From the IMG/VR virus record IMGVR_UViG_3300009610_000049, positions 1 through 42,181 of that record: a stretch of 42,181 nucleotides of DNA. The stretch is one strand, 5' to 3'. This document shows, one piece after another, positions 1 through 42,181 of the stretch. Position numbers and translations under genes: made by a program. Within the stretch, counting starts at the first letter, position 1. Each line of letters starts with the position of its first letter. This stretch comes from a virus. Below the pieces are notes generated by a model. That model did not search any database. It saw nothing but the letters and a program-made list of their open reading frames with translations, and had not been told where the DNA came from.

Positions 1-1854
1 AGTTTCTTCCCGACCACAGGCACCAATGGCGTAACGGCGGCTATCCAAAACGTTCCGGTCACTAACTATGACCCAAATGGGTCGGGCGTTGTTACCGCTA
101 TTCCGGGTGGCGCTTCTACCACTAGCATCCATAGGTTGTACCTGCTGGCTGGTGACTACGTATTCCTGTACGGCCAGAAGACCTATACAGACCTTACCAC
201 GGCTCTGTCTCAGATCGGTGTGGATGATTCGGCCACTGTCTACCCATCGAAGCTGAATAATGCCACGCTCCTGAGCTACATTGTGGCCCAGAAGGATTGC
301 GCTGATCTAAAGGATACTACAAAGGCTCGTCTGCTGGCTAAGGGCGGCACCAGTTTCAGCATCGGGTCGGCTAGCTCTATCTCCGATGCGCCGATCAACG
401 GTCTTGTGTATGGCCGTAAGGATGCCGCATGGGTAGAGGTTCCGCCGATTGCTAAGGGGCCACAGAGTACCCTACGTTCCTACTTCTTCTATACCAATGC
501 TCTGCCGCGCTGGTCTGTGACCGCTAATGACACGCCAGAGGGCGGCTCTAACACTGGCTCTAACTGGGAGCTACGCGCGTACAATGATGCTGGTACTTTA
601 CTATCCTCCCCTCTTGTTGTTAATCGTGCCACGGGTGCGATCACTGCTAATGCCCCTGTTACCTCTGTAGGTGTCGCTAGTCACGTTACTTCTGGCGGTG
701 ACGTAAAGGCCAATAGCAACTTCGCATCTACCAATACATCGGTAGTACTGGCAACGTCGGCGGCAGGTAATGTTTTCATACGGCCGAACGGTGCTGCGTC
801 TTCGGTCGGGCAGATGACTATTGCCGCGTCGGGTGCGTTGGTTTCCGGTGGCAGTATCACGTCCACAGGCGGCATAGTTTCTGGTGCTGGTATCTTCATC
901 GGTACGGGCGCCAATGTGGTACTTGGCCCCCAGACTCCGGGCGGCGTATTCTTCCAGCCACAGGGCGTAGGCGTTGCTACTAATCAGGCCATCGTTGCTG
1001 CTGATGGTAGCCTCACTGTCAATGGTCAGGGCGTATTCACTTCTGCCATTACAGTAGGTCAGAATTTCGGTTCCTCTACGTCCTTCGCTGTGCTGGGTCC
1101 GGCCTCCCCCGTTGCTGGTACGGTACTTCTGCGGCCCAATGGCGTTAACGTTTCTACGGGTGAAATTACGGCGGATTCTACTGGTAGTCTGGGTGTGCCG
1201 GGAAACATTAGTGCTGGTCAGCATATGTTTGCTAGCCAAAACTACTCTTCGACTGGCCCTAATGTGGTGCTGGCCGCTAACGGTGGTTCCGTCTTCCTGC
1301 GGCCGATCAATGCCGGTAGCGCTACTGGTCAAGCCATCCTAAACAACGCTGGCAACCTATCTGCCACTGGTTTTACTGCCGCTGCGGGTGGCATTGCCTC
1401 TGGTAACGTTGTTACTACTAGCGGGGCCGGGGCGGGCTTCCAATTCGCTGATCGGTCTAGTGCCCGCCAGTGGGTGTGGTATGGCAATGGTGATGCGGCC
1501 CGACTGTTCAACGGTTCCGCTGATATCGTTCAGATTGATTCTACCGGTGTCCTTACCTCCATAAATCAGGTCGCAACGTCCGACCAAATTCTTAAGGAAA
1601 ACATTTCTCCAAAAGCCCCGCGTCGGAATCTGGCAGATTTGATTTGCCTATACTCCTACGTTTGGAAGAGCAATGGTAAGGACGGGCTAGGCCAGATTGC
1701 GCAGCAGGTTAGGGAGCATGCACCGGAGTATGTCCACGAAGGAACTGATGGCATCCTGAGTATTGATAAGGCCAGTCTGGCTATGGAGTGTATCCTTGGC
1801 CTAGCGGAGCGGGTAAAGGAACTAGAGGACAAACTAAATGACCTTGCCAGCTAG
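1..1854 (+). CDS. Tail fibre, C-terminal part (gene wraps round from 41074)
   Basis: This is the distal part of a receptor-binding tail fibre. The frame is open from base 1 and continues the gene that starts at 41074. Collapsing the 25-base end overlap gives one protein of about 978 residues. The middle carries about four glycine/valine-rich repeats (see 742-1392). The last 90 or so residues begin SDQILKENI and contain GLGQIAQQV and a terminal coiled-coil-like stretch (LAERVKELEDKLNDL). These are hallmarks of the Peptidase_S74 intramolecular chaperone, which trimerises the fibre and then usually cleaves itself off. The ATG at 136 is internal, because the upstream frame is open and protein-like. 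Host range presumably depends on this protein. Confidence 0.88.
   Translation, partial: SFFPTTGTNGVTAAIQNVPVTNYDPNGSGVVTAIPGGASTTSIHRLYLLAGDYVFLYGQKTYTDLTTALSQIGVDDSATVYPSKLNNATLLSYIVAQKDCADLKDTTKARLLAKGGTSFSIGSASSISDAPINGLVYGRKDAAWVEVPPIAKGPQSTLRSYFFYTNALPRWSVTANDTPEGGSNTGSNWELRAYNDAGTLLSSPLVVNRATGAITANAPVTSVGVASHVTSGGDVKANSNFASTNTSVVLATSAAGNVFIRPNGAASSVGQMTIAASGALVSGGSITSTGGIVSGAGIFIGTGANVVLGPQTPGGVFFQPQGVGVATNQAIVAADGSLTVNGQGVFTSAITVGQNFGSSTSFAVLGPASPVAGTVLLRPNGVNVSTGEITADSTGSLGVPGNISAGQHMFASQNYSSTGPNVVLAANGGSVFLRPINAGSATGQAILNNAGNLSATGFTAAAGGIASGNVVTTSGAGAGFQFADRSSARQWVWYGNGDAARLFNGSADIVQIDSTGVLTSINQVATSDQILKENISPKAPRRNLADLICLYSYVWKSNGKDGLGQIAQQVREHAPEYVHEGTDGILSIDKASLAMECILGLAERVKELEDKLNDLAS
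742..1392 (+). repeat. Four degenerate repeats in the tail fibre
   Basis: About four imperfect units of 57-60 codons. Each has a VVLxxxxxGxVFxRPNG-like segment, then a TGQAxxxxxGxL-like segment, then a Gly/Ser/Ala-rich linker. The repeated cores start near bases 742, 913, 1087 and 1261. This is typical of the beta-structured shaft of S74-type fibres; the exact boundaries were read by eye. Confidence 0.6.
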
Positions 1855-2341
1855 CCCCCCACTAAACAGGCTCCAGATCAATACGGAATTTAGCGTTCCG
1901 GCTGGCACTCCCCTTACCGCACTGGTGAGGGGTGGAGCCTATGTGCCCAATACCCCTAATAACAATGCCGTTCCCACTACCCCTCCCTTGAATATGCTAC
2001 AGTTCCTAGGGACAAGTAAAGGGCACACGTCTTCCATCACTCCTAGTCCCAGTGATCTAAGTAGCAGCCGACCTAATACAATCAATCAAATCTTCACGTC
2101 AAATGTGGTCGGTGGCGTTGGGCCATTCACCCGTGCATGGTCCTTTATATCTGGTGGCGCAGGTATGACGATTGCCAGCCCCACTGGCGCATCCACTAAC
2201 GTCCAGAGTACCACGACTGCTGGTGCCGGTGATATCACTAGGAATGCCACGCTCCAATGCGTGGTCACGGATACGGGGGCCGGTGGTGCCCAAACCACGT
2301 CCACGTCTGCCCTTAACTGGTTCTGGCAGGGCTCGGGCTAA
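1838..2341 (+). CDS. Small Ig-like tail-associated protein
   Basis: 167 residues. The start overlaps the last 17 bases of the tail fibre gene, so the two are probably translationally coupled and function together. The N-terminal half is Pro/Asn/Thr-rich and contains the phrase PPLN(R/M)LQ twice. The C-terminal half (about residues 85-167) looks like a single Ig/PKD-like beta domain, with GGAGMTIASPTG, a central STTTAGAG and TLQCVVTDTGAGG followed by aromatic residues at the end. Likely a fibre-tip accessory or fibre-bound adhesin; the exact role is unknown. It is the last gene of the rightward unit and is followed by a hairpin terminator. Confidence 0.65.
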   Translation: MTLPASPPLNRLQINTEFSVPAGTPLTALVRGGAYVPNTPNNNAVPTTPPLNMLQFLGTSKGHTSSITPSPSDLSSSRPNTINQIFTSNVVGGVGPFTRAWSFISGGAGMTIASPTGASTNVQSTTTAGAGDITRNATLQCVVTDTGAGGAQTTSTSALNWFWQGSG

Positions 2342-2356
2342 AGTGCCAGGCACAAC

Positions 2357-2387
2357 AAAGCCCCCGGAGTCAGGGGCCGGAGGCTTT
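2357..2387. terminator. Bidirectional terminator between converging units
   Basis: Arms AAAGCC(C)CCGG and CCGG(A)GGCTTT with a 9-base loop. Read leftward, the odd position is a G-U wobble, giving an 11-bp stem. The A and T runs sit at the stem base on both strands. It lies 16 bp after the stop of the rightward unit and about 75 bp after the leftward stop, so it can serve both. Confidence 0.7.
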
Positions 2388-2463
2388 GAGGGGCAGTTTA
2401 GGGGCCTGCCAACCCTACGCGCGGGGGAGTCGGTACGGAGGAATCCGACCCAGCCGCGCCGTC

Positions 2464-2709
2464 CTAATCGACCTTTACGTACATCGGTTTTGCGGTGGCG
2501 TAGTTATGGTCTTTCATGGTAGCCCCAAACTCTTCCTCAGTTTTGGCGTAGCCCAAGACTGTATCTTGGTCGTCCATGATGGCCCAGCCTACCCGCATTA
2601 GGGGGGATTCACTGTACCCCTTTTTCACGATCCATGCAACGCCTACTAGGGCTCCGATCGCAAAGACTAGAACTAGCATGGTGATAGTGGTGGCAATTTC
2701 AACGGTCAT
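2464..2709 (-). CDS. Small membrane protein, last gene of the leftward unit
   Basis: 81 residues with one strong N-terminal transmembrane segment (about residues 8-29, hydrophobic and Gly/Ala/Val-rich) and a soluble C-terminal tail. The tail contains VGWAIMDDQDTVLGYAKTEEE, which looks like a compact alpha/beta fold. A GGAG ribosome site lies ahead of the ATG. The topology would fit a bitopic inner-membrane protein such as a small holin-like or exclusion protein, but nothing identifies the function. A long inverted repeat separates it from the upstream gene. Confidence 0.6.
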   Translation of the reverse strand: MTVEIATTITMLVLVFAIGALVGVAWIVKKGYSESPLMRVGWAIMDDQDTVLGYAKTEEEFGATMKDHNYATAKPMYVKVD

Positions 2710-2729
2710 ATTGTAACTCCGATGGCGGC

Positions 2730-2813
2730 TTTAGGCTTCATTCTCGGCCGTGGCTGGGAGGGTACTCACAGGGGGGCAAGTTCGCCAAGAACGTACCGAG
2801 AATGAAGCCTAAA
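2730..2813. repeat. 18-bp perfect inverted repeat with a 48-nt loop
   Basis: Arms 2730-2747 and 2796-2813 are perfect reverse complements (TTTAGGCTTCATTCTCGG and its complement). They fill almost the whole gap between two small leftward genes. There is no T-run on the transcribed strand, so this is not a classical terminator. In the transcript it would form an 18-bp RNA duplex with a 48-nt structured loop. Confidence 0.85.
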
Positions 2814-2817
2814 ACTG

Positions 2818-3066
2818 CTACTGGTTATTAGGGTTATTGGGGTCTTTCCAGACCTTGAATACAGGCTGTGTCTCTGGGATAATATCCGCTGGCGTAGCAA
2901 AATTTAGTTGGTTCATTAGGGCATTTGTCGCATCCACGGCCAACTGCATTACCAAAGGTCCGGGGGCGTAGTTACCGCTATTGACCAACGCTTGGAACGT
3001 TTCAATCAACGTCCGATCATAGACGGTCAAACGTTCGTATAGGGTGTCTGGGGCTTTGAGTGCCAT
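2818..3066 (-). CDS. Hypothetical small protein
   Basis: 82 residues with a strong ribosome site (GGAGGATAT) before the ATG. The body looks helical (YERLTVYDRTLIETFQALVNSG, then VMQLAVDATNALMNQL), followed by a proline-rich tail ending DPNNPNNQ. No signal peptide or membrane segment. It lies downstream of two exported proteins but behind a hairpin terminator. The family was not recognised. Confidence 0.6.
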   Translation of the reverse strand: MALKAPDTLYERLTVYDRTLIETFQALVNSGNYAPGPLVMQLAVDATNALMNQLNFATPADIIPETQPVFKVWKDPNNPNNQ

Positions 3067-3083
3067 ATATCCTCCGATTAAAC

Positions 3084-3115
3084 AGGGCCGGGGGGTGCGG
3101 AATCCCCCCGGCTCT
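3084..3115 (-). terminator. Hairpin terminator after the exported-protein genes
   Basis: 12-bp GC-rich stem (AGGGCCGGGGGG with its near-complement, one mismatched or wobble pair) and an 8-nt loop. On the leftward strand it is followed by GTTTAAT. It sits 46 bp after the stop at 3161 and probably ends, or attenuates, the secreted-protein transcript. Confidence 0.6.
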
Positions 3116-3160
3116 GAACCATACGGCTAGGTTCCCCCGACCGTGCGGTTTTTGACCGTT

Positions 3161-3544
3161 TTACGGGCTGACGAACAGGTAAACCGTCTGCATGGTATTC
3201 TGGCCGAAGCCGATACCCGTCTGAATCGCAACGTTCTGATTCGCCGAAGCGGCCAGACCGAGGGCAGCGGCCGAACCCTGCTGCTGGGTGAAGCCGATGG
3301 AGCCCGACTGTGCGGCGCTGTCATTGCCGGAAAGCTGGCTGGCACCGAAGCTGGTATTGCCGGCGACGGCCGAGGACTGCTGGCCGGTGACACCGATCAG
3401 GGCAGCGGTACTGCCACCAACCGACTGCGAACCGACCTGCGACTGTGCGCCAGACTCGAACGAGCCAGCCGCCAGACCGATATCAACGGCACCGGCCGAA
3501 AACGAGGCAGCGGCGAGTGCGATTGCGAGTGCGATAAGCTTCAT
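3161..3544 (-). CDS. Exported Gly/Ser/Ala/Gln-rich protein
   Basis: 127 residues. An N-terminal Sec signal peptide (MKLIALAIALAAASFSAGA, probable cleavage after AGA) precedes a mature chain of about 108 residues. The mature chain is low-complexity, rich in Ser, Gly, Ala, Gln and Asn, and contains no Cys. The composition resembles secreted beta-fibre or surface proteins, but no curlin repeat could be aligned. The ribosome site is GAGAGG. It follows another exported protein by 74 bp and probably shares the promoter at 4480-4508. A secreted product is unusual for a phage replication arm and suggests alteration of the host surface. Function not identified. Confidence 0.7.
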   Translation of the reverse strand: MKLIALAIALAAASFSAGAVDIGLAAGSFESGAQSQVGSQSVGGSTAALIGVTGQQSSAVAGNTSFGASQLSGNDSAAQSGSIGFTQQQGSAAALGLAASANQNVAIQTGIGFGQNTMQTVYLFVSP

Positions 3545-3618
3545 GGTATTCCTCTCTTTGAGGGGCGGATATTACTAGCTACTAGTGCCCCAATACCTAG
3601 CAGCCTTGACGGGAAAAC

Positions 3619-4404
3619 TTAGCGGACTTTCTTACCCTCTTCATCGAGGTTAATGGTCTGGCCGTTGCTACCCTTGATAGTGGTAGCGGCCATTTTCTTG
3701 CTATCATCCGATGGCGGGGTCACTTCACCGCGCGGAGTACGCGGCTGGTATTCCTGCGGCGGGGTAGGGGCTTGATACTGCTGCTGCGACGGTTCAGCGG
3801 GCTCGCTTTTTGGCTGCGGCACTTCCATACCCAGCAAGCCTAGCTGTTCGCATGCGCCTTGCGTGCGGGGTTCCGCTTCCTGCTTGGCATTGGTTTCAGC
3901 CATGCAGATTTCCCACACTTGCATGACAATCAGGCGGCTAGCCATATCATGCAAGCCTGCATTGTAGGCATTGGCGGCGGCAGTTCCGAACTTTTCCGCC
4001 CGTCGGAGCGACTGGCAATTCCCGTCCATTTTCGGGCCCGATGCGCCGAGGCTCAAACCGAAGCCAGATGCACCCGCTGAGACAGTGCCGCCGCAATAGT
4101 CGGACGAGAACGAAACTGCGGCTGCCAGAGGGACGGCGGCATTCGTCTTGATCTTCTGGGTGGTAGTGGTGGGGATTCGGCTGGCTTCAAAGGTCTGCGA
4201 AAGACCAACGCCAACGGACAACTCGGTTGACTGGTTTGGATTGACCACGTTCCTGTTATCGGAACTGGCAGCGGCCCCGGAATTGCTTTCGGATACTGCG
4301 ATGGCGTCGGATGACGCATTGGTATTGACTGTATTGTCAACTTCGACGGCGCTAGCGGCCCCGACAAACAGCAATAGCGCGGATGCAAGAATGGTCTTGC
4401 GCAT
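3619..4404 (-). CDS. Exported protein with four cysteines and a Pro/Gln-rich tail
   Basis: 261 residues from the chosen start (MRKTILASALLLFVGAASA, a Sec signal peptide with an ASA cleavage site). An ATG 18 codons upstream is possible but would bury the signal. The mature N-terminus is Asn/Ser/Ala-rich (about residues 20-80). A central domain holds four Cys (DYCGG, GNCQS, EICMA, GACEQ) that could form disulfides in the periplasm. A Pro/Gln-rich linker and a charged tail follow. First gene after the strong leftward promoter at 4480-4508. No family recognised; candidate superinfection-exclusion or host-envelope modifier by context only. Confidence 0.72.
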   Translation of the reverse strand: MRKTILASALLLFVGAASAVEVDNTVNTNASSDAIAVSESNSGAAASSDNRNVVNPNQSTELSVGVGLSQTFEASRIPTTTTQKIKTNAAVPLAAAVSFSSDYCGGTVSAGASGFGLSLGASGPKMDGNCQSLRRAEKFGTAAANAYNAGLHDMASRLIVMQVWEICMAETNAKQEAEPRTQGACEQLGLLGMEVPQPKSEPAEPSQQQYQAPTPPQEYQPRTPRGEVTPPSDDSKKMAATTIKGSNGQTINLDEEGKKVR

Positions 4405-4479
4405 GATGGGTATTCCTATAGGTCGGGGCGGGTAGGATTCCGATGGGCCTGCCCCCAAGCCCCCCGGATTAGTCAGGAC

Positions 4480-4508
4480 ATATTAAGGTATGTGAGCGGA
4501 CCTGTCAA
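4480..4508 (-). promoter_or_regulatory. Strong sigma-70 promoter for the exported-protein genes
   Basis: On the leftward strand: TTGACA (4503-4508), exactly 17 bp, then TAATAT (4480-4485). The start of transcription would fall near 4473, about 70 bp before the ATG at 4404. Confidence 0.78.
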
Positions 4509-4509
4509 G

Positions 4510-4542
4510 ACCGTTCATCGGCTGTGATCGACGGCTGAACGG
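4510..4542. promoter_or_regulatory. Putative operator upstream of the -35 box
   Basis: On the leftward strand GATGAACGGT (4510-4519) stands one base upstream of TTGACA. The same 10-mer (GAYGAACGGT) stands one base upstream of TTGACC at 19283-19288 and occurs again at 14716-14725 and 19312-19321. Here it is also half of a dyad, CCGTTCA (4511-4517) and TGAACGG (4536-4542). Confidence 0.5.
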
Positions 4543-4543
4543 G

Positions 4544-4604
4544 GCTCCTGCGTGAAATCTGCTGGGCTACCCCCCTGCCAGTCGATCAGATTTGGCGCAG
4601 GAGC
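4544..4604. terminator. Long stem-loop between the nuclease gene and the exported genes
   Basis: Stem arms GCTCCTGCG (4544-4552) and CGCAGGAGC (4596-4604) continue, after a 2-nt internal loop, into AAATCTG (4555-4561) and CAGATTT (4587-4593), with a loop of 25 nt. It sits just past the end of the replication genes. It could end that transcript or fold at the DNA level beside the promoter. No clear T-run follows. Confidence 0.5.
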
Positions 4605-4620
4605 AGTATATGAACGGGGG

Positions 4621-5025
4621 CTACCGTATGGTCGTAAGCAGGATGCCGAGGTCACATAGTGCAAATGGAGGCCCGCTTTTCCATAGTGGACTGATAGGGG
4701 ATAGGGTAGAGGCAAAGTGCCCGCTATGGCAATACAAGAGGTCATTAATATAGCATAGAACAAAGGACTTTCCTCCTATTAGATTCCTGGCCCTATGCCA
4801 GCGGCGCTGGGCAGGGAGCATATGAATACCGTCACGCCATACCTTTAGCTCTAGCCAAATGTCACCGCCACGCCAGCCGAAGTTTAGATCAGGGATACCC
4901 CTGCTAGTTACATGGCTTTCAACGTGCGATACATGATAGCCCAATACTCCCCCCTCTACGAATATCCATCTACGTAGATCGGATTCGTTATGAATCGTCG
5001 TCGGCTTCTTCATAATAGGTATCAT
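4621..5025 (-). CDS. VRR-NUC family nuclease
   Basis: 134 residues. Probable endonuclease of the VRR-NUC branch of the PD-(D/E)XK superfamily, which in phages resolves or cleaves branched DNA during replication. The signature is clear: an early Glu (NESDLRRW), then SRGIPDLNFGWRGGDIWLELKV, which supplies the Gly-x-Pro-Asp and Glu-x-Lys catalytic residues, then QRRWH. It overlaps the 3' end of the primase-helicase gene. A second ATG four codons in (ending at 5013) is an equally plausible start, and neither has a good ribosome site. It ends the replication gene cluster. Confidence 0.75.
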   Translation of the reverse strand: MIPIMKKPTTIHNESDLRRWIFVEGGVLGYHVSHVESHVTSRGIPDLNFGWRGGDIWLELKVWRDGIHMLPAQRRWHRARNLIGGKSFVLCYINDLLYCHSGHFASTLSPISPLWKSGPPFALCDLGILLTTIR

Positions 5026-7291
5026 CCATAAACAGGGGATAATGCTTGGCTAGAGCAGCTTCTAGATCATCACTGTCCAGAATGGGTGAAATACGTAGCT
5101 TAGAGTCTGCCTTGCCGGGGTACTTACCGGGGCCTATCTTTAGCTGCGCTTTCTTCACGCGAAGGGAGGGCATTCCTAGGTCAATAAGTCTATCCCTAAA
5201 ATCCTTCTCCGTTCCTACCCCCCTACCTTTGGAGTAGTGTCGCATATAGAATCGCCTGAAATCGGAGTAGAAACTAGCGCACTCTACCCACTTCTGATTC
5301 TTGTACGTTACAACTGCAAAAGAGAACTCTTTACCGGCCCCTTCTATCAGTGACTCATCTTCCTTGCTTTCAATGAAGGTCTGCCGTACCCACTCCACAA
5401 AAGCGGCTTCCATGGATTCAGCATTGGTCAATTTGCGCTGTTCGACCAGTTCGTCAGTCTCCATCGCATTGGAAAGGTCATGCGTAATTTTTCTGGTCAG
5501 AAAAAAGTGCAAAAGCTTGCCGAGATATTCTGGATTATTCGGGACACTATTATTGTCGCATCCCATAAGGGCCATATACTGCTTCCAATAGGCCGAATCC
5601 TTCATGCGTATTTCGCTAATCTTCAACGCTAGGAACCGGCGGCTATCCATACCTGCCGGGATAGCCCAGTTCTCGTTAGTCGTGAACATAAGCATTAGGC
5701 AATTCTTCTGAACCCATTGCTTGATAAACTTATTGTTCCAGTCAATAGGGCTCTCGGTAATCAAAGCCTTTAGCCGTTCTGCCTCGCCTTTATGAGCCGA
5801 GAATACAGCCTCTTCGCCGATCACTAGAACCTTATTTGCCATGCCACCGGAGTACGCTCCCAGCAACGAGTCACGGGACGCCACTTTGGTAGCATGATGA
5901 ATGCCAATTATGAGCCGGAAGATATTGCAAAACTGCGTCTTGCCGGTGCCTTCCTTGCCCTTTAGTACAAGTGCTATCCCCAAAACGTCAAGAGGGTTCT
6001 GGAGCTTCATAGCCAGCATATCAAGTAGGAATTCGTAGTGCTTTTTGTTGCCCCGGCAGATGACGGTTAGAGTATGGTCTAGAAAGAACTGGATTTCCTC
6101 AGGGCGGCAGGGTACAGGCTTGATTGCAAAACCCTTGTATTGGTTAATATCCCCCTCTGCCTCTTGGCCGGGGTATTCCATTACAATATTGCCCTCACGC
6201 CGGTACTTACTTTTGAGCCAGTATTCAGCGGCGGGTACGTATCGTTCACCTACTAGGATCGGGGGAAGGTTAGAGGCTACGAGCCCCTTGAAATCGCTGG
6301 GGGTTGTGCGTACATAATCGTGAGGGGTAATGGTAATGATTGAGTTACCGCCTTGCGTGGTACACATGAAACGCTTATTCATGGCCTGAACGGCTGCATA
6401 AGCATCCATGTTAATGCCGGAGTATTTGATATCAGCTACGGACGGCTGACGGCCTCTTAGCTTGGCCTCATACAGTATCCATGCAATCGTGACTTTGCGG
6501 CTACGATCAGCGGTAAATGACTCCCACTTCCTCTCACATTCACCGGGCTGAAACTTCTCGCTTTGCTGGCTCCACTCTATCCAAAGGTCTAGGTGCCCTT
6601 GTCCGGGGTCGTTATCATGTAGTGCCATGCCGATAGCCCGCCACTCATCATAGGGGCCGCCGGGGTCAAAGTAGGTTAGCAGTTCGCGGATGAAATCGTC
6701 AGGGGCTACGTTGCCGAATTCCTCCAACTCTTCCTTTTTCTTGCCTGTCTTTCCGCCTAGTGCCTCAAGCATCTTTTCAGGGATGGCACCGGGTTCGCCA
6801 CCCGTGGCCCACTGATAGCGTACTCCGTTAATAAGAGAGGGCGGCAAAAGGACAAACGTCTTCTTCTCAACGCCTGCGGTTTTCTTGAAGAAAGTAACCT
6901 TACTATCTAGCGTGTAGAAGTGCATTCCCCCGCCAGAGGTAATGACGCAAAGGCCCTCCATTAGATCGCGCTTATCTAGGCCGGAGTTAGCGAACCCATC
7001 GGCCTTGCCTGCATGACAGTCAAAATCTAGTACGCATATACCATCTGGGGGCTTCCCCATAATGTTATAGCCTTCGTATGGCCCACCGGGGCCAAACCAA
7101 TGCTTAATTATGGCGGGGTCGCTTGTGGCGTGTTCAGCGCCTAGATTCTTAATGAAGCCTTTGGTATCACGTTTCTGGGGAAGTAGCTTGAATCCAAGCC
7201 TGATATAGATTAGTGCATATTCGTATACTGCTTGGTCTTGTTCTAGCTCATCTAGCGTCTTTACTAGACGTAGATCAATATTAAGTGCCAT
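4988..7291 (-). CDS. Primase-polymerase with D5-like helicase
   Basis: 767 residues. Predicted bifunctional replication protein. The N-terminal archaeo-eukaryotic-type prim-pol domain (about residues 20-190) carries the metal-binding pair VLDFD (Asp89, Asp91) and the GGGMH segment (His124). A middle segment (about 205-270, EWRAIGMALH...W) resembles PriCT-type domains. The C-terminal superfamily 3/D5-like ATPase has Walker A GKEGTGKT near 440, Walker B LVIGEEA, and the sensor FTTNEN followed by the arginine-bearing DSRRF. It would prime and unwind the phage template. The start overlaps the polymerase stop by 11 bp, so the two are co-translated. Confidence 0.85.
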   Translation of the reverse strand: MALNIDLRLVKTLDELEQDQAVYEYALIYIRLGFKLLPQKRDTKGFIKNLGAEHATSDPAIIKHWFGPGGPYEGYNIMGKPPDGICVLDFDCHAGKADGFANSGLDKRDLMEGLCVITSGGGMHFYTLDSKVTFFKKTAGVEKKTFVLLPPSLINGVRYQWATGGEPGAIPEKMLEALGGKTGKKKEELEEFGNVAPDDFIRELLTYFDPGGPYDEWRAIGMALHDNDPGQGHLDLWIEWSQQSEKFQPGECERKWESFTADRSRKVTIAWILYEAKLRGRQPSVADIKYSGINMDAYAAVQAMNKRFMCTTQGGNSIITITPHDYVRTTPSDFKGLVASNLPPILVGERYVPAAEYWLKSKYRREGNIVMEYPGQEAEGDINQYKGFAIKPVPCRPEEIQFFLDHTLTVICRGNKKHYEFLLDMLAMKLQNPLDVLGIALVLKGKEGTGKTQFCNIFRLIIGIHHATKVASRDSLLGAYSGGMANKVLVIGEEAVFSAHKGEAERLKALITESPIDWNNKFIKQWVQKNCLMLMFTTNENWAIPAGMDSRRFLALKISEIRMKDSAYWKQYMALMGCDNNSVPNNPEYLGKLLHFFLTRKITHDLSNAMETDELVEQRKLTNAESMEAAFVEWVRQTFIESKEDESLIEGAGKEFSFAVVTYKNQKWVECASFYSDFRRFYMRHYSKGRGVGTEKDFRDRLIDLGMPSLRVKKAQLKIGPGKYPGKADSKLRISPILDSDDLEAALAKHYPLFMDDTYYEEADDDS

Positions 7292-9080
7292 GATGTATAG
7301 CCTCCCACCAGTTCTTTCCGGTTCCGGATAGCTCTAGGATTAGGGGGACTCTGAACCATGGGTAGCTATCACGTATGGCTTCCTGAATCCTGGCCCATAT
7401 AGGCTCCCAGTCTTCGGGCACTGACATACCGTAGCTATCGTGGGTATTCAGAAGTAGGCGGCCCTCACTACCCAATGCCTGTTCTATTAGCTGCCAGTTT
7501 CTTTTATTGATATCGGCGGCAGTAGCTTGCACTACAACGGCCTGCGCCTTATGATTGCTCATCCCATTAGGGAAGCGCAGTCGGCGGCCCATATAGGTTT
7601 CAATATACCCGAATTTGTCAGTCGTGGCACGGCAACGGCGAGCAAACCCACGGACACCCGGAAGCATATTATGATATTTGTCGATTAGCTCTTTAGCTTC
7701 GGGCCCGGACTCGCGGTAGCGGAAAACACTCTTCCCCTTCTTGAACTCTGCCCATTGCCATGGGAGCCCCAGTTTCATAGCCACAAGGCCATCACCGCAA
7801 CCCATGATAATAGATAGGTTCAGTTCCTTTGCATTCGGCTGGCCTGCATAGTGGGCCTTACGGGGGAGGCCGGTCATATCGGCTACGTATTGGTGAAAAT
7901 CCAGCATGGGGTCTTCGGCGAATGCGTCTAGTAGCTTTGCATTCTTCACCAGATGGGCGAATACCCGTACCTCAAAAGAGTGCATATCGCCATCTAGCCA
8001 TATCTGCCCCTCTTCCGGCAGGAAAATGGGCTTCACAATACAGGCCACTTCCTCATTGCGGGAGGGGATTTGTTGCATCGCTGGCTCGGTATAGCTAAAC
8101 CGGCCTGTACCTGTACCGCCATCCTCGCCCTTTGTCTGGTGGATACTGGGGTACACTCGCCCATTGATAGCGTTACTGAGGATATGGCCCCTTAGGAACG
8201 TGTCACGGGTCTTCTGTAGGGACCGGGTTTCCAGTATGCCAAGCGATAGGCTATCATTGATGCGCCTGAGGGCATCGGCGCTAAAGCTAGGTTCGCCACC
8301 GGGGGTAGACGGAAGAGGGGTGCCATACTGGGTGAACCATACCCCGTCAATCTGGCGTGGCTTATACAACGCGCGAACCTGCAACGGACTGTCTATGTTA
8401 AAGACGCATCCGGCATGTTCAAATAGCTTATTCTTATGCGCGTCGATCTGTGTAGTAAGCTTATCAACGGCTATGTGGGCGGCCTCTTCATCTACCCTAA
8501 TACCTCTCATTTCTGATCGGATAATGGTAGGCATTACAGAGGCTTCAAAGTCTACAATACGTTCGATCCCTTGTTCTTCAATTCGGCGCTGCTGATCTTG
8601 CCAAAGGTCGTGGCACAACTCGGCGTCAGGAATGGCATACGGGGTGACTACTTCCTTTGGAGCCAGATGGATTCGCCCGGCTTGTGCGGAACGGGTCGGC
8701 TTGCCCCCGAATAGCTCGGCTAGTTTAGTCCAGATTTCAGACTCTTTCTTGCGGCCTAGATACTTCTCCCCTTGATTGTCCAGAGAATAGCTAATCTCAT
8801 GCTCGTTTAGAAGGGTAGCCCGGATGACGGTATCTTGCATGCGCTCTAGTGGCATGTAGATACCGGCATTATGCGTCATGCGATAGTCATAACTTGCATT
8901 GTGGCACACTACCGGGATATCGCCAGTGCGATCCAGTATATTAAGGAATTCACCGGCCCCGTCTTCGCGTAGGTCGATATAGCGGGCTTCCTGTCCGGTT
9001 ACCTGCCACGAAACGCCTATAGCGCGGGAGTCTGCACTAAGGCCGGTAGATTCAGTGTCTACAGCGAGAATATCGGGCAT
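7281..9080 (-). CDS. Family A DNA polymerase with 3'-5' exonuclease
   Basis: 599 residues, compact like other phage Pol I enzymes. The exonuclease begins at once with LAVDTES (Asp8, Glu10) and continues with VCHNASYDYR. Polymerase motifs: GTGTGRFSYTEPAMQQIPSR; motif A DMHSFEVR (catalytic Asp, near 365); motif B KELNLSIIMGCG (near 420), where the usual NFGxxYG is changed to NLSIIMG; and motif C THDSYG (near 547), where the usual HDE is HDS. There is no 5'-3' exonuclease domain. It replicates the phage genome together with the adjacent primase-helicase. The start overlaps the upstream stop (TAATG). Confidence 0.9.
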   Translation of the reverse strand: MPDILAVDTESTGLSADSRAIGVSWQVTGQEARYIDLREDGAGEFLNILDRTGDIPVVCHNASYDYRMTHNAGIYMPLERMQDTVIRATLLNEHEISYSLDNQGEKYLGRKKESEIWTKLAELFGGKPTRSAQAGRIHLAPKEVVTPYAIPDAELCHDLWQDQQRRIEEQGIERIVDFEASVMPTIIRSEMRGIRVDEEAAHIAVDKLTTQIDAHKNKLFEHAGCVFNIDSPLQVRALYKPRQIDGVWFTQYGTPLPSTPGGEPSFSADALRRINDSLSLGILETRSLQKTRDTFLRGHILSNAINGRVYPSIHQTKGEDGGTGTGRFSYTEPAMQQIPSRNEEVACIVKPIFLPEEGQIWLDGDMHSFEVRVFAHLVKNAKLLDAFAEDPMLDFHQYVADMTGLPRKAHYAGQPNAKELNLSIIMGCGDGLVAMKLGLPWQWAEFKKGKSVFRYRESGPEAKELIDKYHNMLPGVRGFARRCRATTDKFGYIETYMGRRLRFPNGMSNHKAQAVVVQATAADINKRNWQLIEQALGSEGRLLLNTHDSYGMSVPEDWEPIWARIQEAIRDSYPWFRVPLILELSGTGKNWWEAIHHGT

Positions 9081-9355
9081 TATTTCTTGGCTGCTTGACG
9101 GGCTTCGTATCTTTCTCTTGTTTCCCTCTCCAGCATATGCTTATTGCGCATCATATCTTCATAGTTTTCTTCGTATCCTTCTAGCCATTCCAGCGCCGCA
9201 GTAGCAATGTCGTTAGCGTCCTCTGCTAATTCCTCTGCGCTAAAACGGAATTTATCTGCCTCTTCATCCCTTTCATTAAGGAGTCTAACACTTCCGGTCA
9301 AAGCAGCGGCCATGAATAGCTTATATGCTTCTACCTTTTCCTCTTTCAGTAGCAT
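9080..9355 (-). CDS. Hypothetical acidic helical protein
   Basis: 91 residues from the chosen ATG, which has GAGG eight bases upstream; a longer frame to 9421 lacks such a site. The protein is highly charged and helical (EEKVEAYKLFMAA, RFSAEELAEDANDIATAALEWL, then Glu/Arg-rich coiled-coil-like sequence ending RQAAKK). Its stop overlaps the polymerase start (TAATG), so translation is coupled and a role in replication, such as a polymerase accessory, is possible. Family not recognised. Confidence 0.65.
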   Translation of the reverse strand: MLLKEEKVEAYKLFMAAALTGSVRLLNERDEEADKFRFSAEELAEDANDIATAALEWLEGYEENYEDMMRNKHMLERETRERYEARQAAKK

Positions 9356-9365
9356 GATTATATCC

Positions 9366-9710
9366 TCAATGTTGCGCGTGGCTAGGGGCCTCTTGCATTG
9401 CCTCTGCCATACACACGTCAAAGTTATAGTGAATCGTAGCCTCTAGATGATGGCGCATTCTACGCTGCACAGTTAGAGGAACCTTCGGAGCATGGTGCAT
9501 ACGAACCGTAGCCGGAATCTTCATCATTACTGCGGTAGTGTCTGCCCATTCCAGCACGGTCTTAAACGCGGCTCGCTTGTCCATATATTCGCGCTGTTCC
9601 AGCTTGTAACCAGACAGGCGGATATGCAGGCCACGGGAATCAAGAATGCAGCAAAATTCCCAACGCTTTTTCTCAAACTGCGATAGCACTTCTAGCACTT
9701 CAATACGCAT
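9366..9710 (-). CDS. Hypothetical protein
   Basis: 114 residues, no signal or membrane segment. The N-terminal half has an alternating pattern (MRIEVLEVLSQFEKKRWEFCCILDSRG), followed by a basic, His-rich C-terminal half. It lies between a terminator and the polymerase-accessory gene within the replication cluster. No family recognised. Confidence 0.6.
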   Translation of the reverse strand: MRIEVLEVLSQFEKKRWEFCCILDSRGLHIRLSGYKLEQREYMDKRAAFKTVLEWADTTAVMMKIPATVRMHHAPKVPLTVQRRMRHHLEATIHYNFDVCMAEAMQEAPSHAQH

Positions 9711-9720
9711 AGCACGCCCC

Positions 9721-9763
9721 TGAAAATAAAAGCCCGGACACCCCGGACAAGCCGGGGGCCGGG
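9721..9763 (-). terminator. Rho-independent terminator after the ssDNA-binding-like gene
   Basis: GC-rich hairpin at 9733-9763: outer arms CCCGG/CCGGG, inner arms CCCCGG/CCGGGG, loop ACAAG. On the leftward strand it is followed by CTTTTATTTT. It is 10 bp past the stop at 9773. It probably lets the abundant upstream protein be made in excess over the polymerase genes beyond it. Confidence 0.78.
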
Positions 9764-9772
9764 TTGTGGAAA

Positions 9773-10516
9773 TCAGATCACAGCGGAGTCAATCTCTTCT
9801 TCGGCTTCGTCCAGCGTTCCATAGGCCACGGCACGCTCGCCAGCCTTGATGGCATTGAACAGGGTTTCAGCACGGCGGTAGATGCCTTCCGAAACGTAGC
9901 CAAGTGGCTTCACTTCGTAGCTGTAGTATTCACCCTTTTTGCCCTTCTCTTCGATGGCACGAAGGCGGTAGGCTTTGGAGAACCGATCCCCCGGATTCAT
10001 CTGCACCAGAGCATTGAGCTTCCGGCTAACCTTGAGCTTGGAACGGGACCAAGACAAAACGGCCTCTTCCAAAGCGCCGTCATCGCGGACCACGTAAACG
10101 AAGTTAACGGCATGCAAGTTAACCTCATGGTCTTCCGGCGATTCCAGCTTGTCACGCTCGGCTTCGGCCTCTTCCTCAGTCGCGTAAGTGCCGACGAATC
10201 CGCCACCACTCTTACGGCTCTGCCAGATGATCCATTCCTTACGGAAGACGATGGGGATAAACACAATCTCCCCGCCGTACAATTCGCCAGAAATGGTATT
10301 GAAGATGACACCCTGTTCAGCCCCTTCGATATACTTGGGGTCGCTCTTCTTGATTTGCGGGCTAAGTGCCTGCAAGACTTCGATTCGCGGGAGGGTAATA
10401 TCATCCTGCGTTACGTCTTCCGAACCACGGCGGGATTCCGGGTCCAGATACGCGGGGCGGTCGCTGGTCACCATAGCGCCGATATTTTCGTTCTTTTTCA
10501 GTTCGCTCTTAGCCAT
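9773..10516 (-). CDS. Putative single-stranded DNA-binding protein
   Basis: 247 residues from the ATG that has AAGGA at good spacing; another ATG two codons upstream is badly placed for it. A polar N-terminus is followed by a beta-rich core (IVFIPIVFRKEWIIW, VNFVYVVRDDG, YYSYEVKPLG). The C-terminus is acidic (TLDEAEEEIDSAVI), like the protein-interacting tails of phage ssDNA-binding proteins such as the T7 gp2.5 type. It lies among replication genes and is followed by a strong terminator, in keeping with an abundant product. The assignment rests on layout and context, not on a diagnostic motif. Confidence 0.55.
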   Translation of the reverse strand: MAKSELKKNENIGAMVTSDRPAYLDPESRRGSEDVTQDDITLPRIEVLQALSPQIKKSDPKYIEGAEQGVIFNTISGELYGGEIVFIPIVFRKEWIIWQSRKSGGGFVGTYATEEEAEAERDKLESPEDHEVNLHAVNFVYVVRDDGALEEAVLSWSRSKLKVSRKLNALVQMNPGDRFSKAYRLRAIEEKGKKGEYYSYEVKPLGYVSEGIYRRAETLFNAIKAGERAVAYGTLDEAEEEIDSAVI

Positions 10517-10548
10517 TGTCATTCCTTAGTTAGTAGTGTAGCAGATAC

Positions 10549-10947
10549 TTACGCTTTATAGATCACCGCTCTGCTAAACGGTGTCAGCTTCAAAACCTCA
10601 TCTTCGGGCAGCAATTCCGGGTCACCCTTAGCAAGCTGTTCCTTGCAAAAGGCTTTCAGGGTTTGCGCGTTGACGGTGGGCACAATCATGGCCTCGTTAT
10701 CAGTCTCTTCCAGCCACGTATGCAGACCGGCCTTATTCTTCACGGTGACATACAGGTCAGACGTGAGGGTGCAACGCCCGAATCCGCCAGTCATGGAACG
10801 GATATCCTCTTCGGCCATTTCGGACGGTATCAGATTCAGGCGCAGATCATCGTACTCTTTTTGTAGGGGCTTTTTCTGTTCGTCCAGATCATCCAGTTCA
10901 TCCCCCAATTCCTTCATGCGTTCAATCAGATCGGTGAGCTTACTCAT
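10549..10947 (-). CDS. Hypothetical protein with N-terminal coiled coil
   Basis: 132 residues from the chosen ATG (MSKLTDLIERMKELG); the frame is open further upstream, but the start here lies just after a consensus promoter. Residues 1-40 are a strong heptad-like coiled coil (ERMKELGDELDDLDEQKKPLQKEYDDL). The rest is a small alpha/beta region (CTLTSDLYVTVKNKAGLHTWLEE, LKAFCKEQLAKGDPELLP). It lies between the SNF2-type helicase and the ssDNA-binding-like protein, so a recombination or replication accessory role is likely. Family not recognised. Confidence 0.65.
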   Translation of the reverse strand: MSKLTDLIERMKELGDELDDLDEQKKPLQKEYDDLRLNLIPSEMAEEDIRSMTGGFGRCTLTSDLYVTVKNKAGLHTWLEETDNEAMIVPTVNAQTLKAFCKEQLAKGDPELLPEDEVLKLTPFSRAVIYKA

Positions 10948-10975
10948 TGTGACATTCTCGATGGGCGGCAGGGTC

Positions 10976-11006
10976 ATTATACAACATAGCCCGACTAGCT
11001 TGTCAA
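10976..11006 (-). promoter_or_regulatory. Consensus sigma-70 promoter for the replication genes
   Basis: On the leftward strand TTGACA (11001-11006) and TATAAT (10976-10981) are both perfect, with a long 19-bp spacer. The -35 hexamer contains the TGA stop codon of the helicase gene. Transcription would start near 10969, about 22 bp before the ATG at 10947. Confidence 0.65.
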
Positions 11007-12565
11007 GCCTCGTCGAACATAGCGAGCAACGCACGCGGATTCTCCAACGATTGTGATACGAATGTAGCGAGGGTCTTTTTGCCCTCTGCTATTTCCTTCA
11101 TATGCTTGTCAAGCATGACATTCATTAGCAGGTCAATAACCATGGTCGGCTCATCCTGCCCAATTCGATCAATGCGCTTCTCAGATTGCACCAGTTCTTC
11201 AAAGTTAAAAGTGCCTGAGTATCTTACCATAAGTTTACCGGCCGTCATAGTGAATCCACGGCTGCCTCGCGCGTATGTCGAAACAATGATCCGCACGTCT
11301 GGATCGGTCTGAAAGCGGTTAACGGTATCAATCGGCGGTTCGATATCTGGGTCCAGTCGAACGGCTCCATAATCCAATAGTGCTTTATGGATCAATTTAA
11401 CCTCTGGCACGAATCGGCAGAATACAACAATCTTCTGCCCGGTGCCTTCGACTATCTCTTTCAACTCTTCCAGCTTTGGATTGTGTTCAAGCGGTACAAT
11501 GCCCCCCAGATCGGTAGCAAAATGCCCACCGATAATCTGCGCGCCACGGGTATAGAATGACAGGGCATTTTCGACTGACAACGATTCATTATCAAGCATC
11601 GTCATCATCTGGGTTTTCAGTTCTTTCAATAGCCTCTTCTGTTCCGGCGATGCCCTAACCTCACGAACTTCATGCGCCTGCGGGGGCAAGTCTACGGGGT
11701 TCGTAACGGTATGAGTAAAGGGTTCGATAGTGGCTAGCAGTTCATTCATATTCTGATAGCCAATAATCTGTTTGCCTTCAAAGCCTCCCATGACACAGTA
11801 ACGATTGCGGAAACTGTAATAGGATTTGAACCCTAGAATCCTGGGGTCAAGAAACTGGAATTGACTATACAAATCCCCTACGCCTTTGGTAATGGGCGTT
11901 CCCGTAAGGATATTGTTAACCACAGTTTTAGCCCCTAGCTCCTGTACTACTTCGGAGCGACGGGCCTTGAAGTTTTTGATTGATTGGGATTCGTCAATCC
12001 CTAGTGCCAGATGATCGTGCAAGCGATGGCGCAGACGGTCAGGAAGCGAGCCAGCCTGTAGGGAGCTAATCCCAAAGACTTCCATCTTCTCGTTAATGCC
12101 CGGAGCCCATAGGCGCATTTGCTCGTGCCAATTGCCCGTTAGAGTGTTAGGGCAAAACATCCAGCCTTCGGCAATCCGGCCCTCTAGCAAATACTGGGAC
12201 CACAGTTCTAGGACAGTGCGGGACTTGCCGGAGCCCATTTCGTGAAAGAATGCAAATGCCCTTTTACCATAGCTCTTATCTAGGGCTTCGCGTTGATGCG
12301 AAAGAAGGCCGGTAGGATCGGCGGGAAAGCGATTAGGGGCCAAAAGCCCCCCTACATTCCGCGAGGGTACAGGGCTGGCGGCCTCCCATGCCTGCGCACT
12401 AAATTCTGGGCGCGTGAAATTGGCCCGGAGATAATGCTTGTTTGCAGCATTGACAGATAGCCTCCAATATCGCTTGGAGGCTAGGTATTTACGTTCAGGC
12501 GCACCCCTCGCCCTAGCAGACCATTTACCGGGCAGAATAAAAGAGTCTTTATCCAGTAGAATCAT
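11003..12565 (-). CDS. SNF2-type superfamily 2 helicase
   Basis: 520 residues. ATP-dependent DNA translocase/helicase. Walker A is HEMGSGKS near residue 110 (motif I), preceded by a Q-motif-like HQREALDKSY. Motif II appears as GIDESQ, motif III as LTGTPI, motif V as STYARGSRGF and motif VI as QSEKRIDRIGQ, the order and spacing of SNF2/Rad54-like enzymes. Probably remodels or unwinds DNA in replication or recombination. The start chosen gives an ATGA overlap with the upstream gene; an ATG three codons earlier exists. Confidence 0.88.
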   Translation of the reverse strand: MILLDKDSFILPGKWSARARGAPERKYLASKRYWRLSVNAANKHYLRANFTRPEFSAQAWEAASPVPSRNVGGLLAPNRFPADPTGLLSHQREALDKSYGKRAFAFFHEMGSGKSRTVLELWSQYLLEGRIAEGWMFCPNTLTGNWHEQMRLWAPGINEKMEVFGISSLQAGSLPDRLRHRLHDHLALGIDESQSIKNFKARRSEVVQELGAKTVVNNILTGTPITKGVGDLYSQFQFLDPRILGFKSYYSFRNRYCVMGGFEGKQIIGYQNMNELLATIEPFTHTVTNPVDLPPQAHEVREVRASPEQKRLLKELKTQMMTMLDNESLSVENALSFYTRGAQIIGGHFATDLGGIVPLEHNPKLEELKEIVEGTGQKIVVFCRFVPEVKLIHKALLDYGAVRLDPDIEPPIDTVNRFQTDPDVRIIVSTYARGSRGFTMTAGKLMVRYSGTFNFEELVQSEKRIDRIGQDEPTMVIDLLMNVMLDKHMKEIAEGKKTLATFVSQSLENPRALLAMFDEA

Positions 12566-12792
12566 GGTGGGCAAACCTCTTCCGTATCGTCGTCTTCAAA
12601 CGTTACTTCACGGATAGCCACTTGTTTATGGCAACGGGGGCACATAATAGGACTTCCATTTATGGGCCTTCTACCAGTCTCCACTAGGATGAAGTCATTA
12701 GACTGAACTAGCATGCCCGGAATGGCGCAGAAATTGGGGTCTACTGCGGTAGCGATGTGGCCCCCGCAATGCTTATGAAGCATCCTAATCAT
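12562..12792 (-). CDS. Small zinc-ribbon-like protein
   Basis: 76 residues. Potential metal ligands are an early HCGGH (residues 8-12), a lone Cys near 22 and a CPRCH knuckle near 51-55, followed by an acidic tail (EDDDTEEVCPP). The ATGA overlaps on both sides show it is translated in series with the helicase gene and the upstream gene. It may bind nucleic acid or act as a helicase partner; no family was recognised. Confidence 0.65.
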   Translation of the reverse strand: MIRMLHKHCGGHIATAVDPNFCAIPGMLVQSNDFILVETGRRPINGSPIMCPRCHKQVAIREVTFEDDDTEEVCPP

Positions 12793-12995
12793 ATACCGTG
12801 CCCTCTTTTGATTAGTTTACAGGGGCCTTTCCGACACTCCATACAGGTTCTAGGGGTCGGTAGCCCTCTCCCCCGCATTTGGATAGAGCATTGAAACTGG
12901 CGGGAATTAATCGCTATCCGTTGCAGAATTATAGCGACGATTTTACCACAACTGAGCCAGCGCGTATCATTCGACATTGGCCCATCTTCGCTCAT
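12789..12995 (-). CDS. Small Cys-containing basic protein
   Basis: 68 residues with ATGA overlaps at both ends. Cys residues occur at SCGK, FQCSIQ, TCMECRKGPC and the protein is basic near the C-terminus. The CMEC-x4-C cluster suggests a half zinc finger. Part of a run of very small, tightly coupled genes typical of early phage regions. Function unknown. Confidence 0.55.
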   Translation of the reverse strand: MSEDGPMSNDTRWLSCGKIVAIILQRIAINSRQFQCSIQMRGRGLPTPRTCMECRKGPCKLIKRGHGI

Positions 12996-13243
12996 GCCAG
13001 ATCGGGTTTTATGGCAGGCTTGAAAAAACGCTTAAACTTCTGGCAAAATGAGTTATGATAACGGTTGTGCAAATCCTGATACCGGGAACCCAGTTCCCGA
13101 TAGTCTAGGATTAGCTTCGTCTTGTCATTGGCACAATTGCGGATGCAATCCGCTATGTCCTGTAGCTGGTCAGCCCGTTCCGGGTGCATCGCTTTCAGGT
13201 GCATAAGAGCTAGGTAGGAAGTACCTGAATCCATAGCAGCCAT
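12992..13243 (-). CDS. Hypothetical helical protein
   Basis: 83 residues, mostly helical (LALMHLKAMHPERADQLQDIADCIRNC, then a Tyr/Arg/His-rich amphipathic stretch) with a basic end (FKRFFKPAIKPDLA). ATGA overlap with the next gene, one base from the previous one. Family not recognised. Confidence 0.55.
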   Translation of the reverse strand: MAAMDSGTSYLALMHLKAMHPERADQLQDIADCIRNCANDKTKLILDYRELGSRYQDLHNRYHNSFCQKFKRFFKPAIKPDLA

Positions 13244-13244
13244 T

Positions 13245-13511
13245 TTATGCCTCTACGCTAATGGGATGGGACTGGAACCGGCCTGCTTCGATATATCGCA
13301 GGAATGCAATAGAGGCAGCCAAACCACCGTTAACTCGATCCTCCCAGCCTAGGCCACATTCCTGAATCATGTAGCTACGCAAATCGGTATTATTTTCTCC
13401 GATTCTATGCGCTTCCGTAGCTAGTAGGGAAAGGGCCACGGCTACGCGATGCGCTCCGGTCACGGTCCCACATAGGTGAAAGATACGGTCTACGGTTGGG
13501 TGCTTATCCAT
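13245..13511 (-). CDS. Hypothetical small protein
   Basis: 88 residues, soluble and helical (AHRVAVALSLLATEAHRIGEN, GGLAASIAFLRYIEAGRF). Its start overlaps the end of the tiny membrane-protein gene at 13504. One base separates it from the next gene. No family recognised. Confidence 0.55.
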   Translation of the reverse strand: MDKHPTVDRIFHLCGTVTGAHRVAVALSLLATEAHRIGENNTDLRSYMIQECGLGWEDRVNGGLAASIAFLRYIEAGRFQSHPISVEA

Positions 13512-13605
13512 AAAAATGCCCTATGAAGTAGCCGAGGATTGCCCCGGCTACCAGTATGAAGAGGATTAGGAAAATCGTGGCTCGTTTGATATTGTTTCCG
13601 TACAC
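13504..13605 (-). CDS. 33-residue membrane protein, GTG start
   Basis: Starts at a GTG (13603-13605) with a perfect AGGAGG seven bases upstream and ends inside the next gene's start. The peptide is a short basic head (VYGNNIKRA) and one transmembrane helix (IFLILFILVAGAILGYFIG) with a Gly-x3-Gly pattern. Easily missed because of its length and start codon. Single-span micropeptides like this often regulate or depolarise membranes; the role here is unknown. Confidence 0.6.
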   Translation of the reverse strand: MYGNNIKRATIFLILFILVAGAILGYFIGHFYG

Positions 13606-13648
13606 GTCTAATCCTCCTGAACTATAATACCAAACCGATGGCCCTAAG

Positions 13649-14200
13649 TTACAGGCCAATGATTGCTACCCGGATATCACGGCCGCCATCGGGTACAGGC
13701 TCGCCGTTGCGCTGGGCTTCCTTCTGCTTACGAACGCGCGTGACTTTTGCTAGCACGGCTTCCTGTACCTTGACCTTGTGGTCTTCCGGCATATCCTTAG
13801 CAGCGTCTTCGATTGCATCTGCCAATTCGATTGTAGCCGTGCGAGGAACCGGCGAATTACGGGCCAGATTGCGCAGGCCGATAATCCATGCTTCGATGGG
13901 CGTATTAGCTATGACGTTATCCAATTCGTCATCCGTCACGAATTGCAGGCACGTATCCACGAGCCACGCGGGCAGGTGAACGTTCGTGAAATCGTCGCCA
14001 ATTTCGACAGTGAAAAGACGCCAGTCTGCCTGATCGGCGGGGCCGATATACGGCGACGTACAGGCGCAATAAACAACTGCCTTATCAAAATCGGCCTTGT
14101 TAATCAGGACGTGCCCTAGGCCATTCAAGACGATCAACGCGCGGACTTCTGCGAGGGTCTGGAACTCTTCTACGACTTCCTGAAAATTGACAGTTTCCAT
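13649..14200 (-). CDS. Hypothetical protein
   Basis: 183 residues, no signal or membrane segment. Start MNF-like region METVNFQEVVEEFQTL, then a mixed alpha/beta body with WRLFTVEIGDDFTNVHLPAWLVDTC in the middle and a basic C-terminal segment (KVTRVRKQKEAQRNG). TAATG overlap with the upstream gene. Together with the two genes before it, it forms a three-gene set behind the possible promoter at 14664-14692. No family recognised. Confidence 0.6.
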   Translation of the reverse strand: METVNFQEVVEEFQTLAEVRALIVLNGLGHVLINKADFDKAVVYCACTSPYIGPADQADWRLFTVEIGDDFTNVHLPAWLVDTCLQFVTDDELDNVIANTPIEAWIIGLRNLARNSPVPRTATIELADAIEDAAKDMPEDHKVKVQEAVLAKVTRVRKQKEAQRNGEPVPDGGRDIRVAIIGL

Positions 14201-14442
14201 TATTGCGATTCTCCGATGATTGCAGCAGTGAGCGGGGCGGATGAGTTGCTATCCAGTTCAGTGAGAACTGCAATAGCGGTTTTGAACGGCTCGGCATCGT
14301 CCGGTTTGATATTCGGGAAGAGCCTGCTATTCTCTGCGACTTCGCAGATAAGGGCCGCCCCCAAAATCAGGCGGTCAACGTCGGTCATGCCGATACGCGC
14401 AACAATGGCGGCGGCAAACTCATGTTTATGAAGCGGATTCAT
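14200..14442 (-). CDS. Hypothetical small protein
   Basis: 80 residues from the ATG that overlaps the upstream stop (TAATG); a start four codons earlier is less likely. Helical and acidic (KHEFAAAIVARIGMTDVDRLILGAALICEVAENSRLF, then an acidic C-terminus). Stop overlaps the next start. No family recognised. Confidence 0.55.
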   Translation of the reverse strand: MNPLHKHEFAAAIVARIGMTDVDRLILGAALICEVAENSRLFPNIKPDDAEPFKTAIAVLTELDSNSSAPLTAAIIGESQ

Positions 14443-14636
14443 TAGCGCCCCCAAGCGGCGGATTTGTTGCGGCGGATGGTCTGAGCTAGTGCTGGGATAT
14501 CCGTCAGCACTGGGAGGGGTGGCACGATACCATTAACTACCATGCGAGACTGCCAGAAATAACGGATAGCGTTTTCTATCTTTTCGCGCGTGTAATGTTG
14601 GGCAGCTAAAGACGTGCGAATCACTGAGCGGCACAT
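14442..14636 (-). CDS. Hypothetical small basic protein
   Basis: 64 residues, basic (RTSLAAQHYTREKIENAIRYFWQSRM, ending RRNKSAAWGR). The composition would suit a small nucleic-acid-binding or regulatory protein, but no helix-turn-helix was clear. First gene after the possible promoter at 14664-14692. Confidence 0.5.
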   Translation of the reverse strand: MCRSVIRTSLAAQHYTREKIENAIRYFWQSRMVVNGIVPPLPVLTDIPALAQTIRRNKSAAWGR

Positions 14637-14663
14637 GGGCGGGTTTCTCGGTTGCGGACGTTC

Positions 14664-14692
14664 ATCGTACAGCTAAAAGCATCCCCCGTCAA
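14664..14692 (-). promoter_or_regulatory. Possible leftward promoter, overlapping a hairpin
   Basis: Leftward TTGACG (14687-14692), 17 bp, TACGAT (14664-14669). The same stretch also forms a hairpin, CATCCCC (14680-14686) with GGGGATG (14703-14709), followed leftward by CTTTT. It could therefore end the transcript from the upstream gene and also start a new one. The two readings cannot be separated by eye. Confidence 0.45.
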
Positions 14693-14715
14693 TAGCTGAA
14701 CAGGGGATGAAGGCT

Positions 14716-14725
14716 ACCGTTCGTC
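14716..14725 (-). promoter_or_regulatory. GAYGAACGGT box, third genomic site
   Basis: Leftward GACGAACGGT, identical to the boxes at 19290-19299 and 19312-19321. It lies 23 bp upstream of the possible -35 at 14687-14692. A second half-site, GAACGG (14738-14743), makes a CCGTTC/GAACGG dyad spanning 14717-14743. Confidence 0.45.
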
Positions 14726-14733
14726 GGATGGAT

Positions 14734-15231
14734 TTATGAACGGGGTGAAGTGGACAGGGCCCACTTAATGACTTCGATATCCCCAGCCATGGCATACATA
14801 GCAATCAAGCCTAGGCACTTCTGGCGGCGCTGGCTTTCGGTAAATTGGGGGTAAGCAATGCCATACTTAGTGTACGCAAAGACTTCCAATTCAACCGTGC
14901 TACGGTTCTCTAGAACGTGCTCCATCATGGGCGCGCAGTCCCAAAGGGTGTCCCCTGCGGACTTGGGGCCGCATCGCTCTAGCCTAGGCTCTGCCTGTTC
15001 GCAGATATAGGCTTTGTTATATGCGGCTTCCTGCCCTTGTGCCTTGTCCGGGTAGGGAATAGCGTTGTCTACCTTGCCGATATCGGTAAAATCAAACTCC
15101 GGCTGAGTCGGCGCGGCCTCTTCCAGAATGTGAGGCTTAATCCTGGCCCTTGCCTGCTTGCCCTCACGCTCACGTTTTACGGCTGCGGCCTTGCGTACCG
15201 GCTTCTTAGCCGGTTTCGTGGTCTTGCGCAT
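14734..15231 (-). CDS. Protein with histone H1-like basic N-terminal tail
   Basis: 165 residues. Residues 1-33 are a Lys/Ala/Pro/Arg-rich tail (RKTTKPAKKPVRKAAAVK...), like bacterial H1-like DNA-condensing tails. A soluble domain of about 130 residues follows (FDFTDIGKVDNAIPYPDKAQG, then LEVFAYTKYGIAYPQF). Probably binds DNA or RNA through the tail. The ribosome site is AAGGGGA. Two hairpins lie between it and the gene upstream. Family not recognised. Confidence 0.65.
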   Translation of the reverse strand: MRKTTKPAKKPVRKAAAVKREREGKQARARIKPHILEEAAPTQPEFDFTDIGKVDNAIPYPDKAQGQEAAYNKAYICEQAEPRLERCGPKSAGDTLWDCAPMMEHVLENRSTVELEVFAYTKYGIAYPQFTESQRRQKCLGLIAMYAMAGDIEVIKWALSTSPRS

Positions 15232-15251
15232 TAGTGTATCCCCTTAGAGTG

Positions 15252-15272
15252 ACGGCCCCATATAGGGGCCGT
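15252..15272. other. Perfect intergenic hairpin
   Basis: ACGGCCCC-ATATA-GGGGCCGT: an 8-bp perfect stem with a 5-nt loop, 20 bp upstream of the start at 15231 and with no T-run. More likely an mRNA processing or stability element than a terminator. The 10-mer TAGAGTGACG occurs beside it and again 40 bp on. Confidence 0.6.
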
Positions 15273-15302
15273 CGTTTGGCCGATAGAGTGACGCATCACG
15301 CT

Positions 15303-15325
15303 ACGGCGGCGCATTGGGCCGCCGT
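15303..15325. other. Perfect intergenic hairpin
   Basis: ACGGCGGC-7 nt-GCCGCCGT: an 8-bp perfect GC-rich stem, 13 bp after the stop at 15339 and with no T-run following. Could protect the 3' end of the upstream message or attenuate transcription. Confidence 0.6.
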
Positions 15326-15338
15326 CCGTGGCGACTAA

Positions 15339-15839
15339 TCAGGCTTCCGCATAGTCCGGGGCGGCCTCTTCCTGCGGGGCACAATCGGCCAGCAGGGATT
15401 CCAGTTCGTCAACGCGGGCCTGCGCAGCATCGCGGGCGCTACGGATAGCAGCCTGCACCAGATCATCACGCTTGGCGATGGCGGCGATCAGGGCACCGTA
15501 GACCTTGTAACCCTGCTTCGTGCCCTTCGGGGCGTCATCGTCAAGCGGCGTCGAATCCAGCACATTGCCAGCCAGATCATAGGCCACAATCTGATAGCCC
15601 TTCTTATCCTCGCCCTTTTCGTTCTGGGCAGACAGATTGACGCGGGACAGGGTAACGAAAGCGACACCGTTCACGGCGGTAGCGGCGACCAGTTTACGGC
15701 CGGTATCCTTGAACGAGCCCGCGACAAAAGCCGTGCCACGGCTCGCCATCTGAGCGGAGGCATATTCGGCGGGCGGCTGGCCGATATTGTCGGTATAGAC
15801 GGAAAGGCCGGCGGCGACGAGCAGATCATTGCGATTCAT
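15339..15839 (-). CDS. Hypothetical protein, first gene after a strong promoter
   Basis: 166 residues. Begins MNRNDLLVAAGLSVY and has a beta-rich middle (ATAVNGVAFVTLSRVNLSA, YQIVAYDLAGNVLDSTPLDDD). The C-terminal helix (LVQAAIRSARDAAQARVDELESLLAD) looks like a coiled coil and ends in an acidic tail. Good AGGA ribosome site. It has its own promoter and is followed by hairpins, so it is probably well expressed. Family not recognised. Confidence 0.68.
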   Translation of the reverse strand: MNRNDLLVAAGLSVYTDNIGQPPAEYASAQMASRGTAFVAGSFKDTGRKLVAATAVNGVAFVTLSRVNLSAQNEKGEDKKGYQIVAYDLAGNVLDSTPLDDDAPKGTKQGYKVYGALIAAIAKRDDLVQAAIRSARDAAQARVDELESLLADCAPQEEAAPDYAEA

Positions 15840-15887
15840 GGCGGTATCCTATTTGGGTAAGTTTTGCGCGCGGGTTGCGCATGGGTG

Positions 15888-15927
15888 ATATTACAGGGTC
15901 TAACGCGGGTGTCAATAGCCTAACGCG
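15888..15927 (-). promoter_or_regulatory. Sigma-70 promoter flanked by CTAACGCG direct repeats
   Basis: Leftward TTGACA (15910-15915), 16 bp, TAATAT (15888-15893). Two direct copies of CTAACGCG (plus strand, 15900-15907 and 15920-15927) lie 20 bp apart, one in the spacer and one just upstream of the -35, a layout expected for a regulator site. An 11-base match (GGTCTAACGCG) recurs in the control region at 19582-19592. Confidence 0.7.
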
Positions 15928-15946
15928 ATTTTCTTACAACTATTTT

Positions 15947-16183
15947 CTATCTCCGTTCCCCCTCACAATTCCAGTCATTCACCACGGTTACGCCCCTGCG
16001 CTCATGGTGGTAACCGTGCCCGATGCTAACGGTATGCGTCACGGGTAGCTCAGTGCCGTCATAGCTTATGCTTCCGGGCTCCCACTGAATCAGGATTTGA
16101 TTCCCGCATTGGAATAGGTCCGCGATTACATACGAATCATAATCGGTCAAATGGACCCATGCGCCAGTGTATATGCAGGCCAT
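15947..16183 (-). CDS. Hypothetical small protein
   Basis: 78 residues, beta-rich and Tyr/Trp/His-containing (GAWVHLTDYDSYVIADLFQCGNQ, TVSIGHGYHHERRG). TAATG overlap with the upstream gene's stop. Its own stop lies just upstream of the promoter at 15888-15927. No family recognised. Confidence 0.55.
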   Translation of the reverse strand: MACIYTGAWVHLTDYDSYVIADLFQCGNQILIQWEPGSISYDGTELPVTHTVSIGHGYHHERRGVTVVNDWNCEGERR

Positions 16184-16467
16184 TAGAAAAGGTACTCCGG
16201 TTCATCGGGCTCAGTCACGCCCCGGTAATTGTCCATTTCCTTATACTTATACTCCCCCGGTCCCGCCATATAGAGCCGGTTAGCAATTCGCTCTAGCCCT
16301 TTGGGGAGGGAATCAACGCTGATTAGGTCGCCATCTAGGCGGTATATCGGTTCGCTTACGCTTACCTCTTCCGGATTCCAAAGGCTGCCCCGGTAAATCA
16401 CTAGCGCATATTCGCAGGACAAAACGCGACCGTCATCTAGCTCGAAACTGGTATTTATAACGCTCAT
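16183..16467 (-). CDS. Hypothetical small acidic protein
   Basis: 94 residues from the ATG that makes an ATGA overlap with the upstream stop; a start five codons earlier is possible. Predicted beta-rich (SFELDDGRVLSCEYALVIYRG, PIYRLDGDLISVDSLP) with an acidic end (TEPDEPEYLF). Coupled to both neighbours. No family recognised. Confidence 0.55.
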   Translation of the reverse strand: MSVINTSFELDDGRVLSCEYALVIYRGSLWNPEEVSVSEPIYRLDGDLISVDSLPKGLERIANRLYMAGPGEYKYKEMDNYRGVTEPDEPEYLF

Positions 16468-16646
16468 GGTTTTGTCCCGCAATCGCTTAGGAATCGGTCA
16501 GCATCGAATGCCTTATTGGTGGCCTTGATACAGGCGGCGATTGCTTGGCAATCAGCGGCCCATTGTGCGCGTGCCTCAGGTAGCAGGAAATGCGGACGGG
16601 TGCGCGCCAGTGTATCTGATAGCGCAACATAGTCTTTTCTAGTCAT
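16464..16646 (-). CDS. Hypothetical 60-residue protein
   Basis: Helical, Ala-rich (MTRKDYVALSDTLARTRPHF, then AQWAADCQAIAACIKATNKAFDADRFL). Overlaps the upstream membrane-protein gene by 8 bp and the next gene by ATGA. Function unknown. Confidence 0.5.
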   Translation of the reverse strand: MTRKDYVALSDTLARTRPHFLLPEARAQWAADCQAIAACIKATNKAFDADRFLSDCGTKP

Positions 16647-16986
16647 GGCGGCTGGCCTTTAGTTGTTCGTAGCGGTCCCAATCTTCACTGGAGCATGGGA
16701 AGCGTTCCACCATGTCAGACAAGACCTTAAATTCTTCGTCTAGCCTCTTCCCCTCTTCCTCTAGGTGATTCATATAAAGGCCGTACAGGATGAAGGGGGC
16801 AAACAGTAGGCCAGCGGCCCATGCCATAGTCTCGCCGTTTAGGGGCTGGTCACCATAGGCCACAAGGCCCCACAAGATAAGCCCCCACCCAATGGCTAGG
16901 AATAGCAGCTTAATCGCCCCCCTGATAAGGGCAGGCCACGCCACGGCCACGACTAGCAGGCCAAGCATACAGGCTAGGACGGTCAC
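16639..16986 (-). CDS. Membrane protein with about three transmembrane segments, GTG start
   Basis: 115 residues from a GTG that makes a GTGA overlap with the upstream stop and has GGGAG nine bases upstream; a GTG six codons earlier (17004) is the alternative. Hydrophobic segments lie at about residues 2-22 (VLACMLGLLVVAVAWPALI), 25-45 (AIKLLFLAIGWGLILWGLVAY) and 53-72, followed by a charged coiled-coil-like tail (MNHLEEEGKRLDEEFKVL). It might be holin-like, but its place in the early arm argues for an early membrane role. Confidence 0.6.
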   Translation of the reverse strand: MTVLACMLGLLVVAVAWPALIRGAIKLLFLAIGWGLILWGLVAYGDQPLNGETMAWAAGLLFAPFILYGLYMNHLEEEGKRLDEEFKVLSDMVERFPCSSEDWDRYEQLKASRHD

Positions 16987-17222
16987 GGCTTGGCGCTCCC
17001 GCACGTGGGGAAGATAAGGCCAGACGCGGCCTTAGAATCCGTGAAGCCTCGCCCCTTGCGAAGCTGGTACGCCGTGAAGCCTCGCGCGCAACATTCGCGG
17101 GACGCGATACTATGCCATGCGGCGTCATTGTTGCGGCCGTCTAGGATGACCAGTGAACGGTCACCCACACCGGGGGACAGGTTCCCGGCTAGGTCGGACT
17201 TGTAAAATTCAGCATAAATCAT
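16983..17222 (-). CDS. Hypothetical small protein
   Basis: 79 residues. MIYAEFYKSDLAGNLSPGVGDRSLVILDGRNN, then ASRECCARGFTAYQLRKGRGF. The look (modified-substrate-like CxxGF, beta-alpha) is not diagnostic. The leader GAAAGAGCCGCCATG resembles those of two other early genes. A GC hairpin lies just upstream. Function unknown. Confidence 0.55.
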   Translation of the reverse strand: MIYAEFYKSDLAGNLSPGVGDRSLVILDGRNNDAAWHSIASRECCARGFTAYQLRKGRGFTDSKAASGLIFPTCGSAKP

Positions 17223-17258
17223 GGCGGCTCTTTCGTCCTGTATATGGGGCGGTAGGGT

Positions 17259-17278
17259 GGGGGCCCTTTCGGGCCCCC
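17259..17278 (-). other. Hairpin with a GAAA tetraloop
   Basis: Leftward GGGGGCCC-GAAA-GGGCCCCC: an 8-bp pure G/C stem capped by a GNRA tetraloop, placed 9 bp after the stop of the DUF932 gene and with no T-run. Very stable in RNA; probably an mRNA 3'-end protector or transcription attenuator. Confidence 0.65.
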
Positions 17279-17287
17279 GGTTCCGGC

Positions 17288-18121
17288 TTAGGCGGCCTTG
17301 AGTTCTTTCATGCGCTCGGCCAGCGTCCAGAGGGCGCGATTGATTTTGACGTTCTGGTCAATGCCGGTAACCTCGCGCGTCGTGCTACGGCGGCCGGTCG
17401 CATTGCGGCCCCGGATGCCTCCCTTAATCATGTTTTCCTGTACGCGGTTAAACGTAGTCCAAAGGTCTGCGCCGTCATCCTCCCAGCGGCGGGGGCGCAG
17501 AAGGGCAGCGGCCGTGATCGGGGCCGGGGCTTCGTCCGTGTCATATTTCAGGGTAAGCGCGGCCTCTGCAAAGGCGCTTTGCTCGCTGGTCAAAAGCTTG
17601 ATCCCTGCCATTTCGTTTCGGCTTTCGTCTACGGCCTTGAAACCGTCCACGACCGTGAATGCCCCTTCAATTACGTCGTCCACGATATTACCCTTGTGAC
17701 GGACGCGAATATCGGCCATCTTGTCACCGCAAACCATGCCATTCATACAGACGAAGCGGAAACGGCCAGCAAGCATCTGATAAGAGCTAGTCCCGTCATG
17801 GCTGTTAATCAGGATGACTTCGTTAGCCTCTCCCGCGTTGATTTGCGACTCATGGCGCAGGCGCAGCATATGCTTCGTGAATTCGGCTTTGCCCGGTACG
17901 CGGGTGCGGGACTGGCCGACCATGAAAGGCGCGAAGCCTTCGCGGCGCAGACCGGCCAGCACGTCAGCCGTAGGGACGAACGTGTAACGGTCACTGCGGG
18001 AGCCATGCGGTTCACTGGCGAAAATGGAAGGGGCGACGCGCATGATCTGCGCGTCGGAAAGGGCATGGTCGGCGCGGTACTGAACGGGGGCGGCGAAACG
18101 GGTAGCGAGGGCGGAGGTCAT
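17288..18121 (-). CDS. DUF932 family protein
   Basis: 277 residues. The central segment INSHDGTSSYQMLAG (about 104-118) followed by FRFVCMNGMVCG is the usual signature of DUF932, a family common in phages and plasmids whose biochemical role is unsettled. The N-terminus holds VPTADVLAGLRREGF, also typical. The C-terminus is basic (GRNATGRRSTTREVTG). It has its own promoter with an overlapping dyad operator (18159-18194) and a hairpin after the stop, so it is regulated apart from its neighbours and probably well expressed. Confidence 0.8.
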   Translation of the reverse strand: MTSALATRFAAPVQYRADHALSDAQIMRVAPSIFASEPHGSRSDRYTFVPTADVLAGLRREGFAPFMVGQSRTRVPGKAEFTKHMLRLRHESQINAGEANEVILINSHDGTSSYQMLAGRFRFVCMNGMVCGDKMADIRVRHKGNIVDDVIEGAFTVVDGFKAVDESRNEMAGIKLLTSEQSAFAEAALTLKYDTDEAPAPITAAALLRPRRWEDDGADLWTTFNRVQENMIKGGIRGRNATGRRSTTREVTGIDQNVKINRALWTLAERMKELKAA

Positions 18122-18158
18122 GGCTATTTATTCCTATGTGATTGCGGGGTGAGTGGCT

Positions 18159-18194
18159 AGATTAGGGGTTTAGGGGCTGGGTGTCAACCCCTAA
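18159..18194 (-). promoter_or_regulatory. Sigma-70 promoter overlapped by a dyad operator
   Basis: Leftward TTGACA (18182-18187), exactly 17 bp, TAATCT (18159-18164). A perfect inverted repeat, TTAGGGGTT (18162-18170) and AACCCCTAA (18186-18194), covers both hexamers, the geometry of a repressor site. An extra TTAGGGG follows directly at 18170-18176. Confidence 0.72.
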
Positions 18195-18219
18195 ATCAGA
18201 CATTTTTATGAATAGGGAT

Positions 18220-18303
18220 TCACTGCCAGAGGTAGCGACGGAACATGGCACGATGAACCGTTAACGCGGCGGCGACGCAAAGCCCCACAATCGCGGCCGT
18301 CAT
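18220..18303 (-). CDS. 27-residue membrane micropeptide
   Basis: Short frame MTAAIVGLCVAAALTVHRAMFRRYLWQ, with the ATG one base from the upstream stop. Residues 3-16 are hydrophobic, followed by a basic end, so a small single-span protein is plausible. No strong ribosome site, so expression would rely on coupling with the upstream gene. Moderate to low confidence that it is real. Confidence 0.42.
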   Translation of the reverse strand: MTAAIVGLCVAAALTVHRAMFRRYLWQ

Positions 18304-18304
18304 G

Positions 18305-18580
18305 TTAGCGGTTCCCGTGGTACTGAACGAGGATTAGCGCGTCATCGTTTGCCGGGTTGGCGATGGCCGTATATACAACGTCCGTGGCTTCCGGGTTGAC
18401 GGTCTTGTATACCGTTTCAAAGTACAATTGCGCGGCCTCTACCTCTGCGCGCGTGCAACCGCTAAAAGAGTGGTAGCCGTACACGCGCGAACCGTGGCCG
18501 ACCATGGAAACCTTTAGGCGCGTCCCTTTGGTGGCGGTTGTGGGCAGGAAGCGGACTGCGATTAGGCGCGTTGCTTTCAT
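18305..18580 (-). CDS. Hypothetical early protein
   Basis: 91 residues, no signal or membrane segment. Basic N-terminal strand (KATRLIAVRFLPTTATKGTRLKVS), a middle with SRVYGYHSFSGCTRAEVEAAQLYFETVYK, and a C-terminal strand (DDALILVQYHGNR). Three bases after the previous gene. Family not recognised. Confidence 0.55.
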   Translation of the reverse strand: MKATRLIAVRFLPTTATKGTRLKVSMVGHGSRVYGYHSFSGCTRAEVEAAQLYFETVYKTVNPEATDVVYTAIANPANDDALILVQYHGNR

Positions 18581-18583
18581 GGC

Positions 18584-18775
18584 TTAACCCTCCCCAGCCG
18601 GACGGACTTCGACGGTATCGCCCCAGCGTCGCGCATCCGCTACCAGTTCCGCGATGACCTTCGCGCATACGTCGGGATAGATATTGGAGGGAGTGTAGGA
18701 CTCCACGACTGCGCCGCGACGGATGCGGACATAGACGACTGTCTTAATGCTGGGGAGGTTCGGGGCGTCGCTCAT
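18584..18775 (-). CDS. Hypothetical early protein
   Basis: 63 residues: SIKTVVYVRIRRGAVVESY, then CAKVIAELVADARRWGDTVEVRP. A beta-beta-alpha-beta pattern seems likely. Its leader (ATAGGACTAAAGAGCCATG) is identical to that of the first gene of the unit, suggesting matched translation. Function unknown. Confidence 0.58.
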   Translation of the reverse strand: MSDAPNLPSIKTVVYVRIRRGAVVESYTPSNIYPDVCAKVIAELVADARRWGDTVEVRPAGEG

Positions 18776-18792
18776 GGCTCTTTAGTCCTATG
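18773..18792 (-). repeat. 20-bp duplicated translation leader (copy at 19181-19200)
   Basis: CATGGCTCTTTAGTCCTATG (plus strand) occurs exactly at 18773-18792 and at 19181-19200. Each copy covers the start codon, the AGGA ribosome site and the upstream bases of an early gene. Degenerate versions precede the genes starting at 18121 and 17222. Confidence 0.75.
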
Positions 18793-18813
18793 GTGGGTGA
18801 TGGGGTTTAGGAT

Positions 18814-18839
18814 GCTGCCCCCTCGCGGGAAGGGGCAGC
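18814..18839. other. Perfect intergenic hairpin
   Basis: GCTGCCCC (18814-18821) and GGGGCAGC (18832-18839), an 8-bp stem with a 10-nt loop, 11 bp after the stop at 18851. No T-run, so an attenuator or mRNA stabiliser rather than a classical terminator. Confidence 0.6.
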
Positions 18840-18850
18840 GGCCTAGGCCC

Positions 18851-19183
18851 TTAAACGCGCGCCACAAGGGCCGCCATTTCATCGCCCCCGGTATAGTCGG
18901 CGATGAGTTCCGAACCGTCGTGCGCGTTGCCATATATGAGGTATGCGGTTCCGATGCGCTCGCCGGTCGCCTTACGAAAGCGAATGCGATCCTCGCCAGT
19001 GGTCGCCATCGCGGCCAGAATGGTCATGCGGTCTGCGGACTGTTTAACGGTCCATTCCTCGCCGTCCTGAACGCTTACCACATAGCCGGCCTCTAGGGCT
19101 AGGCGGATCAGGCGACGCGCTTTCACGGCCTCGCCAGTGCTGGCAAAGCGGTCTAGGGCAATGCGGGTATCTGCTACGTTCAT
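18851..19183 (-). CDS. Hypothetical protein, first gene of the leftward unit
   Basis: 110 residues, no signal or membrane segment. Helical N-terminus (DTRIALDRFASTGEAVKARRLIRLALEAG), then strands (YVVSVQDGEEWTVKQS, RIGTAYLIYGN), with an acidic patch near the end. As the first early gene behind the operator-bearing promoter, it may well be a host-takeover protein. No family recognised. Confidence 0.6.
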   Translation of the reverse strand: MNVADTRIALDRFASTGEAVKARRLIRLALEAGYVVSVQDGEEWTVKQSADRMTILAAMATTGEDRIRFRKATGERIGTAYLIYGNAHDGSELIADYTGGDEMAALVARV

Positions 19184-19257
19184 GGCTCTTTAGTCCTATG
19201 TTGTTTGAGAGGGTGGGGCGGATGGCTGTTTTGCCGGTGTGGTCGTGGTGCGGAGCC

Positions 19258-19288
19258 ATTATCGCGTCACCCCCGCTATTCAGGTCAA
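19258..19288 (-). promoter_or_regulatory. Leftward early promoter
   Basis: Leftward TTGACC (19283-19288) and GATAAT (19258-19263) with a long 19-bp spacer. Transcription would begin near 19251, about 70 bp before the first early ATG. The operator GACGAACGGT stands one base upstream of the -35, exactly as at 4480-4519. Confidence 0.55.
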
Positions 19289-19289
19289 T

Positions 19290-19321
19290 ACCGTTCGTCC
19301 CCCCCGTTGCTACCGTTCGTC
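19290..19321 (-). promoter_or_regulatory. Two tandem GACGAACGGT boxes, 22 bp apart
   Basis: Identical 10-mers at 19290-19299 and 19312-19321 in the same orientation. Their starts are 22 bp apart, about two helical turns, so two bound proteins would face the same side of the DNA just upstream of the -35 box. Confidence 0.55.
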
Positions 19322-19436
19322 GGTTGAGAGGGGTTCTAGGGGTCCGGTGGGCAGTTCCAAAGCGCGGGAGCCGGACCCCTCGCTAAGTCGCTGAATTCGC
19401 AGGGGTTTATATGGTGGGGTCCAGGGGGTCTGACCT

Positions 19437-19515
19437 CTTTTAATAATAGGTAATAAGAGAGAGAAAACAGTAAAAAACGTAAATCCTTAAAGAGTCCTAT
19501 AAATGCGTTTGAAAA
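19437..19515. other. AT-rich tract in the control region
   Basis: A roughly 80-bp A/T-rich, purine-biased stretch (TTTTAATAATAGGTAATAAGAG..., AAAAACG, CCTATAAATG) in otherwise GC-rich DNA. It could be a DNA-unwinding element of an origin or contain promoter elements (TATAAA at 19498-19503 without a clear -35). No iterons or DnaA boxes were seen. Confidence 0.35.
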
Positions 19516-19730
19516 GGGGGGGTGACCCCTAACCCCTGACCCTACCGGGGCTGACCTTTGGAGGGGCCGCCCTCGCTCCCCGGTCTAACGCGCAAAGCCC
19601 TAGATTCAAGGCATAAACGGCGAATTTCAACGCGCGGCTACCCCCCCGCCACCGCCCTAGCTTGGAGGGGTCCGGGCTCACTGGCGGGGCTTACAGGCCC
19701 GGCTTCAGCTACCTGAATAGGGAGGGCCTA

Positions 19731-19746
19731 TGTTCCACGTGGAACC
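19731..19746. other. parS: parS-like ParB-binding site 1
   Basis: TGTTCCACGTGGAACC: the 14-bp core GTTCCACGTGGAAC is a perfect palindrome matching the known chromosomal parS consensus TGTTNCACGTGNAACA at 15 of 16 positions. No parA/parB was found in the window. Confidence 0.82.
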
Positions 19747-19774
19747 ATCACCCGGCCCCGGTCTGGGGGCTCGC

Positions 19775-19868
19775 GTCGCATGAGTGCGCAATGCGCACAC
19801 TGTTCCACGTGGAACATGCGTCGTCCTACGCATGCGACCATAGCGCGTCCGCTTCCATCGCATGCGAT
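19775..19868. repeat. Cluster of GCATGC/TGCGCA palindromes around parS
   Basis: GTCGCATGAG (19775), TGCGCA-A-TGCGCA (19785-19797), ATGCGTCG (19816), CGCATGCGAC (19829-19838) and the perfect 12-bp palindrome ATCGCATGCGAT (19857-19868). The spacing is irregular, about 20-35 bp. They surround the second parS and suggest further protein sites. Confidence 0.5.
19801..19816. other. parS: parS-like ParB-binding site 2
   Basis: TGTTCCACGTGGAACA: a perfect 16-bp palindrome that fits the parS consensus at every position, 70 bp from the first site. Confidence 0.85.
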
Positions 19869-20004
19869 CTACCTGCTGGGGGTGCCTATTCAGATACCTT
19901 AATCCGATGCCGGGGGATGGCCGAAGAAGTGGCGGCCCTCGCTAGCTAGTACCACCCCCGGACTTAGGAAAAACGAATCCCAGAAAAGCCCCGCAAAACA
20001 AGGT

Positions 20005-20065
20005 GTCTCAAACGCGATGAGACTTCGGATGCCTTATTGACCCTTTACCCCAGACCCCCTATGCG
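20005..20065 (+). promoter_or_regulatory. Possible rightward promoter with upstream inverted repeat
   Basis: GTCTCA (20005-20010) and TGAGAC (20018-20023) form a 6-bp inverted repeat. Then comes TTGACC (20037-20042), 17 bp and TATGCG (20060-20065), a poor -10; TATTCT at 20067-20072 is a better -10 but is badly spaced. The first rightward ATG is at 20080 with only a weak ribosome site, so the leader would be very short or absent. Weak evidence. Confidence 0.35.
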
Positions 20066-20079
20066 GTATTCTAGGCACC

Positions 20080-20307
20080 ATGACCCCTTACCGCGTCGAA
20101 GCCTTTGGAGAGTTGGTGATTCCAAGCGACTGGGTTTTCTATACGCCCATTGCAAGGAGGTTGCATGCCGCGAATAACGAGGAAGCATTAGGGGATTTGA
20201 TACGGCTGATTAGCTGCGTTAGAAGGAGTAGGGCAATCAGATATCAGGCCATTATGGGGAAGGGGTTAACTACTAACTTCGCAGGACACGAAAGGTATCT
20301 ACGATGA
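20080..20307 (+). CDS. Small protein preceding the terminase genes
   Basis: 75 residues. MTPYRVEAFGELVIPSDWVFY, then helical and Arg-rich (PIARRLHAANNEEALGDLIRLISCVRRSRAIRY). Stop overlaps the small terminase start (ATGA), so it is translated with the packaging genes. First gene of the rightward unit; the ribosome site is weak. Could be a regulator or packaging accessory; unidentified. Confidence 0.6.
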   Translation: MTPYRVEAFGELVIPSDWVFYTPIARRLHAANNEEALGDLIRLISCVRRSRAIRYQAIMGKGLTTNFAGHERYLR

Positions 20308-20873
20308 GCGAACAATTGCCCGCGCTGCTGATTCAAGATACCCCTGAGGCCGAATGGGCTAAGGGCGATCCCAAGAGTATTGCCGGGCGCATCACGCGCG
20401 CACGCAATGAGGGGTTCGTCGGCCTTACCCCATACCAACGGCAGTTCGCCCTTGAATTCGTGCTGTCAGGCACTAGCCTCAAGAAGATCGCAAGGCTGAT
20501 GGATTTGCCACAGCCCATGGTGCAGCGGATGTATAACGACCCAGTGGTAAGGGCGTATATATCTGACCTGCAAAAAGAGGTGGCGGCCCATAGGCTCATT
20601 AATGACCAGTGGGTGGAAAATCAAATATTGAAGAATATGCCAAAGCTGGAAGGGGAAGAGGCCATTGATATTGTCACGTCAAAGGGCACTCACGTTAAGC
20701 AGAAGAAGTACCACGGCGCAGAACTGGTTAGCCTGTTCAAACACTTTGGCGCATCGCAGGAAGGAAAGACGGCCGCTGGCAGTGGCGTTAATGTGCAAAT
20801 CAACTTCGGCGATATTCTATCGAAGCCGCCCACGGTAACGATCAATATGGACGATCAGGCCGACGATGCGTGA
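20304..20873 (+). CDS. terS: Terminase small subunit
   Basis: 189 residues. Recognises phage DNA and loads the large subunit. Residues 32-75 hold a helix-turn-helix-like stretch (YQRQFALEFVLSGTSLKKIARLMDLPQPMVQRMY). A helical middle (ISDLQKEVAAHRLINDQWVENQILKNMPK) follows, for oligomerisation, and then a beta-like C-terminus ending in an acidic tail (NMDDQADDA). Supported strongly by position, 8 bp overlapping the large subunit gene; the sequence motif alone would be moderate. Confidence 0.75.
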   Translation: MSEQLPALLIQDTPEAEWAKGDPKSIAGRITRARNEGFVGLTPYQRQFALEFVLSGTSLKKIARLMDLPQPMVQRMYNDPVVRAYISDLQKEVAAHRLINDQWVENQILKNMPKLEGEEAIDIVTSKGTHVKQKKYHGAELVSLFKHFGASQEGKTAAGSGVNVQINFGDILSKPPTVTINMDDQADDA

Positions 20874-22293
20874 TTATCGAGTAAATAAGAACGTACAGCT
20901 ACCTAATAACTGGTTCCCAATGGCCCACCAGAGGGAGTTTTTCGACTATCTGTTTGAGAACGGCGGCTTTCCGGAGAAGAAACGTGCGTTTCTCACATGG
21001 CATCGACGGGCAGGTAAGGACTCCTGTTCAATCAACGGACTGGCAATCGCGTCACAGCTACGGACAGGTACATATTGGCATTTGCTTCCCACCCTTAATC
21101 AAGGGCGCAAAGTCGTCTGGAACGGCGTGGACTCGTCTGGGCGCCGCATTATCCACCAAGCATTCCCGAAAGAGCTTATTGAAGTATCGAACGAAAACGA
21201 AATGAATTTGCGCCTCAAAGGGGGCAGTTATTACCAAGTTGTGGGCAGTGATAACTATAACTCTCTAGTAGGTTCAAACCCTATCGGAGTCATCTTTTCA
21301 GAATGGGCGCTCTCCGACCCCGCTGCGTGGGATTTCGTTCGCCCCATTCTTCTTGAAAACAAGGGCTTTGCCGCCTTTATTACTACGCCCCGAGGAAAGA
21401 ACCACGCATACAAGCTATGGAAGACGGCATGCAAGCCCAGTTCTAACTGGTTTACCAGTACGAAAAGTATCCGTGACACGTTCCGCAATAACGGTGAACG
21501 GATCATTACACTAGAAGACATTGAATCAGAGCGGGAAGAGGGGGTCGCGGATGAGATCATCGAACAGGAATATTTCTGCTCCTGGGAAGGCATTAACTTT
21601 GGATCTATTTACGGCAAGCAACTCGGAAAGTGCGAGCACCAACAAATCGAATTCGATGAACCGTTCATCGCCGATTTGCCTGTATATAGCGCATGGGACA
21701 TTGGGCATTCCGACGCTACCGCAATCTGGTTCTATCAAATCGTCAATGGCGAGGTTCACATTATACATTTTCTTACCGGCACTGGACGGGATGCAGACGA
21801 TTGGTTGGATGAGCTTGAAACGCTACCGTATGCCCTTGGCACTCCGGCCCTACCTCACGATGCCAAAAACAAGACCTTTGCCACCAAGCTTTCTGCCCGC
21901 GAAAGATTCATCGCCCGAGGACTCCCCCCCTATATCGTGCCTAATATGTCCGTCGCCATGGGCATCCAAGCGGTGCGTGCAATGCTGCCCGCCGTGTGGT
22001 TTAATACCGGCGATAAGACGGTAGAAAAGGGAATCGAGCATCTGGAAGCCTACCATTATGAATGGGATGAAGATGCCAAAGTCTTTAGCACTACGCCCGC
22101 ACATGATGAGCATTCCCACCCCGCAGATGCCATGAGAATGCTGGCCCTTTCTAAGAACGTAACCGAACAGTGTAATAAGAACCGTCGCACGACCGCTAAA
22201 GGCCCCAAGTATTTCAATACCCCTCTTGGCCGTGCCCTGAACCTAGAAAACCTCTTCCAAGACCGCAGGGATCGCAATAACCGGAGAGTCTAA
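20866..22293 (+). CDS. terL: Terminase large subunit
   Basis: 475 residues. Packaging ATPase and nuclease. The Walker A-like HRRAGKD is at residues 46-52, the Walker B-like GVIFSE near 141-146, followed by the coupling motif ITTPRGKNH. The RNase H-like nuclease begins SAWDIGHSDATAIW near 278, with a later HDEHSHPADAMRM near 413 completing the acidic site. The family resembles podophage terminases with an HRR-type A motif. With no end repeats or cos seen and the genome circular in assembly, headful packaging is likely. Confidence 0.9.
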   Translation: MRDYRVNKNVQLPNNWFPMAHQREFFDYLFENGGFPEKKRAFLTWHRRAGKDSCSINGLAIASQLRTGTYWHLLPTLNQGRKVVWNGVDSSGRRIIHQAFPKELIEVSNENEMNLRLKGGSYYQVVGSDNYNSLVGSNPIGVIFSEWALSDPAAWDFVRPILLENKGFAAFITTPRGKNHAYKLWKTACKPSSNWFTSTKSIRDTFRNNGERIITLEDIESEREEGVADEIIEQEYFCSWEGINFGSIYGKQLGKCEHQQIEFDEPFIADLPVYSAWDIGHSDATAIWFYQIVNGEVHIIHFLTGTGRDADDWLDELETLPYALGTPALPHDAKNKTFATKLSARERFIARGLPPYIVPNMSVAMGIQAVRAMLPAVWFNTGDKTVEKGIEHLEAYHYEWDEDAKVFSTTPAHDEHSHPADAMRMLALSKNVTEQCNKNRRTTAKGPKYFNTPLGRALNLENLFQDRRDRNNRRV

Positions 22294-22294
22294 A

Positions 22295-24370
22295 ATGGCT
22301 GATAAGCAGCAAGAGAAAAATCCTTGGCCGACTAGACTCGAATCATGGAACGAGTTTAGTCGCAAGTTCCATGAACGCGGATGCAAGATAGAAGCGCGAT
22401 ACGAGGACGACCGGGAAGCGATGGGGCAGGATGACCCTTCTAGCCTAGGTGGTCAGTATAAGCGCGTCAATATGTTTTACAGTAATACCTCCATCCTCAA
22501 AGAAAGCCTCTATAACAGCCTTCCAAAGCCCGACGTGTCGCGCCTGCATAAAGGCGAGTTCGATAACGACCCCTCCCGCGTCGCGGCATTAATCGTCCAG
22601 CGTGCCCTCACATACGAGGTCCATTGCGCTAAGTATTTTGATGAGGGTGTCAAGTCTGCCATTTTGGATAGACTTGTCCCCGGCATGGGTACTATGTGGA
22701 TGACGTTTAAGCCCCCGGAAGATGGGCGGCCAGAAGAGGTCGCATGTGACTTCGTTCACTGGCGGGACTTGCTATTTGAACCCCGGCGCAAGTGGGAAGA
22801 GTGCATGTGGGTCGGCCGCAAGCTGCATCTTGACCACGATGAGGCTAAAAAGCGGTGGGGGGAGCGGGTAGGTGAATTGCCCACCCAGAAGAACAATAAT
22901 TACATCCTTGCGCCGAACCTGATTGACAAGGGCAAGGTATGTGTAATTCAGATGTGGGATAAGGCGAAGAAAGAAGTCCTCCATTTGACGGAACAGGGCA
23001 CGATTCTGGACCGGGTTAAAGACCCGTATGAGCTAGCGAGTTTCTATCCCTGCCCGAAGCCCCTGATTGCCTCGCCTCCGACCAGTAAATTCTTGCCGCT
23101 GGCCGATTATTATATGGCGCAGGACCAGTATACCCAGATGGATACCCTTTACGCTCGTATGAGCCTCATTGTAGAGGCTTGCAGGGTCGCGGGTGTCTAT
23201 GATGCGTCCCAGCCAGAGATAGGGCGCATGCTTTCCGGCACCGAAAACAAGCTAATTCCAGTCGATAACTGGGCAATGTTTGCAGATAAGGGCGGTGCAA
23301 AAGGCACAATTGACTGGTTCCCAGTTGAAACGATCACCGGAGTGCTGCAACAACTAGTCGCAACGTATGGATTCCTGAAGGATCAGCTATTTGAAGTAAC
23401 GGGCATGGCGGATATCATCCGGGGCTCGTCAAATCAGTACGAAACTCTGGGTGCGCAGCAGATCAAAGCGCAGTTTGCATCCGTTCGCATGACGGCACTA
23501 CAACGGGACGTGGCTTTCTTCGTCCGAGACAGCCTCAGAATCATGGCTGAACTTTTGTGCCAACTCTACAGCGATCAAAAGCTGTCCGCAGTGTGTGGAA
23601 CGTTGCCAATGACCGATCAGCCGCATGTGCAATCGGCTATCGCCATCCTCCGTGACGATTTCCAGACGAAATACAGCATTGATATTGAGGCGGATTCGCT
23701 CACACAAGCCGACTGGGCTTTGGAACAGTCTCAGCGGATGGAATTGACGCAAACGCTATCGCAATTCTTGGCCTCTGCGGTGCCTGCGATTGAAAGTAAC
23801 CCGTCGCTAGCGCCTTTGATGATGCAAATTTTGAAATTCTCGCTGGTTGGTTTCAAGGGCAGTGCAGAACTGGAAGGCGCATTGGATTCTGCCATGACTG
23901 CGCTTGAACAGGCTGGCGGAATGCCAGAAAAGCCGGACCCGGAAGCGCAAAAGGCGGAAATGGAGACTCAGAAGATGCAGCAAGAGCTACAATTGGCCCA
24001 GCAAAAGCAAGCGGGTGATATGCAACTTTTGCAGCAGAAGGCAGCACTAGAAATGCAGCTAAAGCGTGAGGAAATGCAGCTAAAGCGCGAAGAGCATATG
24101 ATGGATATGCAATTTGAACGTGAAAAGCACGATCAAGCGATGCAATTTGAGCGTGAGAAGTTCGTCATTGAGTCACAACGCGATGCAATTCATGGCGCAC
24201 AGGAAATGCAGCAAAATGCGCAGCGATTTGAGCATGAAAGATTGCAGGATGATGCGCGTCTAGGAGCAGAGCTAGCAGGTGGTGCGAAAAAGACAGAAGC
24301 AGAGGTAGCAAGGACTAAAGCAGTAGCAGCGGCGAAGCCGAAACCCACCACAACCCCAAAGGGGAAGTAA
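22295..24370 (+). CDS. Portal (head-tail connector) protein
   Basis: 691 residues. Forms the dodecameric DNA gate at the capsid vertex. The body (residues 1-540) has podovirus portal features: an early WNEFSRKFHERGCKIEARY, then NMFYSNTSILKESLYNSLPKPDV and FVHWRDLLFEPRRKW, and DQLFEVTGMADIIRG in the middle. Residues 550-680 form an extended Gln/Met/Glu/Lys-rich coiled coil with repeated MQLKREE/MQFEREK heptads and a basic tail ending PKPTTTPKGK, like the barrel and tail of P22-type portals. GGAGAG ribosome site. Confidence 0.85.
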   Translation: MADKQQEKNPWPTRLESWNEFSRKFHERGCKIEARYEDDREAMGQDDPSSLGGQYKRVNMFYSNTSILKESLYNSLPKPDVSRLHKGEFDNDPSRVAALIVQRALTYEVHCAKYFDEGVKSAILDRLVPGMGTMWMTFKPPEDGRPEEVACDFVHWRDLLFEPRRKWEECMWVGRKLHLDHDEAKKRWGERVGELPTQKNNNYILAPNLIDKGKVCVIQMWDKAKKEVLHLTEQGTILDRVKDPYELASFYPCPKPLIASPPTSKFLPLADYYMAQDQYTQMDTLYARMSLIVEACRVAGVYDASQPEIGRMLSGTENKLIPVDNWAMFADKGGAKGTIDWFPVETITGVLQQLVATYGFLKDQLFEVTGMADIIRGSSNQYETLGAQQIKAQFASVRMTALQRDVAFFVRDSLRIMAELLCQLYSDQKLSAVCGTLPMTDQPHVQSAIAILRDDFQTKYSIDIEADSLTQADWALEQSQRMELTQTLSQFLASAVPAIESNPSLAPLMMQILKFSLVGFKGSAELEGALDSAMTALEQAGGMPEKPDPEAQKAEMETQKMQQELQLAQQKQAGDMQLLQQKAALEMQLKREEMQLKREEHMMDMQFEREKHDQAMQFEREKFVIESQRDAIHGAQEMQQNAQRFEHERLQDDARLGAELAGGAKKTEAEVARTKAVAAAKPKPTTTPKGK

Positions 24371-24371
24371 A

Positions 24372-24857
24372 ATGGGATTCCTCAAGAAGCTAAAGAAAGT
24401 AATCAAGAAGATCGACCCCATTGGGTCGAAAATCCATGAGGCCACGGGCGGCAAACTCCACTCTGCCGTTGCGAAGGCGACCAATACCGGCGTGCTGGGT
24501 AAGCTGTCAAAGCTGGACCCTGTTATGTCGGCTGTTCGCAAGTCGTCTATGGGGCAGGCGCTACGGGAGTTTCCGGGCAATGAATCGCGCCCTCTTGCAG
24601 CCCCTCCCCCGATGGCTCCCCCGGCAGGCGTTGTACCGCCTCAAATGCCCGCAGGATCGGGCATGGCAGCCCCGCCAATGCCGGCACCAATGACTCCCCC
24701 AATGTCTGGGCCGGGAATGGGCGCTCCTGGCCCTATGGGTGGTGTAGTTCCTCCGGGTGGTCCGATGGGGGCTCCGATGGGTAGCGCACGCACCCCAATG
24801 GCGGCACGCGGGGCGGCACTAAGAGGTATGGGTAGGATGAGTCGGCCGGGGTACTAA
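24372..24857 (+). CDS. Pro/Met/Gly-rich virion-region protein
   Basis: 161 residues. Basic N-terminal helix (GFLKKLKKVIKKIDPIG), then SKIHEATGGKLHSAVAKATNTG. Residues 75-161 are low-complexity with repeated PP-M, PMxxP and GPMG units and a basic end. Could be an internal or ejected protein that binds DNA or membrane through the Lys-rich start. It follows the portal by one base. No family recognised. Confidence 0.6.
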   Translation: MGFLKKLKKVIKKIDPIGSKIHEATGGKLHSAVAKATNTGVLGKLSKLDPVMSAVRKSSMGQALREFPGNESRPLAAPPPMAPPAGVVPPQMPAGSGMAAPPMPAPMTPPMSGPGMGAPGPMGGVVPPGGPMGAPMGSARTPMAARGAALRGMGRMSRPGY

Positions 24858-24858
24858 T

Positions 24859-25008
24859 ATGCCGTACAAGTCAGAAAAACAGGCGCGGCTTATGCGAGCG
24901 GTTGCCCACAGTCCTAAGTTCGCAAAGAAAGTGGATATTCCGCAATCGGTAGGCCGCAAGTTTGAACAACATAAGAACCCTAAAGCGAAGGCTTTGCGGG
25001 GGTACTAA
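24859..25008 (+). CDS. Small basic conserved-looking protein
   Basis: 49 residues, MPYKSEKQARLMRAVAHSP, ending KALRGY, strongly basic. Small proteins of this look (a start of KSEKQARLMRA...) are common beside phage portal genes. Its stop and the next start share an A (TAATG). A structural or DNA-binding role is inferred from position only. Confidence 0.7.
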   Translation: MPYKSEKQARLMRAVAHSPKFAKKVDIPQSVGRKFEQHKNPKAKALRGY

Positions 25009-25427
25009 TGATTTATCCCTATAAGTGTAGCCGATGTGGAGCGGGATATGACAGAGTATGCTCACTTGACGAATACGAGCGAAACCCCGGCATACCCTGT
25101 CTATGTGGAGCCGATATGGGGCGTGTCATCACTGCCCCTAGGGTGCTTCTACATACTAAACCGTTTGAGCCATTCAAATCGCCCGTGGATGGCTCTATCG
25201 TTTCCTCGCGGCGGGAGCTACAGGAACACAACAAAAGAAATAGCGTCGTCAATACGCATGACGGATACGACGAACAGACGATACTTGGTTGGACGCAGAA
25301 AGACTACCAGAAACCGCTAGACGAAGAGCGGAAGAAAGACCTGAAAGATGACATGAGAAAGGCAGTACAGAAACTAGAAGAAGGCTATACTCCGCATCCC
25401 GCCTCCGAAGATGAGATAATCCCATGA
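25008..25427 (+). CDS. FmdB-like zinc-ribbon protein
   Basis: 139 residues. The start IYPYKCSRCGAGYDRVCSL, followed after 14 residues by CLCGADM, is a CxxC...CxC ribbon like that of the FmdB/regulatory zinc-ribbon family often found near phage packaging genes. The rest is polar and helical (EERKKDLKDDMRKAVQKLEEGY). Overlaps the scaffold gene start (ATGA). Function in virion formation is unknown; no enzymatic motif. Confidence 0.7.
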   Translation: MIYPYKCSRCGAGYDRVCSLDEYERNPGIPCLCGADMGRVITAPRVLLHTKPFEPFKSPVDGSIVSSRRELQEHNKRNSVVNTHDGYDEQTILGWTQKDYQKPLDEERKKDLKDDMRKAVQKLEEGYTPHPASEDEIIP

Positions 25428-26530
25428 ATGGCGCCCCCGACAACATTAATGACGACGTAAGAGCCGCATTCAATAGCTTGGCTGCTTCTGAGGGGTCTAC
25501 GGCTGCCCCTGAACCTCCTGTTTCTGATATTATCCCTCCCCCGAAAGTAGAAAGCAAGACTGACGGTGTGCGTGATGCGCATGGCCGGTTTTTGCCTAAG
25601 GACAAGGACGAAAAGGACGTAATTCCGCCGCTGACTGAACCGAAGGCCCCTGTACCCCCGGTAACGCCGCCCGCTTCATCTACTCCCCCTGATCCAAATG
25701 CTCCGATAAAGCTGGATGCGACAAAGCCGCCTCAGGGCTGGACTCCTGAGATGAAAGCTAAGTGGGATAAAGTACCTGAGGATATCAGAGCAGAAGTCAT
25801 CCGCCGGGAAGAGGATATGGCGGCCGGTGTTCAGCGCCTAATGCAGCAGACGGAACCCGCAAGGCAAATCTATAGTGTGTTGGAGCCCTACGAACCGTAT
25901 TTCCAGCAGATCGAGCTAGAGCCCGCTGAATATCTCACTCAGATGATTCAATCTGAGCAGGTATTGGCGCTAGGTAATCCCGCACAGAAGTTCACCCAGC
26001 TACTTGAAATCGCAGATGGCTACGGCATCCCCATCCGTCAGGCTTTGGATCAAGCTATGGGCGGAAAGCTGCAAGCCTTCATCGAGGAATCCCACAAGCA
26101 TCATCGCACCCCGCCTAGCCTCCCGCCAGAGGTAGCAAGGGAGCTACAGGAACAGCGTGACTGGCGTGCGAATCTGGAAGCCACGGCGGCGAAGAATGAG
26201 CTAGAGGCTTTTACCGCAGATAAGACGGCTCATCCGTTTATGGATCAAGTGCGTGACCAGATGGCGGATGTGATTGAATCGGGTGTCTGTGAAACCTATC
26301 AGGATGCCTATGATTATTGCGTGTGGAAAAATCCCACCCTTCGGGCACAGGCAGCGGCACAGGCAAATGGCAGTAGCCAATTGAATGGCGTGCAAGCCCG
26401 CCAAGTAGCAGCCGCCGCCGTTGTGCCTCCGGCATCGTCTGGCTTGTCTACGGCCCCTGAGGATGGCTTGGGCGACGATATCTATGCTGACGTGCGCAGA
26501 GCTATTGCAGCCCAGACTTCCGGGGTGTAA
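25424..26530 (+). CDS. Putative capsid scaffold protein
   Basis: 368 residues. Position directly ahead of the major capsid gene and composition fit a scaffold. The disordered Pro/Ala/Asp-rich N-terminus (about 1-100) includes a stretch DAHGRFLPKDKDEKD. The helical middle (WTPEMKAKWDKVPEDIRAEV, GVQRLMQQTEPARQIYSVLEPYEPYF) is characteristic of podophage scaffolds. A helical, Ala-rich C-terminus would contact capsid protein. The start overlaps the upstream stop. Confidence 0.72.
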   Translation: MNGAPDNINDDVRAAFNSLAASEGSTAAPEPPVSDIIPPPKVESKTDGVRDAHGRFLPKDKDEKDVIPPLTEPKAPVPPVTPPASSTPPDPNAPIKLDATKPPQGWTPEMKAKWDKVPEDIRAEVIRREEDMAAGVQRLMQQTEPARQIYSVLEPYEPYFQQIELEPAEYLTQMIQSEQVLALGNPAQKFTQLLEIADGYGIPIRQALDQAMGGKLQAFIEESHKHHRTPPSLPPEVARELQEQRDWRANLEATAAKNELEAFTADKTAHPFMDQVRDQMADVIESGVCETYQDAYDYCVWKNPTLRAQAAAQANGSSQLNGVQARQVAAAAVVPPASSGLSTAPEDGLGDDIYADVRRAIAAQTSGV

Positions 26531-26543
26531 AGTAGGCCAATCG

Positions 26544-26576
26544 GGGAGGGGTCGCCGACACCGCGTGACCCCTTCC
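26544..26576. other. Hairpin between scaffold and capsid genes
   Basis: 10-bp stem GGGAGGGGTC with GACCCCTTCC (one G-U pair) and a 13-nt loop, in the 114-bp gap before the capsid gene; no T-run. It may be a processing or stability site that sets high capsid-protein levels. Confidence 0.5.
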
Positions 26577-26644
26577 ACGTGAGGCTGACCCTCGTAATGC
26601 GAAGTGAAGAACCCTTCCATTAGCGTCCTCTGAGGGCACCCCAA

Positions 26645-27604
26645 ATGGCATTCCCGAACGTAAGCGATATTATCGCTACCACAATCGAATCCCGCACGCG
26701 CAAGATCGCGGATAACGTCACCAAGAATAACGCCCTCCTGATGCGCCTTTCCCAAAAGGGCAAGATGAGGACGTTTTCTGGTGGTCGCCTCATTTACGAA
26801 GAACTGAGTTTTGCCGAGAACGGCAATGCCGGTTGGTACAGCGGCTATGACCTGCTGCCCGTTGCAGCGCAGGACGTGCTTTCCGCTGCCCAGTTCGATA
26901 TCAAGCAGGCTGCTTGCCCCGTCGTCGTTTCCGGCCTTGAAATGCTGCAAAATGCAGGCCCGGAACAGATGATTGACCTGATCGGCGCACGCATCGACGT
27001 TGCTGAATCCACCATGCGCAATCTGGTATGCGGTGGCCTGTACTCCGATGGCACCGGCTCAGGTGGCAAGGAAATTACCGGCCTGAATGCCGCTGTTCCG
27101 CTTGATCCAACTACCGGAACCTACGGCGGTATCGACCGTGTAACCTGGACCTTCTGGCGTTCCAAGCTGGTGAACGTCACTTCCACGGCTACTATTCAGG
27201 CCAATTTTAACAGCCTGTGGGCGCAGCTTGTGCGTGGCAATGATCGCCCCGACCTCATCCCCGTTGACAACGTGGTTTGGCAGGCATACGTGGCCTCGCT
27301 ACAGGCACAGCAACGCTTCAATGGTACGGAAGTCGGTAACCTAGGTTTCCCGACCATTAAGTACATGGATGCTGACGTGGTACTGGATGGCGGTATCGGT
27401 GGTTTCTGCCCTGCTGGTACGGGCTTCATGCTCAATACCGATTACATCCGCTTCCGTCCACACAGCGCGCGTAACTTCGTTCCGCTGTCCCCGAACAAGC
27501 GGTATTCGATCAACCAAGACGCCGAAGTTCAGATCATGGCATGGGCCGGAAATCTGACCACTTCGGGCGGCCAGTTCCAAGGCCGGCTCGACGTGAATCC
27601 GTAA
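26645..27604 (+). CDS. Major capsid protein
   Basis: 319 residues. MAFPNVSDIIATTIESRTRKIADNVTKNNALLMRL at the start, then SGGRLIYEEL, GWYSGYDLLPV, and a central QAACPVVVSGLEMLQNAG and AESTMRNLVCGGLYSDG. Late IPVDNVVWQAYVASLQAQQRF and FVPLSPNKRYSINQDAEVQ. The pattern matches HK97-fold capsid proteins of small podoviruses without a delta domain cleavage site. Its place after scaffold supports the call. Confidence 0.82.
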   Translation: MAFPNVSDIIATTIESRTRKIADNVTKNNALLMRLSQKGKMRTFSGGRLIYEELSFAENGNAGWYSGYDLLPVAAQDVLSAAQFDIKQAACPVVVSGLEMLQNAGPEQMIDLIGARIDVAESTMRNLVCGGLYSDGTGSGGKEITGLNAAVPLDPTTGTYGGIDRVTWTFWRSKLVNVTSTATIQANFNSLWAQLVRGNDRPDLIPVDNVVWQAYVASLQAQQRFNGTEVGNLGFPTIKYMDADVVLDGGIGGFCPAGTGFMLNTDYIRFRPHSARNFVPLSPNKRYSINQDAEVQIMAWAGNLTTSGGQFQGRLDVNP

Positions 27605-27616
27605 GGAGAATGAACC

Positions 27617-27772
27617 ATGAAACTCCGACGTGATGCCGTGCCTCAAGACGAAGCCCCAGAAACCAAGGATGTGCCACAGGAAGGAAGTGGTATTCCGCCA
27701 TCTGGATTGCCTATCGGTGTGGAGCACCAATCTGGTGAAGTCCCGCTATGCGGGAATGAGCCTCTGCCATAA
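27617..27772 (+). CDS. 51-residue protein
   Basis: MKLRRDAVPQDEAPETKDVP, ending GNEPLP. Acidic, Pro/Glu-rich, with a basic start. The ribosome site AAGGAG is at good spacing, 12 bp after the capsid gene. A longer frame from 27630 in another phase is its shadow. Possibly a minor head protein; no family. Confidence 0.55.
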   Translation: MKLRRDAVPQDEAPETKDVPQEGSGIPPSGLPIGVEHQSGEVPLCGNEPLP

Positions 27773-27862
27773 GTTCTCCGAGCGGGCGGCTCGCGGGTAC
27801 AGGTTGACGGTTATCCTGCACAAGAAAACCGATCTTTACTCAGCCCTCAGGAGGACTCCAAA

Positions 27863-28483
27863 ATGCCTGCTACCAACATGGCTGGTCCGCTGGTAGTCCC
27901 AGCTAACCCCAGCGGCGGCAAATTTGTACTGATGACCCCATTCGGTGGGCCGAAGGGCTCGCCGTTGGATCGTGATACGACTGGTAATGCTTCGACTGGC
28001 GCGTTGATGACCGGTATTGGCATGAATGCCACCCGGAAAATCAATATCTCCACGGGCACCAGTCCATTCACTGCTCCTCAGTCTATTAAGAACTCCGGTT
28101 TTACCGATGATTACATCCCCGGCGTTACGCTACCTAATGGCACACTTGCCACGACTGCTATTCTGCTTGCTATTGGTGGTGGTCGTAGTAATATTGTCGG
28201 CGGCGGTAATACTGGATTGGGCGTTTCTACAGTTGCTCCATTCATTGCCGTTCCGATCCTAGGCTTTGGTGCTGGCGGTTCGCGTGATGCTGGTGCCGGT
28301 CCTGTATTTACTGGCTTCGGTACGAAGATCGTAACGGCGGCCGGTGCGGTAGCGATTGGCGCAGTGGTTGAAACCGGTTATGTCAATCGTGGTGAGGCTG
28401 CTATGGTGGCTACTGAATCTATCCTTGGTTCCGGTACTGGTGCTTCTGTTACGCCAACGGTATTCGGGGAAGAGGAAGAGTAA
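27863..28483 (+). CDS. Virion-region protein, Gly/Ala/Thr-rich
   Basis: 206 residues with a perfect AGGAGG ribosome site. Low-complexity Gly/Ala/Thr composition with many hydrophobic beta-like stretches (GTLATTAILLAIGGGRSNIVGGG, VAPFIAVPILGFGAGGS, TAAGAVAIGAVVETGYV) and an acidic end (EEEE). Lacks a classical signal peptide. Position between capsid and adhesin genes suggests a head decoration or adaptor protein. Stop overlaps the next start (TAATG). Confidence 0.6.
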   Translation: MPATNMAGPLVVPANPSGGKFVLMTPFGGPKGSPLDRDTTGNASTGALMTGIGMNATRKINISTGTSPFTAPQSIKNSGFTDDYIPGVTLPNGTLATTAILLAIGGGRSNIVGGGNTGLGVSTVAPFIAVPILGFGAGGSRDAGAGPVFTGFGTKIVTAAGAVAIGAVVETGYVNRGEAAMVATESILGSGTGASVTPTVFGEEEE

Positions 28484-31400
28484 TGGCTGGCACCCTAAAC
28501 GATGCCATTCTATCAGCCACCGGTGGTCCTACTTACAATGATGGTTTGCTAGACTGGTATAGGGATGGAGGGGCGGGTGCAAACTCGCCCTTCCAAGATG
28601 CCGAGCGGCAGTGGCTAATTATACAGCTACTATTCCCCACAATCGTTCTCGATTCTAATAACGATTTGTGGATGAAGTTTCTACCGCCTCCGGGCGCTAT
28701 TAATGACCGTCAGTATAACTATTGGCTTTCTGGGCCTCAATTGCCCATTGCCAACTTGCAGGCCATTGGCGAACTAGCTACTGCCGTAAGCCCTGCAAAT
28801 GCTACCGTAGTCCTTACGGTTGCGACTGACCAATTCGTCAAGAAACAGATCAACGGCGGCGCTACCGTTAACCTGTACGATTGGGTCGTACAGGGTGTGC
28901 CTGCTGACTTTCAGCTTATGGCATCTGGCGTTACGGGAGATTCTGCGAACCTGTCCGGGTCTGCCCTTAACACGTGGCTGCCTGCCCCTGTTTCATGGAC
29001 GATGGCTAATACGGCCGACACCCCTAGTAACAAGTCTGTTTCCTTTACCCTTTCTGTCCGGCGAATCTCCGACGGGCTGCTGCTGAGTCAGGCCCCCGTT
29101 ACGTTGCAGGCTAACGTAACGGCTGCGCCTATCGTTCCCACGGCCGATTTGCAGACGGTCAATCAGACGGCCAATTCTGTTTCCCCGGCCGATGCTTCTG
29201 TCAATGTCGAAATTGCTACCGATGGCTTTGTTCGTGCCTCCATTAATGGGGCAGCCGACGTTAACCTATATCAGTGGATATTGACAGGCGTAGTAGGGGA
29301 CTTCCAATTCAGGGCAACTAACCTCACTGGCGATAGCGCAAACTTCAGCGGTTCGCCCTTCAACGTTTGGACTGCTGCCCCGCTGGATTGGTCGGTTATC
29401 AATTCCTCCGATACGGCGGGCTCTAAGTCTTGTACGTTTACCGTGGAGGTTCGCAGGGTATCCGATTTCGTGGTACTGGATACTGTTCAGTTCACTGAAA
29501 CGGCTACGGTTGCGGCTGCCCCGGCGAACGCTGATTTGCAGCCGATTAGTGAAGTCTCTTCTGCCCAGAGCCCGGCAGACTCTACCATTAACATTCAGGT
29601 ATTGAGCAATGGCACTGTTACCAAGTCGGTTAATGGTGGCGCGGCTACGGTTCTATACACGTGGATCGTTAATGGCGTTGCGGCTGATTTCCAGTTCCGC
29701 CCCTTTAACCTTACGGGCGATACTGCAAACCTCACTGGGTCGGCCTTCAATTCGTTTATCGCGCCGCCGCTTACGTTCACGGTCACTAATGCCAGTGATA
29801 CGGCAGGCACCAAAGGCGTAGACTTTTCGCTGGACGTTCGCCGCGTCGTGGGTAGCGTGCTACTGGATACCACAACGGTTAGCATGGATGCCACCGTTAC
29901 GCCCCCGGCCCCCACGGCTAATCTGGACCCCATTTCTCAGTCCGCTGCTACTACCTCTCCCACGGATGCAACTGTCCTAATTACGGTGGCTACAGATGGC
30001 TTCGTCAAGGCATCCATTAACGGTGGCGCATCGGTTAACCTATACCAATGGCTACTTACTGGCACGGCGGCTGACTTCCAATTCCAGGGTTCGGCGGCTA
30101 CTGGTGACACTGGAAACATACTCGGTACGGCTTTCGGTTCGTACTTTGCTGCGCCTGTATCATGGACGCTGACAAACTCTGACAATGCTACCTCTACCAA
30201 GACGGTCGATTTTACCCTGTCTGTTCGACGCATCCCAGACAACACAGTTTTGGATACGACGACTGTGCATATGGTAGCTGGTGTGACATTGCTTCCGAAT
30301 GCTGATTTGCAGGCCGTTAATCAATCGGCTCTTAATACTTCTCCGAATACTGCTAGCGTTGGCATAGTTGCGGCTACTGATGGTTTCATTAAACTGTCTA
30401 CTAATGGCTCTGCGTTCGCTAATCTCTATTCGTACATAGTGAATGGCGTTGCGGCTGATTTTCAGTTCCGGGCTTCTAACGTTACTGGTGACGCAGGGAA
30501 CCTATCTGGTTCGATTAATGTATGGCAGACTGCCGTTATCGGATGGACTCTGAATAATACGGACCTTACGGCCACCACTAAGAATGTCAGTTTTACCCTT
30601 GAAATTCGCAGGACTTCCGATCAGGTGGTATTGGATACTGTTACGGTCACTTTTGCGGCTCAAGTTCAGGTGCTTCCGAACGCTGATTTGCAGCAACTAA
30701 CTGTACCCTCTTCGGCTGTTAGCCCGGCTAACGCATCTTCTAAGATTACGGTTTCGGCTGATGGCAATGTATACTCTGACGTTAATGGTGGTGGAGATAA
30801 CCTAGAGTTTGTATGGCGGCAGTCAGGCGTGAACACTGACTTCCAATTCCAAGCTTCTAGCCTAGGTGGTTCTAACCCCGGTGACGTTACGGGTTCTGCC
30901 TTTAATACATGGCTGACTGCCCCTGTGTCGTGGACGCTGACCAATTCCGATGATGCAGCGGGCACTAAAGATGCCAATTGGTTCATGGAGGTTCGTAGGA
31001 CGGCAGGCGGCACTGTAATCGACTCTTCTAGCTTCGCCGTTACGGCTCAAGTTACGCCGGGCGCAACCAATATCCCTGCGTTGCTATTCGGGGCCGGTGA
31101 ACTAGGCTTCTGGTTCGATGCGTCGGATATGAGTACGCTATGGCAGGATTCGGCTGGTGCGACGCCTGTGACGGCAGTGGAACAGCCGGTGGGCCGATGG
31201 GCAGATAAGTCGGGCCGGGGCATCATTGCCACGCAAGCCACGGCTGCATCCCGGCCTATATGGAGTGCCCGCAAAAACTTCCTGCAACTCAGTGAGAATT
31301 TTAATAACTCTTATTGGACAAAGGTCGGTTGTACGGTTGATATTGGTGGGCTGAACATAACCGAGACTTCTGCTAATAGTGCCCATTCGATTGCCCGTGC

Positions 31401-32409
31401 TGCTGTTTTGGCTGCTACCCCCGGTCCCACGGCTGGCTATACGCTAACGTCGGCTTTCATTGTAACTCCGGACGGCAGAACTAAGTGCTCATTGATGATC
31501 GCTAATGGGGCAACAAGTCGGTTCTATCGGGTCATGTTCGATCTTACGGGTGCGGGTGCGGTAATCGGTACGCCGGAGAATACAGGCGCTTTGACGAATG
31601 TAGCTAACTCTATTACTAATATCGGTGGTCAATACCATATAAGTGTCACGGCGCAATTCCCGGCAGAGACAGGCGGCGTAGGTACTACCCTGTATGCGGT
31701 CAATGATACCCCGGCAATCGCTTACATCGGCTCTGCTGGCTTGGTTGCGCTAACCGTTGAAAAGGGGCAGTTTGAATACGGCAATGTCTCCACTCTCAAC
31801 GGTCCTGCTGGCAATATTACTACTGGCTATCAATATAGTGAAGCTGCGGCCGTCTATGATTACGCTGGATTCCCCAAGTATCTCCGGTTCGATGGCACAG
31901 ATGATTTCATGGTCACTACGGTTATCAATCTGACCGCGACCAACAAAGTAACTTCGTGGGCCGGTGCGTTGAAGCTAAGTGACAACTCACAGGCCGTCAT
32001 TTTTGAGTGGTCTAATTCGACTGTTAGCAATGCCGGTGTCTTTGGATTCGTCTGCCCGCTTACCAGTGGCCCCAATATCCTCTGGCGTTCACGCGGGACT
32101 ACTACAGCGGATGCTACGCTTACGTCTGGGTTCGCCTCCCCCATCCAGATTGTGGCGACTGGCGAATCTGACATAGCGGCTCCATTGTCTAGAGTTAGGG
32201 CCAATGGACAGACTACTTCTACCGTCACTACTCAGGGCACAGGCAACTTCGGTAACTTCGCTGCTTACATTGCCCGTCGTGGCGGCACTACAAATCAGTA
32301 TACCGGAGGTATTCACCAACTCATAGTACGTGGCGCGGCAACAACGCTTGCCGATATTCAAACAACGGAACAGTTTATCGCTGGAAAGGTTGGAATTACG
32401 CTTCCCTAG
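28483..32409 (+). CDS. Giant adhesin-like protein with six Ig-like repeats and lectin-like C-terminus
   Basis: 1308 residues, the largest protein of the phage. Residues 1-85 are a unique N-terminal attachment domain. Residues about 90-860 are six tandem beta repeats of 127-131 residues. Each begins ADLQ/ANL, has GxxADFQFxA, LTGDxANxxGSAF and xSWTLTNSD, and ends VxFTLEVRR. Residues 865-1308 contain GELGFWFDASDMSTLWQDSA and GQ/EQPVGRWADKSGRG, typical of LamG/ConA-like virion-surface modules. Probably a capsid- or tail-borne fibre that holds the virion at a glycan-rich surface. Start overlaps the previous stop. Confidence 0.8.
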   Translation: MAGTLNDAILSATGGPTYNDGLLDWYRDGGAGANSPFQDAERQWLIIQLLFPTIVLDSNNDLWMKFLPPPGAINDRQYNYWLSGPQLPIANLQAIGELATAVSPANATVVLTVATDQFVKKQINGGATVNLYDWVVQGVPADFQLMASGVTGDSANLSGSALNTWLPAPVSWTMANTADTPSNKSVSFTLSVRRISDGLLLSQAPVTLQANVTAAPIVPTADLQTVNQTANSVSPADASVNVEIATDGFVRASINGAADVNLYQWILTGVVGDFQFRATNLTGDSANFSGSPFNVWTAAPLDWSVINSSDTAGSKSCTFTVEVRRVSDFVVLDTVQFTETATVAAAPANADLQPISEVSSAQSPADSTINIQVLSNGTVTKSVNGGAATVLYTWIVNGVAADFQFRPFNLTGDTANLTGSAFNSFIAPPLTFTVTNASDTAGTKGVDFSLDVRRVVGSVLLDTTTVSMDATVTPPAPTANLDPISQSAATTSPTDATVLITVATDGFVKASINGGASVNLYQWLLTGTAADFQFQGSAATGDTGNILGTAFGSYFAAPVSWTLTNSDNATSTKTVDFTLSVRRIPDNTVLDTTTVHMVAGVTLLPNADLQAVNQSALNTSPNTASVGIVAATDGFIKLSTNGSAFANLYSYIVNGVAADFQFRASNVTGDAGNLSGSINVWQTAVIGWTLNNTDLTATTKNVSFTLEIRRTSDQVVLDTVTVTFAAQVQVLPNADLQQLTVPSSAVSPANASSKITVSADGNVYSDVNGGGDNLEFVWRQSGVNTDFQFQASSLGGSNPGDVTGSAFNTWLTAPVSWTLTNSDDAAGTKDANWFMEVRRTAGGTVIDSSSFAVTAQVTPGATNIPALLFGAGELGFWFDASDMSTLWQDSAGATPVTAVEQPVGRWADKSGRGIIATQATAASRPIWSARKNFLQLSENFNNSYWTKVGCTVDIGGLNITETSANSAHSIARAAVLAATPGPTAGYTLTSAFIVTPDGRTKCSLMIANGATSRFYRVMFDLTGAGAVIGTPENTGALTNVANSITNIGGQYHISVTAQFPAETGGVGTTLYAVNDTPAIAYIGSAGLVALTVEKGQFEYGNVSTLNGPAGNITTGYQYSEAAAVYDYAGFPKYLRFDGTDDFMVTTVINLTATNKVTSWAGALKLSDNSQAVIFEWSNSTVSNAGVFGFVCPLTSGPNILWRSRGTTTADATLTSGFASPIQIVATGESDIAAPLSRVRANGQTTSTVTTQGTGNFGNFAAYIARRGGTTNQYTGGIHQLIVRGAATTLADIQTTEQFIAGKVGITLP
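28750..31062 (+). repeat. Six tandem repeats of about 384-393 bp
   Basis: Units start at 28750, 29143, 29530, 29917, 30301 and 30682, all in frame, each 127-131 codons. The protein repeats are similar but the DNA is diverged, so the duplications are old or selected to differ. Confidence 0.8.
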
Positions 32410-32418
32410 GAGTACGTT

Positions 32419-32889
32419 ATGAAGACGCTATTAGTAGCCGCATTGGCAAGCACGCTGTTGCTAGGCTGTGCTACTGATGCCGATGCCCAATTCCGCCCGA
32501 GAATCCAGATTAATATTCCGATCTTTACGGGCTATCTGGTTCACGAAAATCGGAACTATTGTTTCTATCGGTATCCCAATGGACAGGTTGAACGAGTTTC
32601 GCGTGATTGGGCATATCGGGGTGAACGTGATCGGTATGACCGGGATGGTCGCTGGGATCGTTATGGCCGGTATGATCGTGACGGTCGCCGTGACCCAGCA
32701 TATCGCTATTACAGTGATGGCCGTTATGACCGCGATGATGATAGCCGGCATGATGGGCGTTGGGGCTGGGGTCGTTATCAGCGAGCCTGCCCACAAAACT
32801 ACTCGGTTCGTATAGAGTTTGATTTGAACAGGGACCGTGACCGGTATCGCCACGATGATCGGGATTACAGGGATCGTCCTACCCGTTAG
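32419..32889 (+). CDS. Lipoprotein with Arg/Asp/Tyr repeats
   Basis: 156 residues. The N-terminus MKTLLVAALASTLLLGC has a lipobox (LLLG-Cys17), so the mature protein would be lipid-anchored in the envelope. A short ordered segment (ITGYLVHENRNYCFYRYPNGQ) is followed by an Arg/Asp/Tyr/Gly-rich region with repeated RYDRDGR, a Cys-containing RACPQNY and a final strongly charged tail. It may be an envelope or outer-membrane-facing protein, possibly an Rz1-like or exclusion lipoprotein. The gene order with the next small membrane protein is compatible with a lysis pair. Confidence 0.68.
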   Translation: MKTLLVAALASTLLLGCATDADAQFRPRIQINIPIFTGYLVHENRNYCFYRYPNGQVERVSRDWAYRGERDRYDRDGRWDRYGRYDRDGRRDPAYRYYSDGRYDRDDDSRHDGRWGWGRYQRACPQNYSVRIEFDLNRDRDRYRHDDRDYRDRPTR

Positions 32890-32898
32890 GAGAGCGAA

Positions 32899-33054
32899 AT
32901 GACCATTACCATTACAGTGCTATTGCTCATCGCCTTACTCTGCCTGATTCTGGCAGCCTTCAATGTCAGTCCGAGCCCGCGTGTTTCGATGGGCTGGCTA
33001 GGTCTGGCTATTGTCACCCTCGTTGCTATCGTAGAACGGGGCCTTATTGGCTAG
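32899..33054 (+). CDS. 51-residue membrane protein with two transmembrane segments
   Basis: MTITITVLLLIALLCLILAA, then a short loop (FNVSPSPRVSMG) and WLGLAIVTLVAIVERGLIG. The AGGAG ribosome site is well placed, 9 bp after the lipoprotein. Two hydrophobic helices with a short turn are the layout of small class II holin-like proteins, but nothing beyond topology supports that. Candidate lysis or membrane-channel protein. Confidence 0.62.
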   Translation: MTITITVLLLIALLCLILAAFNVSPSPRVSMGWLGLAIVTLVAIVERGLIG

Positions 33055-33081
33055 TAGTACAGCCGCCCTTAGGAGTATTTT

Positions 33082-33669
33082 ATGTCATCCGTTGCTGATT
33101 TCGATGTTGAAGACTTTGAATCCCGCGACAGGGGTAAGGAAAAGAATTATGTCCGGTTCTATATCAAGGCTAAGGAAGACCCTGAAAAGTCTGCATCCGA
33201 GGGCCGTCCTATCTATGTGGATAGGGAATATATCGAGATTCGTGCGCCTGGTAATCAAACGAACATAGTAGACCGCCCGGTATCGGACAAAGATAAGCAG
33301 GACTATCGCCGTGCTTATGCCATGTTCAAAGCCGGTGATGCAGAGCAGGTGATCGGCACCCCTCTTTCTGAGGTTACGTGGATCACTCGTTCACAGGTCG
33401 AAGAACTGTCTTACTGGCGCGTGAGGACTTTGGAACAGCTTGCCGCCGTGGGTGATGACGTTTGCTCCCGTCATCCGGGCCTTACAACTCTGAAGAATAA
33501 GGCCATCCAGTTCGTAGCGAAGTCCGAAGCAAATGCCCCGTTCATTGCCCTGCATGAAAAGAACAAGAAACTGGAAGAAGAAATGGCTGCCATGAAGCAG
33601 GCCATGGAAGAGCAAACGGCCATCATTCGTAGTCTCCAAAGCGCGCAGCAAGGGAAGGTAGCCAAGTAG
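33082..33669 (+). CDS. Hypothetical virion-unit protein with C-terminal coiled coil
   Basis: 195 residues. The N-terminal half includes VRFYIKAKEDPEKSASEGRP and YVDREYIEIRAPGNQTNIVDRPVSD, a mixed beta segment. The middle DKQDYRRAYAMFKAGDAEQVIGTPL and WRVRTLEQLAAVGDDVCSRHPG follow, and a coiled coil (EKNKKLEEEMAAMKQAMEEQ) at the end. GGAG ribosome site. Proteins with this arrangement are found beside head-tail joining genes, so a head-completion or capsid-associated role is plausible, but it was not identified. Confidence 0.62.
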   Translation: MSSVADFDVEDFESRDRGKEKNYVRFYIKAKEDPEKSASEGRPIYVDREYIEIRAPGNQTNIVDRPVSDKDKQDYRRAYAMFKAGDAEQVIGTPLSEVTWITRSQVEELSYWRVRTLEQLAAVGDDVCSRHPGLTTLKNKAIQFVAKSEANAPFIALHEKNKKLEEEMAAMKQAMEEQTAIIRSLQSAQQGKVAK

Positions 33670-33679
33670 GAGTTTAGTC

Positions 33680-34393
33680 ATGGCACAGTCTGTCCTCCAA
33701 TTGGTCAACAAAGCCCTGCAAGAGATTGGCTTGCCGCAGGTGCTTACTATTGTGTCTGCGCCGGACGATCAAACCGGCTTCCAGACACTCGGCCTCTTGA
33801 ACGCACTGGGGAATCAGCTAATCAAGGTACATGATTGGCAGTTCCTAGAGAAGACCCAGACGTTTGTGGGGGACGGTATCCAGACTGAGTTCACGCTTCC
33901 TGAGGATTACAAAAGGATCGTGAATCAAACCCAGTGGAGCAGTAAGAATAAGCGACCGATGTATGGACCCATGACCCCACAAGGATGGTCATGGGTCCAA
34001 TTCGGCATTGTGTCGGTAGGTGTGTACTATCGCTATCGAGTGCTACGCAATAAGTTCACCGTATTTCCTACGCCCGCAGATCAAGAACAAATCAACTTTT
34101 TCTATATCAGCAAGCATTGGGTTTATGACCCACTTACTGATACCTATAAGGACAACATTACGGCCGACACTGATGAGACAGTCTTTGAAGACTATCTTAT
34201 GATCGCTGGTATCAAGTTTAAGTTGTGGGCGGCGAAGGGTATGGATGCGTCGGAACTGAGCCGTGAATTCGACTACATGCTGAACAATGAAAAAGCCCAG
34301 AATCAAGGTGCCCCGGTTATCCAGCTAGACAAGCGTTGGGACTACTTGTATATCTCCGGGCAAAATGTGCCGGATGGGAGCTGGAATGTTTAA
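33680..34393 (+). CDS. Tail tube protein A-like (T7 gp11-like adaptor)
   Basis: 237 residues. Connects the portal to the tail nozzle in podoviruses. Features: an early LQLVNKALQEIGLPQV, HDWQFLEKTQTF near 55, then FVGDGIQTEFTLPEDYKRIV and FPTPADQEQINFFYISKHWVYD, and DTDETVFEDYLMIAGIKFKLWAAKG near the end. All are typical of the short-tail adaptor family. Good AGGAG ribosome site. Absence of a tape measure or sheath gene anywhere supports a short tail. Confidence 0.8.
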   Translation: MAQSVLQLVNKALQEIGLPQVLTIVSAPDDQTGFQTLGLLNALGNQLIKVHDWQFLEKTQTFVGDGIQTEFTLPEDYKRIVNQTQWSSKNKRPMYGPMTPQGWSWVQFGIVSVGVYYRYRVLRNKFTVFPTPADQEQINFFYISKHWVYDPLTDTYKDNITADTDETVFEDYLMIAGIKFKLWAAKGMDASELSREFDYMLNNEKAQNQGAPVIQLDKRWDYLYISGQNVPDGSWNV

Positions 34394-36002
34394 GCTAAAG
34401 TCTCCCCAGCCTCAGGTATCACAGGCGCTTGCCTTGCTTGCGCCAACGGGCGGCATTAATGACCTAGACCCATTGGCGAAGATGGGTCCGGAGTTTATGA
34501 TTGATGCCATGAACCTCTATCCCGACAACGGGCTAGTGGTCGTGCGCCCCGGATACAGGGAGTATTGCACTGGCCTAGGCGGCGGTGCGGTTAAGACCAT
34601 TATGAGCTTCAATGCACAGGACGGTACTTTCCACAAGTTTGCTGCCACGGATGCAGGCATATATAATATCTCTGCCCCGATACAAAATCCTGTCCTCGCC
34701 ACGTCTGCGACCTTCGGTGAGTGGGAGTATACCAATTTTGCTACCTCCGCAGGGCAGTATCTCATTGCTGTTAACGGTGTTGATCCCGCAAAATTTTATA
34801 ATGGAACTTCGTGGCAAATCTTCACTGAGGTTGCGACCCCAGTTAACCCCGGCGAAATCAAGGGTGTCAACCCTTCTACCTTTGATTATGTCATCGCGCA
34901 TAAGGCGCGGCTATGGTTCATTCAAAAGAACACAATGACGGCTTGGTATCTTCCCGTTGACTCATTGGGCGGGGAAGCGAAGCCGTTTTATGTGGGGGGC
35001 ATCTTCAATCGTGGTGGATTCCTGAGGATGCTAGCACGATGGTCGTCTGATACAGGAGAAGGACTAGATGACCGCCTTATTTTCTTCACGTCAACCGGGG
35101 AGATTGCTTCATATGCTGGCAATGACCCTTCCAACTCAGCGGATTGGTCATTGGATTCGATCTTTTTTGTTGCGTCACCCCTCAGCAAAAGGTCGGTGGC
35201 TCCCTATGGCGGCGATATTATGCTTCTATGCCGTCGTGGGTTGGTTCCTCTTTCATCCCTCGTAACTGGGCAAGCTACAGAAGTGCTATATTCGGGTGCG
35301 CTATCCCGGCGTATCTCCCGAACGCTCCTGCGACTGTCCTCCATTGCAGCCCCTCCCTTCCCCCCTGAAGTACGGTTGCATGAAGACGCTGCTTGGGCGG
35401 TAATTAATATCTTCGATCCGGCGGTAGCTGGCGGTAGGTTCGATGGCACGAACGGGCCCATACAACTGGTAATGAATGTGCTTACAGGCGCGTGGGGTAA
35501 GTTTAATTATCCCTGCCGTACCGTGCGCAGCATTGATACCGTGCTGTATATGGGCACCGATGACGGCCGGGTACTGGCGGTTACCCCGGATGCGTTTGTA
35601 GACAATCGGCTTTTCAATGGCGTGGGCGGTGATCCGATTCAGGCTTACGGCATGGGTGCCTACACGTATCTTGAGAACCCGACTGTTAACAAACATGCCA
35701 AGCTGATCCGCCCCGTGTTTCAGGCGGAAGTGGTGCCCTCGTTTGTCATTCGTGTCCTACCAGATTTCCGGCTCGACCGTTTGGAGCAAGTACCCCCGCC
35801 TTCGCTGTCAATTGGTAATGCTAGGTGGGACGTGAGTTTTTGGGACCAAGCAAACTGGGCAGGCGCCGAAAACGTTTACAGGCCATGGCGTTCCGCTAAC
35901 GTACTGGGCTACGCTTTTGCCTGGCAAATGCGCATATCAACGTCATCCGCACTTGGCCTATCGGACCTAGAGTGGGTATGGGAGAATGGTGGACTCGTAT
36001 GA
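34386..36002 (+). CDS. Tail nozzle or stabilisation protein
   Basis: 538 residues from the ATG that overlaps the previous stop and has GGGAG upstream; an upstream start at 34365 is less likely. The start LALLAPTGGINDLDPLAKMGPEFMIDAMNLYPDNGLVVVRPGYREY is typical of podovirus tail nozzle or packaged-DNA stabilisation proteins (T7 gp12/P22 gp10-like). Repeated beta-propeller-like strands follow. A late SLSIGNARWDVSFWDQANW agrees. Closes the tail after packaging. Confidence 0.72.
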   Translation: MFKLKSPQPQVSQALALLAPTGGINDLDPLAKMGPEFMIDAMNLYPDNGLVVVRPGYREYCTGLGGGAVKTIMSFNAQDGTFHKFAATDAGIYNISAPIQNPVLATSATFGEWEYTNFATSAGQYLIAVNGVDPAKFYNGTSWQIFTEVATPVNPGEIKGVNPSTFDYVIAHKARLWFIQKNTMTAWYLPVDSLGGEAKPFYVGGIFNRGGFLRMLARWSSDTGEGLDDRLIFFTSTGEIASYAGNDPSNSADWSLDSIFFVASPLSKRSVAPYGGDIMLLCRRGLVPLSSLVTGQATEVLYSGALSRRISRTLLRLSSIAAPPFPPEVRLHEDAAWAVINIFDPAVAGGRFDGTNGPIQLVMNVLTGAWGKFNYPCRTVRSIDTVLYMGTDDGRVLAVTPDAFVDNRLFNGVGGDPIQAYGMGAYTYLENPTVNKHAKLIRPVFQAEVVPSFVIRVLPDFRLDRLEQVPPPSLSIGNARWDVSFWDQANWAGAENVYRPWRSANVLGYAFAWQMRISTSSALGLSDLEWVWENGGLV

Positions 36003-36478
36003 GATGGCTCAATTCTGACCCCCAATTTCTCCCTCATCTAGCGGATGCTCTAGAGGTATCGCCTACTCCAAACGCGGTGTGCATTGCGGAGTTCGATGAT
36101 TCAGTACCAGTCTGCGGAGTGCTTTTCGATGGCTACAATGGTAAGTCTATCCACGCACACATTTGGATTGCACCGGGACGCAAGCCTTCTCGTATGTGGT
36201 GGTATGCCATCTATGATTATATGTTCCGACAATGTGAAGTGGCAAATGTTATCGGCACGGTTCCTAGTAGTAATAAAGCAGCACAACGATTGGACGAGCA
36301 TCTGGGCTTCCGGCTCCGTGCTGTAGTCCCTAATTACTATCCAAGTGGCGATGATATGTTGCTCTACGTATGTACCGCCGAAACAGCCATAAACTGGCAG
36401 CGATTCCGGCCCGCTAGTTTCCGTCTGACGCAGGAGCAGGATAATGGGAAGCAAGAAGAAAGCGCCGCCGCCTCCTGA
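35999..36478 (+). CDS. GNAT-family N-acetyltransferase
   Basis: 159 residues, start in ATGA overlap with the previous stop. The C-terminal half has the acetyl-CoA fold signature: IGTVPSSNKAAQRLDEHLGFRLRAVV, where the Asn/Ala/Ala run precedes a helix and LGF strand. The preceding part has AEFDDSVPVCGVLFDGYNGKSIHAHIWIAPGR as the central strands. The usual Q/RxxGxG/A loop is not obvious, so the substrate and activity are uncertain. Overlaps the next gene by 35 bp. A similar enzyme is found in other podophages within structural operons; target unknown. Confidence 0.75.
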   Translation: MRWLNSDPQFLPHLADALEVSPTPNAVCIAEFDDSVPVCGVLFDGYNGKSIHAHIWIAPGRKPSRMWWYAIYDYMFRQCEVANVIGTVPSSNKAAQRLDEHLGFRLRAVVPNYYPSGDDMLLYVCTAETAINWQRFRPASFRLTQEQDNGKQEESAAAS

Positions 36479-37595
36479 TTATAAGGCTCTCGCCGAGCAG
36501 CAGGCCGCGTTGCAAAATCAAATGTTGCAGACGCAGACCGAGGCTAATCGCCCCGATCAAATTTCGGCTATGGGCTCACTGAAGTGGTCGCAAGACCCAG
36601 CCACGGGTAGATGGACCCAGACAGAAGAGCTAAATCCTGAGGCGCGTAGTGCGCTAGATCAGGCTCTAGCCCTACAGACTGAGCAGATCGGCCAGATTGG
36701 TGATTTGATGGGCGAAGGTCGCTTCAAAGGCGGCCCGCAGATGCCCACCTATGACCCTGCCTCCGGCGAACAGTATGCCCAAAGGTTTACTGAGTCGTTG
36801 ATGGGTCGTTTGCGGCCTCAGCAAGCGATGGATCAGGAGCAAATGACGACTAAGCTTCGGCTACAGGGTTTGCAGCCCGGTACTGAGGCATATAATCGTG
36901 CATATCAAAACCTGCTTACGTCGCAGGGCGACGTTAACACGCAAGCTAACCTCCAAGGGCTATTGGCTGGTGGCAAGGAAGCACGTGATATCTATACCAC
37001 TCAGCTAGGCGGTCAGCAGCAGGGCTATACGCAGGAACTACAGAACTATTTGCTGCCATGGGAGACTGCCGCAAAGACGCAGGGCATTGCTAATCAAATC
37101 AAGATGCCCTCGTTCGCAGGATTCAGTCAGGCAGGCGTAGGCGAAGCGCCAAAGGTAATGGACGCAGCGCAGCAGCAGTACGCCCAGCAAATGCAGCAGT
37201 ATAATGAGGCCGCACAGTCCAAGCAGGGTAAGGGTCAGGCCATTGGCTCCCTTGCTGGTACGGTTGGTGGCGCTATGTTCGGTGGTCCGGTAGGCGCTTC
37301 CCTAGGTTCGTCGCTTGGCGGCGCAGCCGGTGGCGCACTGTTCTCTGATGCCACACTAAAGGACGATATTGAAACTCTTAGTGATGAAGATTGCTACCGT
37401 GCCATGATGCGGATTAGCCCGCACACATTCTCATGGCCGAATGGCAAGCGTGATACTGGCCTGATTGCGCAAGAAGTAGCGCAGCATCTACCCCAGCTAA
37501 TTCAGAAGGCGGAACAGGGCTTGCTGATGGTCAATTATGCTAAGTTCGCAACGCTGCTACTTGGGGCGTTCCGGCATCTAGCGAAGGGGGCCTGA
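36444..37595 (+). CDS. Ejection/internal virion protein with C-terminal S74 domain
   Basis: 383 residues. A Gln-rich helical body (residues 10-255; ALAEQQAALQNQMLQTQTEA, many QQ runs) is followed by a glycine-rich segment (AIGSLAGTVGGAMFGGPVGASLGSSLGG; near 268-298) that could enter membranes. The last 80 residues (SDATLKDDIETLSDED, SPHTFSWPNGKRDTGLIAQEV) form a short Peptidase_S74-like chaperone domain. Thus a trimerising, possibly self-processed, ejection protein. Second S74 domain in this genome besides the tail fibre. Confidence 0.72.
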   Translation: MGSKKKAPPPPDYKALAEQQAALQNQMLQTQTEANRPDQISAMGSLKWSQDPATGRWTQTEELNPEARSALDQALALQTEQIGQIGDLMGEGRFKGGPQMPTYDPASGEQYAQRFTESLMGRLRPQQAMDQEQMTTKLRLQGLQPGTEAYNRAYQNLLTSQGDVNTQANLQGLLAGGKEARDIYTTQLGGQQQGYTQELQNYLLPWETAAKTQGIANQIKMPSFAGFSQAGVGEAPKVMDAAQQQYAQQMQQYNEAAQSKQGKGQAIGSLAGTVGGAMFGGPVGASLGSSLGGAAGGALFSDATLKDDIETLSDEDCYRAMMRISPHTFSWPNGKRDTGLIAQEVAQHLPQLIQKAEQGLLMVNYAKFATLLLGAFRHLAKGA

Positions 37596-37596
37596 A

Positions 37597-39534
37597 ATGG
37601 CTACCTACGATCAGCGAACCCTTGAAGCCCTAATGCAGTCCCTCCCCGAGCTAAAGCAGAAGCAGCGTAGGGCAGAAGAATTGAGGAAGGTACAAGGCCA
37701 GTTTCAGGAGCTTTCGCAGAAGCCGGGTGCGGGCAACTATGTTCCTACCCAGCGCGGCGGCCTTTATGAAACCGTGGCACGGTTCCGTCCCGACTATGCC
37801 CAGATGGCTAATCAAGCGGGTGGCGCATTGGGTGAATACCTTACAGGTCGTAAGGCAGATGAGGCACAAGGCCAGTATGATGAAGCGCAATCACAGGCCC
37901 TCCTAGGTGGCGTCCAGCAATACAGCCAGCCTCCGACCCCACAAGCGCCACCCCCGCCAATGCAGGGGCAGCAATTGGGCAGTCAGGGTTTGCAGGCTCC
38001 GGGCATGATGCAGCCGGGTATGGCCCCACAAGCCCCTTCCTCCCCCTTCGGGCCTCCCTCTGATATGGCTCCCCAGCCTCCGGGCCTTGGCACCCAACCG
38101 GGAGCCATGGGCGGCCTAGACGCGGCTGCGCAGGAACAGGGCGCAACCCCGACACAGGAAACGCTACGTGCTTACCTAGGTATGATCGGCGGCCCGGAGC
38201 TAAAGGATTACCTGCCGAAAGATAAGAGCGATGACCGGGTACAGTCCACGTTTACGGATGACTCCGGCGAGAAGTATCTAGTGATGGCAAGTGGTGACGT
38301 TCGTGGCACTGGCAAGCATGCTGATTTCGGCGGCCAGATCACTACGGATGAGACTACAGGTAAGCAGTTCATTACCGTCAAGACCGGTCGCTTCCGTGGG
38401 CAGTCGATTCCGCTGGATAGAATCGGAGATTTCTTGAGCGGTACAGCTACTATACCGGGTGGCTCTGAGCCATCTGCGCCATCGGCTCCTAGCCCCGCAC
38501 AGGTTCAGCCTTTGGATAGAGAAGGTTTGCATGCGCGCCAGCTTTCCGCTGAGTCGAACGGCAATCCAAATGCTGTGTCGCCTGTAGGTGCGCAAGGGCT
38601 CATGCAAATTATGCCTGAAACGGCCGCTGAACTGGAACAGGAAATGGGCGTTCCGCCGGGTAGCATCGCGGCTGATCCTGCTACCAATGAAAAGGCTGGT
38701 CGTCTGTATATGGACAAGCAGCTTGAAAGGTTTGGCGGTGATCAAGAGGCCGCACTGGCCGCTTATAACTGGGGTCCGGAGCGTGCAGAAGCATGGGTCG
38801 CTGCTGGCAAAGATCGTAGCCAACTGCCGGAGGAAACTCGTGGATACATCGAGAAAATTCTTGGACCGTCCGGTGCAACTGGAGCTTCCGTTTCCCCTGC
38901 CGGCGCTGTATCGGGAGGCCCCCGTAAACTCACAGCCGGAGAGAAGAAATTTAGCGAGGAACAATCCAAAGCCACAGTCGAAGCACAGACGGCACTAGGC
39001 AAGGCAGAAACCAATGCCTCTACGGGCCTGCGTGCCATTGATGATTTGCTCAAGACCGGAAGCGGCCTTGAAACCATTGCGGGCAAGCCCGGAACCCTGC
39101 TTGATTGGGGGGGTATTCCGGATGCACTGGCGCAGTACGCTATTCCCTTTGTCGCGTCTGGCGAAAAGGAAGCTACTGCGTATGCCAAGTGGGAAACTGT
39201 CAAGAGTACCGCATTCTTGGATGCTTTTGAATCCTTGCGGGGTGGCGGTCAGATCACGGAAGCCGAAGGTAACAAGGCCGAGAAGGCTAGGGCTGCTTTG
39301 AGCCGGTCTTTGCCCCCGGATGAGCTAAGAGTACAGCTAAAGAATTTGCGTGACGTAATAGAGGCTGGCTTGGCGCGTGCTAGGGCACGGGCAAGAGGCG
39401 ATTTCTCAGGTACTAATGCCCTTTCTGCGACTATTCCGGCGGGCACTACTTCACCGGCCACGGCTCCTATGCTCCGGGCACCAGAATCAAACCCCGATGA
39501 TGATGCGCTAGTCAATAAGTGGTTGGGGGGCTGA
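37597..39534 (+). CDS. Internal virion protein with lytic transglycosylase domain
   Basis: 645 residues. N-terminal 1-200 is a Gln/Pro-rich disordered region with PPTPQAPPPPMQGQQ. Residues about 305-425 are an SLT/goose-lysozyme-like transglycosylase: LSAESNGNPNAVS (catalytic Glu319), then PVGAQGLMQIMPETA and AALAAYNWGPERAEAW. It cleaves peptidoglycan locally during DNA entry. The C-terminal 200 residues are helical (TNASTGLRAIDDLLKTGSG, VQLKNLRDVIEAGLARARARARG). Lies in the ejection-protein block. Confidence 0.85.
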   Translation: MATYDQRTLEALMQSLPELKQKQRRAEELRKVQGQFQELSQKPGAGNYVPTQRGGLYETVARFRPDYAQMANQAGGALGEYLTGRKADEAQGQYDEAQSQALLGGVQQYSQPPTPQAPPPPMQGQQLGSQGLQAPGMMQPGMAPQAPSSPFGPPSDMAPQPPGLGTQPGAMGGLDAAAQEQGATPTQETLRAYLGMIGGPELKDYLPKDKSDDRVQSTFTDDSGEKYLVMASGDVRGTGKHADFGGQITTDETTGKQFITVKTGRFRGQSIPLDRIGDFLSGTATIPGGSEPSAPSAPSPAQVQPLDREGLHARQLSAESNGNPNAVSPVGAQGLMQIMPETAAELEQEMGVPPGSIAADPATNEKAGRLYMDKQLERFGGDQEAALAAYNWGPERAEAWVAAGKDRSQLPEETRGYIEKILGPSGATGASVSPAGAVSGGPRKLTAGEKKFSEEQSKATVEAQTALGKAETNASTGLRAIDDLLKTGSGLETIAGKPGTLLDWGGIPDALAQYAIPFVASGEKEATAYAKWETVKSTAFLDAFESLRGGGQITEAEGNKAEKARAALSRSLPPDELRVQLKNLRDVIEAGLARARARARGDFSGTNALSATIPAGTTSPATAPMLRAPESNPDDDALVNKWLGG

Positions 39535-39535
39535 A

Positions 39536-41071
39536 ATGCCTACACGTGACCAGATTCTACAGGCCCTCAAAGCTGCTGATGCGGCGGCGACTGCTGGCGA
39601 CCCATCGGCGGCCGTAGAAGCCCGCAAGCTAGCGCAAATGTATAAGGCTGCCCCGGCTGCCACGGCTCCTGCTGCGCCTGCACCCCAGCTTTCCATGGAA
39701 GAACGCATGGCAAATGCCGGTATCACTCCGGTGGACCCAACTGAGGGCATGAGTACAGGTGAAAAGCTGGCGGCTGGTGCTGGCGCTTCCGCTATGGGCA
39801 CGGTACGGCAGGTTCGCAGGCTGGGTAATCTAGGGGCCAAGCATATCCCCGGCGTGTCCCAGATAGCTCAGTGGATGGGCATGGATGCGGACAAGAATCT
39901 AGAGGCGCTAGATGAGGAAACAGCCGAGGCCCGTAGGTTGGAAGACCCTCTTATGCAAACCACGGCTGGTAAGGTCGGCCGGGTGGGCGGTGATATCGCA
40001 CAGGCTATTGCCCTCACGGCGGCCACTGGTGGCCTAGGTGCTGGCGGTATCGCTGCTGGTGGTGGTCGCGCACTGGCTAATGTGGCTGGGCGTGATGCGC
40101 TGGCGGGTGGCATACAGGGTGCTCTACAGGATACAGGCAAAGGCGAGTCTATCGGTAAGAATATCCTCACGAATGCTGCGCTAGGCGCTGCCCTTCCTGT
40201 AGGTGGAGCGGCATTGCGCAAGGCTAAGAAGGTGTCCGATGAGATTGGCCTTAGCACTGCTGCTAGGTTGGGTGTCGAAGCCATCGGTGCTATCCCGGTT
40301 GCTGGTGCCCCTGCCCGTGGCCTGCTGAACATTGCGGAGCGGCGTGAGGCTAACAAGCTAATGGCCCATGCCAATGCCTTGCGAGAACATAGCGCTAAGA
40401 CGGCCCCCCTACGCGCGGCTCATACAGAGGCCAAGCGCGAGGCTACGGCGGTTGCGAAAGAGCAGACCAAGGAAGTCAATAAAGCGGCTGGCGAAGCCTA
40501 CAAAGCACAGGTCGGCAAAATCAATGCGGAAGCGAAAGCAAAGGCTGGCAAGGCTTTGGAAGAGCTTACCACTGGTTTCCACGTTAAGATTACCCCTGCG
40601 GTAGCCCTCAAAGCTAAGAACCTAAAGAGCAAGTATGCAGGTATCCTAAAGGATAAGCCGGACCTTGCAAGGGCTTTGGATCAAATGACGATTCACGGAG
40701 CCAAGATGCCGGGTAAGGTTGCCGCTAGCATAAAGAGTAGTACCGGCGAAGCGGCAAGAGCTACGCGCGAGGGCAGGCAAGGACTACATGAAATCGAGCG
40801 CTTTGTTACGGACGCTATGTACGAGAATCTTCCAAAGGCTAAGGCGGATGCGTTGCGCGAAGCATTCGAGTCTTATGGCAAGGGCGCACGCTCTGAATTG
40901 ATGCCCCCGAAGCCAGGCCAGATTAGGATTAAACCCAACGTGCCAGAACTGAAGCTTCCGCCAGTGCCAATCAAGCCCGGAACCGGCCCTTATTCAAGAA
41001 CGAAAGCGCAGGCCGTTCGCACGGCGGCTCTTCGTGGCGCTGCCTTGCAGCGTAATCGTAAGGAGGATTAG
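39536..41071 (+). CDS. Putative ejection protein, Lys/Ala-rich
   Basis: 511 residues. After a short N-terminal helix comes a Pro/Ala linker (residues 35-55) and a Gly/Ala-rich hydrophobic stretch (GDIAQAIALTAATGGLGAGGIAAGGGRALANVAG; near 150-185) that could insert into a membrane. The C-terminal half is helical and Lys/Ala/Glu-rich (EAKREATAVAKEQTKEVNKAAGEAYKAQVGK), ending in a basic Arg/Lys tail. Third member of the ejection block, next to the tail fibre; likely travels into the cell with DNA. Precise family not known. Confidence 0.65.
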   Translation: MPTRDQILQALKAADAAATAGDPSAAVEARKLAQMYKAAPAATAPAAPAPQLSMEERMANAGITPVDPTEGMSTGEKLAAGAGASAMGTVRQVRRLGNLGAKHIPGVSQIAQWMGMDADKNLEALDEETAEARRLEDPLMQTTAGKVGRVGGDIAQAIALTAATGGLGAGGIAAGGGRALANVAGRDALAGGIQGALQDTGKGESIGKNILTNAALGAALPVGGAALRKAKKVSDEIGLSTAARLGVEAIGAIPVAGAPARGLLNIAERREANKLMAHANALREHSAKTAPLRAAHTEAKREATAVAKEQTKEVNKAAGEAYKAQVGKINAEAKAKAGKALEELTTGFHVKITPAVALKAKNLKSKYAGILKDKPDLARALDQMTIHGAKMPGKVAASIKSSTGEAARATREGRQGLHEIERFVTDAMYENLPKAKADALREAFESYGKGARSELMPPKPGQIRIKPNVPELKLPPVPIKPGTGPYSRTKAQAVRTAALRGAALQRNRKED

Positions 41072-41073
41072 TC

Positions 41074-42181
41074 ATGCCCCGTAATGGCTCTGGTGGATAC
41101 AGCCTCCCCGCTGGTATCAACCCGGTAGTTACCCAGACACTTATTACAAGTAACTGGGCTAATACTACCCTTAATGACGTGGCGGTGGCTCTGTCTAATA
41201 GCCTCGCCAAAGATGGGCAGACACTCCCTACCGCTAACCTGCCTATGGGTGGGTTCGCTCACACAGGTGCGGGCGATCCTGCTTCCCGTGATATGTATGA
41301 TACGCTAGGATACGTTCAGGACGGTAGGCATTTCCGTCTTACGAATGTGTCCGGTGTCAATCAAATCATAGCGACCTTGCCCGGTGGCGCTACGGCGCTA
41401 CAGGTGGGTCAGATCGTCCAGCTACTCCCGGCATCCAATAACACTGGCGCAACTACCCTCAATATCAATGGCATCGGTGCCAAGCCGGTTACTACCGATC
41501 TAGCTAATCCGCTGGGTGCCGGAAACCTAGTCGCCAACAGGCCCTATCTCCTGTCCTATACGGGTACGTCATGGGTGATGATTACTGCCGGTGGCGGTAG
41601 CTCGGGCATCGCTCAGGCCGCCATGAGCGGCTGGGACAGGCCCTCCGTGACCGGGCCGTACCCTCCGATCACACAGGTAGACGCGACGACTGTAGCCGTT
41701 CCTGCGGGCACTGGCAGAATCATCCGTCCGTCCGCCCGCGATTTGTCGGGTGTGACTGAGGTAGCGTGGGCTACCCAGAATGTAGTGCTTACTTCGGTAG
41801 CCACTGCATGGACTACCATACTGGGTGTCAATGCGTCCGGTCAGATAGTGCAATTCACGGGTAACTTTAACCCGGTCTGGGCGCGTGAGAATATCCTGAT
41901 CGGTAGTATCTCGCACGTGAATGGCGTGGTCAGCAAGATCAATACTATTCCTGCCATCTTTGGAGATATGACTTACGCCTCATTCGACGTAAGTAGCCTG
42001 CTGCACAATACGCTAATCAGTGGTGGGCGCGTCCTACCAAATGCCGCAAGCCCGTTCCATGTGGATTTGCAGGCGGGTAGCATCTTCACCCTAGGCGGGG
42101 ATGCGAACGACGTTAACGATCCCAACCGGCGCGATTTTCCGGCTGCCTTTGACCTGAGTTTCTTCCCGATCACAGGCACCA
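41074..42181 (+). CDS. Tail fibre, N-terminal part (continues at base 1)
   Basis: 361 codons up to the end overlap, in frame with 1-1854 once the 25-base overlap is collapsed. Start from an AGGAGG ribosome site (41061-41066) and MPRNGSGGYSLPAGINPVV. The N-terminal virion-attachment segment (GINPVVTQTLITSNWANTTLNDVA, then ANLPMGGFAHTGAGDPASRDMYDTL) is typical of phage fibres. A beta-rich region with QLLPASNNTGATTLNINGIG follows, then a module PITQVDATTVAVPAGTGRIIRP, which recurs in phage receptor-binding proteins. Two bases separate it from the ejection gene. Confidence 0.85.
   Translation, partial: MPRNGSGGYSLPAGINPVVTQTLITSNWANTTLNDVAVALSNSLAKDGQTLPTANLPMGGFAHTGAGDPASRDMYDTLGYVQDGRHFRLTNVSGVNQIIATLPGGATALQVGQIVQLLPASNNTGATTLNINGIGAKPVTTDLANPLGAGNLVANRPYLLSYTGTSWVMITAGGGSSGIAQAAMSGWDRPSVTGPYPPITQVDATTVAVPAGTGRIIRPSARDLSGVTEVAWATQNVVLTSVATAWTTILGVNASGQIVQFTGNFNPVWARENILIGSISHVNGVVSKINTIPAIFGDMTYASFDVSSLLHNTLISGGRVLPNAASPFHVDLQAGSIFTLGGDANDVNDPNRRDFPAAFDLSFFPITGT

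What the first reader, a model, noticed from the sequence alone, without database searches (positions are those of the whole stretch)
3161..4404. Two exported proteins on a dedicated strong promoter at the end of the early arm
Both genes begin with clear Sec signal peptides, one mature chain has four Cys and a Pro/Gln-rich tail, the other is a Ser/Gly/Gln/Asn-rich low-complexity chain. They have a TTGACA-17-TAATAT promoter and a hairpin terminator of their own. Phage proteins sent to the periplasm or surface often block superinfection or alter the host coat, and this pair does not resemble a known family to my reading.
Basis: partly seen in the sequence, partly recalled or inferred. Interest (0 to 1): 0.66.

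Follow-up and report, generated by a model that had tools for sequence, protein, structure and literature searches.

The report
Phage exported-protein pair with RNA pseudoknot leaders
A tailed phage carries a portable pair of genes for secreted proteins of unknown function, each preceded by a knotted RNA fold next to its translation start; the same pair, with a knot at least before the second gene, recurs in unrelated phages and in two bacterial chromosomes, and it probably changes the surface of infected cells.

Summary
Gene A (261 aa, 4404..3619) and gene B (127 aa, 3544..3161) lie on the minus strand, with Sec signals, no lipobox, and a real promoter (boxes kept in relatives at -104). The "terminator" is a hairpin just before the start of the next gene and has no U-run. 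A and B match no Pfam or PHROG family. A is followed by B in 21 other viral contigs and in two sphingomonad chromosomes outside any prophage. Several of these phages lack a recognisable relative of the window's major capsid protein and terminase, so the pair moves as a cassette. All four A cysteines are invariant; B is two 45-residue beta repeats. It held in a later set: 3/5 strict, the rest with relaxed geometry. In the window only A and B have it among 38 gene leaders. Most likely role: an envelope or surface modifier, perhaps superinfection exclusion, with pseudoknot-controlled translation. Function is inferred; the anatomy is shown.

The parts
4480..4508 (-). sigma-70-type promoter TTGACA-17-TAATAT in front of gene A
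   Evidence: site; boxes kept at -104 in L001-L003, variants in L004-L006
4425..4468 (-). H-type pseudoknot in the leader of gene A: S1 4468-4457/4450-4439 (one mismatch), S2 4455-4451/4429-4425, ending 20 nt before the ATG
   Evidence: relaxed search, 0 of 200 shuffles as good; present in 6/6 close-clade A leaders; best of 38 window gene leaders
3619..4404 (-). gene A, exported protein, 261 aa
4348..4404 (-). Sec signal peptide of A (residues 1-19, MRKTILASALLLFVGAASA)
   Evidence: sequence; hydrophobic character and A-x-A kept in homologues while the letters change
3850..4095 (-). conserved core of A (residues 104-185) with four invariant Cys; predicted helices 128-148 and 152-172
   Evidence: invariant columns in 16 sequences; AlphaFold2, helical part only pLDDT 65-70
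3562..3605 (-). H-type pseudoknot in the leader of gene B: S1 3605-3597/3585-3577, S2 3591-3587/3566-3562, ending 17 nt before the ATG
   Evidence: 0 of 500 shuffles as good; covariation across 15 leaders
3161..3544 (-). gene B, exported Ser/Gly/Gln/Asn-rich beta protein, 127 aa
3488..3544 (-). Sec signal peptide of B (residues 1-19, MKLIALAIALAAASFSAGA)
   Evidence: sequence
3362..3478 (-). first beta repeat of B (residues 23-61), invariant residues all at odd positions
   Evidence: invariant columns; strands 21-49 and 52-72
3227..3343 (-). second beta repeat of B (residues 68-106), register of repeat 1 plus 45, invariant residues all at even positions
   Evidence: invariant columns; strands 75-95 and 98-126
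3087..3112 (-).
   Evidence: kept in L001, L002

Best explanation
Genes A and B are a mobile, co-inherited cassette of two Sec-exported proteins that a tailed phage makes from its own host-type promoter alongside its replication genes. Shown by sequence: the constant A-B order, signal peptides without lipobox, the four invariant Cys of A and the alternate-residue beta repeats of B, and RNA pseudoknots abutting the ribosome-binding sites of B (all lineages examined) and of A (this clade). Inferred: the pseudoknots set or limit translation initiation through their shape. A forms a disulfide-stabilised small domain with disordered Ser/Gln/Pro-rich arms. B self-associates through its Ser/Gly/Asn-faced strands, and the two together coat or remodel the periplasm or surface of the infected cell. 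The most likely benefit is to exclude later phages or mask receptors, which would also explain stand-alone chromosomal copies.
For: Pairing: A followed by B in 21 other viral contigs and two chromosomes. Selection. Horizontal movement: near-complete contigs L014-L016, L019 and L024 have no recognisable relative of the window's major capsid protein or large terminase; in L004 the primase is 34% identical but A and B are 83% and 80%. Replication-gene neighbourhood in window, L016, L018, L019, L024. Chromosomal copies beside mrp antiporter and TonB-receptor genes (Novosphingobium) or HPPK, IS21-type transposase and penicillin-amidase genes (Sphingomonas), not in a prophage. Pseudoknots: 15 of 16 B leaders by a strict search against 0.28% per leader in shuffles; 14 of 18 hits among 214 gene leaders belong to A or B; covariation, 100% paired against 62% when 3' strands are dealt out anew; later set; A leaders and the 16th B leader; window specificity 2 of 38.
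Against: No functional data. The superinfection role rests on context alone. In L014 and L016 an N-acetylmuramidase endolysin lies directly downstream of the pair, which keeps a lysis link open. Structure models are weak (B pLDDT 63, pTM 0.32; A pLDDT 42) and fold hits are not convincing. The pseudoknot search was written after seeing the first leaders; the later set helps but is small (5 leaders, two nearly identical). The strict pattern failed for L060_B and, by distance, for L065_B.
Confidence: 0.42

Rival explanations
1. Lysis accessory: A and B act in the periplasm at the end of infection (non-canonical spanin-like or wall-loosening pair).
For: An N-acetylmuramidase gene is directly downstream in L014 and L016; both proteins go to the periplasm; no spanin gene was recognised in the window.
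Against: No lipobox, no anchor helix beyond the signal peptide, no coiled coil. In window, L018, L019, L024 and L042 the pair sits among replication or other genes, not with an endolysin. It is kept in chromosomes without lysis genes next to it.
Confidence: 0.15
2. Extracellular fibre or matrix (curli- or Fap-like functional amyloid) laid down by infected cells: B is the fibre subunit, A a chaperone, cap or co-subunit.
For: B has alternate-residue invariance (11/11 odd, then 10/10 even), a 45-residue repeat and Ser/Gly/Asn/Gln faces; strands predicted; A has Ser/Gln/Asn-rich arms.
Against: No match to the Pfam curlin repeat; only two repeats; no secretion pore such as CsgG was seen nearby; model confidence low.
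Confidence: 0.2
3. B forms an oligomeric beta-barrel pore or ring in the outer membrane, helped by A.
For: Best fold matches of the B model are long beta-hairpins of ring-forming pores and phage collar/tail proteins; a sub-threshold YadA-anchor match, E 0.029, 14.9 against 22.7 bits.
Against: TM-scores about 0.2-0.3 and E-values above 0.001; the variable face of the strands is not hydrophobic enough for a lipid-facing surface (reading).
Confidence: 0.1
4. Virion component exported or carried for host attachment.
For: Capsid protein is similarly conserved in the close clade (91-97%); tail-fibre genes are near in the window and adjacent in L019.
Against: Sec signals are unusual in tailed-phage virion proteins (own knowledge); the pair is found in phages without a recognisable match to this capsid protein and in chromosomes without phage genes beside it.
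Confidence: 0.06

Closest known systems
T4/T2/RB69 gene 32 leader pseudoknot (PMC3014915)
   Same: H-type pseudoknot with two stems in a phage mRNA leader upstream of the translation start, kept in related phages.
   Different: There it lies in a region 67 nt upstream of the start codon, followed by an A+U-rich stretch over the ribosome-binding site, and the gene product itself binds it. Here stem 2 ends about 15-24 nt before the start, the stems share no sequence, and the gene products are exported and so cannot easily bind their own mRNA. The same review says the gene 32 case may be the only viral example used in translational autoregulation.
Unnamed A-like proteins of Achromobacter phages phiAxp-2, AXY1, 2-1 and vB_Ade_ART; phrog_20531
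   Same: Exported, low-complexity N-terminus, 'SFS.D.C...G' then 'D..C..LRR.E' core (profile comparison probability 88%, E 2.8e-6); also paired with a small exported Gly/Ser-rich gene. phrog_20531 matches the phiAxp-2 protein (E 1.4e-5) and weakly an A homologue (E 0.054).
   Different: The partner lies upstream and is not recognisably homologous to B; no clear leader pseudoknot there. Function unknown in both.
Phage superinfection-exclusion envelope proteins (T5 Llp, N15/phi80 Cor; own knowledge)
   Same: Small phage proteins exported to the envelope and made outside the lysis module.
   Different: Those are single lipoproteins; A and B have no lipobox and come as a pair.
Curli and Fap functional amyloid subunits (own knowledge)
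   Same: Sec-exported Ser/Gly/Asn/Gln-rich beta repeats.
   Different: No curlin-repeat match, two 45-residue repeats, no dedicated secretion pore seen.

Membership tests
Two-component spanin (Rz/Rz1) | Outer-membrane subunit is a lipoprotein with a lipobox Cys | tested here: not met
   Neither signal peptide holds a Cys; homologues keep A-x-A sites
Two-component spanin (Rz/Rz1) | Gene placed with endolysin/holin | tested here: inconclusive
   Endolysin next to the pair in L014 and L016 only; not in window, L018, L019, L024
Phage superinfection-exclusion lipoprotein (Llp, Cor) | Lipid-anchored outer-membrane protein | tested here: not met
   No lipobox in A or B
Phage superinfection-exclusion lipoprotein (Llp, Cor) | Blocks adsorption or injection of related phages | not testable with these tools
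   needs expression and phage challenge
Curlin (Pfam curlin repeat) | Match to the repeat profile | tested here: not met
   no such match for B or five divergent B homologues at E<=1
YadA-type anchor | Match above the curated Pfam cut-off | tested here: not met
   14.9 bits against 22.7
Gene 32-type leader pseudoknot | H-type pseudoknot in the mRNA leader | tested here: met
   by sequence and covariation, not by probing:
Gene 32-type leader pseudoknot | A+U-rich unstructured tract over the ribosome-binding site, pseudoknot in a region 67 nt upstream of the start | tested here: not met
   stem 2 ends 15-24 nt before the start in the 15 strict hits and no common A+U tract follows; reference features from PMC3014915
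Gene 32-type leader pseudoknot | Gene product binds its own leader and represses translation | not testable with these tools
   unlikely, since A and B carry export signals
Any Rfam family | Covariance-model match | tested here: not met
   no relevant match in window 2400-4700 (E<=10) or in L003, L006, L014, L016, L019 (E<=1); covariance models do not hold pseudoknots

The most novel reading that the evidence does not exclude
A portable envelope-modifying system, shared between unrelated tailed phages and present in some bacterial chromosomes, in which exported beta-repeat and Cys-core proteins confer superinfection exclusion and are kept in check by a shape-read leader pseudoknot: a further viral case of pseudoknot control of translation initiation, and the first for exported proteins.
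Probability: 0.2. Interest if true: 0.8.

Novelty: new variant of a known kind. Interest (0 to 1): 0.6.

Why it matters
It turns two anonymous phage genes into a testable module: a conserved exported pair with its own structured RNA element that moves between unrelated phages and into bacterial chromosomes. Leader pseudoknots controlling translation are very rare in phages (a 2010 review knew one, gene 32; PMC3014915). If the pair blocks other phages, it is a new kind of envelope-level immunity, at least in sphingomonads. If not, it still gives a clean RNA element to test by stem-swap mutants.

Tried and rejected
Known families: Pfam and PHROGs for A, B and nine divergent homologues, and INPHARED and plasmid tblastn, gave nothing above threshold. 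Whole-genome profile searches found the pair rare in Sphingomonadales (1 of 348, the index genome) and in the phylum and class samples, so it is not a core bacterial gene. Homology of B to the Achromobacter partner was not supported by profile comparison. Plain hairpin folding of the A and B leaders gave no strong energy signal (z about -2 to +1); the signal is in the pseudoknot. MAFFT alignments of the leaders were trimmed too tightly at stem 1 and misaligned the distant rows, so the covariation was counted from the structures themselves, which are 100% paired by construction; the control is the re-dealt strands. The pseudoknot is not seen in A leaders of the distant group, in most A-like loci with an upstream partner (one exception, the L061 partner gene), or before C and D. 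AlphaFold2 for A was too weak to use for a fold search.

Full report
WHAT IS THERE. The window is a 42,181-base virus record with terminase, portal, capsid, family A polymerase, primase and helicase genes. Genes A (4404..3619, 261 aa) and B (3544..3161, 127 aa) are on the minus strand, downstream of the primase gene and a small gene (5025..4621, match to a phrog labelled DNA helicase); C (82 aa) and D (81 aa) follow before the convergent tail-fibre gene. A and B have Sec-type signals without lipobox. A has four Cys in its mature chain.

PROMOTER AND 'TERMINATOR'. By itself the promoter match is no better than chance for this region, but TTGAC(A/C/T)-17-TAATAT stands at the same distance (-103 to -105) in L001-L003, with weaker forms in L004-L006, so I accept it. 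The hairpin at 3112..3087 has no U-run and sits just before the Shine-Dalgarno of C; it is also kept in L001 and L002. I do not accept it as a shown terminator.

THE PAIR IS A CASSETTE. Close relatives: six IMG/VR contigs. Profile-guided searches found distant ones. In the contigs of this arrangement where the downstream DNA is held, A is followed by B: 21 viral contigs besides the window, and two chromosomes, Sphingomonas sp. IC081 and Novosphingobium organovorum. Flanks in the chromosomes are HPPK, an IS21-type transposase and penicillin amidase, or Mrp antiporter subunits and a TonB receptor, not a prophage. The near-complete contigs L014-L016, L019 and L024 have no detectable match to this window's capsid protein or large terminase; L018 has a 51% capsid match. 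In L004 the primase is 34% identical while A and B are 83% and 80%. A is rare in bacteria (1 of 348 Sphingomonadales genomes, the index genome). A second arrangement exists: A-like genes preceded by a different small exported Gly/Ser-rich gene, in L061-L063, two small genomes (L049, L051) and four Achromobacter phages. The A core is the shared part (probability 88%, E 2.8e-6).

PROTEIN ANATOMY. Across 16 homologues all four A cysteines and the SFSSDYCGG...D..CQ.LR.AEK.G core are invariant. In B, the 11 invariant residues between 23 and 61 all have odd numbers and the 10 between 80 and 110 all have even numbers; the positions 41, 43, 45, 51, 53, 55, 57 recur as 86, 88, 90, 96, 98, 100, 102, an exact offset of 45. 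This is the signature of extended strands with one conserved face, in two repeats; AlphaFold2 gives four long strands, at low confidence. Fold searches returned long-hairpin rings and pores without convincing scores, which I treat as a hint only.

THE RNA ELEMENT. Leaders of B give no strong signal as plain hairpins, but each holds a hairpin whose loop pairs with a segment just before the Shine-Dalgarno. A simple H-type search (stem 1 of 5-12 bp, stem 2 of 4-10 bp, loops bounded) finds it in 15 of 16 B leaders with stacking energy <= -25 and stem 2 ending 13-26 nt from the start; shuffles of the same leaders reach this in 0.28%. The sixteenth (L046) has it with one mismatch. Of 214 genes tested in the same loci, 18 leaders pass and 14 are A or B. 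Stem sequences differ completely (GGGGC/GCCCC, ACCGGACA/UGUCCGGU, UGCCAGCCA/UGGCUGGCA, CCCCGGAA/UUCCGGGG) with pairing kept; individual stem 1 pairs show up to six pair types; re-dealing the 3' strands drops pairing from 100% to 62% on average, 75% at most. Within leaders that align without gaps there are plain double changes: L003 against L004, three in stem 1; L001 against L002, one (read). In leaders fetched afterwards L057, L058 and L059 pass unchanged criteria, L065 has one 29 nt from the start, and L060 needs wider loops by eye. A leaders of the close clade hold the same element, 6 of 6, none of 200 shuffles as good in each; distant A leaders do not. In the window, A and B rank first and second of 38 gene leaders (-34.4 and -29.8; the next is -22.3). 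No relevant Rfam match.

HOW IT MOST LIKELY WORKS. Shown: conserved promoter, conserved export signals, constant pair, conserved leader pseudoknots with covariation. Inferred: the pseudoknots, abutting the Shine-Dalgarno, limit or set initiation by shape, since stem sequence is free; exported A and B assemble in the periplasm or on the surface. Because the pair is mostly found with replication genes, moves between unrelated phages and persists alone in chromosomes, I favour an envelope change useful against competing phages. A lysis role is kept open by the endolysin next to the pair in L014 and L016; a fibre or matrix role by the B repeats.

KNOWN RELATIVES. The nearest RNA precedent is the T-even gene 32 leader pseudoknot; the review read here (PMC3014915) places it in a region 67 nt upstream with an A+U tract, bound by the gene's own product, and says it may be the only viral example used in translational autoregulation. 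Here position, downstream sequence and the nature of the product differ, so it may work like, but is not, that element. The proteins are not members of spanin, lipoprotein-exclusion, curlin or YadA families by the features tested.

LIMITS. Post-hoc search rule, small later set, weak structure models, no wet data, hosts unknown except for the two sphingomonad chromosomes.

Noticed in passing
window 2710-2817 (-): Leader of gene D holds a hairpin of more than 20 bp (TTTAGGCTTCATTCTCGG...CCGAGAATGAAGCCTAAA), folding z-score -7.3; function unknown.
   Followed up: no
window 3067-3160 (-): Leader of gene C: perfect 9-bp GC hairpin directly before the Shine-Dalgarno, kept in L001 and L002; possibly a translational rather than a termination signal.
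   Followed up: partly
window 1-25 and 42157-42181: First and last 25 bases agree at 24 of 25 positions (AGTTTCTTCCCGA[C/T]CACAGGCACCA): an unclosed circular assembly or a repeat in the tail-fibre region.
   Followed up: no
L003 and L004, downstream of B: Gene C homologue lies on the opposite strand relative to A-B, so the neighbourhood is rearranged around an intact pair.
   Followed up: no
L061 4335-4763 (+): The unrelated upstream exported partner of an A-like gene also has a strong leader pseudoknot (-38.2, none of 300 shuffles as good).
   Followed up: partly
L042 5039-5383 (+): The gene after B also has a pseudoknot-like leader with a 9-bp stem 2.
   Followed up: no
window 32419-32889 (+): A lipobox-bearing (LLGC) Arg/Asp/Tyr-rich protein sits inside the structural-gene arm.
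   Followed up: no
window 34365-36002 (+): PHROG label 'amidase' (phrog_5107, E 2e-97) on a protein in the structural arm; the label looks doubtful for its context.
   Followed up: no
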